A program made the position numbers and the translations under genes. Below, piece by piece: positions 1 to 64,000 of a DNA stretch of 64,000 nucleotides (the first letter of the stretch is position 1; every line of letters starts with the position of its first letter). This DNA comes from Chloroflexota bacterium. Its GTDB lineage: Bacteria; Chloroflexota; Anaerolineae; Anaerolineales; Anaerolineaceae. The DNA lies in the NCBI GenBank assembly GCA_004347695.1, contig SLTK01000011.1, positions 47,601 to 111,600 on the forward strand. The letters run 5' to 3'. Under the pieces are notes generated by a model. It searched no databases, was not told where the DNA came from, and saw nothing but the letters and a program-made list of their open reading frames with translations.

Positions 1-38
1 CCGGGCTGGAAGCGCTGGCGAAAACCGTGCTTGGGAAG
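1..38 (+). repeat. Left copy of a 38-bp direct repeat (second copy at 1403-1440)
   Basis: Positions 1-38 are identical to 1403-1440. The left copy may be longer, because it runs off the window edge. The repeat pair brackets the secreted beta-propeller gene and includes the 3' end of the gene to the left, so it looks like a segmental duplication, or the scar of an insertion that duplicated the target gene's end. Confidence 0.9.
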
Positions 39-44
39 CACTAG
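1..44 (+). CDS. 3' end of a gene cut by the window edge, probable polysaccharide flippase
   Basis: Only the last 13 codons and a TAG stop (42-44) are present; the frame reads GLEALAKTVLGKH. The same nucleotides recur at 1403-1440, where more sequence is visible: a hydrophobic stretch followed by a DPDDLAGLEAL tail, the kind of C-terminus seen in oligosaccharide flippases. The assignment is therefore indirect. The two copies diverge immediately after the shared GGGAAG, giving different last residues (His here, Val in the second copy). Confidence 0.4.
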   Translation, partial: GLEALAKTVLGKH

Positions 45-105
45 AAGGGCACAATTTGGTTCGCGGGATACCCGTTCTGCAGAAGCACTGGCGTAATGAG
101 CCCGA

Positions 106-1122
106 CTACCGAATTATTACGGGTAAATAAACGTAACTTTCACTCGTTCGCCTGAGAATGACGCCGCTTTGCCCCACCGTGAAACCAGTGCCATCCGTTA
201 AAAAGAATACACTTTTTAAGTTCGTGGCAATGCCACTGGTCTCGGTTTGCCAGGTTTCACCGCCATCAATAGTGGTCAGAATCAGCCCGCTAGAGCCAAC
301 CACCCAACCCTGTAGAGCACTTATAAAATAAACGCCCTCCAGTCTAGTGGTTGTGCCGCTGTTCTTGGGAGTCCAGGTGTCCCCACCGTCTGCCGTGTAC
401 AGGATGGTACCGCTATCGCCAACAACCCAACCATGCGTAGAATCCAGCATTTGAATTCCATACAGGGTCTGGCTGGTATTGCTTGTCTGACCGGAGAAGT
501 TTGGCGTGCCGCTGGCATTTGTTATGTGGACGATGACTCCATCGGTACCAATTACCCAACCTTCGTTTGTGCTGACAAAGTACAAATCATTCATGATCCC
601 CATACTGATGGGCGACCAAAAATTAAACGTGACGTCATTATTATCGGCGAAGGTATACCGCCAATAAGCCCGGTTGGTGCCGCTGGCTCCTACAACCCAG
701 ATTGTATTTGCTGATACCGGGAAAGAGGCAGCTCGGGCATTGGTAGAAGAGGCGTCTCGGAAGCCAGACCAGTTCGCACCCCCATCCCTTGTGCGCGCAA
801 CTACTTTTGTTCCGCTGACCCAGCCAGTATTCGTGTCAATGAAACGGACACTATTATAGCCATCCCCTGAATATACGCCAGAAATCGAAATGGGATTCCA
901 GGTAGCACCGCCGTCAACGGTATTGAGAAAGGTATTTGTTCCCCCGGTTACCCACCCTTGCAGGTTGTTAATAAAAAAGACATTGTTGAGATAATTGGCC
1001 GTCCCACTTGGGACAGGTGCCCAAGAGTACGAATCCACAGAAGCATAGGACGCTGCAGGCTGCACATTTCCACCAAGAATGAGCAGAATGCAAAATACAA
1101 GCAGGCAATGCCAGAATTTCAT
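106..1122 (-). CDS. Secreted Ycf48/Hcf136-like beta-propeller protein
   Basis: The 338-residue product has a signal peptide (about residues 1-25, hydrophobic core CLLVFCILLILGG) and then repeated sequence blades. Each blade pairs a GWV(T/S/I/V)G motif with a DGG.TW (Asp-box/BNR-like) turn; DGGATW, DGGANW, DGGDTW and DGGETW are all visible. This is the pattern of Ycf48/photosystem II stability-type and sialidase-like propellers, which in non-phototrophs are secreted proteins of unknown role. The protein ends in YVYLPVIIR, an aromatic-Leu-Pro-aliphatic-Arg tail that may be a sorting or anchoring signal. A strong GGGAGGGG ribosome site precedes the ATG. The gene lies inside a duplicated segment (repeats 1-38 and 1403-1440), suggesting recent insertion. 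Confidence 0.8.
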   Translation of the reverse strand: MKFWHCLLVFCILLILGGNVQPAASYASVDSYSWAPVPSGTANYLNNVFFINNLQGWVTGGTNTFLNTVDGGATWNPISISGVYSGDGYNSVRFIDTNTGWVSGTKVVARTRDGGANWSGFRDASSTNARAASFPVSANTIWVVGASGTNRAYWRYTFADNNDVTFNFWSPISMGIMNDLYFVSTNEGWVIGTDGVIVHITNASGTPNFSGQTSNTSQTLYGIQMLDSTHGWVVGDSGTILYTADGGDTWTPKNSGTTTRLEGVYFISALQGWVVGSSGLILTTIDGGETWQTETSGIATNLKSVFFLTDGTGFTVGQSGVILRRTSESYVYLPVIIR

Positions 1123-1251
1123 GTTCCCCTCCCATATTCAATTGTCGGAAAAAATTGATATGAAATTAGCCAAATCTAAATAATTTTTTAGACTTGCGTT
1201 TTTATTTTAGCTCTTTTCCACATTAAAGCATATTAAAAACACGCCTCAATT

Positions 1252-1446
1252 TTGGAAATATGCCAACCAAAAGCCCTAAGAACCGATTGCTCCTTGATTT
1301 CCGGACTGGGTTTAATTGTGTACCTGGCAGCCATTTATCTGCACCCGGCATTTACCGAAGTTCAAAGCCTGATGTTCCGGTGGCTCGACCCGGATGACCT
1401 GGCCGGGCTGGAAGCGCTGGCGAAAACCGTGCTTGGGAAGGTTTAA
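1252..1446 (+). pseudogene. Duplicated C-terminal fragment of the flippase-like gene at the window start
   Basis: The frame is open from a TTG at 1252 to TAA at 1444-1446. The part from about codon 17 on resembles a membrane-protein C-terminus: a hydrophobic helix (GLGLIVYLAAIYL) and then a charged tail rich in Asp and Leu. Its last 38 bp match positions 1-38 exactly. There is no convincing ribosome site, and the first codons do not look like a natural N-terminus. I read it as a 5'-truncated duplicate, not a functional gene. Which copy is ancestral cannot be told from this window. Confidence 0.55.
1403..1440 (+). repeat. Right copy of the 38-bp direct repeat
   Basis: Identical to positions 1-38. 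The sequence after the repeat differs (GTTTAACCC here, CACTAGAAG in the left copy), so one duplication end point is exactly at the GGGAAG. Confidence 0.9.
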
Positions 1447-1455
1447 CCCTGTCAG

Positions 1456-1551
1456 TCAGCGCTCATTCGGGCTTATCAAGATCAAATTAAAGATCAAGAT
1501 GCCAGCAGCGATCAACCCGGCAACTACCAGGGTAACGGCTGTGGCGAACAT
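1456..1551 (-). CDS. Possible 31-residue single-span membrane peptide
   Basis: A short minus-strand frame runs from ATG at 1551 to TGA at 1456. It would encode MFATAVTLVVAGLIAAGILI followed by FNLILISPNER, one hydrophobic helix with a short polar tail. A GAGG lies five bases before the ATG. An in-frame stop just upstream rules out a much longer version. I do not recognise the peptide. Small single-span proteins are common subunits or regulators in membranes, but a chance hydrophobic frame cannot be excluded at this length. Confidence 0.25.
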   Translation of the reverse strand: MFATAVTLVVAGLIAAGILIFNLILISPNER

Positions 1552-1680
1552 CTGGGCCTCGATATATCCCTCGCGAATTATTGATTAACTTTGTCAAGAA
1601 TTAATGCATCCAAAACCTGAAACCTGTCGTAATATAATTATGATAAGTTTTATCCGATTTACAACAAAAGGAGAAACTCG

Positions 1681-2154
1681 ATGAAAGGTTTGAATCCAAT
1701 CAAAGCCTTGCCAGTACTGGCCCTAATTCTGCTTCTCTCGGTAATCGGCTCAGCAAGCCCGGTTTTTGCTGCCGTGATCGATGGGGCAGATACGGGCGGA
1801 CGGCCGATTGAAGTCTTCATGACCGGAGCAGCGGAAAGACCTGGCCCGGGAGATCCCGATGGTACGGGTACAGCCTTCTTTACCTTCAACCCTGGGCAGG
1901 GAGAAGTTTGCTTTGTTTTGACGGTTGAAAATATCGATCCCGCCACTGCCTCGCATATTCACCGGGCTTCAGTCGACGTTGCCGGTCCGGTAGTGATTCC
2001 ACTGGCGCCGCCAACAACCGGTTCCTCCAGCGGCTGTGTTGCTGCAGATCCGGGATTAATTATGGAGATTCTCCAATTCCCGGACCAATTTTATGTCAAC
2101 GTGCATAACCCTGCCTTCCCAGCGGGCGCCGTTCGGGCACAGTTGACCCGGTAA
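1681..2154 (+). CDS. Secreted CHRD-domain protein
   Basis: The 157-residue product begins with a signal peptide ending near SPVFA (about residue 30). The rest is one CHRD domain: a VFMTGAAE start, G.GTAFFTFNPGQGEVCF strand, ENI.....SHIH segment and the typical C-terminal pattern FYVNVHNPAFPAGAVRAQL. CHRD domains occur in metazoan chordin and in many secreted bacterial proteins; the bacterial role is not established. Start choice is clear: AAAGGAG lies eight bases before the ATG. A TATAAT at 1633-1638 could be the -10 box, but no good -35 is present. A hairpin terminator follows at 2198-2228, so it is probably monocistronic. Confidence 0.85.
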   Translation: MKGLNPIKALPVLALILLLSVIGSASPVFAAVIDGADTGGRPIEVFMTGAAERPGPGDPDGTGTAFFTFNPGQGEVCFVLTVENIDPATASHIHRASVDVAGPVVIPLAPPTTGSSSGCVAADPGLIMEILQFPDQFYVNVHNPAFPAGAVRAQLTR

Positions 2155-2197
2155 CCTGTTTATCCAGCCGATCAGGTTGGGACATAGGGACAAATAA

Positions 2198-2228
2198 GGC
2201 CGCTGACATGCGTAGATTGTCAGCGGCC
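2198..2228 (+). terminator. Hairpin terminator after the CHRD gene
   Basis: GGCCGCTGACA (2198-2208) pairs perfectly with TGTCAGCGGCC (2218-2228), an 11-bp stem with a 9-base loop. The sequence after it is only moderately T-rich (TGCTTTAATT), so termination may be imperfect. Confidence 0.7.
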
Positions 2229-2420
2229 TGCTTTAATTGATAAACGCTTTAGCTGGAAACTTTGTCACCGGGCTGGTCTATTTCTAACTGGATGTCGTTT
2301 TCCCAAGCTTTGAGCACAACCCTGCGACGCAGAGTCTTGATTGAAAAAGACTATTTTCGGATGAGGAAGCATGGCCGGTTGGAACGGTTGGCAAATATTT
2401 TTTCGTTACAAAGTCTGGTC

Positions 2421-2816
2421 TTAAGAAACAGTTGGCGGGTAGAACTTGGGGTGCGCTTCGAGTACCAGCCAACGCCTTCCCACCTTTCGCATAACCTGGA
2501 CAACGTAGCCCCTTAAAACCCGCTCGCCATCTGGAGATGTGATTTCAAGTCCACCCTGCCAGATCGCAAACTCCGGCGTCAGCATACGAATGGTTCCGCG
2601 TTCCAGGCTAACTACCGCACCAGGCATGGTTTGATGAAGCAGCTGGTCGTAAGCACTTTCAAGTTCGGCGCGGCCCCGCTGGATATCACCGCTCACGCCC
2701 ACACGGGTACCATCTTCGGTAAAGAACAATGCGGCGGCTTTCGCGTCGCCTTTGTTCCAGGCTTCTTTGAACGCTTCTATCTCTTTATAAATCGTCTGCA
2801 ATTCATCCTGCGCCAT
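2421..2816 (-). CDS. SnoaL/NTF2-like (SgcJ/EcaC-type, DUF4440) protein
   Basis: The 131-residue protein has the cone-shaped NTF2-like signature: an N-terminal helix with FKEAWNKGDAKAAALFFTED, then RGRAELE and curved strands ending in a VVQVMRKVGRRWLVLEAH segment. Related proteins bind small molecules or act as uncharacterised enzymes; no substrate can be inferred. A longer frame reaches 2933, but the ATG at 2816 is preceded by GGAGG at ideal spacing, so I start there. A TATAAT (2854-2859, minus strand) could be its -10 box. The gene stands alone. Confidence 0.8.
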   Translation of the reverse strand: MAQDELQTIYKEIEAFKEAWNKGDAKAAALFFTEDGTRVGVSGDIQRGRAELESAYDQLLHQTMPGAVVSLERGTIRMLTPEFAIWQGGLEITSPDGERVLRGYVVQVMRKVGRRWLVLEAHPKFYPPTVS

Positions 2817-3081
2817 TTTTACCTCCGAGAAATCGTTAACTATATTAGTAATCATTATATATCTGTTTACCGCGTAATCGGCTGAAACAGAATAAATTTT
2901 CAGAACTCTAATATGAGGCGGCAACCCTGACAAAAATTATGATGCGTATGGCGACCAGAGTCTGTCGAGACTGCTAGAAATAACGGATGTGCTTGCTTAT
3001 ATCACCAGCGACAATAAATTACCAATGGCAATTTAAAGATTTAAATAACTTTCACGTAGACCGATTCTCACGTCCCCTTGA

Positions 3082-3534
3082 TTAATTTTCCGTGACTTCA
3101 AGGAGTTGAATAGCCTGTCCTTGAGGTCTATTCGGATCATAAACAATGGTATACGTAAACGAAACTCCTTCAAGGGGTGTCTCACCAACCCAATCAATAA
3201 CGGGTTGAGTAATCACCTTGCCATCTAGTTCATATTTATAAGCAGCATATCGATATACTCCGTTTGGTACATCTTTATACTCGGTTATTGCTCCTGCTTT
3301 TATGTCACCAAATTCAAGCTGATCTTTTGGAATAACAACTATCAGGTCGGTTATTAAATAATCGCCGTTATTAATGAGCCGCAAGCGATGGGTTACGGGT
3401 TTTCCGGCGCAACCATGTAAGGTCATGCTTGCAGTAAATAGTATTATCAGACACAGCCATACAAGGCTGCCCCGCCAAGTCCCGAAAGTATCATGACCCT
3501 CGAAATTAGAGGAAGACCTCAATCCTGAGTTCAT
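3082..3534 (-). CDS. Predicted lipoprotein of unknown function
   Basis: The 150-residue product has a long N-terminal region, a hydrophobic segment (LVWLCLIILFTASM) and a lipobox-like LHGC near residue 42, predicting a membrane-anchored lipoprotein. The mature part is beta-rich, with LRLINNGDYLITDLIVVIP and a later FTYTIVYD strand, and resembles a small immunoglobulin-like fold. I do not recognise the family. GGAAAG precedes the ATG at 3534, and a promoter-like pair lies upstream at 3591-3620. Confidence 0.65.
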   Translation of the reverse strand: MNSGLRSSSNFEGHDTFGTWRGSLVWLCLIILFTASMTLHGCAGKPVTHRLRLINNGDYLITDLIVVIPKDQLEFGDIKAGAITEYKDVPNGVYRYAAYKYELDGKVITQPVIDWVGETPLEGVSFTYTIVYDPNRPQGQAIQLLEVTEN

Positions 3535-3590
3535 CTTTCCACAAAAATAATTCGTAAATTTTGAAATAAGGGTAATAGGATTTACTTGTT

Positions 3591-3620
3591 TTTATAGAGC
3601 ACGTTATTTCTATTTTACAA
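3591..3620 (-). promoter_or_regulatory. Sigma70-type promoter candidate for the lipoprotein gene
   Basis: Read on the minus strand: TTGTAA (-35, 3615-3620), an 18-base spacer, then TATAAA (-10, 3591-3596). It is oriented toward the gene starting at 3534 and lies just downstream of the tRNA-Ser repeat region. Confidence 0.5.
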
Positions 3621-3652
3621 GATTAAACTTTATTGCCAAGAGTTAGTTTTAT

Positions 3653-3780
3653 AGCCGAACGGTTTTTGTGAGGGGGAGAGGGCCGCGGTGCGAGCACCCG
3701 CAGCCGAACGTTTTTTGTGAGGCGGAGAGGGTCGCGGTGTGAGCACCCGCAGCCGAACGTTTTTTGTGAGGCGGAGAGGG
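3653..3780 (-). repeat. 49-bp tandem repeat, 2.6 copies, grown from the tRNA-Ser 3' end
   Basis: Units begin at 3653, 3702 and 3751 with AGCCGAACG; the period is exactly 49 bp with a few substitutions. In the tRNA direction each unit repeats the last bases of the tRNA acceptor strand (CCCTCTCC), then a CACAAAAA(A)CG linker, then a short hairpin-like GCGGGTGCTC.CACCGC segment. The third unit overlaps the tRNA itself from 3772. The pattern suggests serial duplication of the tRNA tail and its trailer. Confidence 0.9.
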
Positions 3781-3859
3781 TGGGATTCGAACCCACGGTG
3801 GCCCGGAGGACCACAACGGTTTTCGAGACCGCCCCGTTCAACCACTCTGGCACCTCTCC
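3772..3859 (-). tRNA. tRNA-Ser (anticodon CGA)
   Basis: The minus strand folds as a class II tRNA of 88 bases. The acceptor GGAGAGG (3853-3859) pairs with CCTCTCC (3773-3779). The anticodon loop CTCGAAA sits between paired GCGGT and ACCGT, giving anticodon CGA, which reads UCG. There is a long variable arm closed by GTGG/CCAC, and the T arm is GTGGG-TTCGAAT-CCCAC. The 3' CCA is not encoded (the DNA reads CCT after the discriminator), so it must be added after transcription. Confidence 0.97.
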
Positions 3860-3892
3860 GAAAACTGCAGCGCAATTATAACCGAGGAGTGG

Positions 3893-5287
3893 CTAAATTT
3901 CCAAAATTTGTCCCCAGCCCGGGTAATGAATATTAGTAAAGCCATGCTGAGTCAACAACCCCATGAATACCGTGGCTGCATCTTCCTCGCCGTGCACCAG
4001 GTACATGCCGCGCAGCATGTTTTGGGTGGCTTTGGCATATTTCAGCAGCATGGTTTGGCCGGCGTGCGCCGAAAGTCCGCCAATGGTGACCACTTCCGCC
4101 CTTCGGTCATAGGGCTCGCCAAAGATGCGCACCATCGATTCGCGGTCTGCCAGCCGGCGGCCAAGTGTATGCGGCGCCTGCCAGGAGACGATCAGCACCA
4201 TATTTTTGGGGTTTTGAATGTTGTTGCGCAGGTGATGCAAAATTCGACCGGTCTCCGCCATGCCCGAGGCTGAAATGATGATCATGGGTTCATGCCGATC
4301 GTTGAGCGCTTTCGACTGGTCGACCGACTCGATGTAGGTCAACTGGGGAAAGGTCAGGGCCGGGTGATGTCCACTGTGGACAAATTCCTGGGTCTCGGCG
4401 TCGAACAAATTGGCGTATTTCATAAAAACTTTGGATGTCTCTACTGCCAGCGGCGAATCGACAAATACCGGAATAGCTGGCACCTCACCACCGGACATCA
4501 TGCGATTAAGGGCATATACCAGTTCCTGGGTGCGCCCGACCGCAAAAGACGGGATGATGATTTTGCCGCGGCGTTCGATCGCCCGGCGCACTGCGTCGCG
4601 CAGTTCCACATAGGCGACTTCGGGGTCTTCATGCGGTTTATCGCCGTAGGTGCATTCCATCATTAGATAATCTGCCAGGCTTGGCAATACCGGGTCATTT
4701 AGCAGCGGCAGGCGCTCACGGCCGATATCGCCCGAGAACCAGAATCGGTACTTGCGTCCGTGTTCGTCGATATCGAATACTACCGCCGCTGACCCGAGGA
4801 TATGGCCGGCGTCAACAAAGGTGACCCTCACCCCGGGAACCGGTTCAATAGTCTGGTTATATTCGACCGGCTTAAAGTAATCGGACACCCTTTCGGCGTC
4901 GGCTGCGGTGTAGAGTGGTTCGACCGGCGGTTCGCCGCGTTTGGCGCGTTTTTTGTTCAAAAATTCGACATCCGCTTCCTGGATATGACCCGAGTCACGC
5001 AGCATCACGTCAGCCAGACCGGCGGTGGCGCGGGTGGCGTAAATGGGCGCATTTAGCCCGTGTTTGACCAGATTGGGCAGGTTGCCGGAGTGATCGATAT
5101 GAGCATGCGAAAGGAAAACTGCATCCAGCTTGTCTGGGAGGAAGCCAAATGTGCGGTTGCGCTGGTAATAGTCTTTGCGATGGCCCTGGTAAAGGCCGCA
5201 TTCCAGCAGGATCTGGTATCCATTGACTTCCAATAAATATTGTGAACCGGTTACGGTTTGGGCTGCACCATTAAAATGTATTTTCAT
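3893..5287 (-). CDS. Metallo-beta-lactamase/beta-CASP ribonuclease-like protein
   Basis: The 464-residue protein belongs to the YSH1/CPSF73-like group of MBL-fold RNA-processing nucleases. Zinc ligands are in SHAHIDHSGN (His61, His63, Asp65, His66), with MECTYGD near residue 210 and a C-terminal SAHAGQ motif. The middle region carries a beta-CASP domain (IIPSFAVGRTQEL and SGMAETGRILHHL are typical). It is expected to be a cytoplasmic endo- or exoribonuclease in RNA maturation or decay. Its start overlaps the stop of the upstream RNase D gene by four bases, so the two are translationally coupled: an RNA-turnover operon. Confidence 0.88.
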   Translation of the reverse strand: MKIHFNGAAQTVTGSQYLLEVNGYQILLECGLYQGHRKDYYQRNRTFGFLPDKLDAVFLSHAHIDHSGNLPNLVKHGLNAPIYATRATAGLADVMLRDSGHIQEADVEFLNKKRAKRGEPPVEPLYTAADAERVSDYFKPVEYNQTIEPVPGVRVTFVDAGHILGSAAVVFDIDEHGRKYRFWFSGDIGRERLPLLNDPVLPSLADYLMMECTYGDKPHEDPEVAYVELRDAVRRAIERRGKIIIPSFAVGRTQELVYALNRMMSGGEVPAIPVFVDSPLAVETSKVFMKYANLFDAETQEFVHSGHHPALTFPQLTYIESVDQSKALNDRHEPMIIISASGMAETGRILHHLRNNIQNPKNMVLIVSWQAPHTLGRRLADRESMVRIFGEPYDRRAEVVTIGGLSAHAGQTMLLKYAKATQNMLRGMYLVHGEEDAATVFMGLLTQHGFTNIHYPGWGQILEI

Positions 5288-6426
5288 GACGGCTCCTTTT
5301 GGTGAATAGCGGCCAGAATCCGGTTGCCATATTGTTCAAAACGCCAGGGAAGCTCTTTCATTAACATTCGAAGCTCGTCAGAGGTGGCAGGCGCTTTGAT
5401 GGCAATTTCTTCCAATACCTCTCGCGGCAAAACAACATCCGATTCGACTTCAAGCTTGTGGGCGGTCTCTTTACGCCAATCCCGCAAAATTTCCAGGCGT
5501 TCCAACACTGCATCCGGTCGGCGGTGATTCGCTGGACGGGGAGGTGGAGGTGTAATCATTCCTTGTTTGACGGCGGCCAGTAAGCCGGTGTAATGCCGGT
5601 CGCGCTGCCGGGCTGAAAGCTCCGGAATGTCCGCCAGAGCATCCCATGTCAGCGGCATTTCCTCAGCAATTTTTAAAAGAGTTTGATTGGAAAGGATTTT
5701 AAAGTGTGGTAAATCTGCCCGGCGTGCCTGCTGGTCGCGGTATTCGACCAGCGCCTGGAGGATGCTGCACTGCTGCGAAGTTAGGCTCTGGCTGCCAGGC
5801 AAGCGCCACCAGGCGGGTGGTTCCAGCTCCGTGCTGCCGGCATCCACCCGGGTTACCCGCCGAAAATCCTCCAATGCCAGGGCGAGCAAGCCTTTATCGA
5901 CCAGCTCTGCGTACAACCGGTCGCGCAGATCGATCAAATAATACGAATCAAGGCGGGCATAGGCCAGCATTGCCGGGGACAAGGGCCGTTCCCCCCAATT
6001 GGCACGCTGAAATTTTTTCTCGATAATCACGCCAAATTCTGATTCGAGCATGCTGGCCAACCCGACATTTGTCCGTCCGAGAATGCGGGCGGCTTGCATG
6101 GTGTCGAACACATTGTTGAACTCGAAGTTGAAATCACGTTTCAGGCAAATCAAGTCGTATTCAGCAGCGTGAAAAATTTTTTCAATTTTTGAGTCGGCGA
6201 ACAACTTCCCCAGCGGAGAAAGATCGGGTAGGGCAATCGGGTCAACCATAAAGTCGCTGCCCGGAATCGAAAACTGGATCAAACACACCTGCTCCGCATA
6301 AGCGAAAAGACTGTTTGATTCGGTATCGACGGCTACCCGGGGTTGATTTTCCAACAAATGCGCCAGGTTATTAAGGTCTTTCACCTGATCAACCATCACC
6401 GGTGGCTGGTTGGGCGGTTCCATCAT
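5284..6426 (-). CDS. rnd: Ribonuclease D
   Basis: The 380-residue protein starts with a DEDD-family 3'-5' exonuclease domain: VAVDTESNSLF (Asp34, Glu36) is motif ExoI, KIFHAAEYDLICL is ExoII and LAYARLDSYYL is ExoIII with the tyrosine of the DEDDy class. One HRDC domain follows at about 210-290 and probably a second, divergent one at the C-terminus, matching the size of RNase D. It trims 3' ends of tRNA precursors and other structured RNAs. The downstream beta-CASP gene overlaps its stop by four bases. Confidence 0.92.
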   Translation of the reverse strand: MMEPPNQPPVMVDQVKDLNNLAHLLENQPRVAVDTESNSLFAYAEQVCLIQFSIPGSDFMVDPIALPDLSPLGKLFADSKIEKIFHAAEYDLICLKRDFNFEFNNVFDTMQAARILGRTNVGLASMLESEFGVIIEKKFQRANWGERPLSPAMLAYARLDSYYLIDLRDRLYAELVDKGLLALALEDFRRVTRVDAGSTELEPPAWWRLPGSQSLTSQQCSILQALVEYRDQQARRADLPHFKILSNQTLLKIAEEMPLTWDALADIPELSARQRDRHYTGLLAAVKQGMITPPPPRPANHRRPDAVLERLEILRDWRKETAHKLEVESDVVLPREVLEEIAIKAPATSDELRMLMKELPWRFEQYGNRILAAIHQKEPS

Positions 6427-6632
6427 GGGGTGGATTATAGCCCATTTGGCTGGCGGATTTCCAAATCTAAAAAGTCACGGCTTGAATTTCATTCATTTTT
6501 CTGCGTATTCGGTACAATTTAGGAGTGCGAATATGAAATGCCCGACAAGCCGGGCAAATCGGTCGCAGAGCCTTTGGACTTGCGCGTGGCAATCATTAAA
6601 TCCTTGTGGTATAGTAACTCGGAGGAGGGGCC

Positions 6633-7310
6633 ATGAAAGAACGAATCCTGATCATCGAAGATGACGAAGCCATTGTGCGTGTGCTGCGCCGCAGCCTGGC
6701 GTACGAAGGATACACTATCGATGCCGCCTTTGACGGGGAAACAGGTCTGACGTTGGCACGCGATACGCACCCTGATCTGGTTATTCTGGACTGGATGTTG
6801 CCTGGCATGGATGGTCTTGAGGTTTGTGAACGACTGCGCGGAGGTGGGAATATCCCCATTCTGATGCTGACCGCCAAAGACACGGTTCAGGATCGCGTGC
6901 ATGGCCTGGATGCCGGGGCTGACGATTACATGGTGAAACCTTTCCAACTGGATGAACTGTTGGCACGGGTGCGCGCTCTTCTGCGCCGCACACAACCCGA
7001 ACGCGTTCCAGTCCTCTCCTTTGCCGATTTAAATTTGGACACCTCAACGCGCTTGGCCATGCGTAAGGGGCGGTCGATTTCCCTGACTGCGAAAGAATAT
7101 GATCTGTTGGAACTCTTCTTGCGTCACCCGCGGCAGGTGCTCACCCGCGAGATGATTTTTGACCGTGTCTGGGGGTATGATTTTGGCGGTGAAAGTAATG
7201 TGTTGGACGTCTATATCCGTTATTTACGCCAAAAATTGGAGTTAGAGGGTGAGCAGCGGCTGATTCACACTGCACGCGGTGTGGGTTACGTGCTGCGCGA
7301 CACCGATTAA
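6633..7310 (+). CDS. OmpR/PhoB-family response regulator
   Basis: The 225-residue protein has a receiver domain (1-120) with acidic pocket Asp10/Asp11, phosphoacceptor Asp53 in [12 protein letters not shown], Thr80 and Lys102 (MVKPF). A winged-helix DNA-binding domain follows, with [14 protein letters not shown] and a C-terminal [14 protein letters not shown] recognition segment. It would bind promoter DNA when phosphorylated by the adjacent kinase, three bases downstream. The start is fixed by a GGAGGAGGGG ribosome site. No target genes can be assigned; the neighbouring membrane protein gene is convergent. Confidence 0.95.
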
Positions 7311-7313
7311 ACT

Positions 7314-8690
7314 ATGTCGCTGCGCCTGCGTTTGACTTTGCTGTACACCTCGATTCTGGGAGGCGTACTGCTGGTTTTTGGAATCCTGGTTTATACGCTG
7401 ATCACCGTTACTCTGCTCGACTCGATCGACAGCCGGTTGTCGACCGCATCCCAGCAGCTAATTGACCGATTGAGGGTTACCTCAGCCGACCAGTTCGATC
7501 CGCGTTCGGTGGCCAGCTACCAGCCGACTGAAAACTTATTGTTTCAAGTGTGGGATATGGAAGGCAATCTCCAATTGACCCGACCGGTAGGGCTGCTGAA
7601 TGCCCTGGATGAAAACGGGTTGGGGGTTGGGCAAGCGTTTTATTCGTCCAAAACAGTTAGCGGGGACCGTATCCGGGTGTTATCCGTGCCGCTGAAAACG
7701 AGTCGGGGACCGGTTGGAGTGCTACAGGTTGGGTTAAGCCTGGCGCTGGTGGACGTGGTGCAGCGCACGCTTATCGGTATTCTGGTTTTGCTTACAATCA
7801 TTTTGATGCTTCTGGTCGGGCTTAGCACCTGGTTCCTGACGCGGCAGGCGCTTGCGCCGCTGGCAACGGTTACGGAAGTTGCCACCCGCATTACCCAGGC
7901 CGATGACCTGTCGCGCCGTATCCCGGCATCAAAAGCCGGCGGCGATGAAGTGGGTAAATTGATTCTGGCCTTCAACGATACGTTGGAGCGGTTGGAAAAC
8001 CTTTTTAATACTCAAAGGCGCTTTACCGCTGATGTCAGTCATGAATTGCGCACCCCGCTGACGGTAATCAAGGGCGAGGTGGGCTTGATGCGCCTGACAG
8101 GCAGCGTGGATGAAGAATCCATCGGCAATATCGAGCGCGAAGTGGACCGCCTGACCCGCCTGGTTGGCGATTTACTGCTTCTTTCGCAGGCCGAATCGGG
8201 ACGGCTCATGCTGGATATGGCCGAGGTCGACCTGGACACCGTCTTGCTCGAGGTTTACCAGCAGGCCCGCACGCTGGCCGGCGACAAAGTGACGGTATCC
8301 CTTTCAGAAATCGATCAGGTGCATATCATCGGAGATCGCGACCGTTTGAAGCAGGTGCTGCTTAACCTGGCGGCCAATGCCATCCAATATTCTCCGGCTG
8401 GCAAGTCGGTCACGCTTGGTTTGCAGCGCGCTGATGAGCAGGTGAAATTGTTCGTCCAGGACACCGGACCAGGCATTTCGCCGAAGGATTTGCCGCATAT
8501 TTTTGACCGCTTCTTTCGGGCAGAGCGCTCACGCAAGCGAAGTTCATCCAGCGGGTTTGGCCTTGGCCTTTCCATCGCTGATTGGATTGTAAAGAAACAC
8601 AATGGCCGGATCGAGGTTAGCTCTGAAGAAGGCCAGGGTACGTTGTTCACTGTCTGGCTGCCTTTGACACAACCCGAAGCAAAAAAATAA
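7314..8690 (+). CDS. HAMP-domain sensor histidine kinase
   Basis: The 458-residue protein has two membrane spans (about 8-32 and 152-175) enclosing a periplasmic or extracytoplasmic sensor region of about 120 residues. A HAMP linker follows (about 175-230), then HisKA with His243 in FTADVSHELRTPL, and an ATPase domain with Asn355 in the N box, DTGPGIS (G1) and GFGLGLS (G2). It is the cognate partner of the response regulator just upstream. The sensed signal cannot be inferred from the extracytoplasmic sequence. A hairpin directly after the stop ends the operon. Confidence 0.94.
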   Translation: MSLRLRLTLLYTSILGGVLLVFGILVYTLITVTLLDSIDSRLSTASQQLIDRLRVTSADQFDPRSVASYQPTENLLFQVWDMEGNLQLTRPVGLLNALDENGLGVGQAFYSSKTVSGDRIRVLSVPLKTSRGPVGVLQVGLSLALVDVVQRTLIGILVLLTIILMLLVGLSTWFLTRQALAPLATVTEVATRITQADDLSRRIPASKAGGDEVGKLILAFNDTLERLENLFNTQRRFTADVSHELRTPLTVIKGEVGLMRLTGSVDEESIGNIEREVDRLTRLVGDLLLLSQAESGRLMLDMAEVDLDTVLLEVYQQARTLAGDKVTVSLSEIDQVHIIGDRDRLKQVLLNLAANAIQYSPAGKSVTLGLQRADEQVKLFVQDTGPGISPKDLPHIFDRFFRAERSRKRSSSSGFGLGLSIADWIVKKHNGRIEVSSEEGQGTLFTVWLPLTQPEAKK

Positions 8691-8731
8691 CTCCGGACAG
8701 GCTGGCGCGGAGGTGCCAAACCTGCCCGGAG
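8691..8731. terminator. Bidirectional hairpin between convergent genes
   Basis: CTCCGGACAGG (8691-8701) pairs with CCTGCCCGGAG (8721-8731) with one G-T pair. A weak inner TGGC/GCCA helix is also possible. It sits between the kinase gene and the convergent membrane-protein gene and lacks long T tracts. Confidence 0.55.
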
Positions 8732-8752
8732 CATTACCCCGACTACCGGAAT

Positions 8753-9505
8753 TTACAGGTGAAAGGAGGGATTGTTATTGGCGCTTCCGGATGGATTTTG
8801 CCGACCGGCTGGACGGGCATTAATGCTGTGGTAAGTTGGCTCAGGACGCGGTGCGCTGCGCTCGGTTGAGAAGCCGGGGCGTGGGACGCTGCGCGAGGCC
8901 ATGGCTGCGCCGCTCAAATTGGCGGGTGCAGGCACACTGTTACGGATGTTCCGGGAAGGTTGCTGGGTATATACTGCACGGCGCTGACCATCGGAGAAGA
9001 TGCGTTCACCGGCTACCGATAACGACCCGATAAGCAGGATCCGAATGACCCAAACCATGAGTGACACAAACAGGGGAACGATAACCGTGATGGTCTTTTG
9101 GTCCATCATCGCCCGGGAAGCGATGGAATGGCTGCTGATCGCCATCGAGACACCCCACCACGTGAGAACGGCATTCATGGTCGCAGCCAGCAGCCAGGCG
9201 CCAAACAGGTACCAGACTTCTTTCGGCTCTTGTGCGCTTTTCTCGGGGGTAAACAGGCGGGCGATACCGGCGAAATCAATACCGCAGAAGGCCAGCGCCA
9301 AAATGGTAGCCCAGTGAATACCGGCGAAGCGCAGGTCGCCCAGCAAATCGCGCAGGGCGTAGTCGGTGGTTGAATAATTGAAGATCTCGAAGGCGACCAG
9401 CGCGGTCAGGATGATGGCGCCGAAAGCCATCCCCGGGCGCAATTTCAGTTTTCCCAGTGTCTGGGAGAAATTTTTAGATGTTGGGTGAGTGGATGAGAGG
9501 TTCAT
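8753..9505 (-). CDS. Four-span membrane protein of unknown function
   Basis: The 250-residue protein has four predicted membrane helices at about 26-44, 63-85, 97-123 and 138-161. A hydrophilic tail of about 85 residues follows, rich in Ser, Pro, Arg and Asn (GSANNNPSFHL end) and probably disordered. I do not recognise the family. The start has GGAG at good spacing (AAGGAGCAGATAATG). It is driven by a near-perfect consensus promoter at 9554-9582, so strong constitutive expression is likely. Confidence 0.7.
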   Translation of the reverse strand: MNLSSTHPTSKNFSQTLGKLKLRPGMAFGAIILTALVAFEIFNYSTTDYALRDLLGDLRFAGIHWATILALAFCGIDFAGIARLFTPEKSAQEPKEVWYLFGAWLLAATMNAVLTWWGVSMAISSHSIASRAMMDQKTITVIVPLFVSLMVWVIRILLIGSLSVAGERIFSDGQRRAVYTQQPSRNIRNSVPAPANLSGAAMASRSVPRPGFSTERSAPRPEPTYHSINARPAGRQNPSGSANNNPSFHL

Positions 9506-9553
9506 TATCTGCTCCTTGATATTGAATTAAGAGAAGTAGAACAAATTTTCATC

Positions 9554-9582
9554 ATTATAGAACTAATGTACTAAGTTGTCAA
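9554..9582 (-). promoter_or_regulatory. Consensus sigma70 promoter
   Basis: On the minus strand: TTGACA (9577-9582), a spacer of exactly 17 bases, TATAAT (9554-9559). Both hexamers match consensus fully. It points toward the membrane-protein gene starting at 9505, leaving a leader of about 40 bases. Confidence 0.85.
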
Positions 9583-9602
9583 TAGGCAATATTTATATAC
9601 CT

Positions 9603-9713
9603 TCAGGCGTGGGGTGCTGTTCGCCTGAACGATCAGGCTGGTTTTCGGAGCCTGACACGCATATCTCGGAATAATGGGGCGAACGCACCAATAATCAACG
9701 GATGGTGCGTTCG
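9603..9713. repeat. Cluster of intergenic hairpins with CGAACGCACC/GGTGCGTTCG arms
   Basis: Three inverted repeats lie in a row: TCAGGCG (9603-9609)/CGCCTGA (9622-9628), TCAGGCT (9633-9639)/AGCCTGA (9649-9655), and CGAACGCACCA (9680-9690)/TGGTGCGTTCG (9703-9713). The last stem and a GGGGTGCTGTTCGCC string recur at 23462-23597, so this is a dispersed element. The gap between the genes at 9505 and 9819 holds nothing else recognisable; a 99-codon frame across it looks like chance. Confidence 0.7.
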
Positions 9714-9818
9714 ACCGGATAGTGTAGAGATTTGAATGATTGGCGCCAAAGGCCAGGTTGCAAACTCGGTTGAACGAACCCTCGGTTAATACCCGGCAAC
9801 GCCTGGCTCGTGCACGCC

Positions 9819-10421
9819 TTACGGTTCTGAAACCAGAGGGTGCGGCCAAAAAACCCGGACTATCGAACAATTTTCCGGGACGATATCGCGTGCATCTGCC
9901 AAAGGCAAACCTACAGCCAGGCAGCGCAAGGCTGCCAGCGTCAAACCGTGCGAAACGATCAGCACCACCTGCCCGGGGTATTTCACCGCGATCTCATCTG
10001 CAAAAGAACGCGCCCGCGCTGCAACTTCTGCCAACGACTCGCCGCCCGGGGCGCGGCTATGCACCTCGGTATATGCCAGACCGCCATCACTGCCCGGACG
10101 CTCGCTGCTGACCTCGGCCAGGCTGCGCCCTTCCCAATCCCCCATTGCAATTTCGCGCAGGCGCGTATCCGTGACAATGGTCATGGGATGGCGCCTGGTC
10201 AGGATGGCTGCCGTCTCCACGGCGCGACTGAGGTCGCTGGAATAAACAGCGGCAAAGGAGGCGCCGTTCAGGCTTGCGGCCAGTACCTGGGCTTGCTCGC
10301 GCCCTGCCGCGTTCAGCGGAATATCTTTATGACCCTGGTAGCGGCGCTGGATATTCCAATCGGTTTGACCGTGGCGCACCAACCAGAATTCAGCGGGTGG
10401 TCTTGCTTCGAGCGTTTTCAT
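9819..10421 (-). CDS. Histidine phosphatase family protein (phosphoglycerate-mutase-like)
   Basis: The 200-residue protein carries the family signature LVRHGQTDWN (catalytic His near residue 17), an IPLNAAGREQAQVLA segment, a YSSDLSRAVETA segment with the second Arg, the Glu-containing REIAMGDWEGRS, and the second catalytic His in LIVSHGLTLAAL. Members include cobalamin biosynthesis phosphatase CobC and broad-specificity phosphatases; the substrate cannot be set from sequence alone. Its ATG overlaps the stop of the GH1 gene upstream by four bases, so both are cotranscribed and coupled. Confidence 0.9.
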   Translation of the reverse strand: MKTLEARPPAEFWLVRHGQTDWNIQRRYQGHKDIPLNAAGREQAQVLAASLNGASFAAVYSSDLSRAVETAAILTRRHPMTIVTDTRLREIAMGDWEGRSLAEVSSERPGSDGGLAYTEVHSRAPGGESLAEVAARARSFADEIAVKYPGQVVLIVSHGLTLAALRCLAVGLPLADARDIVPENCSIVRVFWPHPLVSEP

Positions 10422-11746
10422 TCGGGGAACAACTGGCTATAGATGGACGGCGCATACTGCTGCACCATCGCGCTGGCAACGCCATTTTCGCGGCAAATGG
10501 CTTCATAAACATCCACACTGGTGCGGCGGATGCGCACCTGGGTATCCACATCCAAACCCCAGAGGCCAAAACGCTGCGTCCAGCCGCGCTCCCACTCGAA
10601 ATTATCCACCAGCGACCAGTGAAAATAGCCTTTAATCGGCCAGTTGAAATTGACTGCCCGCCACATCTGGTGGACATGCTGAATCAAGTACCGTGGCCGC
10701 AAATCGTCATCCGCATCTTCTATGCCGTTCTCGGTTATGTAGATCGGCAGGCTGTATCCTTTGGCAAATTTCATTGCCTCGAAGAAACCGTCCGGGACGT
10801 TGGCAATATGCCCGGTGTCCGACATTTCCGCATCTTTGGGAAACGTGAGATGTATGAATAAATCTTCCTTTTTCAGCAAATTGAAAGCCGCCATCTGGCG
10901 TGTGTAATAATTGATGCCAAGAAAATCCTGGGTGTTGCGCGCTTCCGGCAAATCTATGGATTTAAAGGCAAATTTGAATTTTCCGGTCATTAATGCGTTT
11001 GGAAAAGCGGCATTGAAATTGTTGTGAATAAAGCCAGCCAGTGCGCGGTCAAATGGCAGCCAGGTGTGGGTTGGCTTAAAACTTTGATAGTTCAGCGCGA
11101 TACCGACGCTGGCATCGGGCTGCAGCCGGTGGATGGCGCGATAGGCCGCGGCATGGCCGCGCACCATGTTTTTCAACACTGCGAAGCAAGCTTTTAGATC
11201 GTTTTTGGCGGGGGGAAAGGCTTTAAACAAATAACCCATGACGGTGTATACATTCGGCTCATTAATAGTGACCCAATTCTGGCAATATTCTTTGAGCGCA
11301 TCCACCACTTTGAGGGTGAATTTTTCGAAGAGCGTTGGAGTATCGTCGTTTTCCCAGCCGCCTAATTCCGTCAGCCATAAGGGGTCAGTGAAGTGATGCA
11401 GGGTTACCATGGGCGTCATGCCGCGTTGGCGCAGCCCGCGCAGCATCTGGCGGTAATGATCGAGGGCATCCTCATCCCAAACATCCGGGCGGGGTTGGAC
11501 GCGGCTCCACTCGAGCGATAGACGATGAGCGTTTTGACCACTTTCCGCAGCCCGGTCGAAATCTTCCTTCCAGCGCCCACCCCACCAGTCGCAGGCCAGA
11601 CCGGCTTTGTGCCCCAGGCGGATGCGACCCTCCTGGGCTTCCCAGGCTGACCAGTTATTGTTGGAATTGCTGCCTTCTACCTGGTGGGAAGAAGTTGCTG
11701 TCCCCCATAGAAACCCAGTAGGAAAATGGTATGTTGCTGAAAGCAT
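10418..11746 (-). CDS. Glycoside hydrolase family 1 (beta-glucosidase-like)
   Basis: The 442-residue protein has the GH1 layout: N-terminal FLWGTATSSHQVEG, acid/base Glu in VTINEPNVY and nucleophile Glu in YITENGIED, with FHWSLVDNFEWERG near the end for the substrate pocket. It should hydrolyse beta-glycosides in the cytoplasm (no signal peptide). A longer frame begins at 11863, but ATG 11746 is preceded by GAGGAAAC and gives the standard GH1 N-terminus. A TATAAT at 11783-11788 (minus strand) may be its -10 box. The histidine phosphatase gene overlaps its end. Confidence 0.92.
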   Translation of the reverse strand: MLSATYHFPTGFLWGTATSSHQVEGSNSNNNWSAWEAQEGRIRLGHKAGLACDWWGGRWKEDFDRAAESGQNAHRLSLEWSRVQPRPDVWDEDALDHYRQMLRGLRQRGMTPMVTLHHFTDPLWLTELGGWENDDTPTLFEKFTLKVVDALKEYCQNWVTINEPNVYTVMGYLFKAFPPAKNDLKACFAVLKNMVRGHAAAYRAIHRLQPDASVGIALNYQSFKPTHTWLPFDRALAGFIHNNFNAAFPNALMTGKFKFAFKSIDLPEARNTQDFLGINYYTRQMAAFNLLKKEDLFIHLTFPKDAEMSDTGHIANVPDGFFEAMKFAKGYSLPIYITENGIEDADDDLRPRYLIQHVHQMWRAVNFNWPIKGYFHWSLVDNFEWERGWTQRFGLWGLDVDTQVRIRRTSVDVYEAICRENGVASAMVQQYAPSIYSQLFPE

Positions 11747-11929
11747 TGTTTCCTCGAGTTGACCTTGGTTAAGATAACATCGATTATACCCAAGAATATT
11801 TGACCGGTTCCGAGGTGCGAAAGTCCCAGAGCTGTCTCCTGTTCTACCCATCGGAGCGAGCATTCAGGTCAATCGAGTATAATGAGCGTGCCCTTTCCCG
11901 GGCAATCCTTTTGAAACGGAATTCCATTC

Positions 11930-12454
11930 ATGGTTGCCTCCTCCCTCGAAGAACAAATCGGTCCACTTTTGCGCCAGCGCGGTTTACGATTGGTTGTGGC
12001 TGAATCCTGCACCGGTGGGCTGGTTGGTCACCGCGTCACCAATGTACCCGGATCATCCGATTACTATCTGGGCAGCGTTACCGCTTATGCCTACGAAGCC
12101 AAACGTTTCTTATTGCAGGTGAACTCTGAATCTCTGTTGAAGTACGGCGCTGTCTCACGCGAAATTGCACTGGAAATGGCTATCGGGGTTCGCCGGGTAT
12201 TCGCGGGTAATGAAATCCCGCTCGATCAGGTGGTTGGCATATCCGTTACCGGAATTGCCGGCCCAGGCGGCGGTTTACCGGGCAAACCGGTCGGGCTGAC
12301 CTGGATTGCGCTTAGTACTGCAGACGGCAATTGGGCCTGGAAATTCACCTGGGAAAGCGACCGGGTGGGCAATAAATTGCTTTCGGCTGGCCAGGCTCTG
12401 CGACTGCTGCATGATTACCTGACCGGAAATTTGCCGCCAGAGCAACTGCCTTAG
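11930..12454 (+). CDS. pncC: CinA C-terminal domain nicotinamide-nucleotide amidase
   Basis: The 174-residue protein is a stand-alone CinA_C domain: VVAESCTGGLVGHRVTNVPGSS at the start, a YGAVS.E.A segment, and SVTGIAGPGGG in the middle, all diagnostic. The family deamidates nicotinamide mononucleotide to nicotinate mononucleotide in NAD recycling. The N-terminal COG1058 domain of full CinA is absent, as in E. coli PncC. A TATAAT at 11878-11883 is a possible -10 box in the divergent region shared with the GH1 gene. The glycosyltransferase gene follows about 50 bases later. Confidence 0.92.
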   Translation: MVASSLEEQIGPLLRQRGLRLVVAESCTGGLVGHRVTNVPGSSDYYLGSVTAYAYEAKRFLLQVNSESLLKYGAVSREIALEMAIGVRRVFAGNEIPLDQVVGISVTGIAGPGGGLPGKPVGLTWIALSTADGNWAWKFTWESDRVGNKLLSAGQALRLLHDYLTGNLPPEQLP

Positions 12455-12502
12455 AACACCAAGAAATGCAATCGATCTGGATTCATTTGCATGAGGCGTG
12501 GA

Positions 12503-13750
12503 ATGGCAAACCGTAAAAAACGAATCTTGATCTTGACCGCAGACGCCGGGTTTGGGCACCGCAGCGCAGCCAACGCACTCCATGAGGCCTTAACCATCGA
12601 ACACGGCGATTCCGTCCGAGTCGACATTGTTAATCCGCTGGACGACAAACGCGCACCCTATGTGCTGCGGGAGAGCCAGACCGATTATGACAAGTGGGTG
12701 CGCAAAGCTCCGGAATTATACAAGCTGGGGTACGAAGCCTCAGACCGGGCGGTTCCAAGCGCCATCGCTGAAAGCGCATTGACCGTTGCCATGTTCGAGT
12801 TGATGCGCGACTTGCTGCGCACCTATCACCCCGACGTTGTGGTCAGCACCTATCCTTTGTACCAACCTGCGCTTACCGGGGTGCTGGCAGTATTCAAGGC
12901 TAAGATCCCGCTCATTACCGTGGTGACCGACCTGGCGACCGTTCACCGGTTGTGGTTCAACGATCGGGTGGATACCCTGCTGGTGCCAACCGAGATGGTG
13001 CGCGACCTGGCAATGGAGACGGGTATTCCCCCTGAGAGAATCCAAATAACGGGAATTCCAGTTCATCCGGAAATCAGCAGGGGGACCCGATCACGTAAGG
13101 AAATCCGGGCAGAGTTAGGCTGGGAGCCAGATGTTTTTACGGCGTTGGCGGTCGGCAGCAAGCGGGTGGAAGGGTTGATGGATGCGCTCAATGTCATCAA
13201 TCATTTTGGCAGTCCATTGCAACTGGCGGTGGTGACCGGTAAAGATGACGAAATGTACGCTGAGTTGCAGCAAACGTACTGGCATATTCCCAACTACATT
13301 TATGAATTTGTGACCAACATGCCGCAGCTTATGCGCGCCGCCGATTTGATCATTTGCAAAGCCGGCGGTTTAATTGTGACCGAATCACTGGCCTGCGGAC
13401 TGCCTTTGATGCTTGTAAATGTCATTCCGGGGCAGGAAACCGGCAACATGGAATATGTCGTCGAGCATGGGGCGGGCGTCCTGGCAGAGACGCCGGTTCA
13501 GGTATTGGAAGCTCTGGCACATTTTACCCGTGACGGCCAGGCCAGACTCAAGAAGGCAGCGGCTGCTGCAAGAGCCCTGGGACGGCCGCAAGCAGCTTTC
13601 GAGGCAGCCCGGGTAATTTGGGAATCGGCTTTATTGACTTCTGCAGAGTCTGATCTTTCTTTCCGATCCAACTTGATCAATTTGCTGACCCTGAATCAGA
13701 TCCCCTGGACGGAGGGCGAATCCCTGACCTCCGAAGAAACCGAAGAATAA
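12503..13750 (+). CDS. MGDG-synthase-like glycosyltransferase (GT28)
   Basis: The 415-residue protein combines an N-terminal MGDG_synth domain (ILTADAGFGHRSAANAL, then the VVSTYPLYQP and TVVTDLATVH segments) with a C-terminal MurG-like donor-binding domain (NMPQLMRAADLIICKAGGLIVTESLACGLP). It is predicted to transfer a sugar from a nucleotide sugar to diacylglycerol, making membrane glycolipid at the inner face of the membrane. ATG 12491 is also in frame, but GAGG sits at the right distance from ATG 12503. Its stop shares one base with the next gene's start. Confidence 0.88.
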   Translation: MANRKKRILILTADAGFGHRSAANALHEALTIEHGDSVRVDIVNPLDDKRAPYVLRESQTDYDKWVRKAPELYKLGYEASDRAVPSAIAESALTVAMFELMRDLLRTYHPDVVVSTYPLYQPALTGVLAVFKAKIPLITVVTDLATVHRLWFNDRVDTLLVPTEMVRDLAMETGIPPERIQITGIPVHPEISRGTRSRKEIRAELGWEPDVFTALAVGSKRVEGLMDALNVINHFGSPLQLAVVTGKDDEMYAELQQTYWHIPNYIYEFVTNMPQLMRAADLIICKAGGLIVTESLACGLPLMLVNVIPGQETGNMEYVVEHGAGVLAETPVQVLEALAHFTRDGQARLKKAAAAARALGRPQAAFEAARVIWESALLTSAESDLSFRSNLINLLTLNQIPWTEGESLTSEETEE

Positions 13751-14436
13751 TGACGAAAGGACCAGCGGTCATTCTGATTTCAGCCAACAGTGAGTGGCGA
13801 GTGGTGCGTTCGCGTTTCCATTCCGTGGTTGTTGAACTCACGCCGTATGGCGAATGGTTTCAACAGGAACTGGCTGGCATAGTCTGTGTGTTCGTACACG
13901 GTGGCTGGGGAAAAATTGCGGCGGCTGGGAGCGCCCAATACGCCATCGATCGCTGGCAGCCTGGGATCATGATAAATTTAGGCACCTGCGGCGGGTTTGT
14001 CGGTCGGGTTGCCAAAGGTGATATCTTACTGGCCGAGAGTACACTGGTTTATGACATCATCGAGCAGATGAGCGACCCGCAGGTTGCCATCGATCATTAC
14101 GCCACCCGCCTCGATTTGAACTGGTTGAGAGAACCTTATCCACTGCCTGTCCGCCGGGAACGCTTGATTTCCGCGGACCGGGACATTCTGGCAGATGAAG
14201 TGCCGCAGCTAGTCAGCCGCTACCAGGCAGTCGCCGCCGACTGGGAAAGCGGCGCTATTGCCTGGGTTGCTGCCCGCAATCAGACGCGTTGCCTGATCTT
14301 ACGCGGGGTAAGCGATCTGGTCGGCGTGGATGGGGGTGAGGCTTATGGGAACCATGCCGTCTTTGAGATGGGCACCCGGGCTGTCATGAACCGGCTGCTC
14401 GAGAGCCTGCCAGATTGGCTGGCCTGCTGCGACTAG
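13750..14436 (+). CDS. MTA/SAH-nucleosidase-like phosphorylase family protein
   Basis: The 228-residue protein has the nucleoside phosphorylase/5'-methylthioadenosine nucleosidase fold: GGWGKIAAAGSAQYAID, MINLGTCGGFVGRVAKGDI, a VAADWESGAIAWVA segment in place of the usual D.E..A, and the catalytic-Asp motif ILRGVSDLVG. It would cleave the N-glycosidic bond of a purine nucleoside or a related compound. It overlaps the glycosyltransferase stop by one base, so it ends a pncC-glycosyltransferase-nucleosidase operon. Substitutions around the base pocket leave the substrate open. Confidence 0.82.
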   Translation: MTKGPAVILISANSEWRVVRSRFHSVVVELTPYGEWFQQELAGIVCVFVHGGWGKIAAAGSAQYAIDRWQPGIMINLGTCGGFVGRVAKGDILLAESTLVYDIIEQMSDPQVAIDHYATRLDLNWLREPYPLPVRRERLISADRDILADEVPQLVSRYQAVAADWESGAIAWVAARNQTRCLILRGVSDLVGVDGGEAYGNHAVFEMGTRAVMNRLLESLPDWLACCD

Positions 14437-14503
14437 TGCGGTCGGTTGGCAAAGACAAAACCGCCCGGTTATTCGAGAATCAAGCCCAAAATGGTAGGAT
14501 TTC

Positions 14504-14512
14504 TGATATAAT
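14504..14512 (+). promoter_or_regulatory. Extended -10 promoter for the cytochrome c maturation operon
   Basis: TGATATAAT (14504-14512) is a TGnTATAAT extended -10 element; no clear -35 is present, as expected for this class. It would start transcription near 14519, giving a leader of about 147 bases before ccmE. The rest of the gap (14437-14665) shows no other recognisable element. Confidence 0.55.
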
Positions 14513-14665
14513 TTCGCTGCCAGATAATTACAGTATTCACAAATCCCCCCGTTTTCTCAGCCTTAACTACCTCTCCATTAACCTTGTATTAATCCAAATG
14601 TGGAAAATTAAGGTAGTCTCAACAGCATTGTCAGAAAATCCAAAAATCTTCACCATGGAGGCAAC

Positions 14666-15184
14666 ATGGCGTTAACCGAAAGCTCTGTCAAACCTGCACC
14701 GCGAAACCGCACAAAATTTTTTATCGGCGGGCTGCTGATCATAGCAGCGATCGTCTACCTGATTTTCACCTCCACCCAGGCCAGCGCCCAGTATTTTTTA
14801 ACGGTCGATGAACTGAATCAAAAAGGCGTTGATGTCAATGGACGGGAAATTCGGGTGTCTGGTGCAGTAATTGGCGACACCATCCAGTACGACGCGCAAA
14901 ACCTCAAGTTGACCTTCGAAGTAGCCCATGTCCCTGGAGATAATGCGGTTATCGAGGCGCAGGGCGGCCTGGCGGAAGTTCTTCATCAGGCTGTCATCGA
15001 CCCAACCCGCTCGCGCATCAAGGTTGAATATAACGGCGTCATGCCCGACCTCTTGCGCAATGAAGCCCAGGCAATTATGACAGGGCGGATGAATGAAAAT
15101 GGTGTTTTTGTCGCCCAGGAACTTTTGCTTAAATGTCCAACCAAGTATGAAGAGGCAGTTCCTGAACAGGCTGAGGGTGGGTAA
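14666..15184 (+). CDS. ccmE: Cytochrome c maturation protein CcmE, Cys-type heme chaperone
   Basis: The 172-residue protein has an N-terminal anchor (about 17-36) and an OB-fold periplasmic domain. It carries heme to apocytochromes. In the classic family heme attaches to a His in an HxxxY motif; here the corresponding place reads LLLKCPTKY, with Cys157 and Tyr161 forming CxxxY. This is the known variant found in archaea and some bacteria. A GGAGG lies seven bases before the ATG. It is the first gene of the operon. Confidence 0.92.
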   Translation: MALTESSVKPAPRNRTKFFIGGLLIIAAIVYLIFTSTQASAQYFLTVDELNQKGVDVNGREIRVSGAVIGDTIQYDAQNLKLTFEVAHVPGDNAVIEAQGGLAEVLHQAVIDPTRSRIKVEYNGVMPDLLRNEAQAIMTGRMNENGVFVAQELLLKCPTKYEEAVPEQAEGG

Positions 15185-15259
15185 GCCGCTCTATTTAAAA
15201 CATAACGCCGGGTGCGCATCACCCGGCTTCCTTAATATTACCCGTTGAAGGGAGTGGTC

Positions 15260-17329
15260 ATGGTTTCGAACTTTGGTTTCGGCGCCCTGGTTATCACGCT
15301 GGTGGTTTCGATTTACGGCATTTTTGCGGCGGTGTACGGCGCGCGTAAAAATTCTCTGGCCTGGGTGGAAAGCGCCCGCAAGGCAATGTTGTTGACTTTC
15401 CCATTGATCACGTTGGTAGCCTTGTCGATCATTTTCTTGCTCGTCAACGGCGATTATCAGGTTCAGTATGTATATAACGTCACCAGCAGCACCATGCCCA
15501 TGTACTTGAAAGTCACCGCACTTTGGGGCGGGCAGGCTGGATCGTTGATTTTCTGGTCCTGGCTGCTGGCATCCTTTGCTTCAGCCGTTACCCTGCGCAA
15601 ATGGCAGCGCGACCGCGAATTTCTCCCCTGGGTGATTGTAGTCTCGCTGGTAACCCTGGTGTTCTTCGTCGGCATGAGCATCTTCTTCGAGAATCCGTTC
15701 GTGAGGTTCTGGCAAACCGCCGGCGGCAGCGAGGCGGTTGCCATGTTCCAACCCGCCGGCGCGACGCCGCTGGTTCCCTTCGACGGGCGCGGGTTGAACC
15801 CGCTGCTGCGCCACCCTGGCATGGTCATCCACCCGCCAATGTTGTATCTCGGGTTTGTATCGTTTGTTATCCCGTTTGCGTTTGCCATCGCCGCATTGAT
15901 AACCGGACGAACCGATGACCGCTGGATTCGCGTCACCCGCCGCTGGGCGCTGGTTGCCTGGCTGTTCCTGTCGCTGGGACTGGTGCTTGGCAGCCGTTGG
16001 GCTTATGACGTACTGGGCTGGGGCGGTTACTGGGCCTGGGATCCGGTGGAAATTGCCGCCTTCATGCCCTGGCTCTCAGGGACAGCATTCCTGCATTCAG
16101 TAATGATCCAGGAAAAGCGCGGACTGTTCAAGCGCTGGAATATGGTGCTGATCATCCTCACCTATTCACTGGTTATTTTTGGCACATTCCTTACCCGCTC
16201 GGGCGTACTATCATCGGTGCATGCCTTCTCGCAAAGCGCTATCGGACCGTTATTCTTTGGCTATATCGGCGTCACCTTTGCCATCTCACTGGCGCTTCTG
16301 TTACAGCGCTGGAATGTTTTACGCTCTGAAGGGGAAATGCATTCGCTGCTATCGCGAGAAGCGCTCTTTTTACTCAACAATCTGCTCTTTATGGGCATTT
16401 TGGTGGTTTGTTTCTGGGGCGTGCTCTTTCCGCTCATATCTGAATTATTCACCGGCCAGAAGGTGACGGTCGGGCCGCCGTTTTATGAGCGTTCCACCGG
16501 TCCGCTGTTTGCCGGTCTGCTGCTACTGATGGGTGTGGCACCGTTATCCGCCTGGGGGCATTCAACCGTCAAAACACTTGGCAAAGCCATGTGGAAACCG
16601 TTTTTGGTCTCATTGGCGATCCCGATCCTGGCTTACGTCCTGGGTGTCCGTCACTTTGCCGCGCTGCTGGCCTTCTGGCTTTGTGCATTTGTTGCTTTTA
16701 TCACCCTGTATGAATACTACCGCGGCGTGGCAGCCAGAATGCGCCGCAGCGAAGAAAATGTATTCACCGCTTTGTGGAATCTGGCGGGCCGCAACCGCCG
16801 GCGTTACGGCGGATACATCATTCATATTGGCGTGGTGTTGATGGCGCTTGGCATCATCGGCATCGAGTTATTCCAGACCGAAACACAGGGCACCATTCCA
16901 CCGGGTGGGCAGATGGCTCTGGGCGATTACAACATAACGTTCGACAAGCTGGATATTTTCGACACGGCGGATGGACGCAACGTTGCGCGCGCGGTGGTTT
17001 CAGTGGAACGCGATGGAAAATACCTTGGCCAGCTCTACCCACGCCGCGATTACTACTACGACTCGCAGCAGCCCATGACAATCCCAGGCGTGCGCAGCAC
17101 CATGGAAGACGACCTGTACGTGCTGCTGGTTGACTGGGAGCCGATATCTTCCACCGGGGTGACATTTAAGATCTATCACAACCCGCTGGTGAACTGGCTG
17201 TGGTTTGGTGGATTTGTCTTCATTTTTGGCACCCTGGTAGCTTCCTGGCCGGATAAAGACCCTGAGACGGTCCGGATTCGGTCGACAAAACGCAAGTTAT
17301 CCCCGTCAGAAGCACAGAGCGCAGATTAG
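15260..17329 (+). CDS. ccmF: Heme lyase CcmF
   Basis: The 689-residue polytopic protein (about 14-15 helices) has the heme-handling WWD motif WGWGGYWAWDPVE near residue 250 and conserved HPPMLY and FLTRSGVL segments. It ligates heme from CcmE to CxxCH motifs outside the membrane. A TTG at 15245 also opens the frame, but ATG 15260 with AAGGGAG before it is the better start. The gap from ccmE is 75 bases with no terminator hairpin. Confidence 0.95.
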   Translation: MVSNFGFGALVITLVVSIYGIFAAVYGARKNSLAWVESARKAMLLTFPLITLVALSIIFLLVNGDYQVQYVYNVTSSTMPMYLKVTALWGGQAGSLIFWSWLLASFASAVTLRKWQRDREFLPWVIVVSLVTLVFFVGMSIFFENPFVRFWQTAGGSEAVAMFQPAGATPLVPFDGRGLNPLLRHPGMVIHPPMLYLGFVSFVIPFAFAIAALITGRTDDRWIRVTRRWALVAWLFLSLGLVLGSRWAYDVLGWGGYWAWDPVEIAAFMPWLSGTAFLHSVMIQEKRGLFKRWNMVLIILTYSLVIFGTFLTRSGVLSSVHAFSQSAIGPLFFGYIGVTFAISLALLLQRWNVLRSEGEMHSLLSREALFLLNNLLFMGILVVCFWGVLFPLISELFTGQKVTVGPPFYERSTGPLFAGLLLLMGVAPLSAWGHSTVKTLGKAMWKPFLVSLAIPILAYVLGVRHFAALLAFWLCAFVAFITLYEYYRGVAARMRRSEENVFTALWNLAGRNRRRYGGYIIHIGVVLMALGIIGIELFQTETQGTIPPGGQMALGDYNITFDKLDIFDTADGRNVARAVVSVERDGKYLGQLYPRRDYYYDSQQPMTIPGVRSTMEDDLYVLLVDWEPISSTGVTFKIYHNPLVNWLWFGGFVFIFGTLVASWPDKDPETVRIRSTKRKLSPSEAQSAD

Positions 17330-17348
17330 CCGTTCCCGGAAACTTACT

Positions 17349-17864
17349 ATGAATTCTGCTGAGAAAAAACAACTGCCATTTCCTTTGTTTGCGCTCGTTG
17401 CCGGGCTGTTTTTGATTGGAATTTCGTTTTTCAGCGTTCAAGCGCAAAGCCCCACGCCGTCGGATAATGAGGTCAACAAAGTTGCCAAGGAACTCTACTG
17501 CCCGGTATGTGAAAATATATCGCTGGACGTATGCCCGACCCAGGCTTGCGCACAGTGGCGGGCGTTGATTCGCGAAAAACTGGCCGCTGGATGGTCTGAA
17601 GAGCAGATCAAAGATTATTTTGTAGCCCAGTATGGAGACCGGGTGCTCAGCACCCCGCCTACCCGCGGGCTGAACTGGCTGGTTTACATCCTGCCGCCGC
17701 TTATTTTCCTGGGCGGCGTGTATCTGGTCTACCGAGTGCTGCGGTCGATGAAAAATAAAAATTCTGAAACTGTCAGCCCGCTGCCGGTTGAACCGGACCA
17801 GACGGACCCATACTTTTCCCAATTGGAAGCTGAACTTGAACAACACCGGAAACACGGCGAGTAA
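17349..17864 (+). CDS. ccmH: CcmH-type apocytochrome thiol reductase
   Basis: The 171-residue protein has a signal/anchor (about 11-31), a small helical domain with the paired-cysteine motif in KELYCPVCENISL, and a C-terminal helix (about 107-127). The usual motif is LRCxxCQN; here it is LYCPVCEN, and a second cysteine pair (DVCPTQAC) follows. The GWSEEQIKDYFVAQYGDRVL segment is standard. It keeps the CxxCH cysteines reduced for heme ligation. The extra cysteines are a feature worth noting. Confidence 0.9.
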   Translation: MNSAEKKQLPFPLFALVAGLFLIGISFFSVQAQSPTPSDNEVNKVAKELYCPVCENISLDVCPTQACAQWRALIREKLAAGWSEEQIKDYFVAQYGDRVLSTPPTRGLNWLVYILPPLIFLGGVYLVYRVLRSMKNKNSETVSPLPVEPDQTDPYFSQLEAELEQHRKHGE

Positions 17865-17896
17865 ATCAGAAGATTTTGATGGAATGAGGATACCGG

Positions 17897-18463
17897 ATGA
17901 ATACCCTTCAAAACGAACCTAAGTCCCAGGAACAGCCTCGCCGTCTGCCAACCTGGGTGGTAGGGCTGGCTTTTACCGGTCTGGTAGCATTTTTACTGCT
18001 GGTTGGCCTGGGGCTGCGCCGGGCGCAATCCGGCCCGATCACTGTCGGCCAGAAAGTGCCCGGTTTCTCGGTCACAACCTTCGGCGGCGAGACGATCGAT
18101 ACTGCGGACCTGGCTGGCAAAGTGATCGTGGTCAACTTTTGGGCATCCTGGTGCAAACCTTGCGAGCAGGAAGCCGCCGAGCTGGAATCGGCCTACCAGT
18201 ACTATAAACCGGGCGGCGAGGTGGTCTTCCTGGGAGTCGATTATGTGGACACCGAACCCGAAGCGCTTGCTTTTATCAATAAATTCGGCCTGACATATGC
18301 GAACGGCCCTGATCTGCGCACGAAAATCTCGCAAATGTTTCGTATTCAGGGTGTCCCTGAAACTTATGTGATCGATCGTGAAGGCAAACTGGCTTACGTG
18401 AAAAAAGGGCCATTCCTTTCCACTGCAGAAATTCAAAAAGTGATCGATCAAGTCTTGCAATAA
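17897..18463 (+). CDS. ccmG: TlpA/CcmG-like thiol-disulfide oxidoreductase
   Basis: The 188-residue protein has one N-terminal anchor (about 20-40) and a TlpA-like thioredoxin domain with active site FWASWCKPCEQEA (Cys86, Cys89) and the cis-Pro loop GVPETYVID. It passes reducing power to CcmH and apocytochromes on the outer face. Its place between ccmH and the CcmI-like gene supports the CcmG/DsbE role over a general TlpA. Confidence 0.92.
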   Translation: MNTLQNEPKSQEQPRRLPTWVVGLAFTGLVAFLLLVGLGLRRAQSGPITVGQKVPGFSVTTFGGETIDTADLAGKVIVVNFWASWCKPCEQEAAELESAYQYYKPGGEVVFLGVDYVDTEPEALAFINKFGLTYANGPDLRTKISQMFRIQGVPETYVIDREGKLAYVKKGPFLSTAEIQKVIDQVLQ

Positions 18464-18490
18464 TCCAATTCTTCAAGGAGTATGTTCCTG

Positions 18491-19018
18491 ATGGATCTTG
18501 GTTCTGTAATGTTGGTTTTGGCACTGGCGCTGGGGGTGGGGATTTATATTAGCCTGCCGCTAACCCATCACACGGCAAGTGAAAAGCTGGTCGCCAATCA
18601 GAAATCCGCCGATGATATCGACCATAAACGATCAGCATTACTGGCTGAACGCGATCGCGTGCTGACTGCCTTGCAGGAGCTGGATTTTGATCAGGCACTT
18701 GGGAAAATCCCGGCTGAAGACTACCCTGTGCAACGCACCGCTTTGATGACTACCGGCGCGGATGTCCTACGCCAGTTGGATCAACTGGAACCTGGAAACG
18801 GCAGCAGTTCTTCAGCCGAGGACCGGCTGGAAGCGGCAGTTGCTGCACGCCGCACCGATGTTCGCAGGATTGCACATAATGGGACGGACGATCTGGAAAT
18901 GGCAATCGCTGCACGCCGCCGTGAGCGCCAGGAAAAATCGGCCGGTTTTTGCCCTAAATGCGGTAATCCGGTGCTAAATTCCGACGTGTTTTGCTCCCGC
19001 TGTGGTACAACCCTATAA
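18491..19018 (+). CDS. CcmI-like membrane protein with C-terminal zinc ribbon
   Basis: The product (175 residues from ATG 18491) has an N-terminal membrane helix, then a coiled helical region (KRSALLAERDRVLTALQELDFD and GKIPAEDY) typical of the N-terminal part of CcmI/CycH, the apocytochrome chaperone subunit. A low-complexity linker with two AAVAARR/MAIAARR repeats leads to a zinc ribbon: CPKCGNP at the start and FCSRCG at the end. The TPR domain of classic CcmI is missing. An upstream ATG at 18482 is too close to the AAGGAG to be favoured. Confidence 0.75.
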   Translation: MDLGSVMLVLALALGVGIYISLPLTHHTASEKLVANQKSADDIDHKRSALLAERDRVLTALQELDFDQALGKIPAEDYPVQRTALMTTGADVLRQLDQLEPGNGSSSSAEDRLEAAVAARRTDVRRIAHNGTDDLEMAIAARRRERQEKSAGFCPKCGNPVLNSDVFCSRCGTTL

Positions 19019-19041
19019 ATTTTTCGAAAATCGAGTTCAAT

Positions 19042-20970
19042 ATGCCCTTGCTGAAGCGAAGTTCCGCCTTAATTCTTCTTGTCTTGACCGTTTTCATCCT
19101 TTCAGGTTGCGCGGTGTCTCTGGCATCCGATGTTACCCCACCCCCTGATGCGGAGTCCTATACTGCCCAGGATACGCCTGTTGTGCCTGAATCAGTCTTT
19201 CCGATTGTTCCACCCGACCCACAGGCCGGGGAGGTTATTTTTAACGAAAAATGTGCGCCCTGTCATGGTAACCTTGGCCAGGGCGATGGTCCACAAAGCG
19301 AGAGTTTACCCGTCAAAGTACCCGCGCTGGCTGATCCAGGGCTGGCAGCCGCTACCCGTCCGGTGGATTGGTACTACATGGTTACCAACGGAAACCTGGA
19401 GCGCTATATGCCAGGCTTCACCAGTCTGGATGATCGCCAGCGTTGGGACGTTGTATCTTATGCGCTATCCCTTTCGCTTTCCAGCAGCGCTACAACCACC
19501 GGCAAGGAGGTTTATACTGCAAGCTGTGAGACTTGCCACGGCGTGCAGGGAACGGGCGGCGTAAGTGCGCCTGATTGGCAACGGGAATCGGGGCGGTTGG
19601 CGCAGTTATCCCTGGATGAAATTGTCGCCGTAACGGGAAATGGCACCGGAGATATGCCGGGTTACGGCAGTAGTTTGTCTGCGGAAGAATTAAACGCAGT
19701 AGCGCAGTATGTGCGCCTTCTCAGCTTTGGCGTGCGGGACGAAACCTCCGCAGCAAATTCGGCCCCCACCGTGACCGAAGCTGCGGCTGAGGCGCAGGTA
19801 ACTGCTATCCCGACTGGCGGCGCTGAACCGTTACCGCAGCCCAACTTGCCGGACCAGGAGGCTACACCCACTGGGACGCCTGAATCGACTTTACCGGCAG
19901 AATTAACCATTACCGGCAAACTCGTGGCTTCCGAAGGGGTCGAAATTCCTGCAGATTTAACTGTCACTTTGGCTGGATTTGACAGCATGGATCAGGCTTA
20001 CCAGGCAGATACCAAAGTGCAGCCCGACGGGAGCTTCGAGTTCGAGAAAGTTGAATTCGTTCCCGGGCGCACCTTCATTGCCGCAGTGGATTACCAGGGA
20101 TTGACCTTTAGCTCGGATGTGTATCACAGTACAGATGTCCAGCCCGAGGCTGTGATCGCACTGACCATCCCGTTTTATGGAACAACCACCGATGCGAGCA
20201 CTTTACGCGCTGACCGCTTGCACCTGTTCTTTGACTTTACCCGCGCAGGGGTAGTGCAGGTTGTGGAATTGTTTATTTTGAATAATACCGGCGATAAAGC
20301 CATCGTCTCAGCCGATGGCCAGGGCACCATAGTTTTCGACCTTCCCGAAGGCGCCACCAATTTACAATTCCAGGATGGCGTCCTGGGTGAGCGCTATATC
20401 CAGACCGACAAAGGTTTTGCCGATTCTGCCAGCATTCAGCCAGGCGAAGGCGCGCAAGTTCTGTTTGCTTACGATCTGCCGTACAACCGCAAGGCAGACG
20501 TTAATATCCCCATTCCCATGGCGGTCGACGCTGCGGTGGTCATGATGCCGGAAGGTGCGGTCAAACTGACCAGCGACCAATTGCAAAGTACCGGAACGCG
20601 GCAGGTTCAGGGCATCAACCTGGAAATGTTTACCGCCTCCGGCTTGCAGGCCGGTTCAACGCTTGAGATGAAACTTTCAGGCCGGGTATCTTCGTCAGTG
20701 AACGTCGAGGCAGGTAGTTCCACCGGGCTGATCATTGGCGGCAGCGTGTTGGGACTGGTCCTGGTCGGTGCGGGTTACTGGATGTGGCGTCAACGAAAGC
20801 AGTTTGCCGCCGAAGATGAGATCGAAGAAGAGGCCGAAGAGGATCCGGATACAATCATGGATGCCATCATTGCGTTGGACGACAGTTTTCAATCTGGTAG
20901 TCTTTCGGAAGAGGCCTATCAGAAACGGCGGGCGGAATTAAAAGAAAAACTCCAAACATTAACGAAGTAG
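19042..20970 (+). CDS. Diheme cytochrome c lipoprotein with beta-sandwich domains and C-terminal anchor
   Basis: The 642-residue product begins with a lipoprotein signal (lipobox LSGC, Cys23). Two class I cytochrome domains follow, with heme sites CAPCH (71-75) and CETCH (162-166) and distal Met candidates in RYMPGF and DMPGYG. A Pro/Thr linker leads to a carboxypeptidase-regulatory-like beta-sandwich and a second beta domain. One membrane helix lies near 575-597, and an acidic cytoplasmic tail ends in a SHOCT-like helix pair. ATG 19042 is chosen because it gives the signal peptide. It lies inside the maturation operon and is presumably its client; its redox partner is unknown. Confidence 0.85.
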   Translation: MPLLKRSSALILLVLTVFILSGCAVSLASDVTPPPDAESYTAQDTPVVPESVFPIVPPDPQAGEVIFNEKCAPCHGNLGQGDGPQSESLPVKVPALADPGLAAATRPVDWYYMVTNGNLERYMPGFTSLDDRQRWDVVSYALSLSLSSSATTTGKEVYTASCETCHGVQGTGGVSAPDWQRESGRLAQLSLDEIVAVTGNGTGDMPGYGSSLSAEELNAVAQYVRLLSFGVRDETSAANSAPTVTEAAAEAQVTAIPTGGAEPLPQPNLPDQEATPTGTPESTLPAELTITGKLVASEGVEIPADLTVTLAGFDSMDQAYQADTKVQPDGSFEFEKVEFVPGRTFIAAVDYQGLTFSSDVYHSTDVQPEAVIALTIPFYGTTTDASTLRADRLHLFFDFTRAGVVQVVELFILNNTGDKAIVSADGQGTIVFDLPEGATNLQFQDGVLGERYIQTDKGFADSASIQPGEGAQVLFAYDLPYNRKADVNIPIPMAVDAAVVMMPEGAVKLTSDQLQSTGTRQVQGINLEMFTASGLQAGSTLEMKLSGRVSSSVNVEAGSSTGLIIGGSVLGLVLVGAGYWMWRQRKQFAAEDEIEEEAEEDPDTIMDAIIALDDSFQSGSLSEEAYQKRRAELKEKLQTLTK

Positions 20971-20977
20971 CCCCTTT

Positions 20978-21724
20978 ATGACCGCAATCATCGAAGTCAG
21001 TCGGCTTGTCAAACGGTTTGGGCCAAAAGTCGTGCTGCGCCAGTTGGATTTCAGGGTTGAAACCGGCGAGTTCGTCGCCTTGCTTGGGCCCAACGGAGCT
21101 GGCAAGACGACCTTCCTGCGGATTTTGTCATCCCTCTCACGCCCAACTCTGGGAAGCGTAAGCGTGGCCGGATATTCCCTGCCGCACCAGGCCGCCAGCG
21201 TTCGTCGCCGCCTGGGGGTGGTCAGTCACCTGCCGTTGTTATATGGCGACTTGAGCGCTGAGGAGAATTTGCTGTTTTACGGCCGCATGTATGCGGTGGA
21301 TAAGCTTTCTGGGCGCATGGATGAGGTGCTGGAACAGGTTGGTCTGACTAACCGGCGGCGCGACCTGGTGCGTACCTTCTCGCGTGGAATGCAGCAGCGG
21401 CTGGCGATCGGTCGCGCCATTCTGCACGACCCTGAAGTGCTGCTGCTCGATGAGCCGCACACCGGCCTGGATCAAGACGCCTGCGACATGCTCGATGCCG
21501 CCCTGCGTCAGGTGGCAGTCCGAGGACGAACGGTAGTTATGACTTCGCATGACTTGTCGCGCGCCGAAGATCTGGCCTCGCGCTTTGACGTGCTGGCCCG
21601 CGGGACGATTCAAGGGAGCGTTCAGCGCCAGGATATCGCGCGCGATGGCCTGCTTGGATATTATCGGAAAACCCTGGAACTTGCCCAGAATAATGCCAAA
21701 AACCATAAAGCGGAGGCAGCCTGA
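20978..21724 (+). CDS. ccmA: Heme exporter ATP-binding protein CcmA
   Basis: The 248-residue ABC ATPase has Walker A GPNGAGKTT, a signature FSRGMQQRLAIGRA, Walker B VLLLDEPHTGLD and a switch His in MTSHD. It resembles CcmA more than generic ABC-2 ATPases by its short length and by its place directly before ccmB, with its stop overlapping that start by four bases. CcmAB uses ATP to release holo-CcmE from CcmC. Confidence 0.92.
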   Translation: MTAIIEVSRLVKRFGPKVVLRQLDFRVETGEFVALLGPNGAGKTTFLRILSSLSRPTLGSVSVAGYSLPHQAASVRRRLGVVSHLPLLYGDLSAEENLLFYGRMYAVDKLSGRMDEVLEQVGLTNRRRDLVRTFSRGMQQRLAIGRAILHDPEVLLLDEPHTGLDQDACDMLDAALRQVAVRGRTVVMTSHDLSRAEDLASRFDVLARGTIQGSVQRQDIARDGLLGYYRKTLELAQNNAKNHKAEAA

Positions 21725-22407
21725 TGAACGGATTTGCTCCGTTTATGCGCGCGTTAAGCGCGGTGGTCTGGAAGGACCTGCGCGCTGAATGGCGCAGCCG
21801 CGAGCTGCTCTCGGCCATGCTGGTTTTTGCCTTGCTGGTTATCCTGATTTTCAACTTTGCGCTTGAACTGGAATCATCCGTGCGCGCCAACGTTACTGCC
21901 GGCGTTCTGTGGGTGACGTTTACTTTTGCCGGGCAGTTGGGTCTGAATCGCTCGATGGCAGTTGAAAAGGACCGCGGCTGCCTGGACGGGCTGTTACTGG
22001 CACCGGTGGACCGGGCGGCCATTTACCTTGGCAAAACCCTGGCCAACTGGGTATTCATGCTGCTGGTGGCTGTCATTGTTCTGCCGATTTATTCGGTGCT
22101 GTATAACACCAACCTGTTCATCCCCGGCCTGCTGTTGACGATACTGCTGGGTTCTGAAGGTTACGTGGCGGTTGGTACACTGCTTTCGAGCATGGCGGTT
22201 CAGGCGCGCACCCGCGATATTCTGCTGCCAATCTTACTTTTCCCGGTCGCCATTCCGGTGGTTATAGCAGCGGTCAAAGCCACGGGTGGTTACCTGCAAG
22301 GGTTGGACATTACCGAGATCCTACCATGGCTCAATTTGTTGATTACCTATGATGTCGTATTTACCGCTGTCGCCTTTATGGTGTTTGACAGCGTGGTTGA
22401 GGAATAA
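21724..22407 (+). CDS. ccmB: Heme exporter membrane subunit CcmB
   Basis: The 227-residue protein has six predicted helices and CcmB features: an amphipathic N-terminus ending WKDLRAEWRSRELLSAMLVF, the AVEKDRGCLDGLLLAP loop and the TRDILLPILLFPVAIPVVIAA segment. It is the membrane partner of CcmA and overlaps it by four bases. ccmC follows after a 22-base gap. Confidence 0.93.
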   Translation: MNGFAPFMRALSAVVWKDLRAEWRSRELLSAMLVFALLVILIFNFALELESSVRANVTAGVLWVTFTFAGQLGLNRSMAVEKDRGCLDGLLLAPVDRAAIYLGKTLANWVFMLLVAVIVLPIYSVLYNTNLFIPGLLLTILLGSEGYVAVGTLLSSMAVQARTRDILLPILLFPVAIPVVIAAVKATGGYLQGLDITEILPWLNLLITYDVVFTAVAFMVFDSVVEE

Positions 22408-22429
22408 CCATTCGTCAATGGAGGATAGG

Positions 22430-23128
22430 ATGAACGCAAAACCCAAATTATTGACCGTGATGGACGTCATTGCGGGCGTGATGTTTGTGACGGCGGTGGC
22501 TCTGGTCTTTTTCTATGCACCTTTGGAACGCGTGATGGGTCTGGTGCAGAAGGTCTTTTACTTCCACGTCGCCTCAGCGTGGATCGGCATGCTGGCCTTT
22601 GCCGTGGCAGCTTTCTATGGCGTGCTTTACCTGGTTAAAAAAGATGCGCGTTACGATCGGGTCGAGCTGGCAGCGGTGGAAATCGGGATTGTCTTTGCAT
22701 TCATCACAATCGTCACCGGTTCCATCTGGGCGCGCCCAATATGGAACGCCTGGTGGACCTGGGATCCGCGTTTGACCACCGCAACCGTCATGGAGCTGGT
22801 TTACTTTGCCTACCTGATGCTCCGTTCCGGTATCGAGGAACCCGAGCGGCGCGCCCGCTTTGGCGCGGTTTATGCCATCATTGGCTTTTTGAGCGTCCCG
22901 CTCACCTTTTTCTCCATTCGCCTGTTCCGAACCATCCACCCTGTTGTAATCGGCAGCAATGATCCGGGCGCCGAAGGGGCGTTCGACATGACGCCAAAAA
23001 TGACCCAGACTTTTATGTTCAGCCTGTTGACTTTCACTGTGGGTTTTGTCACCCTGCTATGGCACCGGGTGCGTCTGGGCGCGCTGTCAGATAAAGTCGA
23101 GCAGCTCAAGTTAAAGCTGCAATCCTAA
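22430..23128 (+). CDS. ccmC: Heme handling protein CcmC
   Basis: The 232-residue protein has six helices and the WWD domain WNAWWTWDPRLTT, with histidines in FYFHVASAW and in TIHPVV that bind heme. It loads heme on CcmE. The frame extends upstream to 22349 inside ccmB, but ATG 22430 has GGAGG at the correct distance. Its small partner CcmD follows 33 bases downstream. Confidence 0.95.
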   Translation: MNAKPKLLTVMDVIAGVMFVTAVALVFFYAPLERVMGLVQKVFYFHVASAWIGMLAFAVAAFYGVLYLVKKDARYDRVELAAVEIGIVFAFITIVTGSIWARPIWNAWWTWDPRLTTATVMELVYFAYLMLRSGIEEPERRARFGAVYAIIGFLSVPLTFFSIRLFRTIHPVVIGSNDPGAEGAFDMTPKMTQTFMFSLLTFTVGFVTLLWHRVRLGALSDKVEQLKLKLQS

Positions 23129-23161
23129 CCGGTTAAACGATTGATTGAGAGGAAATAAACG

Positions 23162-23323
23162 ATGGAAGGTCCTGCAAACACACTTTCGTATTTTATTGCC
23201 GGTTATGGGGTTATTTTTGGGGTTCTGGCGTTCTACATTGGCAGTTTGATCGTCCGCTGGCGTAATTTAAAACAGGACGAGACCATGCTGGCCGAGCTGG
23301 AAAAGAAAGAACAGGCGGAGTAG
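23162..23323 (+). CDS. ccmD: CcmD-like small membrane protein
   Basis: A 53-codon frame, ATG 23162 to TAG 23321-23323, follows ccmC. It encodes a short N-terminus (MEGPANTLSYFIAGYGVIF), one membrane helix ending near LIVRWR, and a charged tail (ETMLAELEKKEQAE). This is the exact architecture of CcmD, the small protein that helps release holo-CcmE. A GAGAGGAAATAAACG ribosome site precedes the ATG. It is short enough to be missed by routine annotation. Confidence 0.8.
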   Translation: MEGPANTLSYFIAGYGVIFGVLAFYIGSLIVRWRNLKQDETMLAELEKKEQAE

Positions 23324-23461
23324 GTCGCTGCACTCGCCAGTAGGGAATATTGGAAGGGGCGCGCAATTTGAGCTGCCCACTTTTTTAGCTGTAGAGTGTG
23401 TTCGACCGAGGTAGTAACCCAATTCTGGAACCACGGTTAACGAAACTGGATATTGGCGGGT

Positions 23462-23597
23462 CGAACGCACCGAATTATTACTGCAATGGTGCGTTCGCCC
23501 CATTTCATCGATGCCAGTGTATTTTGCTCCGAAAGCATCTCTGATCATTTGGGGCGAACAGCACCCTACGACGGGCGATGATTAATTGGTGCGTTCG
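23462..23597. repeat. Intergenic hairpins of the CGAACGCACC family
   Basis: CGAACGCACC (23462-23471) pairs with GGTGCGTTCG (23488-23497). A second pair is imperfect: CGAACAGCACC (23555-23565) with GGTGCGTTCG (23588-23597). The arms match those at 9680-9713, and the GGGGCGAACAGCACCC string is the reverse complement of one at 9611-9625. The whole gap 23324-23677 shows no gene; it holds only these hairpins. Confidence 0.75.
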
Positions 23598-23677
23598 ATA
23601 TATTTCACTCGAAAGCAACGTGGCTGGTTCTGCAAGCCAGCACCCACTCGGATGGCGCCAGCGTCGTTGAGAATCCG

Positions 23678-25057
23678 CTACAAACTAACCTGAGCCGCAA
23701 CCTGCGGCAACCGTTCACCAATTGCCTGGATGGTCGACTCAGGCAAAACCGAATCTTCCAACTGGCCATTGTTGTAGGCGTCGTACGCAGTCAAATCAAA
23801 ATTGCCGTGGCCGGAGAGATTGAACAGAATCACCTTCTTCTCACCTGTGCGTTTCGCTTCAAGGGCCTCATCGATTGCCTGGCGGATGGCGTGCGCAGAT
23901 TCAGGCGCCGGCAGTAAACCCTCACTGCGCGCAAACAGAACCGCAGCCTCAAAGGTGGCAACTTGCGGGACCGCAACCGCTTCGATCAGCCCGGCGTCAT
24001 ATAATGCGCTCAGTGACGGCGCCATACCGTGATAACGCAAACCGCCGGCGTGAATGGACGGCGGAATGAAGGAATGTCCAAGGGTGTGCATTTTTACGAT
24101 GGGCGCCAGTTGGGCGGCGTCGCCGTAGTCAAACGCGTAGGCACCCCGGGTCAGTGACGGCGCGGCGGCGGGCTCCACTGCCAGCAGCCGCGTTTTTCGC
24201 CCATCTTTGAGGTTCTCACGTAGAAAAGGATAGGCAATTCCGGAGAAGTTCGAGCCTCCGCCAACGCAGCCGATGACGATATCCGGGTATTCTCCGGCCA
24301 TATCCATTTGTTTGAGTGCTTCCTCACCGATGATGGTTTGGTGCAGTAGCACATGGTTGAGCACCGACCCGAGCGCATATTTCTTCTTTCCGTTGGAGGT
24401 TGCAGCTACCTCGGCTGCCTCGGAGATGGCAATTCCGAGCGAACCCGGGCTGGCCGGATCTCTGGCCAGCACCGAGCGCCCGGCTTGAGTGCGGTCGGTG
24501 GGGCTGGCAAAGACCCGGGCACCATACGTTTCCATCAGAAAGCGCCGGTAGGGTTTTTGCTGGTAGGAAACCTTCACCATATACACTTCCAGATCGATGT
24601 TAAAGAAAGCACAGGCCATCGACAGGGCTGAACCCCATTGACCGGCGCCGGTCTCGGTGGTTAGCGCCCGGGTGCCGGCAATTTTATTGTAAAAAGCCTG
24701 CGCCAGCGCGGAATTGGTTTTATGGCTGCCGGAAGGGGAAACCCCTTCGTACTTGTAGTAGATATGCGCCGGGGTATCGAGCGCTTTTTCCAGGCGGCGG
24801 GCGCGCAGCAGAGGGGTGGGCCGGTAAAGCTTGTAAGCTTCGCGCACTTCCTGCGGGATTTCGATGTAGCGTTCAGTGGTCACTTCCTGCTGGATGATTT
24901 CCATCGGGAACAGCGCGCTGAGAAAATCAGGTGTCACCGGTTCTTTGGTACCGGGGTGCAGCACCGGCGGCAGGCTGACAGGCGCATCGGCCAGCACGTT
25001 GTACCAGAATTTCGGCAAATCGGTATCCGGAAGGTTGAAGCGGACTTTTTGAGTCAT
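23678..25057 (-). CDS. trpB2: TrpB2-type tryptophan synthase beta chain
   Basis: The 459-residue PLP enzyme has the TrpB2 N-terminal extension, a long stretch before [13 protein letters not shown]. The PLP lysine is Lys113 in [14 protein letters not shown], the phosphate loop is [11 protein letters not shown], and [12 protein letters not shown] is at the C-terminus. It should condense indole with serine to make tryptophan. No trpA is near, consistent with TrpB2 acting as an indole salvage enzyme. It is 77 bases downstream of trpS on the same strand with no terminator between, so the T-box likely controls both. Confidence 0.92.
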
Positions 25058-25134
25058 GGTGATCCTCCAATTATTGATAAAAAGTTAGGAATGGCCCAGG
25101 CAGGCCAATTCACGAGTAAGGTCAGCCCGCGAAA

Positions 25135-26154
25135 TTAGCGAGCCGGAACGGACTTGTTTACGCTCAGCGTAAGGCCCATACTTTCCATGGTTTCTCCCAG
25201 TGTCTGACTGGCGATGCTGCGAGCGCGCCGGCTGCCGTCGTGCAGCATATCGAGCAGCGCGTCTTTATCTTTGGCTAATTCGGCGCGTTTTTCGCGCAGC
25301 GGGCTTAAATAACGGTTGAGCATTGCTGCCAGATGCTGTTTGACCACTACATCTCCAACCGTGCCGGCCTGATAGCGCGCCTTGAAATCTTTTACCTGTT
25401 CCACGTCCGGGTCGAAGAGGTCGAGGTAAATAAACAGCGGATTACCTTCCACGTGACCCGGATCTGTCGGATGAATACGTGTCGGGTCGGTATACATGCT
25501 CATTACCTTGCGGGTGGTTTCTTCGGGCGTGTCTCGCAGCAGAATGGTATTTCCATACGAACTGTGCATGGTGCGGTTATCGGTGCCAGGCAGCCGCGGC
25601 GCTGTGGAGAGTAAAGCCTCCGGCTCGGGAAAGATGGGGCGGTACAACTGATTGAAGCGATGGGCGATCTCGCGTGCCAGTTCGATGTGCGGCAGTTGGT
25701 CCTCGCCGACTGGCACGATCTGACCTTTGTAAAGCAAGATATCCGCCGCTTGCAACACCGGGTATCCTAACAGGCCCAGCGATGGTTGTAGGTTCAACTG
25801 CTTTACCTGATCTTTGTAAGTAGGGTTGCGTCGCAGGCGGGCTTCACTCACCAGCATGCCAAGCAGCAGGGCGAGCTGAGCATGTTCAGGGACGGCGGAT
25901 TGCAGCACCAGCGTAGATCGCTTCGGGTCGATGCCAGCCGCCAACCAGTCCAGCAGTACTTCCTGTGTGTTGCCGCTAATTTGCTGCGGGTGCTGGTAAT
26001 CGGTTGTCAGTACATGCAGGTCAGCGATCAAGAAAAAGCAGTCATGGGTATTCTGCAAGGCTGCCCAGGTGGTCAGAGTGCCTACCAGATGCCCCAGGTG
26101 ACGTGGGCCGGTGGGTCGGTGCCCGGTGAGGATGCGTTTTTTTATTTCGACCAT
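25135..26154 (-). CDS. trpS: Tryptophan-tRNA ligase
   Basis: The 339-residue class I synthetase has the HIGH-type motif as HLGH in GPRHLGHLVG, GEDQLPHIELAREIAHRFN, and an AMLNRYLSPLREKRAEL tail. The KMSKS loop reads TMHSSYGNTI, so both lysines of that motif are replaced. The frame opens 234 bases earlier, but that part crosses the T-box leader; ATG 26154, with AAGGAG before it, is the start. Expression should be switched on when tRNA-Trp is uncharged. Confidence 0.93.
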   Translation of the reverse strand: MVEIKKRILTGHRPTGPRHLGHLVGTLTTWAALQNTHDCFFLIADLHVLTTDYQHPQQISGNTQEVLLDWLAAGIDPKRSTLVLQSAVPEHAQLALLLGMLVSEARLRRNPTYKDQVKQLNLQPSLGLLGYPVLQAADILLYKGQIVPVGEDQLPHIELAREIAHRFNQLYRPIFPEPEALLSTAPRLPGTDNRTMHSSYGNTILLRDTPEETTRKVMSMYTDPTRIHPTDPGHVEGNPLFIYLDLFDPDVEQVKDFKARYQAGTVGDVVVKQHLAAMLNRYLSPLREKRAELAKDKDALLDMLHDGSRRARSIASQTLGETMESMGLTLSVNKSVPAR

Positions 26155-26164
26155 ACATTCACTC

Positions 26165-26491
26165 CTTAATACAAAAACGGATTTATGCTCGTGGGGACGA
26201 ACATAAATCCGTGGTGCCACCCCGATTAGGCTGCTTTTGAATAAAAAATCCCTCTGTGATGCACAAAGGGAATGGCCAGCCTCACTCTTTTGGGGTACGG
26301 CCGGCCGATGGCTGGCGATACCCTTTGCCCTGATAACGGTGGCAACTCCGGCGCGGGTTACTGGCGATGCGTTCACCCTGCAACTCAAAGGTCCATTCAG
26401 CTTCGCTGTGCGGGCAGGTTCTCACTTGGTCCTGCTCTCTGTACCGTCCGGGCGGAGCTTACTCGTCCTCGTCAACGTCTTTCGATATGTT
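26165..26491 (-). ncRNA. T-box riboswitch with UGG (Trp) specifier
   Basis: Read on the minus strand from about 26491. The loop E strand AGTA (26460-26463) is near the start. A distal stem I pair GCAGG/CCTGC flanks AAGTGAGAA. The specifier region reads GAA-TGG-ACC, with TGG at 26393-26395. The T-box core GGGTGGCACCACGG lies at 26209-26222, followed by a terminator: ACGGATTTATG (26177-26187) pairing with CATAAATCCGT (26202-26212), then five T. Uncharged tRNA-Trp should stabilise the antiterminator and permit trpS expression. Ends are approximate. Confidence 0.93.
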
Positions 26492-26498
26492 TTGTGTG

Positions 26499-26526
26499 AT
26501 TATACAACCTCAAAATGATTTGTCAA
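26499..26526 (-). promoter_or_regulatory. Consensus promoter of the trpS leader
   Basis: On the minus strand: TTGACA (26521-26526), a 16-base spacer, TATAAT (26499-26504). Both boxes are perfect. Transcription would start near 26491, just before the T-box. Confidence 0.88.
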
Positions 26527-26624
26527 TACACCAGTTTGCGTTTATACCTGACTTTTGTCATAAAAATTTGCACTCGTCCCCGGATGTTTATGTGTAATCT
26601 TGTATGTGCTTTTAGTTGCTGGGT

Positions 26625-26633
26625 TGGTATAAT
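26625..26633 (+). promoter_or_regulatory. Extended -10 promoter of the pyrophosphatase gene
   Basis: TGGTATAAT matches TGnTATAAT. The -35 region is weak. The start of transcription would be about 30 bases before the TTG codon at 26670. Confidence 0.55.
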
Positions 26634-26669
26634 TGATTTCATCAAGCCCATTTCATCGAGGAGTAATCA

Positions 26670-27281
26670 TTGTCTTTCCCTAATCCGTTTTTTCGCTGGC
26701 GGCCGCATCCCTGGCACGGGCTTGAAATTGGCCCCAACCCTCCCAAAGTCGTTACTGCTTATATCGAAATTACACCCTTTGACCTGGTCAAATACGAAGT
26801 TGAAAAAACGACTGGCTATTTGAAGGTTGATCGCCCGCAGCGCAGCTCTTCTCAACCGCCAACGCTCTATGGTTTCATCCCGCGCACCTATTGCGGCAAA
26901 CGCATCGGCGAACTATCACCCACCGCCGCCCGCGGTGACGGCGATCCACTGGACATTTGCGTGATCAGCGAACGCCCGATCAGCAAATCTGAAATTATTC
27001 TATCTGCCCGCGTGGTTGGCGGCCTGCTGATGATCGATAACGGTGAAGCGGATGACAAAATCATCGCCGTGCTGGCCAACGACAAATTTTGGGAGAACGT
27101 CAACGACGTTTCCGAGTTGCCGTCGGTGTTGGTGGAACGCCTGCGCCACTACTTCAGCACCTACAAACTGGTGCCGGGCAAGGAATCGTTGACTTACATC
27201 GATTCAGTCTATGGTCATGAACGCGCCGAGGAAGTGATTCGCGCTGCGATGCAGGATTATGAAGAGGCGTACGGCAGCTAA
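26670..27281 (+). CDS. Inorganic pyrophosphatase family protein
   Basis: The 203-residue protein has the family I pyrophosphatase features: [33 protein letters not shown] and the metal-binding [13 protein letters not shown] with its three aspartates. It hydrolyses pyrophosphate to drive biosynthesis. The start is a TTG with GAGGAG eight bases before it; no ATG fits. The N-terminal [16 protein letters not shown] is longer than in E. coli Ppa and resembles a divergent subgroup. Confidence 0.87.
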
Positions 27282-27284
27282 AGT

Positions 27285-27767
27285 CTAGGAAACCCGCGTG
27301 CGCCAGGCTTTCAAAGTCTCGGTGTGCTCAGCTTCGTGCTCGAGGATGAACGACACGATCAGTTGCGCCAGGGATTGTCCCTTCAACCAGGGGAACAGGC
27401 TGGTATTGTTAAGGTCGGTGTCGCTGATTTCAGAAATTCGTTCAATAGTTTGATTGCGAATGGTCGCGTAATCGTTCCAGACTCGTTCATAAGGCCGATC
27501 TTTAAACTGTTCATACCATATTTTGTTCTGTTCGTCGTCGCTGATCGTTTTGAAGTGCGCGGTATCCGGTTTGCGGTGCATCTTGACGAAATAGAGCAGC
27601 TTGATCGTTTCGGCTTCCCAGATCAGCAAATGCGACATCAGGTCTTTCGCCGACCAGTCACCGGTAACCCCAGGTCGGGTCAATTCTTCTTCTGGTACCC
27701 CTTCCAGCAGGGTCAGGAAAGCCTCATGGCTGGTTTCGAGCGCTTCGATCAAGTCGGATTTTTTCAC
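27285..27767 (-). CDS. DinB/ClbS-type four-helix bundle protein
   Basis: The 160-residue protein has the pattern of the ClbS/DfsB (DUF1706) branch of the DinB superfamily: LIEALETSHEAFLTLLEGVPEEEL, GVTGDWSAKDLMSHLLIWE with a metal-type His, and IVSFILEHEAEHTETLKAW. These proteins are often thiol transferases, hydrolases or resistance factors; the role here is unknown. The frame is open to 27872, overlapping the divergent gene, but GTG 27767 with CGGAG before it gives the natural start. Confidence 0.8.
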   Translation of the reverse strand: MKKSDLIEALETSHEAFLTLLEGVPEEELTRPGVTGDWSAKDLMSHLLIWEAETIKLLYFVKMHRKPDTAHFKTISDDEQNKIWYEQFKDRPYERVWNDYATIRNQTIERISEISDTDLNNTSLFPWLKGQSLAQLIVSFILEHEAEHTETLKAWRTRVS

Positions 27768-27851
27768 GGGTAGCTCCGGGAATTTTATATTTTGGGTCGG
27801 AATCAGTATATCATTAAGCCAATGTTCAAAAAACAATCGTTGAGGTGATTT

Positions 27852-28472
27852 GTGGCAGAGTTTGTCTTGCACCAGGAAGATTGGGAAAAGGGGCTAACGA
27901 TGAACGCCCTGATGGCCGGGATGACGGTTAATCAGGCGGCAATGCAGCGCCGCTACCAGTTGGTTCGCCTGACCGCTGAAGAAAAATCCCGCCTGGAAAA
28001 TCTAAAAATTGCCAGGCGTATTCTGGTGATGACCGAAGAATGGTGCTCCGACTGCCTGATGAACCTGCCTGTTCTGGCACGCCTTGCAGAATCAACGCCG
28101 GCTGCCGAAATCCGCTTTTTTATTCGCAAGGATTGGCCAGAACTGAGGACTTACTTCAACGAACGCAATATTTACAGCCTGCCAACGGTGCAAATTATGG
28201 ACGACGCGTTCGTACCGCTGGGGGTCTGGGTTGAACGCCCGCAGGCAGCCCACCAGCGGTTGGCTCAATGGAAGGCTGAACACCCGGAGGTGGAGCGCAC
28301 CCGGCGGCGGGCTGATTTAACTTCCGACCAGAAACGGGAAATGCTGCGCGAGGCCAGCGACCAACTACTGCTCGAAATGGAAAGCTGGTACAACCAGGGT
28401 TTGCAGTCCGAGACGGTGCGTGAGGTGACTGAAGTACTGGAAGCGCTGGAAAAACACGCGCAGGGTGTTTAA
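27852..28472 (+). CDS. Thioredoxin-fold family protein with WCSDC motif
   Basis: The 206-residue protein begins with a helical part (about 1-55), then a thioredoxin fold: RILVMTEEWCSDCLMNLPVL, IRFFIRKDW, and the cis-Pro loop SLPTVQIMDD. A C-terminal helical tail ends at residue 206. WCxDC is the motif of a COG-type thioredoxin family in Firmicutes and Chloroflexota whose partners are not known. Translation starts from GTG with GAGG before it. It ends four bases inside the convergent thyX gene. Confidence 0.82.
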   Translation: MAEFVLHQEDWEKGLTMNALMAGMTVNQAAMQRRYQLVRLTAEEKSRLENLKIARRILVMTEEWCSDCLMNLPVLARLAESTPAAEIRFFIRKDWPELRTYFNERNIYSLPTVQIMDDAFVPLGVWVERPQAAHQRLAQWKAEHPEVERTRRRADLTSDQKREMLREASDQLLLEMESWYNQGLQSETVREVTEVLEALEKHAQGV

Positions 28473-29893
28473 ACCTGCGCGAAGTGATCCTGCTCCACCT
28501 GCTGCCAGGTTTCTTTCGGTTCGGTGCGGATGTAAGCCCCCAGCAGCGGCATAACAGCGCGCATTTCCTCGGCCATACGCTGGGTGGCGCGGCGCAGGGA
28601 GAAGTGCGCATTGGGAGCACTGCGCAAGGAAACCAGATGGAGCGCTGAGCGCAGGTTGAGCTGCAGCAGCACGCGCCGATTGAAGGCATTCGGCACCAGA
28701 TAACTGGCGACCGCAGGGTTCCAGGCTGCAACCTGCTCATAGGCCTGTTCAGCCAACTGCATGGCTTTGCGGAAATGTTGTTCCAACCCGGCAGAAACAA
28801 TTCGGCGCGGCAGCGCATAACCCAGGCGGGTGGTAAGCAACTGAGGCGTTTGCGTCATCATGCGGTGGCGCTTAAGCTCGAAATAGCCGCCCTGGTCAAG
28901 CACCAGATCGAATGTAAAATTGCCGTATTCGAGTTCGCGCAAAGGATTGACGTATTTTTCCAAACTTGCCAGAATTTCCTGCGCCAGCCTTTGCCGATCA
29001 GTGGGGGTGAGGTTGCGAACTGTAGAAAGGATATGCGTATAGTCATTTAAACCAAATCGATACAGGCAGGCTGCCAGGATGCGGTTTTCGATCTCGCGGT
29101 CGTAATCCACCAACTGGCACCAATCGCCGGGTTCTGGCTGTTGGGGTAAAAACTCAGCCGCGCTGCGGGTAAGATCACTCTGGGCGGCATCCAGGTAGGG
29201 GATCGGGTTGGCATATTTGATCAGTGTGGGGGTGTTTTCCTGCGCGACCCGCTTGAGTTCACGTCCAAGCGTCTGTACTTCGAGCAACGGGTGAGAAAGC
29301 ATCTTGGAAATCGAATGTTCCAATGCTCGGGCATTGATGGTCATGCCAACATTCGCCAGGGCGGCAGCGGGCAGGTAAAAGCGGCAAATATCCACGTAAC
29401 GTGAGCGAATGCGGCGCTCCCAGGCGCCGTCATTTTCACCATCCTCGCGCGGGTGTTCCTGCTCGATGATCGCCTTGACCGCTGGTAGCGCTTCCTGATA
29501 ACTGGTGAATAACGCCTCGACTGTCTGAATGAAGACCGGTTTTAACGCATGTCCAGCCAACTCTGCCGGGGCGTGAAAGTCCTGCGGCGTCCATTTCTGG
29601 TAGCGGGTGGATTTTTCGGTATAGGACGCCAGCCGGCAGGATTCCAACGCTTCGACAGCCAGGCGGGATGCATTTTCAACGGCGATGTGCAGTACCGCAT
29701 GTTCCGCCACGGAGGCATGCCCGTATCCGACCACCCATTTTTCATGGAACTGGGCGCTTTTTTCATCATTCAACTCGGCGGCGATTTCGCGAAAACTTTG
29801 CGGCGACCGCGAGGTCTTGGCAAAAGTAACCGCGATGGTTTCCGGGCTCAGATTTTTCGGGTCCAGCAAATATACCTGGCGATCAGCGCTCAT
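28469..29893 (-). CDS. thyX: Double-length ThyX-fold protein (FAD-dependent thymidylate synthase family)
   Basis: At 474 residues it is about twice a single ThyX. The N-terminal half shows GHASVAEHAVLHI, SYTEKSTRYQKW (90-101, the S.NE.S.RY block) and NARALEHSI. The C-terminal half shows KRHRMMTQTP (RHR at 342-344), an RLGYALP block and SALHLVSLRSAP. So the N half lost the RHR (it reads SCR) and the C half lost the Ser (it reads Thr347). ThyX methylates dUMP with FAD and folate, and its active site is built from several subunits, so two halves could complement. It overlaps the end of ribF by 11 bases. Confidence 0.82.
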   Translation of the reverse strand: MSADRQVYLLDPKNLSPETIAVTFAKTSRSPQSFREIAAELNDEKSAQFHEKWVVGYGHASVAEHAVLHIAVENASRLAVEALESCRLASYTEKSTRYQKWTPQDFHAPAELAGHALKPVFIQTVEALFTSYQEALPAVKAIIEQEHPREDGENDGAWERRIRSRYVDICRFYLPAAALANVGMTINARALEHSISKMLSHPLLEVQTLGRELKRVAQENTPTLIKYANPIPYLDAAQSDLTRSAAEFLPQQPEPGDWCQLVDYDREIENRILAACLYRFGLNDYTHILSTVRNLTPTDRQRLAQEILASLEKYVNPLRELEYGNFTFDLVLDQGGYFELKRHRMMTQTPQLLTTRLGYALPRRIVSAGLEQHFRKAMQLAEQAYEQVAAWNPAVASYLVPNAFNRRVLLQLNLRSALHLVSLRSAPNAHFSLRRATQRMAEEMRAVMPLLGAYIRTEPKETWQQVEQDHFAQV

Positions 29894-30812
29894 TGTCCAA
29901 GACCTCCAAAGATTGAATAGTATCGCGGTTCATCTGCTCAATTAATGCATCCACCGTTTCAAAGCGTAATTCAGGGCGCAAATACGCAACAAATTCCAAT
30001 CGGATGTTCTTCCCGTAAAGATCACCGGAGTAATTCATCAGGTAGGCTTCGAGTTGGGGAGCGGGAGCGTCAGATTGGAAGGTAGGGCGTAAGCCAAAGC
30101 TGCTTACTGAGGGATGGCGCACCCGATCCACCCAGGCCCAGGTAGAATAAACCCCATAAGCGGGCATGACCCGTTCTTCCCAGGTTTCCAGGTTGGCCGT
30201 AGGGAACCCCAGAGCTTTTCCGCGACCGTTTCCGTGGACAACCATCCCCTCAACCATGTAGCGCCGCCCCAGCAGTCTTGCAGCCGCTTCTACGTCACCT
30301 GAATGGACCAGGCGGCGAATCTGGCTGGATGACACAGGCATGCCGCCCAATTCCACGGGTTCCAGCATTTCCAACTGGTAACCCAGTTCGTTACCAATTT
30401 CCCGCAGGCGTTCCACATTCCCTTCGCGCCCGCGGCCAAGGGCAAAATCATATCCCACCAGGAGATGGCTGATGTCAAGATGGTCCTGTAACCTGTTCAT
30501 GAAATCCAGCGCGCTGAGGGCAGCCAGCTCGCGAGTAAACGGCAGGGTGATGACCACATCCACGCCGCACGCCCCGAGCAATTCAGCGCGTTCTTCCGGG
30601 GTGGATAGATAACCGCCGTTGGTTCCTTTGCCAAGCACTACCGCCGGATGCGGAAAAAATGTCACTACTACCGAGGGACTTTGCGCTGCTCGAGCGCCAT
30701 TGACGAGCTGCTTGAGTATCTGTTGGTGACCGAGGTGAACGCCGTCAAACGACCCGATGGTCAGCCAGGATTGCTTCAGTTTGACCAGGTCGAGAGATTG
30801 GAAATGCTGCAT
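29883..30812 (-). CDS. ribF: Bifunctional riboflavin kinase / FAD synthetase
   Basis: The 309-residue protein has an adenylyltransferase domain (TIGSFDGVHLGHQQIL near residue 20; a VVTFFPHPAVVLG segment) and a riboflavin kinase domain (GRGKALGFPTANL and the APAPQLEAYLMNYSGDLYGK block). It makes FMN and FAD in the cytoplasm. ATG 30812 gives the standard N-terminus; the frame opens earlier but overlaps truB. It is the usual neighbour of truB. Its 3' end overlaps the flavin-dependent thyX. Confidence 0.94.
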   Translation of the reverse strand: MQHFQSLDLVKLKQSWLTIGSFDGVHLGHQQILKQLVNGARAAQSPSVVVTFFPHPAVVLGKGTNGGYLSTPEERAELLGACGVDVVITLPFTRELAALSALDFMNRLQDHLDISHLLVGYDFALGRGREGNVERLREIGNELGYQLEMLEPVELGGMPVSSSQIRRLVHSGDVEAAARLLGRRYMVEGMVVHGNGRGKALGFPTANLETWEERVMPAYGVYSTWAWVDRVRHPSVSSFGLRPTFQSDAPAPQLEAYLMNYSGDLYGKNIRLEFVAYLRPELRFETVDALIEQMNRDTIQSLEVLDNER

Positions 30813-30813
30813 C

Positions 30814-31719
30814 TCAATTGAAAACTTTCTTTGGCTGCCACTCATTACTGACCGGGTCGAATTCAAGCAGCGCAACCAGTTCGCCTTGCCCGCTGATTCC
30901 ACGAGCCATTTTGCCAATGCCCAGTTCACCCGGGATACGATGACCATGCCGAATGGCATCTACATCTGCTTCCGTCAACTCAATAGACGGCCAGTCGGAG
31001 AGCGCTTCGGCCGCGGGGATCACATACTGGTACCATGATCCGCCATCGAAAGCCTCGCGTAGCTTACGCAACGGTACAGCATCCCGCAGGGTAAAGCGTC
31101 CCGATTTTGTGCGGCGCAATCCAACCAGGTGTGCGCCGCAGCCAAGAACCTTGCCAAGGTCGTTTGCCAGCGAGCGAATATATGTGCCCGAAGAGCAATA
31201 AACATCAATTACAGCCTCAGGCGGCGCCCATTCGAGCAGTTCCAGGCTGTACACATTTATTTTGCGCGGCTGAAGATCAAATTCTTCGCCATCTCGCGCC
31301 ATTTCATATGCTTTTCGGCCTTTGATTTTAATGGCTGAATAAGGCGGCGGAACCTGCTCGATTTCCCCGACAAATTGCTGCAGCGCTTCTTCGAACTGAG
31401 CTTCAGTAATGTCGTCTACCGGGTTGCTGGTGAGCACCTTTCCGTCGGCATCATAAGTATCCGTGGTTTTTCCCAGTTGAATCACCGCCTGGTAGCGTTT
31501 GTCGGATGCTGAAACGTATTCGCTAAGGCGGACGGCAGGCCCCAACAGTACCACCAGAACGCCGGAAGCCCGAGGATCGAGAGTGCCTGTATGCCCTGCA
31601 CGGCGGATAAACGTGCCGCGCCGGATGATCTGGACCACGTCGTGCGAGGTCAGACCCACGGGCTTGTCAACCACAAGCACCCCGGAAATCGAGTTTATCT
31701 GGTCGTCATTCAATTCCAT
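30814..31719 (-). CDS. truB: tRNA pseudouridine-55 synthase TruB
   Basis: The 301-residue protein has GVLVVDKPVGLTSHDVV at the N-terminus and the catalytic-Asp motif GHTGTLDPRASGVL. VYCSSGTYIRSLANDLG and LRRTKSGRF follow, and the C-terminus is PUA-like. It makes the universal pseudouridine in the T-loop. A GGGAGAAATG start context is clear. It lies between nrnA and ribF in the conserved nusA-infB-rbfA-truB-ribF order. Confidence 0.96.
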   Translation of the reverse strand: MELNDDQINSISGVLVVDKPVGLTSHDVVQIIRRGTFIRRAGHTGTLDPRASGVLVVLLGPAVRLSEYVSASDKRYQAVIQLGKTTDTYDADGKVLTSNPVDDITEAQFEEALQQFVGEIEQVPPPYSAIKIKGRKAYEMARDGEEFDLQPRKINVYSLELLEWAPPEAVIDVYCSSGTYIRSLANDLGKVLGCGAHLVGLRRTKSGRFTLRDAVPLRKLREAFDGGSWYQYVIPAAEALSDWPSIELTEADVDAIRHGHRIPGELGIGKMARGISGQGELVALLEFDPVSNEWQPKKVFN

Positions 31720-31792
31720 TTCTCCCCTTTCACATGGTACCCGGGAAAATTGGTGTTCCTAAGGATTTTTGCCAGTAACGCAATTTAACCCA

Positions 31793-32755
31793 CTATTTTG
31801 AATTGCCGTTGAGCAGTAGTTTTTCAGTGGCATCCAGTACAGCGGCCTGCACTTCCTCAAGCGTACCGGGGATTTCGGCCCCGGCCGCTGCAGCATGGCC
31901 CCCGCCGCCAAATTGCTCGGCAATTTTTGATACATCCCAACCCGGTTGAGAGCGCCAGCTGACTTTGATAATATCCGGCGAGTGCTCGATAAACAACACA
32001 GAAATATCTGCATCCGAAATGCTCGACAGGATATCCGTCAAATCAGCATCATCCAGGTTATTATAACCGACTGCAAGGCGGTCGGTCTCACGCAGCGTGG
32101 CCCAGATCAAGCGATCTTTTTGCTGCAGTGTGGAAAGGCCCATCCCCCAGTAGCGCGCCGCTTCGATCGAACGAGACACCAGCCCCTGGAAGTACAGGTG
32201 TGGCAAATCCGCCCCATGATCGACCAGGTCAGCGGCAACACGCAGCGCATTGGCATTCATGTTCGAAGTGCGAAAACCGATCGTATCGGTGAGGATGCCG
32301 GTTAACAAGGCGCTGGCAACCTCTTTGGTGATTGGCAGTTCCCACTTAGGTAATGATTCAGCCAAAATGGCAGCAGTGGCCACGGCATCCGATTCGACCA
32401 GATTGATGACCGCATAACGGCTGTTGGTCACATGGTGGTCAATTTGAATATCAGGTTGGCGTGGAACGATTTCATTGCCAATCCGCTTCAATTCACCCGA
32501 ATCCACCGCGATAAAAGTATCAAAGGCTTCGCTGGGGTGCGTTACAATCTGGCTGCTGCCGGGCAGGTGGGACAGGTTGTCTGGCACGCCATCGCGCAGG
32601 ACCATTTGCACGTGCTTTCCGACTGCCTGCAGCGAAAGGCCCAACCCCAGCAGCGAACCAATGGCGTCTCCATCCGGGCGCACGTGCGAGGCGATCAGAA
32701 TCCGCCGGGCCTTCTTTAGCTTTTCGCGAATAGCGGCGTGAATCTCGTCATTCAT
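31793..32755 (-). CDS. nrnA: DHH-family nanoRNase / pAp phosphatase NrnA
   Basis: The 320-residue protein has the DHH motif set: ASHVRPDGDAIGSLLG, TFIAVDSGEL, and QIDHHVTNSRY. The DHHA1 tail carries GGGGHAAAAGAEI. It degrades short oligoribonucleotides and 3'-phosphoadenosine phosphate. The frame is open further upstream inside rbfA, but ATG 32755 gives the family N-terminus and overlaps the rbfA stop by eight bases, suggesting coupling. Confidence 0.94.
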   Translation of the reverse strand: MNDEIHAAIREKLKKARRILIASHVRPDGDAIGSLLGLGLSLQAVGKHVQMVLRDGVPDNLSHLPGSSQIVTHPSEAFDTFIAVDSGELKRIGNEIVPRQPDIQIDHHVTNSRYAVINLVESDAVATAAILAESLPKWELPITKEVASALLTGILTDTIGFRTSNMNANALRVAADLVDHGADLPHLYFQGLVSRSIEAARYWGMGLSTLQQKDRLIWATLRETDRLAVGYNNLDDADLTDILSSISDADISVLFIEHSPDIIKVSWRSQPGWDVSKIAEQFGGGGHAAAAGAEIPGTLEEVQAAVLDATEKLLLNGNSK

Positions 32756-33143
32756 CCAGTTCGTCCTCGGATTCTTCATCGGGTTCAACGGGTTGATCCT
32801 CGCGCAAATCCGCCAGCAGGCGCTCGATTCGGTCTGCGCGTTCCGGGGTTGGATCCCAATGGAAACGCAAACGGGGGAAAACCCGCAATTCGATCCGGTC
32901 CGACAAGGCGCGGCGAATGTACCCGCTGGCGCTGGTGAATCCTTGCAGCGCTTCAGCAGCGCGTTCGCTGCCTTCCAGGGCAGACAGATACACATCCGCA
33001 TACGCCAGTTCACGGTCTACCGTGACATCTGTAACCGTGATGCCTGCAATGCGCGGATCGCGAATTTCGCCCATGACGATCATTTCAGATAAGTCCTGGC
33101 GAATTCGGTCACCGATGCGTTGTAGTCTTAATTTTGACGGCAT
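32748..33143 (-). CDS. rbfA: Ribosome-binding factor A
   Basis: The 131-residue KH-type protein has the typical start RLQRIGDRIRQDLSEMI, VTDVTVDRELAYADVYLS, and GYIRRALSDRIELRVFPRLRF. The C-terminal tail is acidic (EEDQPVEPDEESEDELDE-like). It helps mature the 16S rRNA 5' end and the small subunit. It follows infB by 27 bases. Confidence 0.95.
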   Translation of the reverse strand: MPSKLRLQRIGDRIRQDLSEMIVMGEIRDPRIAGITVTDVTVDRELAYADVYLSALEGSERAAEALQGFTSASGYIRRALSDRIELRVFPRLRFHWDPTPERADRIERLLADLREDQPVEPDEESEDELDE

Positions 33144-33170
33144 TTTTCGTTCCTCAAACCTGTACCGAGC

Positions 33171-34955
33171 TTAGGTGGTGGCCTTCTCCAGCACATAACA
33201 TTCGATCTGATCACCGACAGCGAAATCATTGTAGTTACGGAACCCCGCGCCGCATTCAAAGCCGTTGCGTACTTCGCGGACATCTTCTTTCTCGTGCTTT
33301 AAGGATGAAAACTCTCCTTCGAAGATGATGGTTCCTTCGCGACGCAGGCGCACTTTGGCGTTGCGGCGGAACTCTCCGCTGGTTACCCGGCAGCCGGCAA
33401 TCGCGCCGACCTTCGAAATTTTGAATGTGGCTAAAACGACACCCGTTCCAATGATGTTTTCTTTTATTTCGGGTTCGAGCAAGCCCTTCATGGCTTTTTC
33501 GATGTCTTCGGTCAGCCGGTAAATGATATTATACAGCCGGATAGAGACGCCTTCCGCTTCGGCATTACGGCGAGCGGCGGCGTCGGCCTGAACATTGAAC
33601 CCGACCACAATGGCATGTGAGGCTGTCGCCAGCATGATATCGCTTTCGCTAATGTTGCCGGCTTCGGCGTGCAGGATATTGATCTTGATATCGCCTTTAC
33701 CCAGTTCGTTGAGAGACGAAATGATCGGCTCCAATGAACCCTGAACGTCCGCTTTGACCACCAGGCGCAGTTCATGAACTTCGCCAGCCTGCACCCTGGC
33801 AAATAGCTCTTCGAGGGTAGCTTTTGGCGCTGCCGCCGTCCGCTGCTGGTGCGCCAGGGCGCGTTCTTCGACGAGCGCACGCGCCTCGCGTTCGGTGGGA
33901 AATTTCAAGAAAATATCGCCGGCGGAGGGGACTTCGTTCATTCCCATGATCTGAACCGGCGTAGAGGGACCGGCTTTTTTGAGTTTGCGCCCACGGAAGT
34001 CGAACATGGCACGGACGCGCCCGTACGCCCGTCCGGCGACGATGATATCGCCTGGTTCGAGCGTGCCGTTGTACACCAGCATATTGGCGACGACACCTTT
34101 GGCGCGTTCCACCTTGGCCTCGATCACCGTACCGAAAACTTTGCCTTCCGGGTTGGCCTTGATATCGATATTGTCGGCAACCAGCAAGATGGCTTCCAGC
34201 AGGTCATCGATGCCCTGTTTCTGTTTGGCAGAGACCGGAACGACCATCGTGTCGCCATCCCAATCATCCGGCACCAGCCCGTTCTCTGAGAGCTGCTTCT
34301 TTGTGAAATCGGGATTGGCGTCCGGGCGGTCGATTTTATTCATGGCGACGATGATCGGCACGCGTGCAGCCTTGGCATGAGCAATTGCCTCACGCGTCTG
34401 CGGCATCACGCCATCATTGGCTGCCACAACCAGCACCACGATGTCGGCGCCTTGAGCGCCGCGCGATCGCATGGAGGTGAAAGCGGCATGACCCGGTGTA
34501 TCCAGGAAGGTAATGGCTTTGCCTTTATGTTCGACCTGATAAGCGCCGATATGCTGGGTAATCCCGCCCGCCTCGCCGCCAGCCACATTGGTGTGCCGGA
34601 TTGCATCGAGCAGGGTAGTCTTGCCGTGGTCAACGTGCCCAAGAATGGTAACAACCGGGGCGCGATCTACCAGCCGAGCGGCATCTTCCTTCGAGATGAG
34701 CTGCCGCCAGAGCGGCATTTCGCCGGCTTCTTGATCTTCTGCGATTTCATATACCTCGGATTTGGTTTCAAACCCCATCTCCGAAGCCACGACGGATGCC
34801 GTATCGAAATCGATTAACTGATTGATATTGGCCATCACCCCATTTGCCATCAATATTTTGATGATCTGTATAGGGCTGGCTTCCATGCGTTGCGCAAGGT
34901 CGCGGACGGTAATGCTGCCAGGCAGCTCAATTGTTTTTGACCCGTTTTCACTCAT
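33171..34955 (-). CDS. infB: Translation initiation factor IF-2
   Basis: The 594-residue protein has a single IF2_N domain ([16 protein letters not shown]) and then the GTPase domain with [20 protein letters not shown] and [11 protein letters not shown]. Domains II to IV follow, ending with [10 protein letters not shown]. The N-terminus lacks the long charged extension of enterobacterial IF-2. A GTG at 34961 is in frame, but ATG 34955 with GAGGTG before it is preferred. The gap to rnpM is 171 bases (34956-35126). Confidence 0.96.
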
Positions 34956-35126
34956 AATCACCTCGTTTCCCGTTTTGCGTCCCTGAATCCCCTGACAATT
35001 TTCGCAAAGTCTTCATATTTATGACCAGGGATTGGTGCCTGCGACGATGGAGGATGCTGAGGGGTCAAATCGATCGGCATTTCCTGACAAGCGCCCGATC
35101 CGGTAACAGGAGCGAGGCGGTCAGGC

Positions 35127-35423
35127 TTAGTTCATAACGTCAGCCGGCAGACTTTCCATGAAATGGATTAAAACGTCCCGATCCTGTTCGGTCAATTCAG
35201 TTTTTAAGGCATGGTTTAACGCCCCTTTCAAGGCGTTTTCCCAGCAGGATTTTTTATCGTGCAGGTAGGCTCCCCGGCCCGCAGTTTTGCCTGTCAAGTC
35301 AATGGAGACTCCCTCCGGGGAACGAACTACCCGGATCAAATTCCGCTTGGGCATCACCTGCCGACACCCGACGCATGTGCGCTGCGGAATATGTTTTACA
35401 CGTTTGGTAGGTTGTTTAGTCAC
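35127..35423 (-). CDS. rnpM: RNase P modulator RnpM (YlxR family)
   Basis: The 98-residue basic protein has the hallmark RTCVGCRQVMPKRNLIRVVR and GKTAGRGAYLH blocks of the YlxR/DUF448 family. Recent work on the Bacillus protein shows it binds RNase P RNA and reduces its activity. It sits between nusA and infB as in most bacteria, 31 bases after nusA. Confidence 0.94.
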   Translation of the reverse strand: MTKQPTKRVKHIPQRTCVGCRQVMPKRNLIRVVRSPEGVSIDLTGKTAGRGAYLHDKKSCWENALKGALNHALKTELTEQDRDVLIHFMESLPADVMN

Positions 35424-35454
35424 CTTTCTTTCTCAAGTCGTGCGACATATAGAA

Positions 35455-37395
35455 TCAGGAATCCCAATCCCAATCTTCACCTTCACGGCGGTGCTTGCGC
35501 AAAACAATGGTCTGATCCTTTTCGGGATCATATTCCACCTGGACGTGTTTTTTCTTCTTCTTGCCTTTCTTCTTGTCCTTGCCGCTGGCGTCGTCCTCCT
35601 CCTCTTCCTCTTCGTCCGAGGCGACCGGAGTCGTGATCGCGGTGCGCAATTCGAACAATTTGTCGAAGGGTATTTCTTCTTCTTCCGCTTCAGCGTCAAC
35701 GGCAACCGCTGGTTCTGTCACCACCGGTGTTGCTTCGGCAACCACCGGTTCGATTTCTTCGACGGGAGCTGCAATTTCAATGGGTTCAGTAGTTTCGGCA
35801 ACTTCGGGAGTGGCCTCAGTCAGCACAGGTTCGGTGGGAACCGGTTCGACCTCAGTTGCAACTTTGGCGGCCTCTTCTGCAGCAGCAATCTCACCGGCTT
35901 TACGCTCATCCAATGCTGCGACCATGTTGTTGATTTCCTGCAGTGCGCGCGGACCAATGCCGTTCAGCCGCAGGATATCATCCGGCCGAATTTTCATCTG
36001 CACGGCCATCTCGCCAAGCGTACTGAAGCCTGCCTCTTGCAAAATGTAGGCAACGTGTTCGGGCAGGCCGCTGTCCAGAATGCTGAGTTCGAAGGCATCT
36101 GCAGGAATGAGCGCCCGGATGTTTTCGATTTCAGCCACTACAGCCTTTTCAACCGCCGGTCGAGCCGAAGAACGGCGTTCGACACGGTCAACAAAACGTA
36201 CCAATAATTCGTATTCTTCCGGCGCCAAAGGACGCCCCTCAGCTTTTCGAGCCAGGTATTCTTCGACCTTGGCCATCACATCGGCTTCTTGCTGAGCTAC
36301 GGAAACCAGTTCCTCGTCTTTTTGAAGGCGGTTGAGAACATCCGCTGCCGCTTCCGGCAGGCTCTTGATGTCGATGCGCCAGCCGGTCAATTTGGCAGCC
36401 AGGCGGGCATTTTGCCCATCGCGGCCGATGGCAAGGCTGAGCTGGTCTTCCGGTACAACCACGGTAGCGGTTTTGCCGCCAGCGTTACGGTCGTTCAGGT
36501 ACACACCATTGACGCGCGCCGGGCTGATCGCCTTGGCGATAAAGGCGGCCTGGTCGGAATTCCATTCGATCACATCAATTTTTTCGTCATGCAGTTCGCG
36601 CACAATGGCCTGAATCCGGACGCCGCGAATGCCCACGCAAGCGCCGACCGGATCGATGCCGGGTTGGGTCGCCGAAACGGCTACTTTGGCACGTTCGCCG
36701 GGTTCACGGGCAATCGAACGGATTTCGACCACGCCGTGGTAGATTTCCGGGACTTCGTTCTCCAGTAAGCGACGCAGGAAGTTGCGATGGGTGCGTGAGA
36801 GGATGATTTGCGGACCGCGCGGGTTGTCCTTAACTTCAGCGACCAGCGCGCGCACCCGTTCATGAATGCGCGGGCGTTCACCGGGGATCAATTCTTTGCG
36901 CGGCATGGAACCTTCGGCCTTCATCTCCAGGCCAATGGTCAGACCCTGCGCGCCAACAGCCTGGACCACGCCACTGACGATTTCGCCCATCTGTTTCATG
37001 TAGAAATCGAGCTGCGCCTGGCGTTCTGCGTCGCGGATGCGCTGCTGGATTACCTGACGAGCGGTTTGGGCAGCGACGCGCCCAAAGTCTTTGGGCGTGC
37101 TCTCGACAATAACCATATCGCCAAGCTGGGCTTCAGGGTTGACCAGGCGTGCATCTTCCAGGGTGACCTCGGTTGTTGTCTCTTGAACCGATTCAACAAC
37201 CTCTTTTTCGGCATAAATGGTAACTTTGCCGGTCTCGGTATCCACCTTGGATTCAACATGCTGGGCATTGGAAGCATTTACAGCGCGGCGGTACGCCGAC
37301 ACCATAGCTGATTCCAGGGCCTTCAGGATAACTTCCCGACCCAGTTGTTTTTCCTCGATGACTTCATTGAAAGCCAGGGTAAATTCGTTCTTCAT
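35455..37395 (-). CDS. nusA: Transcription factor NusA with long acidic-basic tail
   Basis: The 646-residue protein has the NusA core: an N-terminal domain starting with [15 protein letters not shown], an S1 domain ([11 protein letters not shown]), and KH domains ([36 protein letters not shown]). After a linker comes a helix-hairpin-helix ([20 protein letters not shown]). The last 150 or so residues are a Glu/Val/Thr/Pro-rich stretch and then a Lys-rich patch (KGKKKKKH). Such tails are not in typical NusA. It begins the translation operon; rimP, the usual upstream gene, is absent. Confidence 0.95.
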
Positions 37396-37437
37396 GCTTG
37401 CACTTTCTCCAAAAAATAGTAACCCGTATATAAGCAG

Positions 37438-37461
37438 AAAAGTGGGGGGAGGCCCACTTTT
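37438..37461 (-). promoter_or_regulatory. Leader hairpin in the nusA 5' untranslated region
   Basis: AAAAGTGGG (37438-37446) pairs with CCCACTTTT (37453-37461) with a six-base loop. It lies between the nusA promoter (37500-37528) and start (37395). The stem is followed by TTCTGCTTATAT, only weakly T-rich, so it could act as a mild attenuator or mRNA stabiliser. Confidence 0.5.
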
Positions 37462-37499
37462 CGTTGAACGCGAAATAGGTTGGCTTACTTACAAAACTT

Positions 37500-37528
37500 A
37501 TTTTAACACAGAGTGCGGCATTATGCAA
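37500..37528 (-). promoter_or_regulatory. Sigma70-type promoter of the nusA operon
   Basis: On the minus strand: TTGCAT (37523-37528), a 17-base spacer, TAAAAT (37500-37505). It gives a leader of about 100 bases. The remainder of the 378-base gap to the GH13 gene holds the leader hairpin, CACGTGTCAGG-like sequence near 37572 and the GH13 promoter; nothing else is seen. Confidence 0.6.
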
Positions 37529-37726
37529 GAAACATAAAGGGGGAATTTAGGTGGGGCCGTGTCAAGTGCCACGTGTCAGGCAAACGCCTGGACATATATG
37601 CGTTGCACCTGTACTTGAATTTGGTGTTAAGCATTCTTGCCTCCAAACATTTTGCGGGTCCTACACGTGAGCAGCCCCTACCTTATCTGGTTACTCGCCT
37701 CGCATATCCCGATCATGAACCAGCCA

Positions 37727-37735
37727 TGCTATACT
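37727..37735 (+). promoter_or_regulatory. Extended -10 promoter of the GH13 gene
   Basis: TGCTATACT matches TGnTATAnT and lies 39 bases before the ATG at 37774. No strong -35. Confidence 0.45.
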
Positions 37736-37773
37736 TGCGGCATAAATAAAATCCAATCAATACGGGGCAAATC

Positions 37774-39381
37774 ATGGCAGCAAACCCAATCTGGTGGCGC
37801 GATGGCGTGGTCTATCAAATATACCCGCGTTCCTTTGCCGACAGTAATGGTGACGGAATTGGCGACCTTGAAGGTGTAATCCAACATCTGGATTACCTGG
37901 CTGAGTTAGGCATCGAAGCCGTCTGGTTTTCGCCCTTTTACCCATCGCCAGACGTTGACTTCGGCTACGACGTCAGCAACTACACGGATATCGATCCCAA
38001 ATTTGGCTCCCTGGCGAATTTTGACCGTCTGGTTGCAGAGTCGCATAAACGCGGTATTCGGGTGGTTCTCGATCTGGTGCTCAATCATACTTCCGACCAG
38101 CACCCGTGGTTTCAGGAGTCACGCAAGGGCAATGACAATCCATATTCCGGCTGGTACATCTGGCGGGATGCCAAACCCGATGGCAGTTTACCCAATAACT
38201 GGGAAGCGATTTTTGGCACGCCGGGCTGGGAGTGGGATGCAAAACGCGGCCAATATTATTACCACATGTTCTACCCGCAGCAGCCTGACCTGAACTGGCG
38301 CAATCCACAGGTCCGTAAGGCGTGTTTGGGCGTGGTTCGTTTTTGGCTGGAACGCGGCGTGGACGGCTTCCGGCTGGACGTGTTCAGCAACTTCTTCAAG
38401 CATCCGGATCTACCGGACAACCCGCCAGCCGTTGGGCTGCGCGCTTTTGACCGCCAGAAGCATATCTACGATTCCAACCAGCCAGATATGATTCCGCTGC
38501 TGCGCGAATTACGCGAGCTGCTGGATTCTTATCCTGAGCGCTATGCAGTGGGCGAAACTTTTATGCCAACACCGCAAAGAGTGGCTGCGTACACTGCTCC
38601 CGGCCTGATCCATGCGGCTTTTGATTTTGAAATGCTTCATTGCCGGTGGGACCCTGACTGCTTCCAGAAAGCGATACTGGCGACGGAAGAAGCCATGCAC
38701 CCGGATTCCTGGCCGGTTTATACCCTCAACAACCATGACACCTCTCGCTCTGCATCCCGTTTCCACTGCGGTAACAACGATGAGCGACTAAAGGTCGCGG
38801 CGGCTTTGACGATAACCCTGCGCGGTACACCGTTCATCTACTATGGCGAAGAAATAGGCATGCGTAATATTCACGTGCCGCGCCGGTTTATCCAGGATCG
38901 AATTGGCGAGAAATACTGGCCGATTTTCGATGGGCGCGATAAGAACCGCTCACCCATGCAGTGGAATGACAGCTCACATGCCGGGTTCACGACTGGTAAA
39001 CCCTGGCTGCCGGTGCATCCGGACCACAAAACCCGCAATGTGGAAGCTCAACGCAAAGATCCCCGATCGCTATTCCATTTTTACCGGCGCTTGATTCAAC
39101 TGCGCAAAGAACTATCAGCGCTACGCGGCGGCTTATTCCAACCGGTGACCTATAATCCGCGCAAACTGTTGGCCTACCTGCGCCAGGACAGCTATCAGAG
39201 CGTGCTGGTGGTACTGAATTTCAGCCGGCGTCCGGTGCGGCTGGCAATGGGCGGGGAACTGCGGCGGAATGGCTGGGCGTTGGCGCTTTCGAACAAGCGT
39301 GACACGTTGCCTGCGATTGAAAAAGGGGGATACCTTTCCCTGCTGGGCGATGAGGTGATGATCCTGACCGAAAGAAGCTGA
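37774..39381 (+). CDS. GH13 alpha-glucosidase (oligo-1,6-glucosidase-like)
   Basis: The 535-residue protein has the GH13 (alpha/beta)8 barrel: WWRDGVVYQIYPRSFADSNGDG at the start (calcium-type loop), VVLDLVLNHTSDQHPWF (region I), nucleophile Asp in GVDGFRLDVFSNF (region II), acid Glu in YAVGETF and Asp in LNNHDTSR. A C-terminal beta domain follows. The layout fits the GH13 glucosidases that cleave short malto- or isomalto-oligosaccharides in the cytoplasm. It converges with the next gene, two bases apart. Confidence 0.93.
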   Translation: MAANPIWWRDGVVYQIYPRSFADSNGDGIGDLEGVIQHLDYLAELGIEAVWFSPFYPSPDVDFGYDVSNYTDIDPKFGSLANFDRLVAESHKRGIRVVLDLVLNHTSDQHPWFQESRKGNDNPYSGWYIWRDAKPDGSLPNNWEAIFGTPGWEWDAKRGQYYYHMFYPQQPDLNWRNPQVRKACLGVVRFWLERGVDGFRLDVFSNFFKHPDLPDNPPAVGLRAFDRQKHIYDSNQPDMIPLLRELRELLDSYPERYAVGETFMPTPQRVAAYTAPGLIHAAFDFEMLHCRWDPDCFQKAILATEEAMHPDSWPVYTLNNHDTSRSASRFHCGNNDERLKVAAALTITLRGTPFIYYGEEIGMRNIHVPRRFIQDRIGEKYWPIFDGRDKNRSPMQWNDSSHAGFTTGKPWLPVHPDHKTRNVEAQRKDPRSLFHFYRRLIQLRKELSALRGGLFQPVTYNPRKLLAYLRQDSYQSVLVVLNFSRRPVRLAMGGELRRNGWALALSNKRDTLPAIEKGGYLSLLGDEVMILTERS

Positions 39382-39382
39382 G

Positions 39383-40486
39383 CTACTCTTCTTCGCCGCT
39401 GGTTTCTCCAACAGATTCCAGGTCAAACGCTACGCCAACCTGTTCACCGGCCTCACGCAGGCCTTTGACCACTTCGACCAGCAGTGGGACGCCCTCGCGA
39501 GTATTGCGCTCATAAAGTTCGAACTCTTTTTCGCCGTGGATATAGATGCGTTCCTGGCCGACGGCCTTGGGCGCTTCTTTGAGGGTGTGGATCAGGCTAT
39601 CCATATCGGATTTAAACCCCTCCAGGTCGCGGAAAGCGCCAATGTCGACGGCAGCAAAGAAATGACCAACATTGGCGGGAGCATCCCGACCTGGCGCGCC
39701 AACCTCTGGGCCAAAGGCAGCGCCCGAGAGCACGCCCGAGAATATATCCACCATTAAGCCAAGGCCGTACCCCTTATATCCGCGCATGATATCCGAGCCC
39801 CCCAATGGAAGCAGCGCGCCGCCTTTGAGCACCTCGGAAGGGGTGGTTGTCACGGCGCCGTTTTTGTCCACACCCCAGCCCTCCGGAATGGCCTCGCCGG
39901 CCTTGTCGTAAACCGTGATTTTTCCAATAGGAACGATGCTGGTTGCCATATCCAGTACATAGGGCTGTTCGTGCAGGGCAGGGGCCGCCACTGCGATCGG
40001 GTTGGTGCCGATGATACGGGTACGGCCGTAGGTTGGCGCGACCAATGGCTGGGCGTTGGTGAAGCTAATGCCGATCATGTCATGCGGGAGCGCCATCATG
40101 GCGTAATAGCCGGCGATGCCGTAATGGTTGCTGTTGCGTACGGTCACAAAAGCGACGCCGCTGCGACGCGCCTTCTCGATGGCAGTCGTCATGGCATGGT
40201 GACCAACGACCATCCCCAGCCCGTTACCCCCGTCGATGACCAGGGTGGAGGGAGACTCGCGCACCGTGGTGAAGGGCGAGGTTGGGTCGATGAGCCCCTT
40301 GAGGATGCGCGAGCCGTAATAGGAGTGCAGCCGGATAATGCCGTGCGAGCTCACACCGCGCAAATCGGCGGAAATGAGGATTTCAGCAGCCCGCTCGGCA
40401 TGGGGTTGCGAAACGCCAAGCTTGCGGAAAAAGCGCACCATGTAATCGGTCAGGTCTTGAGCGCGGTAAAGAATGGCTTGCGGCAT
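39383..40486 (-). CDS. Ldh-family malate/L-lactate-like dehydrogenase
   Basis: The 367-residue protein is of the type 2 malate/L-sulfolactate dehydrogenase family (COG2055), an NAD(P)-dependent fold unrelated to classic LDH. Markers are ADLRGVSSHGIIRLHSYYG, DGGNGLGMVVGHHAM, VRNSNHYGIAGYY, and IMRGYKGYGLGLMVD. It likely oxidises a 2-hydroxy acid; the exact substrate (malate, lactate, ureidoglycolate or other) cannot be decided. Confidence 0.9.
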   Translation of the reverse strand: MPQAILYRAQDLTDYMVRFFRKLGVSQPHAERAAEILISADLRGVSSHGIIRLHSYYGSRILKGLIDPTSPFTTVRESPSTLVIDGGNGLGMVVGHHAMTTAIEKARRSGVAFVTVRNSNHYGIAGYYAMMALPHDMIGISFTNAQPLVAPTYGRTRIIGTNPIAVAAPALHEQPYVLDMATSIVPIGKITVYDKAGEAIPEGWGVDKNGAVTTTPSEVLKGGALLPLGGSDIMRGYKGYGLGLMVDIFSGVLSGAAFGPEVGAPGRDAPANVGHFFAAVDIGAFRDLEGFKSDMDSLIHTLKEAPKAVGQERIYIHGEKEFELYERNTREGVPLLVEVVKGLREAGEQVGVAFDLESVGETSGEEE

Positions 40487-40530
40487 GATATACCCCTTTA
40501 TTGATCTAAATTGGATGGTGGAATAAAAAT

Positions 40531-40539
40531 ATTATAGCA
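40531..40539 (-). promoter_or_regulatory. Extended -10 promoter of the Ldh-family gene
   Basis: On the minus strand the site reads TGCTATAAT, a perfect TGnTATAAT, 45 bases before the ATG at 40486. The -35 is poor. Confidence 0.55.
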
Positions 40540-40629
40540 GGGAACGATAAGGGGAGATTGATTACGAGCATTAAAGAATAAAACGCGAACGCAAACCAGG
40601 GTTTACGCGAAACCAAAATTAAACACAGG

Positions 40630-40656
40630 TGCGACGCACCTCCAAGGTGCGTCGCA
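40630..40656. repeat. Intergenic hairpin of the GGTGCG family
   Basis: TGCGACGCACCT (40630-40641) pairs perfectly with AGGTGCGTCGCA (40645-40656), a 12-bp stem with a three-base loop. The arms share the GGTGCG.CGCA design of repeats near 50 kb and 55 kb. There is no T tract, so it does not look like a simple terminator. Confidence 0.7.
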
Positions 40657-40708
40657 TCTGCCTTTGCTGGCCAGGATCGCATTTTTTGCATTGACCGGAG
40701 AGAGGAGT

Positions 40709-40738
40709 TAAAAAATACCTCTCCCTGATAGGGAGAGG
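40709..40738 (-). terminator. Rho-independent terminator of gyrB
   Basis: CCTCTCCC (40718-40725) and GGGAGAGG (40731-40738) form an 8-bp stem. On the minus strand, reading away from gyrB, it is followed by TATTTTTTAAC. It lies 43 bases after the gyrB stop. Confidence 0.8.
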
Positions 40739-40780
40739 CAAGGTTAGGGTCTTTTGTTTTTACAGTTGAGCTGAAAATTT

Positions 40781-42742
<1,962 letters not shown>

Positions 42743-42770
42743 TCAGCGCGATGGGCTGTCAATGTGTTCG

Positions 42771-43766
42771 TTAAGTTTTAATTTCTTGCGGGCGAGCTGC
42801 GGTTGAATTTTCTACCATCCAGCGAATACCCCCGCGAAAATAGACAAAACTGGCAGCGAAAACCGCCGTGTAAATAAAAGCATGCCCCAAAATTCCGACC
42901 AGCGTCATCCAGGAACTGGCGGGGGGAACCTGCCACAGAACATCCATCCCCCGGGCAATGATCAATGTGATAATCAGAAACATCCCGGTGCCGGGCAGGA
43001 AATGCCGTACCAACCGCACACTGGTCATTGCGGATGCCACCAGGCCGAATTTCAGTGAAAAAATGGCATGCGGCGTGAAAATCAGCGGAAGTAGCATCCA
43101 GATCAGCAGGAATCCGGCAAAAAGCAAGGCGAAATCACCCATCCCGGGACTGATCAGTGCAATCACGGACACGAGCATCAATCCGGGAACGAGCAGGATG
43201 AGCAGACCTATCAGCAGGCCAAGAGTCAGCGCCAGCGCCATACCGGTTTTGCTGAGGAAGCCCATTAACTCAAATCCGGTTCGAGTTTCCGACGTCGCCC
43301 GGGCTAACAGGCTGAAGTAAAGGCAGCCAGCCAGAAAACCAATCGCGATGACCACAAGCCAGATGGCGAACCCCGTGGTCAAATTGGGAACTTGAAACAG
43401 GGTTGCCGGGCCAAAGGGAGTGGCTTCAGAGCGGACAGCAGACATCAAGCTCGGAACGCCGATAGGCAGGGTGCGGATGGCACCGATCAGGTTGAAATTT
43501 GCGAGTATCTCGTTCCAGATATCGCTGATGACCGACATCTGGCCGGCCAATTCAGGCGAATTAATCTGCTGGAGCAGGCGCACGGTCTCATCGATCATGG
43601 GTGTGAGCACTTTTTGGATGCTTACTTGCGGCCCAAGCCAGAGATAAAGGTCGATAACGATCGGCAGAACCAACAAGGCAAGATTGTTGGCAACAATATT
43701 AAACCCCGCGATGATCGCATTCATCATGCGCGGGGGAGCGCCTGAACCAATGGTGGGATTTTCCAT
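42771..43766 (-). CDS. Multi-span membrane protein of unknown function
   Basis: The 331-residue protein has about six predicted helices, the first near 14-45, a pair near 140-165, several between 190 and 260, and one near 290. A hydrophilic loop of about 100 residues follows the first helix. It is rich in Ile, Leu and Val and has no catalytic motif that I recognise. The frame is open to 43865, but ATG 43766 precedes the first helix and gives a compact N-terminus (MENPTIGSGAPP). A TAAAAT lies just upstream and could be part of a -10. Confidence 0.7.
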   Translation of the reverse strand: MENPTIGSGAPPRMMNAIIAGFNIVANNLALLVLPIVIDLYLWLGPQVSIQKVLTPMIDETVRLLQQINSPELAGQMSVISDIWNEILANFNLIGAIRTLPIGVPSLMSAVRSEATPFGPATLFQVPNLTTGFAIWLVVIAIGFLAGCLYFSLLARATSETRTGFELMGFLSKTGMALALTLGLLIGLLILLVPGLMLVSVIALISPGMGDFALLFAGFLLIWMLLPLIFTPHAIFSLKFGLVASAMTSVRLVRHFLPGTGMFLIITLIIARGMDVLWQVPPASSWMTLVGILGHAFIYTAVFAASFVYFRGGIRWMVENSTAARPQEIKT

Positions 43767-43894
43767 AGACAGCTTAATTTTACCATATGTAACCCTCGCG
43801 CGCTTGAGGAGGTGATCGTCAGGGTAGCGCGAGAGGATTGAAACCAACCGTTTGTCTTCATGCATAAATAAGATGGACGGGGTAAAATTAATGG

Positions 43895-44710
43895 ATGGAC
43901 GTGCACCAACATCTGCCAGATACCAACCGACTCTCTGTCATTACGGCTACTATTTTTCTGGCTTATGCCCTTCTGCCATTCGTTGACCTGCCCGGCCAAC
44001 AGATAAGCGTACAACTGCCCGGATTCCTTTTTCAGTTGGCGCTCAACTTTAGCACCGTCGTCTCCATCCTGGTGGCGCTTTTAGCAGCAGCGGGCACAGA
44101 CTGGCTCATCCAGGGTCATCCAACCGCGGCAGGTTCCGTGCGCCTGCCGAACTGGCTGCTGCCCGCGTTGACAGCCTGGGTCATTGGGGTTCCTCTGACG
44201 ACTCTTGAGGTCAGCACTGAGTGGTGGGCGGTATTCGCCCTGGGCGGGCTGTTGTTCGTTCTGGTACTGGTAGCAGAGTATATTGTGGTCGACCCGGATG
44301 ATGCCCGGCATGCGCCTGCCAGCGTCGGGTTGATCGCTGTCTCGTTTGCTTTGTACCTGGTATTGACCATCTCCATCCGGGTTGCCAATCTGCGGTTATA
44401 TGGAGTGCTGTTCGCAGTTGCGCCGACCGTATTTCTTGTGACTTTGCGCACCCTGTACCTGCGCAGCAACGGCCGTTGGTTTTACGGCTGGGCAGCCGGT
44501 ATCATGGTGGTGGTCGGGCAGGTGGCGGTTGGGTTGCATTACCTGCCGCTTACCCCCCTGCGATATGGGCTGGTATTGACAGGTTTGACTTATGCACTTG
44601 TCAGTCTGGCGAGCGGCATCGAAGACCGGCGTGAGGGGAAAATAATCTGGATCGAGCCGGCAATAATGCTGACGATTTTCTGGGGGCTGGCATTACTGGT
44701 ACGGTCATGA
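43895..44710 (+). CDS. Polytopic membrane protein of unknown function
   Basis: The 271-residue protein has about eight predicted helices spread over its length, with short loops such as RLYGVL and LRSNGRW. I do not recognise it; the pattern suggests a small integral membrane protein without soluble domains. It is translationally coupled to the JAMM gene, whose start overlaps its stop by four bases. Confidence 0.68.
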   Translation: MDVHQHLPDTNRLSVITATIFLAYALLPFVDLPGQQISVQLPGFLFQLALNFSTVVSILVALLAAAGTDWLIQGHPTAAGSVRLPNWLLPALTAWVIGVPLTTLEVSTEWWAVFALGGLLFVLVLVAEYIVVDPDDARHAPASVGLIAVSFALYLVLTISIRVANLRLYGVLFAVAPTVFLVTLRTLYLRSNGRWFYGWAAGIMVVVGQVAVGLHYLPLTPLRYGLVLTGLTYALVSLASGIEDRREGKIIWIEPAIMLTIFWGLALLVRS

Positions 44711-45117
44711 TGGATCACAGGCTGGTATTATCCAGCAGACATATCACTCAGATGGAAGCCCACGTGAACCGCTGTTCACCTGAAGAAGGCTGTGGTCTTT
44801 TGGCCGGTACCGGGCAGCGCGTCGAGTTAACAATTCCGATAACCAATCAACTTCACAGCCCGGTGCGGTACAATATGGAGCCGAAAGAATTGGTTCGCGC
44901 ATTTTACGATCTGGAAGCTCGAGGGTTTGAAATGCTCGCCAGCTTCCACTCGCATCCTAATGGCCCTGTGACCCCGTCTGAAACCGATATTCGCGAGTTC
45001 GCCTACCCAGGCACTTTTATGCTGATCTGGTCCAGGGCAGGCTCGGGCTGGCAGGTTAAAGGGTTCGAAGTTTTTACAAATACTTATCATGAAATTGAGC
45101 TAAGAATTACGGATTGA
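44707..45117 (+). CDS. JAMM/MPN-domain metallopeptidase-like protein
   Basis: The 136-residue protein is a single MPN domain. The metal site is visible as Glu26 in CSPEEGCGLLAG and the motif SFHSHPNGPVTPSETD (HxHP...S..D). In bacteria such proteins remove C-terminal extensions from ubiquitin-like sulfur carriers, or cut unknown substrates. No sulfur-carrier gene is next to it, so the substrate is open. Confidence 0.87.
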   Translation: MMDHRLVLSSRHITQMEAHVNRCSPEEGCGLLAGTGQRVELTIPITNQLHSPVRYNMEPKELVRAFYDLEARGFEMLASFHSHPNGPVTPSETDIREFAYPGTFMLIWSRAGSGWQVKGFEVFTNTYHEIELRITD

Positions 45118-45168
45118 CCGCAACCCGCATGGTAAAAAGGTGTTGCTTAATACGCCTGGAGGAACCTT

Positions 45169-45915
45169 ATGAGTGAGTTCTGGATGATTGGATTGACATT
45201 CGTTTTGTCTTACCTGGCTGGCGCCATCCCGTTTGGGCTGCTGGTTGTGTGGGTTTTTAATGGTAAGGACATCCGCGCCGTCGAAAGCGGCCGTACCGGA
45301 GGTACCAATGCCATGCGGGCGGCAGGTTTTTTCGCTGGCCTTTTGACCGCAGGCCTTGATGTACTAAAAGGAGTGGCAACCGGGTGGATTGCTGCCTGGC
45401 TGGCACCGGGAATCCCCTGGATTCAGGTGGTGGCAGCCCTGCTGGCCATTCTTGGTCACAATTATTCCATCTTCTTGATTGAGGAAAGAATTGGCGGCGG
45501 CGTTCGCTTGCGCGGCGGAGCCGGCGGCGCACCTGCACTTGGCGGCGCCATCGCCCTTTGGCCGCCGAGCGCGTTGATCATCTTACCACTGGCAGCCTTG
45601 ACCTACGTTTTTATCGGCTACGCATCGGTTACCACTATGTCCATTGCTGCCTTTGCTGGAGGATTATTTTTCATCCGTGCTGTACAAGGTTTAGGCCCCT
45701 GGGAGTATGTGGGGTACGGCGTGGCTGCATTACTGATTGTCATGTGGGCGTTGCGACCGAACCTGGCACGCCTGGCCGCCGGAACGGAAAGAGTGGTCGG
45801 GTTACGCGCCTACTGGAAGAAGCGGAAAGAAAAGCAAGCAGAGCAGCAAAAACAGAATCAGGCCAAAGCCTCTGTTTCGCGGCCTTCGCAGCGCCGACAG
45901 GAAACCGGCATATAA
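45169..45915 (+). CDS. plsY: Glycerol-3-phosphate acyltransferase PlsY
   Basis: The 248-residue membrane enzyme has the PlsY signatures: SYLAGAIPFGLLVVW, the GRTGGTNAMRAAGF block and the LGHNYSIFL block. It transfers an acyl group from acyl phosphate to glycerol-3-phosphate, the first step of phospholipid synthesis. A basic, Gln/Lys-rich tail of about 40 residues follows the last helix and is longer than usual. GGAGG precedes the ATG. A terminator follows the stop. Confidence 0.92.
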   Translation: MSEFWMIGLTFVLSYLAGAIPFGLLVVWVFNGKDIRAVESGRTGGTNAMRAAGFFAGLLTAGLDVLKGVATGWIAAWLAPGIPWIQVVAALLAILGHNYSIFLIEERIGGGVRLRGGAGGAPALGGAIALWPPSALIILPLAALTYVFIGYASVTTMSIAAFAGGLFFIRAVQGLGPWEYVGYGVAALLIVMWALRPNLARLAAGTERVVGLRAYWKKRKEKQAEQQKQNQAKASVSRPSQRRQETGI

Positions 45916-45920
45916 AGAAT

Positions 45921-45952
45921 AATGGGCGTCACAAAACGACGCCCATTTTTTG
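45921..45952. terminator. Bidirectional terminator between plsY and the MBL gene
   Basis: AATGGGCGTC (45921-45930) pairs with GACGCCCATT (45938-45947), a 10-bp stem with a seven-base loop, followed by TTTTTG. It serves plsY and, from the other side, the convergent MBL gene. Confidence 0.88.
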
Positions 45953-45988
45953 TCAATTTGATTTAACAATCCTTCAAAGAGAACCGGC

Positions 45989-46852
45989 TCAGGCTTCGCT
46001 TGGTGCCTGTGGGGCTAATGCTTCTTCGGTTGCGAAGTTTTTATAAAGGTACCGCACATTACGCTTATGCAGGTCGTCGGCAATTCCGCCCAGGAATACC
46101 CGGCTCTTGCCGCAAGATTCAATGTCGATGGCTGTGAGCGCTTCGATTGGATTTTTTCGGCGTGCTGCGGCGCGAACGGCCTTCCGCACCGCTGCGATAT
46201 AGGCAAGATTGTCCCGTACGGCATCATCAATTTCACCGCGCAGAATGATATCTCCATGCCCCTGAACGATATTTTCCAGCCCCATCTTGCCAATAGCTTT
46301 AATGGTGTTGCTCATAACATCCGGGTCGCCATCCACCATGTAAGGCAGCGGCAGGAAGGCATCTCCAGCGAATAAAACGCGGTCCTCTTCGACCAGAATT
46401 GATATTCCATCTGTGCTGTGGCCGGGCGTGTGCATGAACACCAGATTTTTCTTTCCGGTGCGTAATGTCAACATCCCGTCGTCAAAGGTCAGGTGAGGAT
46501 AAACCAGTTTTACCTGACGGAAAGCGGCGTTTTGCCGCCGGGCAGCATCCAGTGAGGTCGGTCCGCGCAGTTCCATGAGTTCCCTGCATAATGCATGCGA
46601 GACGATCGTCGCGCCTGGGAAAAAGCAGTTGCCCCAGGTGTGGTCGGCGTGGTAGTGGGTATTTACTACGTAGCGTACCGGAACGCCAAGCTGCTCCTCG
46701 ATAAATGCCCGCATGGAAAGGGTCTCCTCGGGGGTTGCAAGCGTATCGATTACCACCGCCCATTGCGGTCCGGTAATCGCGCCGGCAGTCACCTGGGCAT
46801 AAACCTCACTTTGAAACCAATAGACATTTTCTGATACACGTTCGCGATGCAT
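45989..46852 (-). CDS. MBL-fold metallo-hydrolase
   Basis: The 287-residue protein has NTHYHADHTWGNCFF (H.H.DH), a FMHTPGHSTDGISI motif, and LFAGDAFLPLPYMVDGD. The C-terminal part contains VQGHGDIILRGEI. It belongs to the hydrolase branch that includes glyoxalase II-like and quinol-detection-type proteins; the substrate cannot be assigned. A promoter lies at 46936-46964. A CAGGGA sequence is before the ATG. Confidence 0.88.
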   Translation of the reverse strand: MHRERVSENVYWFQSEVYAQVTAGAITGPQWAVVIDTLATPEETLSMRAFIEEQLGVPVRYVVNTHYHADHTWGNCFFPGATIVSHALCRELMELRGPTSLDAARRQNAAFRQVKLVYPHLTFDDGMLTLRTGKKNLVFMHTPGHSTDGISILVEEDRVLFAGDAFLPLPYMVDGDPDVMSNTIKAIGKMGLENIVQGHGDIILRGEIDDAVRDNLAYIAAVRKAVRAAARRKNPIEALTAIDIESCGKSRVFLGGIADDLHKRNVRYLYKNFATEEALAPQAPSEA

Positions 46853-46935
46853 AGCAATTCCCTGAGAAGATTATTGTTTCCGAGCAGGCATTGTTGGAGG
46901 AAAACTATCAAAACCCCGCGCACTATCAAGACCAT

Positions 46936-46964
46936 AGAATAGCATAAATAAAATGAAAAGTCAA
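46936..46964 (-). promoter_or_regulatory. Sigma70-type promoter of the MBL gene
   Basis: On the minus strand: TTGACT (46959-46964), a 17-base spacer, TATTCT (46936-46941). It gives a leader of about 77 bases. Confidence 0.7.
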
Positions 46965-47093
46965 AAAATGGGGTGTGGCCGTAAAGGTGTTTTTTGTAAC
47001 AAATGCAAATAGAGCCTGTGAGATGATTTCCTGCGTTGCGAAAATCCTGCGTCGCTGCGCATGAACCCAGGCGGCAGGTTGATCATATTGGAA

Positions 47094-49808
47094 TTAATCC
47101 TCAGTGCCCTTTTTCCGGCGGGTCGGCATGGGGATGGTCAGGAGACCGCGTTTGCTGAGATAAATTGCCACGCCGCCGACGGTAACCAGCTCCAGGCCGA
47201 GCAAGCCCAGTATCCAGGGCCAATTGCGCTTGCCGAAGGTCATGATTGCCGGCGCCTGCTCTCCCGGGAGGACGCCAGATGTAACAGTTCCCCCGGTTGA
47301 CGCTGCTGTATGTGTCGCACTTGACAAAGTCTCATCAGCCGGTGTGCCGAGACTGGATATCGCCGTACCCCCAGCCGCAGGGTATCCGGTAGACTGGCCA
47401 ATGCTGGCTGGCGTCAAAGTGACCGTCAATGTAAGCGACGGTTGCGGCAATAAGGTATTCACTGCCTGGGCAGTAGACGTCTTTGCCCCGGGGAACAGGG
47501 TTGCGGTGGGTGTGATTGTCCGGGTAGGAAATGCTGTGCGGGTAGGAGCGGGCGTCGGCGAGCGGAAAACGTAGTAGGTTGCGTAGCGGATAGGCGTACG
47601 CGTGCGGGTGGGGAAGCGCGTCAGCGTAATCGTGCGCGTGGGAGTTCGAGTCAGTGAACCGGTTGGAGTGGGGGTGGGTCCGGTGGGCGTAATGGTTCCT
47701 GTAAGCGTCAGGGTGTGCGTGGGGGTAAAGGTCAAGGTAGGTGTTGGTGTAGGTTGGCCAATGGTGGCGCTGATGACGTTCGAGAAATTGGAACCCAGGC
47801 TGTTGTTGACGATTTCCAGGCGGTAATAATAGGTGGTATTGCTGGTCAACCCGGTGTCGATGTATTCGTAATTTGCTCCGCTGGCGCTGGAGCCGGTGTG
47901 AACGATCAGTCCGGTAATTCGTTCAAACGGCCCTGCGGCGGCCAGTCCGCGCAAGACATAAAAGCCCGAGAGATTGACCTCACTGGCCGTTGACCACTGG
48001 ATGGAGGCCTGTCCACTCCCCGGGATGGCCACAAAACGGGTGATCACCACCGATGATGGCTGCGGCGGCAGGCCGACAACGAATGGGGTAAAGTTCAAAT
48101 CATTCGCAAAATCCGGGCGGTCAGTGGTATCGATAACGACCTGGATTTCCTTAGCCGCAGTGTTGCAGGTGGTAACCTGACCGGTCTCGCCGGTTGTCTG
48201 CCAGACGCCGGGAACCGTGCCCGATGGCGAAAACCAATACAGAGGGATTTTGGCGGCGTCTCCTGACGTACAATACTCCGCGGTCTCGATGGTCGATGCG
48301 CAGCCTGCCAGAAACTGGTCATAACGCAGAGAGAGGGTTAATTGCGCGGAAGGGATGACGTCCTTTTCCAGAAAAATATCGTAGTAATTCGAGCAAGCCG
48401 TCAAACTCCCCAACGCGCCACCCGTAAAAGGCACGTTCTCCGGCGAGCCGGCCCCGTGATTGATCAGATTTAGCTTGTAATCACCGCCGTCCGCGGAACG
48501 CTGATAGCTTACCAGCCCATTGAACCTGTTCTGTTTGGCCGTGGTCACGGTAACCACTTCGCCCTGGACGCCGGCGTCTCCGCTGCGCGGCTGAGCCGGC
48601 GCACCCAGGCGTTTATTATTGCTCACAGTACATTGGCTGGTTGCAGAGGTAGCGGTATCCCCGAAACCCCAGAAGTTGTGATCTACCTGGCCGGCATTTC
48701 CGCAATCGACCTGGACGCCGGGACGGTTATTGTACAGGTTATTGCCAACTGCTTGAACTGTACCGCCCGCGGTATACGGTACGCGGAATAAGGCATATTC
48801 GGAATTATCCATGACCTGGCTGAAGCGCAAGGTCACGTTACCGGTATTGTCGGAAACTTTTAACCCATTTTGCCCGGAAAGCAGATCTACATATTCGAGC
48901 GTCACATCCGCGGGGGAGTCAACTTCGACTAAATCGCGGCTGGGAGCGCTGCAGTTGGCGCCGTCGGTAATCGTCAGCGAGCGCAGGTTGACCCCGGCAG
49001 TCAAGCGCAGCACGGGTTCGCTGCAACTCGCACCCGCATAGGTAATGCGCGAATCGGCCGATCCCAGAACCGTGACAACCTTGTCCACTATTACGGTGTT
49101 GCTTTTAACCGCGTAATCGCCAAGAACGGTCACCGTTGCCGGTTGAGCATCGACGGCATCTTTCAGCGCGGTGCCCATACCACCGGCCGAATCGGCGCCG
49201 GAATTGAGGTAACAGGGGGAAGAGCTGCCGCACGCGGCGGCATCATTGGCCACGTACACGGTTGCGGCAGTGGGCGTCACGCCAATGGCAAAAGAGCCTT
49301 CCTCAGGAGTTGGTTGCCAGCCTTCCACGGTCTTCTGGTAAACGCGAACCAGAACTGAACCGCTGGCTGTAGCTGTTCGGCCTACTCGGAAGCCCAGGTT
49401 GAGCTGGTCGCTTACCGCGCCGGCGGAAATCTGGGCGGAGACTCCGCCTGTCATAGCGTAACCTTCGGGAGCGGAGCCACAGTTGGCAGTGCCGGGTTGG
49501 TAAGCGGCGCCTGTACCAGTGCCGGTTGCGTCAATTCTAAACGACTCTGCTGCCCAGTTGGCGGGAGTATACAGGCATACCTGGACGTTTGGCGCCGGTG
49601 CAGGATCCAGGTTTACCAGGTCGAAGGAAGCGCGCAGGTCAAGGGTCTGACCGGCAGCGCAGCCGGCCGGTGGACAAGCAGCAGGGCTGACCAGAGTCAA
49701 CTGGGTAGATTGGATGGTCTTGGCTTGCGAGGATTGCACGCCAAACCAGGCAGCCAGCAGCAATACCGCGATCGACGCCCGCTTGAGCAGATTATTCAAA
49801 CTGACCAC
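47094..49808 (-). CDS. Large surface-anchored protein with beta-helix, FnIII-like and Thr/Pro-rich regions
   Basis: The 904-residue protein has a signal peptide (about 1-29), an N-terminal beta-rich domain, and a right-handed beta-helix-like part (about 230-400, with AVGNNLYNNRPGVQVDCG). A fibronectin-type module (about 600-685, SIQWSTASEVNLSGFYVLRG) is followed by a Thr/Pro/Arg repeat linker (about 690-800). A C-terminal membrane helix (WILGLLGLELVTVGGVAIYL) precedes a basic tail. It is a cell-surface protein with the linker crossing the envelope. GTG is the start; no ATG fits. It is probably monocistronic. Confidence 0.82.
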   Translation of the reverse strand: MVSLNNLLKRASIAVLLLAAWFGVQSSQAKTIQSTQLTLVSPAACPPAGCAAGQTLDLRASFDLVNLDPAPAPNVQVCLYTPANWAAESFRIDATGTGTGAAYQPGTANCGSAPEGYAMTGGVSAQISAGAVSDQLNLGFRVGRTATASGSVLVRVYQKTVEGWQPTPEEGSFAIGVTPTAATVYVANDAAACGSSSPCYLNSGADSAGGMGTALKDAVDAQPATVTVLGDYAVKSNTVIVDKVVTVLGSADSRITYAGASCSEPVLRLTAGVNLRSLTITDGANCSAPSRDLVEVDSPADVTLEYVDLLSGQNGLKVSDNTGNVTLRFSQVMDNSEYALFRVPYTAGGTVQAVGNNLYNNRPGVQVDCGNAGQVDHNFWGFGDTATSATSQCTVSNNKRLGAPAQPRSGDAGVQGEVVTVTTAKQNRFNGLVSYQRSADGGDYKLNLINHGAGSPENVPFTGGALGSLTACSNYYDIFLEKDVIPSAQLTLSLRYDQFLAGCASTIETAEYCTSGDAAKIPLYWFSPSGTVPGVWQTTGETGQVTTCNTAAKEIQVVIDTTDRPDFANDLNFTPFVVGLPPQPSSVVITRFVAIPGSGQASIQWSTASEVNLSGFYVLRGLAAAGPFERITGLIVHTGSSASGANYEYIDTGLTSNTTYYYRLEIVNNSLGSNFSNVISATIGQPTPTPTLTFTPTHTLTLTGTITPTGPTPTPTGSLTRTPTRTITLTRFPTRTRTPIRYATYYVFRSPTPAPTRTAFPTRTITPTATLFPGAKTSTAQAVNTLLPQPSLTLTVTLTPASIGQSTGYPAAGGTAISSLGTPADETLSSATHTAASTGGTVTSGVLPGEQAPAIMTFGKRNWPWILGLLGLELVTVGGVAIYLSKRGLLTIPMPTRRKKGTED

Positions 49809-49962
49809 CCATCGGTAAAAATTAAAGAGACCGCAGATACACGAATCACAATATTCTGACCCGGTCGAAGAATGAAGGGGTCAAATTGCCCCTCTTGGAA
49901 AGATTATACAATCAATAAAATATTTTTGTGGCCATCTGAATGCACCCCACCTCAATTCGCCA

Positions 49963-50353
49963 GGTGCGATGCTTCTGGGCTGACAGTTTGGTCAATCATT
50001 AATAAATTGGGGGGCGAGACACCTGCCCTGGCATGCTCAATCAACAAAGGGCAGGTGCAAGGCACTGTGAAAGTGCCTCGCACCAAGGTATTTTCGGGTG
50101 CGTTGCTCCTGGGCTGACAGTTTGGTTGATCATTAATAAATTGGGGAGCGATGCACCTGCTCTTATATGCTCAATCAACAAAGAGCAGGTGCAAGGCACT
50201 GTGAAAGTGCCTCGCACCAAGGTATTTTCGGGTGCGTTGCTCCTGGGCTGACAGTTTGGTTAATCATTAATAAATTGGGGAGCGATGCACCTGCTCTTAC
50301 ATGCTCAATCAACAAAGAGCAGGTGCAAGGCACTGTGAAAGTGCCTCGCACCC
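49963..50353. repeat. Tandem 134-bp repeat, 2.9 copies
   Basis: Units begin at 49963, 50097 and 50231 with GGTGCG.TGCT.CTGGGCTGAC and are nearly identical; the last is cut short at 50353. Each unit has a GCACCTGCTCTT/AAGAGCAGGTGC stem and a GGTGCAAGGCAC/GTGCCTCGCACC stem with one mismatch. The GGTGCG.TGCTCC and GGAGCGATGCACC arms also pair across the unit. It fills most of the 560-base gap between the surface protein and the ABC operon; 49809-49962 and 50354-50367 show no gene. Confidence 0.92.
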
Positions 50354-50367
50354 AGCTATTAAAGTAA

Positions 50368-51099
50368 TTAATGCAATACTTTGCTCAGGAACGCTTTGGT
50401 GCGTTCGTGGGTCGGGTGACTGAATAAAACATCCGGCGAGGCTTCTTCGATGATTTGCCCGGCATCCATCAGGATGGCGCGGTGCGCGCAGGCGCGGGCG
50501 AAACCCATCTCATGAGATACTACCACCATCGTCATGCCCTCACGCGCCAGCGCAACCATCACATCCAGCACTTCCTGAATCATTTCCGGATCGAGCGCGC
50601 TGGTCGGCTCGTCAAACAGCATAATCTTTGGATTCATGGCCAGCGCCCGGGCGATGGCCACTCGCTGCTGCTGACCTCCGGAAAGTTGCCCGGGAAAATA
50701 TTTTGCTTTTTCCGGGATGCCAACTTTATTCAGCAGCGCCATGCCGACTTTTTCAGCTTCGGCTCTATCGCGCTTGCGCACAATTTGCTGCGCCAATAAG
50801 ACATTTTCGAGCACGGAAAGATGCGGGAAAAGGTTGAATTGTTGAAAAACCATGCCGACTTCGGTGCGAACTGCATTGATGTTTTCGGCTGTGTCGAGCG
50901 GAATCCCATCGACGATAATGCTGCCTTCATCGAACTCTTCCAGACGGTTGATGCAGCGCAGCATGGTCGATTTTCCCGAGCCGGACGGCCCGATGATGAC
51001 CACCACCTCGCCCTTTTGTACTTCGAGGTTGACGCCTTTGAGAGCCTCTAATGTACCAAAGTATTTATGCACACCCTGGATTTTGATAATCGGTTCCAT
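50368..51099 (-). CDS. Amino-acid ABC transporter ATP-binding protein
   Basis: The 243-residue ATPase has Walker [12 protein letters not shown], signature [16 protein letters not shown], Walker [12 protein letters not shown] and switch VVSHEMGFA. It is the GlnQ/HisP type for polar amino acids. It is four bases after the permease stop and forms an importer with it and the lipoprotein upstream. Confidence 0.94.
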
Positions 51100-51102
51100 G
51101 AG

Positions 51103-51927
51103 TTACCTCTCGTAACGAGCCATTTTTTCAAGGTATGCGACCAGACGTGTAGCCAGGAGCGTCATGACCAGGTAGAGCAGCGCCACCATTGTCCAGGTTT
51201 CGATGGGGTTAAAGTTGGCGGATGAAAACTCCCGCCCGCGGCGTGTCAGTTCCGGGATTGCCACGGCGCTCACCAGGGCAGTATCCTTGAGCAGCGTGAT
51301 CAATTCATTTCCCATCGGCGGCAGGATGACCCTCACCGCTTGTGGAACGATGATATACCGCATGGCCTGGACATAGGTCATTCCAAGGCTGCGAGCGGCT
51401 TCCATCTGGCCTTTGGAAATACTCTGAATGCCTGCGCGGTACACTTCGCTCATGTAGGCCGAATAACCGAAAGTAAGACCAAAAATGGCCATCACGATGC
51501 CATCCGGTCGATATTCCATAAAGGATGGAATATTCCAGGCGCTTCCCATTTCCTGGATGATGGCGGGAAGAGCGAAAGCCCAATAGATGATCTGGACCAT
51601 CATGGGGATGCCGCGGATGATTTCGACATACACGGTTGCAACACCCCTGATCGCCTTGTGCTTCGAGAGGCGCGCTAACCCTACAAATAAGCCAAAAACG
51701 ATAACCAGAACAAAACTAATGATGGTAATGTATGTCGTTCGCCAAACCCCGTCCCGTACAAAGAGAAAGAGGTTTTTATAGGGATCCGGTTTCAGGGTAA
51801 TCAACAACAGTACCAGTGCGACAACGGCTGCGACCATAATCCACCAACGGTCGAACCGTTCATTTTTAGCGGTACGAGCGGCGCTGGCAACCGATGCAGG
51901 TAGAGCGGACAGGGGATTTATGCTCAT
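51103..51927 (-). CDS. Amino-acid ABC transporter permease
   Basis: The 274-residue protein has five predicted helices and the HisM/GlnP family signature: GLARLSKHKAIRGVATVYVEIIRGIPMMVQ, and the EAA loop EAARSLGMTYVQAMRYIIVPQAVR. The N-terminal helix (about 30-48) is extra. A terminator-like hairpin separates it from the upstream binding-protein gene. Confidence 0.94.
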   Translation of the reverse strand: MSINPLSALPASVASAARTAKNERFDRWWIMVAAVVALVLLLITLKPDPYKNLFLFVRDGVWRTTYITIISFVLVIVFGLFVGLARLSKHKAIRGVATVYVEIIRGIPMMVQIIYWAFALPAIIQEMGSAWNIPSFMEYRPDGIVMAIFGLTFGYSAYMSEVYRAGIQSISKGQMEAARSLGMTYVQAMRYIIVPQAVRVILPPMGNELITLLKDTALVSAVAIPELTRRGREFSSANFNPIETWTMVALLYLVMTLLATRLVAYLEKMARYER

Positions 51928-51942
51928 AGGGCCTCCACCTAT

Positions 51943-51980
51943 AAAAAAAGCCTGCGAGGAATTTTTCTTCCTCGCAGGCT
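51943..51980 (-). terminator. Intra-operon terminator after the binding-protein gene
   Basis: On the minus strand AGCCTGCGAGGAA pairs with TTCCTCGCAGGCT (51949-51961 with 51968-51980), a perfect 13-bp stem, followed by seven T. It sits between the binding protein and permease genes and should let only part of the transcripts continue. Confidence 0.92.
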
Positions 51981-51993
51981 CTGGTTCATTTCG

Positions 51994-52821
51994 CTATTTT
52001 GCGGCTAACCATTTGGCTTCAAGCTCTACGAGTACACCTTCGTCAACGACCTTCTTGAGCCCATCGTTGATCCTGGTTACAAGTTCAGGCTTGTTATTGC
52101 AAACTGCTATGCCGTAAGATTCGTCGGTAAATACCTCGCCTACCACTTTGATCTTGTCCGGCGATTTTCCAACGAAACCGAGAGCGGTCGGGTAGTCGGC
52201 GATAACCGCGTCAATTTGGCCGTTTTGCAGGTCAAGGAATGCCAGATCGACGGTGTCATAAGGCTTGACAGTTGTATTGGCGATGGCTTTGGCTTCCATC
52301 TCACCGGTGGTACCGAGCTGAGCGCCAACTGTCTTGCCAGCCAGGTCATCCTTGCTGTTGATGCCAGCACTCGAAGTCTGGACAACCACGATTTGACCGG
52401 CATTAATGTACGGGTCGCTGAACAACATTTGTTTCGCGCGCTCTTCGGTAATGGTGATGGCCGAAATGGCAGCGTCGAACTGGCAGGTGGCCATACCAGA
52501 GAGCAGCGAATCAAATGGTGTGTTGATAAACTCGATCTTCAGGCCGGCTTTTTCGCCAATTGCATTGAACAGGTCGATGTCATAGCCGACGATTTCCTTG
52601 GTGGTCTCATCGACGATTTCGAACGGCGGCCAGGTGGCGTCGGTTGCAACGCGGATCGTAATTACTTCTTCAACCGGGTAGGCGGTTGGAGCTACGACGG
52701 CCGCAGTCGGCTGCTCAGCCGCGGGATACGCGGGGGTTTCGACAACCTTCGGTGTGCAGGCGCTCAGTACCATGGCGAACACGACCAGGATGCCCAATAC
52801 ACTCAAAATATTCTTCTTCAT
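51994..52821 (-). CDS. Amino-acid ABC transporter substrate-binding lipoprotein
   Basis: The 275-residue protein has a lipoprotein signal (VLSACTPKV, lipidated Cys) and a family 3 binding domain: IRVATDATWPPFEIVD, VGYDIDLFNAIGEKAG, FDAAISAITITEERAKQMLFSDPY. It delivers a polar amino acid to the permease. GGAGGAG precedes the ATG, and a TATAAT lies upstream (52907-52912, minus strand). Confidence 0.94.
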   Translation of the reverse strand: MKKNILSVLGILVVFAMVLSACTPKVVETPAYPAAEQPTAAVVAPTAYPVEEVITIRVATDATWPPFEIVDETTKEIVGYDIDLFNAIGEKAGLKIEFINTPFDSLLSGMATCQFDAAISAITITEERAKQMLFSDPYINAGQIVVVQTSSAGINSKDDLAGKTVGAQLGTTGEMEAKAIANTTVKPYDTVDLAFLDLQNGQIDAVIADYPTALGFVGKSPDKIKVVGEVFTDESYGIAVCNNKPELVTRINDGLKKVVDEGVLVELEAKWLAAK

Positions 52822-52993
52822 GTTTACTCCTCCTAGCGAATTAGTGGTTTTGGGGGTTTATTCATCGGGAAACTTCTCCTCTAAGTAGCACCCAGATGAA
52901 TAGTTTATTATAACCATTTTGCGTTAAAACAATTAAAATAATGCTAAATTCACTAAAATTGATTTTTTGTCCAGTGTTTCTTCGATAATATTT

Positions 52994-54856
52994 TTATTCC
53001 AATTGGGAACGCAGCGCCTGCGCCAGATCTTCGGTGATACCTTTGATGCTGGTCAAATCTTCCAGGCTGGCGGAGAGGATGCCTTCGATGCTGCCAAATT
53101 TTTGCAGCAGCACCTTACGCCGTGTGGGGCCAATTCCGGGGACGCTGTCCAGACGCGAAGCCAAACCGGCTTTGGAACGCCGGTTGCGGTGGGCCGTGAT
53201 GGCAAATCGATGCGCCTCGTCGCGGATGCGCTGTACCAGATACAGCCCTTGCGAGTGGCGCGGCAGCAGAATGGAACTGGATTGACCGGGAACGAAAAAT
53301 TCCTCCTGCTGCTTGGCCAGGCCAGTCACCGGAATTTTATCCAGTAAATTGAAGCGTTCCAGTACGGTCACTGCCCGCCCCAGTTGTCCCTTACCGCCAT
53401 CCACGATCAACAGGTCGGGCAGGATGGCAAACGAGGGATCAGGTTTTGCGCCAGGTCCGCGATTTTCCTGGGCGGCTTGCCAGCGACGCAGGCGACGGGT
53501 GAGCACTTCTTCCATGCTGGCAAAGTCATCCGGTCCGTTGACGGACTGGATATTAAAACGCCGGTACAACGATTTTTTGGGTACCCCTTGCTCAAAGACT
53601 ACCATGCTGCCGACCGCTGCCGTGCCCTGCGTGTTGGAGATGTCGTAACATTCGATGCGGTTAGGCGGTTCCTTCAACTTCAAGGCTTGCTGTAACTCAG
53701 CCAGCGCCTCGGTCTGGCGGTTGGTATCCACTTCCCATTGAGCTTTTAAAGAACGCAGCGTCTCGACCGCGTTTTCAGTGGCCATTTGAATTAGTTCCTG
53801 CGGGGTGCCTTCGCGCGGTACAGTTAACTCGACCTTCGGTCCGCCGCGTCTCTGGCGCATCCATTGCTGGATGATCTGGGCTTCTTCGACTTCCTGCGGC
53901 AGCAGCACCTGACCGGGGATGCTGGCGGCTTCCGAGTAAAACTGCTTAACGAATTCGGCAATTACTTCCGAATCGGGCTCATCCTGCGCGCCTTCCAGGA
54001 TGAAATATTCGCGTCCGATCATTTTTCCGCCGCGGATAAAAAATACTTGCACGCAGGCCTCGCCGTTATCGCGCGCCATGGCAATCACATCAGAATCCAA
54101 CTGGTCATTGGAAATCACTTTTTGTTTTTCGACTACTTTTTCAATGGCGTGGATCTGGTCGCGCAGGGCAGCCGCGCGTTCGAAGAGCAAATTTTCTGCT
54201 GCCTCCTGCATTTCGATTTGCAATCGGGCGACGATCGGTTCGGTGTGGCCTTCCAGAAACTGGCACAAGTCCTCGATCATCTGGCGGTAAGCTGCCTGCT
54301 TGATGGCGCCAATGCACGGCCCGGAGCACAGTTTGATGTCGTAGTACAGGCAGGGGCGCGCGTCCAGCCCGGTGATCTCGCGGTCGCAGGTCAGGTAAGG
54401 GAAGATGCGGCGCAGCACATCCAGCGTTTGATGGACTGCCCAGGCGGAAGTGTAGGGACCAAAATAACGTGAGCCATCTTTGACCATTTGCCGGGTAACT
54501 GTGACTTTGGGAAAGGGATCGCCCCAATGAACCTTGATGTACGGATAGCGCTTGTCATCCTTGAGCCGGATGTTGTAACGCGGCCGGTGTTTCTTGATCA
54601 GGTTCATTTCCAGGATCAGCGCTTCCAGTTCGGAGCCGACGACGATCCATTCGATGTCGGTAATATGGGAGACCAACTGGCGGGTTTTAAAGTCCTGGTC
54701 AGGGCTGGAATGGAAGTAGGAGCGCACCCGATTGCGTAAGTTGATGGCTTTGCCTACGTAAATGACGACGCCTTCTGCGTTTTTGTAAATATAGCAGCCA
54801 GATTTGAGCGGCAGGGTGGCCAGTATGCCCTGAAGATGATCGGAAAGTTCAACCAT
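52994..54856 (-). CDS. uvrC: Excinuclease ABC subunit C
   Basis: The 620-residue protein has a GIY-YIG nuclease domain (GCYIYKNAEGVVIYVGKAINLRNRV), a Cys-containing block (GLDARPCLYYDIKLCSGPC), a UVR motif, an RNase H-like domain (RIECYDISNTQGTAAVGSMVV; LPDLLIVDGGKGQLG) and C-terminal helix-hairpin-helix motifs. It cuts DNA on both sides of a lesion in nucleotide excision repair. It stands alone, with a hairpin-rich gap upstream. Confidence 0.95.
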   Translation of the reverse strand: MVELSDHLQGILATLPLKSGCYIYKNAEGVVIYVGKAINLRNRVRSYFHSSPDQDFKTRQLVSHITDIEWIVVGSELEALILEMNLIKKHRPRYNIRLKDDKRYPYIKVHWGDPFPKVTVTRQMVKDGSRYFGPYTSAWAVHQTLDVLRRIFPYLTCDREITGLDARPCLYYDIKLCSGPCIGAIKQAAYRQMIEDLCQFLEGHTEPIVARLQIEMQEAAENLLFERAAALRDQIHAIEKVVEKQKVISNDQLDSDVIAMARDNGEACVQVFFIRGGKMIGREYFILEGAQDEPDSEVIAEFVKQFYSEAASIPGQVLLPQEVEEAQIIQQWMRQRRGGPKVELTVPREGTPQELIQMATENAVETLRSLKAQWEVDTNRQTEALAELQQALKLKEPPNRIECYDISNTQGTAAVGSMVVFEQGVPKKSLYRRFNIQSVNGPDDFASMEEVLTRRLRRWQAAQENRGPGAKPDPSFAILPDLLIVDGGKGQLGRAVTVLERFNLLDKIPVTGLAKQQEEFFVPGQSSSILLPRHSQGLYLVQRIRDEAHRFAITAHRNRRSKAGLASRLDSVPGIGPTRRKVLLQKFGSIEGILSASLEDLTSIKGITEDLAQALRSQLE

Positions 54857-54989
54857 GAGGGTATTTTATCATGGGGGGGAAATGTGCCATGTGCCAGGTG
54901 TCACGTGCCAAGTTAAAAGCTGGTCGGATTGTCCGCAGGAGTGCACTTGCAAGACACGGTTGCTTCGCTATAAAATAATTCGAAAGACA

Positions 54990-55133
54990 GGTGCAACGCA
55001 CTTTTTAAGTGCATCGCACCAAAAACGTTGCCGGGTGCGTTGCTCCTGGGTTACACACAATTCGAATCTTTAACGAATTAAGGAGCGATGCACCTGCACT
55101 CGAGAAGCTAGCAAAAAGAAGGTGCAATGCACC
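54990..55133. repeat. Diverged copy of the 134-bp repeat family
   Basis: GGTGCAACGCACT (54990-55002) pairs with AGTGCATCGCACC (55008-55020). GGGTGCGTTGCTCC (55033-55046) pairs with GGAGCGATGCACC (55082-55094), and GGTGCAATGCACC (55121-55133) is self-complementary. Order and spacing follow the units at 49963-50353. The element lies between uvrC and the end of ggt; the rest of this gap (54857-54989) holds only a GTGCCAGGTGTCACGTGCC-type string. Confidence 0.82.
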
Positions 55134-55141
55134 ATAGCACG

Positions 55142-56785
55142 CTACACCTGCGGGATGGCGCAGCCGTCGGCGCGCGGGTCAGACCCGGCGCAAAGCACAC
55201 CGGTGTGCGGGTTTCGTAGAATGATTTGCCCGCGACCAAACATGGCGCGCGCCATCCCGCTGACCATCTCAACTGGATGTCCCATCTCGGCCAGCCGCGC
55301 AATCGTCTGGGGTGGAATCCCTTCCTCCAACGCAATCTGCGGGTGAGTTCCATTGGGCGTAAGGCAGAAACGCGGCAGGTCCAGTGCAGCCTGCGGGTCA
55401 AGCTGATCATTCTGCATACCGATGACCACCTGCAGATGCCCCTGCGGTTGCATAAAACCGCCCATCACCCCGAACGGACCGTGTAATTCCCCGCTGCCCG
55501 AGTGAGTGGCCATGGCCGGGATGATGGTATGATACGGTCTTTTTCCCGGCGCCAGGGCGTTGGGAGATGACGGATCCAGACTGAAGTTGTGCCCCCGGTT
55601 TTGCAGGGTAAAACCCCAGCCGCGTGGAACAATGCCGGTGCCGAAACCCATATAGTTGCTGGCTATGAATGAACAGGCATTGCCTGTTTCATCCACCGCG
55701 CAAAAATAGACGGTGTCGCTGACGGCAGGCGGCGTTCCATGTTCGACTTGCGGTAGTGCTGCCTGCGGGTCGATCCATTTCCGTCTTTCCGCCGCGTATT
55801 CATCCGACAAGAGCCCGGCAAGCGGTATCGTACTAAAAGCGGGATCTGCGATAAAGCGGAAGGCATCCGCAAAAGCCAGGCGCATGGCTTCGATTTGCAA
55901 GTGCATCCGCTGCGCGGCGAGGGGGTCCATGCCGGACAGGTCGAATCCTTTGATCAGGTTCAAAGCGATCAGCGCTGCCAACCCCTGACCATTCGGCGGG
56001 CACTCCCAGATGCGCAATCCTTGATATTCCACCGAAATCGGTTCGACCCAGGTGCTGGTATGACCTGCCAGGTCGGCTTCGGTCAGGCAGCCGCCGGCTT
56101 CGGTCACGATGGCAGCGATGGCCCGGGCGATTTCACCCTCGTAATACGCCGCCTTGCCGCCTTCGGCAATCGCACGCAGCGTGCGCGCCAGGCCGGGATT
56201 GCGGAAAATTTCTCCCGGCTGCGGTGCGCGGCCTTCAATGGTCATTTCCCGGCCATTGAGCGCCCGGGCGAGCAGATTTTGCGCCACCCGCTCCCAGAAA
56301 TAAGCGGTAATTGGGGCTACCGGGAAGCCGGATTCAGCCAGCTCGATGGCCGGCGCGAGCACTACCGGCAGCGGTAGCCGCCCGAAACGCGCCAGCAGGT
56401 CAACCCAGCCGGCGCAGGCGCCTGGAACCGTGATCGTGTAAGGGTGGGCAGGCGGCAAAGTGGCGCCCAATCCTTCAGCCTGCAAACGCGCCAGCGAAAG
56501 CGCAGCCGGAGCGCGCCCGGAACCGTTGAGTGCGTACACCCGGCGGTCTGAAACCTGGTAATACAGCGCAAACATGTCGCCGCCCAACCCGGTGGAGGTC
56601 GGTTCGGTGACGTTCAAAGCGGCGGCCATAGCCACGCCCGCATCTGCGGCACTGCCGCCAGCGTTGAGGATCGAAACCCCGACTGCGCTGGCCAGCGGCT
56701 GGGAAGAGGCGCACATGCCGCGCCGCCCCAGCACTGGTGAACGATGGGAACGGAAAGATTGAAGTTCCAGCTCAGACCACTTCAA
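55142..56785 (-). CDS. ggt: Gamma-glutamyltransferase family protein
   Basis: The 547-residue Ntn-hydrolase has GGSAADAGVAMAAALNVTEP, STGLGGDMFALYY, and nucleophile Thr358 in VSDTVYFCAVD at the cleavage site. YMGFGTGIVPRGWGFTLQ and GVMGGFMQPQGHLQV follow. No signal peptide is seen, so it may act in the cytoplasm or be exported in another way. The start is TTG at 56785, overlapping the selD stop by 14 bases; a later ATG at residue 24 is also possible. It is cotranscribed with selD. Confidence 0.85.
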   Translation of the reverse strand: MKWSELELQSFRSHRSPVLGRRGMCASSQPLASAVGVSILNAGGSAADAGVAMAAALNVTEPTSTGLGGDMFALYYQVSDRRVYALNGSGRAPAALSLARLQAEGLGATLPPAHPYTITVPGACAGWVDLLARFGRLPLPVVLAPAIELAESGFPVAPITAYFWERVAQNLLARALNGREMTIEGRAPQPGEIFRNPGLARTLRAIAEGGKAAYYEGEIARAIAAIVTEAGGCLTEADLAGHTSTWVEPISVEYQGLRIWECPPNGQGLAALIALNLIKGFDLSGMDPLAAQRMHLQIEAMRLAFADAFRFIADPAFSTIPLAGLLSDEYAAERRKWIDPQAALPQVEHGTPPAVSDTVYFCAVDETGNACSFIASNYMGFGTGIVPRGWGFTLQNRGHNFSLDPSSPNALAPGKRPYHTIIPAMATHSGSGELHGPFGVMGGFMQPQGHLQVVIGMQNDQLDPQAALDLPRFCLTPNGTHPQIALEEGIPPQTIARLAEMGHPVEMVSGMARAMFGRGQIILRNPHTGVLCAGSDPRADGCAIPQV

Positions 56786-57839
56786 TGCCGGTTCCCGCGA
56801 TCACTTCGCCTATTTCCCAGATCGGCTGATTGATTTCCCGAGCGCGCGCTAACAGCGCATGGATGCGGTCGGGTGGGACGGCCAGCAGCAATCCGCCGGA
56901 AGTTTGCGGATCGAACAGCAGCATCTGGTTGGCCTGGTCGATGGCTGCGCCAAAACGCACCTGTGAACCAAAGTAATGAGCGTTGTCGTGCGCGCCGCCG
57001 GGGAAGTGCCAGCCTTCGGCGTATTTTCGCGCGCAGGAAACAAAGGGAATCCTGGCGAAGTCAAACCGCAGTGCTGCCTGGCTGGCATTGGCCATCTCCA
57101 GACCGTGCCCTAGCAGGGAATAGCCGGTGATATCCGTGCCCCCGCGCAGGGAATATTCACGCGCCAATTGGGCTGCGCCGGCATTCAATTGTTTCATCCA
57201 ACCCACCACTTCAGCCACATCCTCTGGCGCGGCGATATCGCGCTTGAGGGCAGTAGTGGTTACGCCAAACCCGAGCGGTTTGGTCAGCACCAGCCGGTCT
57301 CCGGGTTTTGCACCCTTTTTCGACATATAACGCGCCGGGTGGACGAATCCAATCACCACCAGCCCGAACTTGGGCTCTTTATCCTGTACGGTATGCCCGC
57401 CGGCAATCACCACGCCGGCTTCACGCGCTTTTTCAGCCCCGCCGCGGATAATTTCCGAGGTGTATTCGGAGGGAAGGTCGGGCGGCAGCGCTGCGACGTT
57501 GAGCGCCAGAAACGGCTGCCCGCCCATGGCGTAAATATCAGAAATGGAGTTGGCGGCGGCGATCGAACCGTAATCGTACGGGTCGTCCACTACCGGCGTG
57601 AAGAAATCGGTAGTGATCACCAGGGCGCGTTCATCATCCAACTTCCAGATAGCCGCGTCGTCGGGGGAATCTAAACCGACCAGCAATTCCGGATAATCTT
57701 GCTGTTTAAACATTCCATGAACCGGGCGCAGAACCTGCGCCAGCGCTTCAGCGCTTAACTTAGACGCTCAACCGGCGCAACTGGAAAGACTGGTCAACCG
57801 GATTTTCTTCCCGGACGGGTTTTCCGCAGGTTTGCTCAT
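56772..57839 (-). CDS. selD: Selenide, water dikinase SelD, a selenocysteine protein (in-frame UGA)
   Basis: The frame from ATG 57839 reads KKIRLTSLSSCAG, then UGA (57768-57770), then ASKLSAEALAQVLRPV before the ATG at 57713 that a standard caller would use. This matches the SelD N-terminus IRLTxxSxxAG(C/U)xxK: the UGA is Sec24 and Lys27 follows as the catalytic Lys. The rest is normal: TTDFFTPVVDDPYDYG, AAANSISDIYAMGG, GGTDITGYSLLGHGLEMA and DPQTSGGLL. Length with Sec is 355 residues, typical. It makes selenophosphate from selenide and ATP. A stem-loop (57725-57741) follows the UGA. It is 14 bases after the SPFH gene. Confidence 0.93.
57725..57741 (-). promoter_or_regulatory. Candidate bacterial SECIS element in selD
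   Basis: On the minus strand GGCGCAG-GTT-CTGCGCC forms a perfect 7-bp stem with a GUU loop. The loop G is 34 bases downstream of the UGA, within the range known for bacterial SECIS elements, and it is the first loop base as required by SelB-type recognition. It lies inside the coding sequence, at the right place to recruit Sec-tRNA and SelB. Confidence 0.8.
57768..57770 (-). other. UGA codon read as selenocysteine
   Basis: The TGA is the 24th codon of the SelD frame, at the place of the catalytic Cys/Sec. Conserved SelD residues lie on both sides of it in the same frame, which would be very unlikely if it were a true stop. Confidence 0.9.
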
Positions 57840-57853
57840 AATCCTCTGTATGC

Positions 57854-58897
57854 TTACGGTGTGGTGGTGGGTACGGGTGTAGCAGTCGGTGCTAGTTCAG
57901 GGATGGGGAAAAGGAAGGGAGAATTGCTTGGCAGCAACAGGGTTTGGATGCTGGGAGACAACTTGGTTATGTACTGATATGTGAGCATATCAGGGTTGTC
58001 ACGAATGATTGCCGAGATCACAGCCAGGGCTTTGGCTTCAGCTTCAGCCTCGATGATCCGCGCTTCAGCAACACCCCTGGCGTCGATGACTGCGGCATCC
58101 GCGCGCCCCTGTGCAACCTGGCGGGCCTGTTCTGCTTCCTGGCGTTTTTGCTCGACCACAAACTTGGCCTGTTGGGCAGTCTGTTCCGCGATTTGCTTCT
58201 GTTCAATCGAAGCGGCATATTCCGGCGAGAAAGTGATATTTCGCAGAACGAAATCCACCAACTCCAGGCCGTTTTCGTTCAATTTGGCTTTCAATTGATC
58301 GGCGACGTTGTTAGTCATATCCAACCGGCGGGTGCTGTATACTTCTTCGACGCCGTATTGTGAGACTGCGTCGCGAATAATCCCGCGTGCCTGCGCCCGC
58401 ACCAGTTCGTCCGTGTAGCGGTCCTGCCAGCGGATATGAACGTTAACCACCTGGGTGGGGTCGATCTGGAAAATGATCGAAGCGTCGACGTAAATTTCCT
58501 GACCGTCTGCTGTCCGGGCAGTGATCGAATCATCCCCACTGATTTGGCCCTCAATGGGCGCAATGGACATGGTGTAGGTCTGGCGCGAGATGGGATAACG
58601 CTCGACCCGTTCGGCGAACGGGATGATCCAACGCAGGCCCGGTTCGAGCGCTTGCTCGCGGTAGCCTTGCGGCGAAATCGCCGAGATGACTACTCCCCGT
58701 TCTTGCGGCTCGATGAAAACCATGCCGGCTGCTACAAAAGTGGATAAAACCGCAACAGCCAGGGTGACAACGATGGTAACGGTTGCATTTTTTATCGGGC
58801 GGTTGCGGCCAGCCCGGACGATTGCCAGTGTGAGGACGCCAGCAAATGCCAGCCAGGCAAGCGTGGCAATACCCTGAAATAAGCCCGCGAGGTTCAT
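57854..58897 (-). CDS. SPFH/prohibitin-family membrane protein
   Basis: The 347-residue protein has two N-terminal hydrophobic segments (about 5-25 and 40-62), then an SPFH/band 7 domain (about 60-240: IEPQERGVVIS, PGLRWIIPFAERVERYPISRQTY, and the YGVEEVYSTRRLDM block). A long Ala/Glu/Gln-rich coiled coil follows (EQKRQEAEQARQVAQGRADA), and the end is Thr/Pro-rich. Such proteins form ring scaffolds at membranes. Its gene leads the selD-ggt cluster; a link to selenium is unproven. A TATAAT at 58931-58936 (minus strand) may be its -10 box. Confidence 0.88.
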   Translation of the reverse strand: MNLAGLFQGIATLAWLAFAGVLTLAIVRAGRNRPIKNATVTIVVTLAVAVLSTFVAAGMVFIEPQERGVVISAISPQGYREQALEPGLRWIIPFAERVERYPISRQTYTMSIAPIEGQISGDDSITARTADGQEIYVDASIIFQIDPTQVVNVHIRWQDRYTDELVRAQARGIIRDAVSQYGVEEVYSTRRLDMTNNVADQLKAKLNENGLELVDFVLRNITFSPEYAASIEQKQIAEQTAQQAKFVVEQKRQEAEQARQVAQGRADAAVIDARGVAEARIIEAEAEAKALAVISAIIRDNPDMLTYQYITKLSPSIQTLLLPSNSPFLFPIPELAPTATPVPTTTP

Positions 58898-59001
58898 GAT
58901 AAGCTCCTTTGAGGTGGAAACGCTGGATGTATTATACTATTTCCAGCACGTATCCCATGGCATATCCATGATGAGTGGGAAAATTACATAAAGGAAAATG
59001 T

Positions 59002-59691
59002 ATGGCTGAAGGCGAGTGGGAAATTCTGGAAATTAGCCTGGGGGAGGGAGGCATGCAGTTGACGGTCGCTGCTTCGTCTCATATATCCCTGTTGCCCGGC
59101 CAATATTTCCTGGCGTTTGCTCCCGGAAAAGATGAGCCTGCTGCCACTGCACTTTTCCTGACTGCCGGCGGAACGGTCGAGTGGAAATTGAACAGTATCA
59201 ACCCGCCTGCCTGGCAGCCCGGTACCCGTCTGCGTTGGCGCGGTCCACTGGGGCGCGGTTTCCGTTTTCCACCTTCCGCCCGGCGTGTTGCGCTGGTCCC
59301 GTGGGCAGTGTCAACCGATTGCCTGGTCCCATTACTCAACGAGGCGCTCCATCAAAGCGCAGCCGTTGTCTGGTACAGCGACCGTCTGCCCGGTTACCTG
59401 CCTGCTTCGGTGGAAGTGCTGCCGCTGGATATGCTGCCGGAGGTTTGGAATTGGGCGGATTACCTGGCGCTGGAATGTGATTTAAGGAATCTGTCACGGC
59501 TGGCTGAAGCATTGGGTTGGGACGGAATCCGCCGCCCGGGCTGCCCGACTGAAATCCTGTTGCACACCCCCTTGACCTGCGGCGGCATGGCGGATTGCGG
59601 AGTATGTGCGGTGCGAACGAAACGCGGCTGGAAAATGGCTTGCAAGGACGGACCGGTCTTCGACCTGGCCGAATTGGAATTGACGCAGTGA
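59002..59691 (+). CDS. PyrK-like FAD/2Fe-2S electron-transfer protein
   Basis: The 229-residue protein has a ferredoxin-reductase-type beta barrel (QYFLAF, RWRGPLGRGFRFPP), an NAD-type region and four C-terminal cysteines in CGGMADCGVCAV and MACKDGP, the pattern of the PyrK 2Fe-2S cluster. In PyrK-type complexes it passes electrons between NAD and the partner flavoprotein. Start: ATG 59002 with AAAGGA before it; the frame opens at a GTG 27 bases earlier. The next gene starts at or beside its stop. Confidence 0.85.
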   Translation: MAEGEWEILEISLGEGGMQLTVAASSHISLLPGQYFLAFAPGKDEPAATALFLTAGGTVEWKLNSINPPAWQPGTRLRWRGPLGRGFRFPPSARRVALVPWAVSTDCLVPLLNEALHQSAAVVWYSDRLPGYLPASVEVLPLDMLPEVWNWADYLALECDLRNLSRLAEALGWDGIRRPGCPTEILLHTPLTCGGMADCGVCAVRTKRGWKMACKDGPVFDLAELELTQ

Positions 59692-59693
59692 GC

Positions 59694-60449
59694 ATGCCTG
59701 ATCGACCGGTGCTGGAAATATCTCCGGGGTGGATGAACGCCGCCGGTTTTCTGGGCTTTGCTCCACCCGCTGAAGCGTCATGGTTACCTGCTGCGCCGGT
59801 TGCCTTTGTCACCAATCCGATCAGTTATTCCCAGCGCGCACCCGCTGCGGAGCGCGGCTGCTCTGCTTATCCGGGCGGCTTTATTTTGCATACAGGTTGG
59901 CCCAACCCCGGTTTTAGCAAGGTCACCGAGCTTTATGCATCCCGTTGGGCGCATGCTTCTTTGCCGGTCTGGGTGCGTTTGTTAGCAGATCGGCTGCATG
60001 AAGTTGACCGGATGGTGCGCGCGTTGGAAGAGATCGACGGTGTCGCTGCAATCGAAATCAGTTTGCCGCCGGCAGCGGACAGTGATCTCAAATTGCAACT
60101 GGTCGAAGCAGCCCTGGGGGAACTACCCCTGGTGCTGTGCGTGCCATTGGATCAGGCTGCCGCAAGTTGGGTCGGCCAGGCGGTTCAGGCAGGGATCAGC
60201 GCCATCTGCCTAAGCGCTCCGCGAGGGGTTATTCCTGATTCGGGTGGAGGATTCATTCGCGGCCGCATGATGGGCCCGGGCATTTTTCCGCTGGCATTAC
60301 AAACTGTCAGCTGCTTGCGAGGGTATGAAATCCCATTGATTGCCGGTTGTGGCGTTTATGCCCAGAAGGACCTGGAAAGTCTGCTGGCAGCCGGGGCTGC
60401 CGCAGTGCAACTGGATGCTGTTCTTTGGCGCGGCTGGGAAAGTCTTTGA
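59694..60449 (+). CDS. Dihydroorotate-dehydrogenase-like flavoprotein with altered active site
   Basis: The 251-residue protein looks like a type 1 dihydroorotate dehydrogenase: MNAAGFLGF near the start, a GCSAYPGGFILHTGWPNPG loop and the FMN-phosphate site IAGCGVYAQKDLESLLAAGAAAVQLDAVL. However, the NxSCPN motif reads IEISLPPAA and the conserved FMN/substrate Lys segment reads LVLCVPLD, so key substrate residues seem absent. GTG 59688 overlaps the upstream stop and is another start choice. It probably pairs with the PyrK-like protein, but dihydroorotate may not be its substrate. Confidence 0.8.
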   Translation: MPDRPVLEISPGWMNAAGFLGFAPPAEASWLPAAPVAFVTNPISYSQRAPAAERGCSAYPGGFILHTGWPNPGFSKVTELYASRWAHASLPVWVRLLADRLHEVDRMVRALEEIDGVAAIEISLPPAADSDLKLQLVEAALGELPLVLCVPLDQAAASWVGQAVQAGISAICLSAPRGVIPDSGGGFIRGRMMGPGIFPLALQTVSCLRGYEIPLIAGCGVYAQKDLESLLAAGAAAVQLDAVLWRGWESL

Positions 60450-60507
60450 ACCTGTTGAATGTGGGCGAAGTAGATGGTTATAATGGATCTGGAAGATTGA
60501 ACTCCCC

Positions 60508-61356
60508 ATGAGCACCATAGCAGATGTTCGCCCGTCACCGATTGCAGGCCGCTGGTATTCCGCCAACCCGGCACAATTAGCGCACCAGATCGATGCGTAC
60601 CTGGCCGATGTGACACTGCCGCAGATCGAGGGGCAGGTGCTGGCAATTATTACGCCGCACGCGGGTCACCGTTACTCAGGCCGGACGGCCGCTTATGCGT
60701 TTAAATCCATTGCAGGGCATGCATACAACCTGGCGGCTGTCATCTCACCACTGCATGGTTTTCATCCAGCCGCGCTTTTGACCAGTGCCCACCGGCGGTA
60801 CGCCACCCCGCTGGGTGAGCTGCCAATCGACGCCAGAGCAATAAAAAAACTGGGGGATTTCCTGGCAAAAGAGGGCAATATTCGGCTCGAATCTGTGGCT
60901 TACGATGAGGAACATTCACTGGAAATCGAGCTGCCTTTTCTGCAGCGGGTGCTTCCCGACGGGTTTAGCCTGCTGCCGGTCATGGCGCGCAGCCATGAAT
61001 GGCGAATCCTGCAAGTTCTTGGACAAGGACTGGCTAACGTTGCCAATCAGACTGCAACCCTGCTGGTTGCCAGTTCTGATTTATCCCACTTTTACCCGGA
61101 ACGGACCGCCAACGTGCTGGATCAGGAATTGTTGAAGCGGATCGTCAGTCTGGATCCAAAAGCGGTTCTGGCTGCTGAAGCGGAAGGCGTCGGCTTTGCC
61201 TGCGGCGCCGGGGCTATCGCAGCCGTCATGGCAGCCGCAGTCGAAATGGGCGCGAATGCGGCCCAAATTTTACATCACAGCACCTCAGCCGATGAAACCG
61301 GTGACCTTACTTCAGTAGTCGGGTACGGGTCGGTTGTCATTCTGAAACGGGATTGA
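60508..61356 (+). CDS. amrB: AmmeMemoRadiSam system protein B (Memo family)
   Basis: The 282-residue protein has the Memo fold motifs: PIAGRWYSAN at the start, ITPHAGHRYSG with the metal-type His, DEEHSLEIELPFLQ, and VASSDLSHFYP. Bacterial members co-occur with AMMECR1 and a radical SAM enzyme, but neither is in the window. Biochemical role is unknown, with possible metal or redox enzyme activity. It follows the DHOD-like gene by 58 bases and precedes priA by three. Confidence 0.9.
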   Translation: MSTIADVRPSPIAGRWYSANPAQLAHQIDAYLADVTLPQIEGQVLAIITPHAGHRYSGRTAAYAFKSIAGHAYNLAAVISPLHGFHPAALLTSAHRRYATPLGELPIDARAIKKLGDFLAKEGNIRLESVAYDEEHSLEIELPFLQRVLPDGFSLLPVMARSHEWRILQVLGQGLANVANQTATLLVASSDLSHFYPERTANVLDQELLKRIVSLDPKAVLAAEAEGVGFACGAGAIAAVMAAAVEMGANAAQILHHSTSADETGDLTSVVGYGSVVILKRD

Positions 61357-61359
61357 ACC

Positions 61360-63879
61360 TTGCCGCTTTTTGTCGAAGTCGCCGTGCATGTACCGGGCAA
61401 TACCGGCACCTTTGATTATCACCTGCCGCCTGAATTAGAGGGGCAGGTGCAGCCCGGCTGCCTGGTTGTGGTGCCGTTTGGGGTACAGCGCGTGCAGGGC
61501 GTGGTGCTGCGGTATATCGATACGCCAGCCGTGCCTGAGACTCGCCCGGTCGAGGTTTTGTTAGACTCGCTGCCGGTGGTCACAGGCGCGCAAATGGAAC
61601 TGGCTCAACGGCTTAGCGATCAGACGCTGACGCCGCTCTCCGCTTGCCTGGACTTGATGCTGCCAGCCGGAATCAGCCAGCAGGCTGACCGCGAATATCA
61701 GTTGGTCGAACCACTGCGTGTAGCCGATGAGGAGTTGAAACCCGCAGCGCGCTGCATCGTTCAGTTGCTTCAGGAACGCGGCGCCCTGCGCGGACGGCAG
61801 ATCGAGGCAAGTTTGCCGCACAGGCATGCTAAAGAAGCCTTGCAGGGGCTGGTGAAGCAAGGGGCGGTAATCAGCCGCCCGGTGCTCCCCGAACCGGGGG
61901 TGCACCCGAAGTTGGTGCGCATGGTCGGGTTGGCATGCCCGCCGGAAGAAATCGAGCCAAAGTTGAGCCAGATCGGGCGAGCTGGAACACCAGCCTACCA
62001 GCGCCGTAAAGCCATGCTCGATTTTCTGGTGCGCGAGCCGTGGCTGGTCGAAGCCGCCTGGGTATACGCTGCTTCGGGTGGTAATCTGGCTGATCTGCGC
62101 CGCCTGGAAGAACTTGGTCTGGTAGTTTTGAGTGAATCGGAAGTCTGGCGCGACCCATTAGCCCAGGTTGAAGCGCCGCTGCAAGCCCCGCCGAAATTGA
62201 CCAACGGCCAGGCACAGGTATGGAGTACATTACAGGCTGCGCTCCACGGCCAAACAAACGAAATCTGGAAACCGTATATGCTGCATGGGGTCACCGGTTC
62301 CGGAAAAACCGAGATTTACCTGCGCGCCGTTCAGGAAGCGTTGTTGCAGGGAAAACAGGCGCTGGTGCTGGTGCCTGAAATTGCGCTGACCCCGCAGACC
62401 GTGCGTCGTTTCTTAGGACGCTTTCCAGGAGTGGTCGGGCTGGTTCATTCGCAGCTTTCAGTAGGGGAACGGTACGACACCTGGCGCCGCGCCCGTGCAG
62501 GTAAACTACAGGTAATAGTTGGCCCGCGCTCGGCATTGTTCACCCCATTTCCCAACCTGGGACTAATCGTCCTGGACGAGTTTCATGACTCTTCCTACTA
62601 CCAGTCTGAACCGGCGCCGGCCTATTCAGCCGCGCAGGCAGCCCTCACCTACGGGCGACTGACGCACAGCGTGGTGCTGCTAGGGTCAGCGACGCCGTCA
62701 GTGGAATGGATGTACACGGCGCAGGAAAAGAATTGGCCGGTGCTGGCGCTGCCGGAACGAATCATGGCGCATCGTCAGACGGTGGAAGCGCAACTTTCTC
62801 GCCTGGGGCAAAAATCAGATCCGGTGGAAGTTGGCAGCGAGGGATCGTTTCTGCCGCTGCCGCCGGTAAAAATCGTGGATATGCGCCAGGAATTGAAAGC
62901 CGGTAACCGCTCGATGTTCAGCCGTGCTCTGCAGGACGCCCTGACGAAAACCCTTGACGCCGGACAGCAGGCGATCCTGTTTTTAAACCGGCTGGGCAGC
63001 GCAACCTATGTTTTCTGCCGTGACTGCGGCCATACGCTGCGCTGTCCGCGCTGCGACCGAGCGCTAACGCTGCATAGCGATGCGGTTATGCTGGTGTGCC
63101 ATACCTGCGGTTACCGCCGTAAAAAACCGGAACGCTGTCCGAATTGCGGCAGCGCTCAAATCCGGGATTACGGTACCGGCACTGAACGGGTGGAGCAGGA
63201 GGTCGTGAAGGCTTTTCCGAAGGCCCGCACACTACGCTGGGATTCGGAAACGACCCGCCAGAAAGGATCTCATGACCTGGTGCTGTCGCATTTCGTCTCA
63301 CACCGCGCCGATATCCTGATTGGCACACAAATGCTGGCCAAAGGGCTTGATTTGCCGTTGGTTACGCTGGTTGGTGTTATTTTGGCAGAGGTAGGCCTGC
63401 ACCTGGATGATTTTCGGGCGCCGGAACGCACTTTTCAACTGTTGACCCAGGTTGCCGGGCGAGCCGGCCGCAGCCCTCTGGGCGGTCAGGTAGTGCTGCA
63501 GACCTACCAGCCGGAGCAGTATGCCATTCAAATGGCTGCCGGGCATGATTACGCCGGGTTTTATCGACGTGAGCTGGATGCCCGCCGAAAAATTGGCTAC
63601 CCACCGTTCTCGCGGCTGGTGCGGCTGGAATATCGCCATGCGGAAGCGCAAAAAGCCCAAACCGCGGCTCAGCGAATGGCGGTTCAAGTGGAAGACTGGC
63701 TAAGGGAGGGTGGGTATGACAATACTGAACTCATTGGCCCGGCGCCCAGCTTTTTTGCCAAACAAAATGGGTTATACCGCTGGCAGATCGTGTTGCGCGG
63801 GCCTGACCCGGCCGCGGCGCTGCGCGGGCGAAACCTGGGCGATTGGCGGGTGGAGGTCGATCCACAAAGCCTACTGTAA
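61360..63879 (+). CDS. priA: Primosomal protein N' (replication restart helicase PriA)
   Basis: The 839-residue protein has the PriA layout: a 3'-end-binding N-terminal domain, a winged-helix part, a DEAH-type helicase with Walker A VTGSGKTEIYLRA, Walker B LDEFHDSSYYQ, and LGSATPSVEW. Eight cysteines lie in CRDCGHTLRCPRCDRA, LVCHTCGYRR and CPNCGS, which bind two zinc ions. The C-terminal part contains TQMLAKGLDLPLVTLVGV and RAGRSPLGGQV. It reloads the replisome at stalled forks. The start is a TTG (TTGCCGCTTTTTGTC), three bases after amrB. Confidence 0.95.
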   Translation: MPLFVEVAVHVPGNTGTFDYHLPPELEGQVQPGCLVVVPFGVQRVQGVVLRYIDTPAVPETRPVEVLLDSLPVVTGAQMELAQRLSDQTLTPLSACLDLMLPAGISQQADREYQLVEPLRVADEELKPAARCIVQLLQERGALRGRQIEASLPHRHAKEALQGLVKQGAVISRPVLPEPGVHPKLVRMVGLACPPEEIEPKLSQIGRAGTPAYQRRKAMLDFLVREPWLVEAAWVYAASGGNLADLRRLEELGLVVLSESEVWRDPLAQVEAPLQAPPKLTNGQAQVWSTLQAALHGQTNEIWKPYMLHGVTGSGKTEIYLRAVQEALLQGKQALVLVPEIALTPQTVRRFLGRFPGVVGLVHSQLSVGERYDTWRRARAGKLQVIVGPRSALFTPFPNLGLIVLDEFHDSSYYQSEPAPAYSAAQAALTYGRLTHSVVLLGSATPSVEWMYTAQEKNWPVLALPERIMAHRQTVEAQLSRLGQKSDPVEVGSEGSFLPLPPVKIVDMRQELKAGNRSMFSRALQDALTKTLDAGQQAILFLNRLGSATYVFCRDCGHTLRCPRCDRALTLHSDAVMLVCHTCGYRRKKPERCPNCGSAQIRDYGTGTERVEQEVVKAFPKARTLRWDSETTRQKGSHDLVLSHFVSHRADILIGTQMLAKGLDLPLVTLVGVILAEVGLHLDDFRAPERTFQLLTQVAGRAGRSPLGGQVVLQTYQPEQYAIQMAAGHDYAGFYRRELDARRKIGYPPFSRLVRLEYRHAEAQKAQTAAQRMAVQVEDWLREGGYDNTELIGPAPSFFAKQNGLYRWQIVLRGPDPAAALRGRNLGDWRVEVDPQSLL

Positions 63880-63926
63880 CCCATTGTAGGGCTACCTTCA
63901 GGCTGCGTGGGGGCTGTCCCAAAAGC

Positions 63927-63948
63927 GGGCGGGCGTGGAAACCCGCCC
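63927..63948. terminator. Hairpin after priA
   Basis: GGGCGGG (63927-63933) pairs with CCCGCCC (63942-63948). The sequence GGGCGGGCGTGGAAACCCGCCCCTAC looks like a dispersed intergenic element; no T tract follows. The last 50 bases of the window show nothing else. Confidence 0.55.
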
Positions 63949-64000
63949 CTACCTGTAGATACCGTCTTGAAAGTCAAGCGGTAGACAGGTAATTGGGATC

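What the first reader, a model, noticed from the sequence alone, without database searches (positions are those of the whole stretch)
56772..57839. SelD is a selenoprotein whose N-terminus would be lost in routine annotation
Seen: the frame upstream of 57713 continues through UGA at 57768-57770 to ATG 57839, with KKIRLTSLSSCAG before and ASKLSAEAL after it, and a 7-bp hairpin with GUU loop 34 bases after the UGA. Known: SelD of several bacteria (Haemophilus is the classic case) has Sec at this place, after IRLT. Inferred: this organism decodes Sec and uses it to make selenophosphate.
Basis: partly seen in the sequence, partly recalled or inferred. Interest (0 to 1): 0.88.

Follow-up and report, generated by a model that had tools for sequence, protein, structure and literature searches.

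The report
Selenoprotein SelD, start lost in databases
This bacterial gene for the enzyme that activates selenium carries a UGA stop codon at the position of the enzyme's key catalytic residue, where it is predicted to be read as selenocysteine, as is already known for this enzyme in many bacteria; of its 120 closest listed database proteins, 108 lack the piece before that codon.

Summary
Confirmed, and of a known kind. The selD frame runs from ATG 57839 through UGA 57770-57768 to its stop at 56772. Read through, the product passes two curated SelD cut-offs, and the UGA aligns with Cys17 of a solved SelD. The same genome holds SelA, a tRNA-Sec with TCA anticodon, and SelB with its winged helices.

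SelA is present in 82 of 82 tested genomes of the class with UGA-SelD, but in 1 of 5 with Cys-SelD. The hairpin 57741-57725 fits the published bacterial SECIS model. In 101 distinct UGA genes it is kept beyond what codon choice predicts; 0 of 5 Cys genes keep it. At its second pair, Ala/Thr/Ser codon changes are matched by silent Arg-codon changes.

The annotation claim holds: 108 of the 120 listed database hits begin after the UGA, and the 12 that span it all have Cys.

Sec insertion and enzyme activity are inferred. Sec-SelD and its misannotation are in print. One open point: FdhA here looks like a Cys form, YbbB was not found, and whole-genome hairpin scans showed no second plausible selenoprotein gene, but that search is incomplete.

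The parts
56772..57839 (-). selD, full frame with Sec codon 24; 355 residues
   Evidence: Read-through translation; TIGR00476 361 bits against cut-off 125, NF002098 340 against 299. The start ATG is inferred from the frame; no start was tested.
57768..57770 (-). In-frame UGA, predicted Sec24, opposite Cys17 of SelD in PDB 3u0o
   Evidence: Cys at this place in 12 of 12 database homologues that span it; TGA in 102 of 107 parsed relatives' loci, window included.
57725..57741 (-). bSECIS-like hairpin, 7-bp stem, GUU loop at 57734-57732
   Evidence: Sequence; codon-null test, position scan and pair-2 covariation; pair counts.
57771..57839 (-). N-terminal 23 codons that routine annotation loses
   Evidence: Three-periodic constraint over the last 12 of these codons; 108 of 120 database homologues start after it.
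57711..57713 (-). Internal ATG, start of the 313-aa routine call
   Evidence: database homologues of 313 aa start here.
57854..58897 (-). Upstream Band 7 (SPFH) gene, 14 bases before selD
   Evidence: PF01145, 124 bits; found beside selD in 39 of 60 relatives' loci, many with short flanks. No role in selenium use is claimed.

Best explanation
The window's selD gene (56772-57839, minus strand) holds an in-frame UGA at codon 24 that is predicted to be decoded as selenocysteine by SelB and tRNA-Sec, likely directed by the conserved hairpin that starts 27 bases downstream. Shown: the UGA, its alignment with Cys17 of a solved SelD, genes for SelA, SelB and tRNA-Sec in the same genome, and selection on the hairpin in UGA genes. 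Inferred: the SelB winged helices bind the hairpin, Sec is inserted, and Sec24 serves as the catalytic residue with which the enzyme makes selenophosphate from selenide and ATP. The product would then supply SelA with selenium, also for the Sec of SelD itself. Cys21 may pair with Sec24 as a selenenylsulphide; that is a guess from conservation.
For: Protein: two SelD equivalogs over cut-off; U24 opposite Cys17 in 3u0o; Cys there in 12 of 12 database homologues spanning the site. Machinery: SelA 444 bits, SelB 356 bits against cut-off 242 with winged helices wing_2 and wing_3, tRNA-Sec 72 bits against 47 with TCA anticodon. Comparative: each listed SelD row has one TGA except G253's; SelA in 82 of 82 UGA-SelD genomes and 1 of 5 Cys-SelD genomes. 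Hairpin: 6.38 of 7 pairs against 4.25 in the codon null (n=101), none of 5 Cys genes with 6 or more pairs; pair 2 Watson-Crick in 70 of 82, shuffle mean 40.3, highest 57 of 20000.
Against: No experiment. The hairpin of the window alone is not exceptional (z -1.36). 18 of 101 UGA genes have fewer than six of the seven pairs, and among 32 distinct stem-loops pair 7 is broken in 15, pair 3 in 10 and pair 2 in 8, so the exact geometry varies. One of 5 Cys genes also folds better than its null (z below -1.5). G242 has Cys-SelD with SelA, and G362 has SelA without a SelD match. The tRNA-Sec cut-off is also passed in 5 of 14 control genomes, so that family score alone is not specific. Sequences are related, so the association and shuffle figures overstate independence.
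Confidence: 0.96

Rival explanations
1. The UGA is a real stop and translation starts at the internal ATG 57713, giving a 313-aa protein without the catalytic segment.
For: This is what routine calling gives and what 108 of 120 listed database entries show.
Against: The segment before the UGA is conserved as protein in 101 relatives. The 12 database homologues that span the site keep the same segment with Cys. The UGA with its hairpin goes together with SelA.
Confidence: 0.02
2. UGA is read as another amino acid, by a reassigned code or general read-through.
For: An open frame through UGA alone cannot tell these apart.
Against: The same gene ends at a UGA. SelA, SelB and tRNA-Sec are present. 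Where the codon was readable and not UGA it is Cys in the relatives parsed (5 of 5 distinct genes).
Confidence: 0.01
3. A decayed gene or an assembly error that turned a Cys codon into UGA.
For: The window genome is a 14-contig assembly, 91.5% complete.
Against: Other genomes, among them Leptolinea tardivitalis YMTK-2 (L062) and Leptolinea sp. HRD-7 (L071), have the same UGA and hairpin. The rest of the frame is open and conserved.
Confidence: 0.01

Closest known systems
Sec-containing SelD of bacteria
   Same: Sec at the catalytic position after IRLT, in a genome with SelA, SelB and tRNA-Sec; reported for 19% of SelD genes in a reference set and always at the same position (PMC4561486, passage)
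   Different: Here UGA is the rule in the class as sampled (48 of 55; listed rows). A Cys at -3 (97 of 101) and none at +2 (0 of 101), whereas 3u0o has Cys17 and Cys19
Cys-SelD (PDB 3u0o; E. coli by recall)
   Same: Same family over the whole length
   Different: Cys instead of UGA; 313-aa truncation not an issue there
E. coli fdhF SECIS hairpin
   Same: GCAG...CUGC upper stem with GU in the loop. The 48 bases that I recalled match in 5368 of 5426 E. coli genomes, named fdhF in the three rows shown
   Different: Loop one base longer (GUU); no bulged U in the stem; loop 33 bases after the UGA against 19 in fdhF, counted from the sequences

Membership tests
SelD (selenophosphate synthetase) | Match to curated SelD models | tested here: met
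   TIGR00476 and NF002098 over cut-off; NF010705 under its cut-off
SelD (selenophosphate synthetase) | Makes selenophosphate from selenide and ATP | not testable with these tools
   Inferred from family
Selenoprotein | In-frame UGA opposite Cys of homologues | tested here: met
Selenoprotein | SelA, SelB and tRNA-Sec in the genome | tested here: met
Selenoprotein | Sec present in the protein | not testable with these tools
   Needs mass spectrometry or 75Se label
Bacterial SECIS consensus model (PMC13188914, passages) | Apical loop of 3-9 nt and upper stem of 4-16 bp | tested here: met
   3-nt loop, 7-bp stem
Bacterial SECIS consensus model (PMC13188914, passages) | G in one of the first two loop positions, often followed by G or U | tested here: met
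   GUU here; loop begins with GT in 96 of 101 UGA genes
Bacterial SECIS consensus model (PMC13188914, passages) | 16-37 nt between UGA and apical loop | tested here: met
   33 nt
Bacterial SECIS consensus model (PMC13188914, passages) | Bound by the host's SelB | not testable with these tools
   SelB winged helices are present; binding not measured

The most novel reading that the evidence does not exclude
SelD is the only selenoprotein of this organism: the whole Sec apparatus (SelA, SelB, tRNA-Sec, SelD) is kept to make the enzyme that feeds it, with no selenouridine branch to justify it. Not excluded: the formate dehydrogenase looks like a Cys form, YbbB was not found, and whole-genome hairpin scans found no other plausible UGA gene.
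Probability: 0.12. Interest if true: 0.65.

Novelty: new member of a known kind. Interest (0 to 1): 0.33.

Why it matters
It shows how regularly a known selenoprotein is truncated in databases for one class of common environmental bacteria. It also gives a clean comparative case of an mRNA hairpin under selection inside a coding sequence, where an amino-acid change (Ala, Thr, Ser) is matched by a silent change in an Arg codon. If SelD proves to be the sole selenoprotein, it would make testable why Sec decoding is retained at all.

Tried and rejected
Other selenoproteins in the same genome: five molybdopterin oxidoreductase matches, none with a stop in the matched stretch. The formate dehydrogenase alpha subunit (TIGR01591 over cut-off) has Cys in a CTRLCH motif that it shares with a solved formate dehydrogenase; that this Cys stands at the Sec place of Sec-type enzymes is recalled. 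A whole-genome scan for the hairpin core gave 39 sites, against 22 for the reversed control pattern. Six of these sites had an upstream UGA with a frame open on both sides, and of those only selD looked like a real gene by eye. A covariance model of 32 SelD hairpins gave 22 matches, of which only selD looked plausible by eye; the selD hairpin was itself in the model. A mechanical search for UGA-extended genes in the window (57 genes), the selA, selB and tRNA-Sec neighbourhoods (33 genes) and nine further stretches (136 genes) listed candidates but none convincing besides selD. Peroxiredoxin-, HesB- and glycine-reductase-type families and YqeB/YqeC were not searched. YbbB: no match in G000.

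True stop, reassigned code and decayed gene were considered and rejected, as told under rivals. Rfam at the hairpin gave two chance-level matches only. tRNA-Sec was not searched in the Cys-SelD genomes.

Dropped or unparsed rows: of 112 SelD loci given to the parser, 107 were placed. L077 starts after the site, L146 is cut by a contig end, and L133 (G030) has an unread base at the codon. L116 shows the UGA but did not fit the search expression, and L158 was not parsed though one search reports one TGA for it. One early misplacement (L027) was corrected. After removal of identical 60-base windows, 101 UGA and 5 Cys genes remained. G030 and G085 were left out of the Cys group of the SelA count for the reasons above. 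Searches list only part of their matches. The 32 rows are one per distinct stem-loop, which over-weights the odd ones.

Papers: PMC1794560, PMC5029168, PMC13188914, PMC4561486 and PMC5736913 were seen as found passages only; all others as search listings with the start of the abstract. Searches for Chloroflexi with SelD, Anaerolineae with selenoprotein and Chloroflexota with selenoprotein listed 3, 3 and 8 papers. None of their titles or abstract starts treats SelD of Anaerolineae, but most were not read. One search gave nothing on SelD; some searches gave listings.

Full report
What is there. On the minus strand the frame that routine calling starts at 57713 (313 aa) continues upstream through UGA 57770-57768 to ATG 57839. 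Read through, the protein of 355 residues scores over the cut-off of two SelD equivalogs. It aligns with the solved SelD 3u0o (E. coli, by recall) so that U24 stands opposite Cys17. The gene's own stop is also UGA, so the codon would have both meanings within one gene. ATG 57839 lies 14 bases after the stop of a Band 7 gene, which is found beside selD in 39 of 60 relatives' loci, many of them with short flanks.

The machinery. The same assembly (3.30 Mb, 91.5% complete) holds SelA (444 bits), SelB (356 bits against a cut-off of 242) with the SelB winged-helix domains wing_2 and wing_3, and a tRNA-Sec (72 bits against a gathering score of 47) that ARAGORN reads with anticodon TCA. The tRNA-Sec cut-off is also passed in 5 of the 14 control genomes, so the anticodon matters for that assignment.

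Relatives. A search of 396 genomes of the class gave a match in 378 at E 0.001; some of these are only weak matches, too weak to be SelD. In the listed rows each match has exactly one internal TGA except that of G253. For 55 chosen genomes, mostly those whose SelD was too distant to be listed, 48 of 55 matches have one TGA. Of the other seven, G253, G270, G107, G222 and G242 have a Cys codon, G030 has an unread base there, and G085 is cut by a contig end. SelA was searched in 69 and 55 genomes. All 82 distinct genomes with UGA-SelD have it: 35 of the window's order, G000 included, and 47 more. Of the five with Cys-SelD only G242 has it. Fisher's test gives p 2.2e-6, but relatedness is ignored, and G107, G222 and G242 are one genus. 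G253, of the window's own family and on a single contig, has Cys-SelD and no SelA, which makes it a natural control. G362, of the same family, has SelA but no SelD match at the strength of the others; this is not explained.

The hairpin. Fixed positions after the UGA were compared in 101 distinct UGA genes and 5 Cys genes. All seven pairs form in 67 of 101 and at least six in 83 of 101; none of the 5 Cys genes reaches six. Against a null that keeps the protein and redraws synonymous codons, UGA genes have 6.38 pairs (null 4.25) and -11.05 kcal/mol (null -6.13), with z below -1.5 in 75 of 101. Cys genes have 2.40 pairs (null 2.57), with z below -1.5 in 1 of 5. Along the gene the lowest mean z lies at this window (-1.81). 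At the second pair the 5' base is the first base of an Ala, Thr or Ser codon and the 3' base is the silent third base of an Arg codon. Of 82 such genes 48 have Ala with CGC, 16 Thr with CGT, 6 Ser with CGA, 11 Ala with CGT (G-U) and 1 Ser with CGG (U-G). That is 70 of 82 Watson-Crick against 40.3 expected by shuffling (highest of 20000: 57), and no mismatch among these 82.

On 32 windows, one per distinct stem-loop, the covariation score is 0.198 against 0.062-0.135 for six slid versions, and 1 of 500 shuffles reached it. Other measures are weaker: pairs with a change on both sides were reached by 29 of 500 shuffles and pair types by 23 of 500. Pair 7 is broken in 15 of these 32, pair 3 in 10 and pair 2 in 8. 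The fold of the window's own sequence is not significant. The geometry fits the published model (PMC13188914, passages), and the core GCAG-GU-CUGC resembles that of E. coli fdhF.

Annotation. Of the 120 listed best proteins in a database of 5.8 billion (8000 candidates scored), 108 start after the UGA position and the 12 that span it all have Cys. The gene of Chloroflexi bacterium GWB2_54_36, 96% identical in its best segment, has the UGA in its DNA (L046), but its protein is deposited as a 313-residue SelD (P0013). That selenoprotein genes are usually misannotated is in print (PMC4561486, passage).

Known or new. [quoted passage not shown] This is a new member of a known kind. Modest differences are Cys at -3 in 97 of 101 and at +2 in none of 101, and UGA as the rule in this class as sampled.

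Open point. The formate dehydrogenase alpha subunit here has Cys in the active-site motif (the place of Sec in that motif is recalled), YbbB was not found, and scans for the hairpin core and for the SelD hairpin model found no second plausible UGA gene. SelD as the single selenoprotein has been described in several YbbB-containing species (PMC1794560, passage); here YbbB was not found either. The search is incomplete: the assembly lacks about 8%, several selenoprotein families were not searched, and hairpins of other kinds would be missed.

Noticed in passing
window 26190-26484 (-): T-box leader (RF00230, 99.4 bits against a gathering score of 93), overlapping the upstream end of the ORF at 25134-26388.
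   Followed up: no
L073 (PABH01000020.1), selD hairpin: GGAGCAAGUUUUGCUCC: the third pair is A-U where most have C-G, with Ala changed to Glu and Arg to Leu, a compensated change on both sides.
   Followed up: yes
window 55142-56785 (-): Gamma-glutamyltranspeptidase frame (PF01019, 473 bits) whose called TTG start overlaps the end of selD by 14 bases; its true start is uncertain.
   Followed up: no
L064 and L075 (both JAAYYW); G031: Two UGA-bearing SelD genes in one assembly: paralogues or mixed bins.
   Followed up: no
G362: Same family, 99% complete, SelA present but no SelD match comparable to those of its relatives.
   Followed up: no
G242, with G107 and G222 of the same genus: All three have Cys-SelD, but only G242 has SelA: perhaps SelA kept there and lost in its sisters.
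   Followed up: partly
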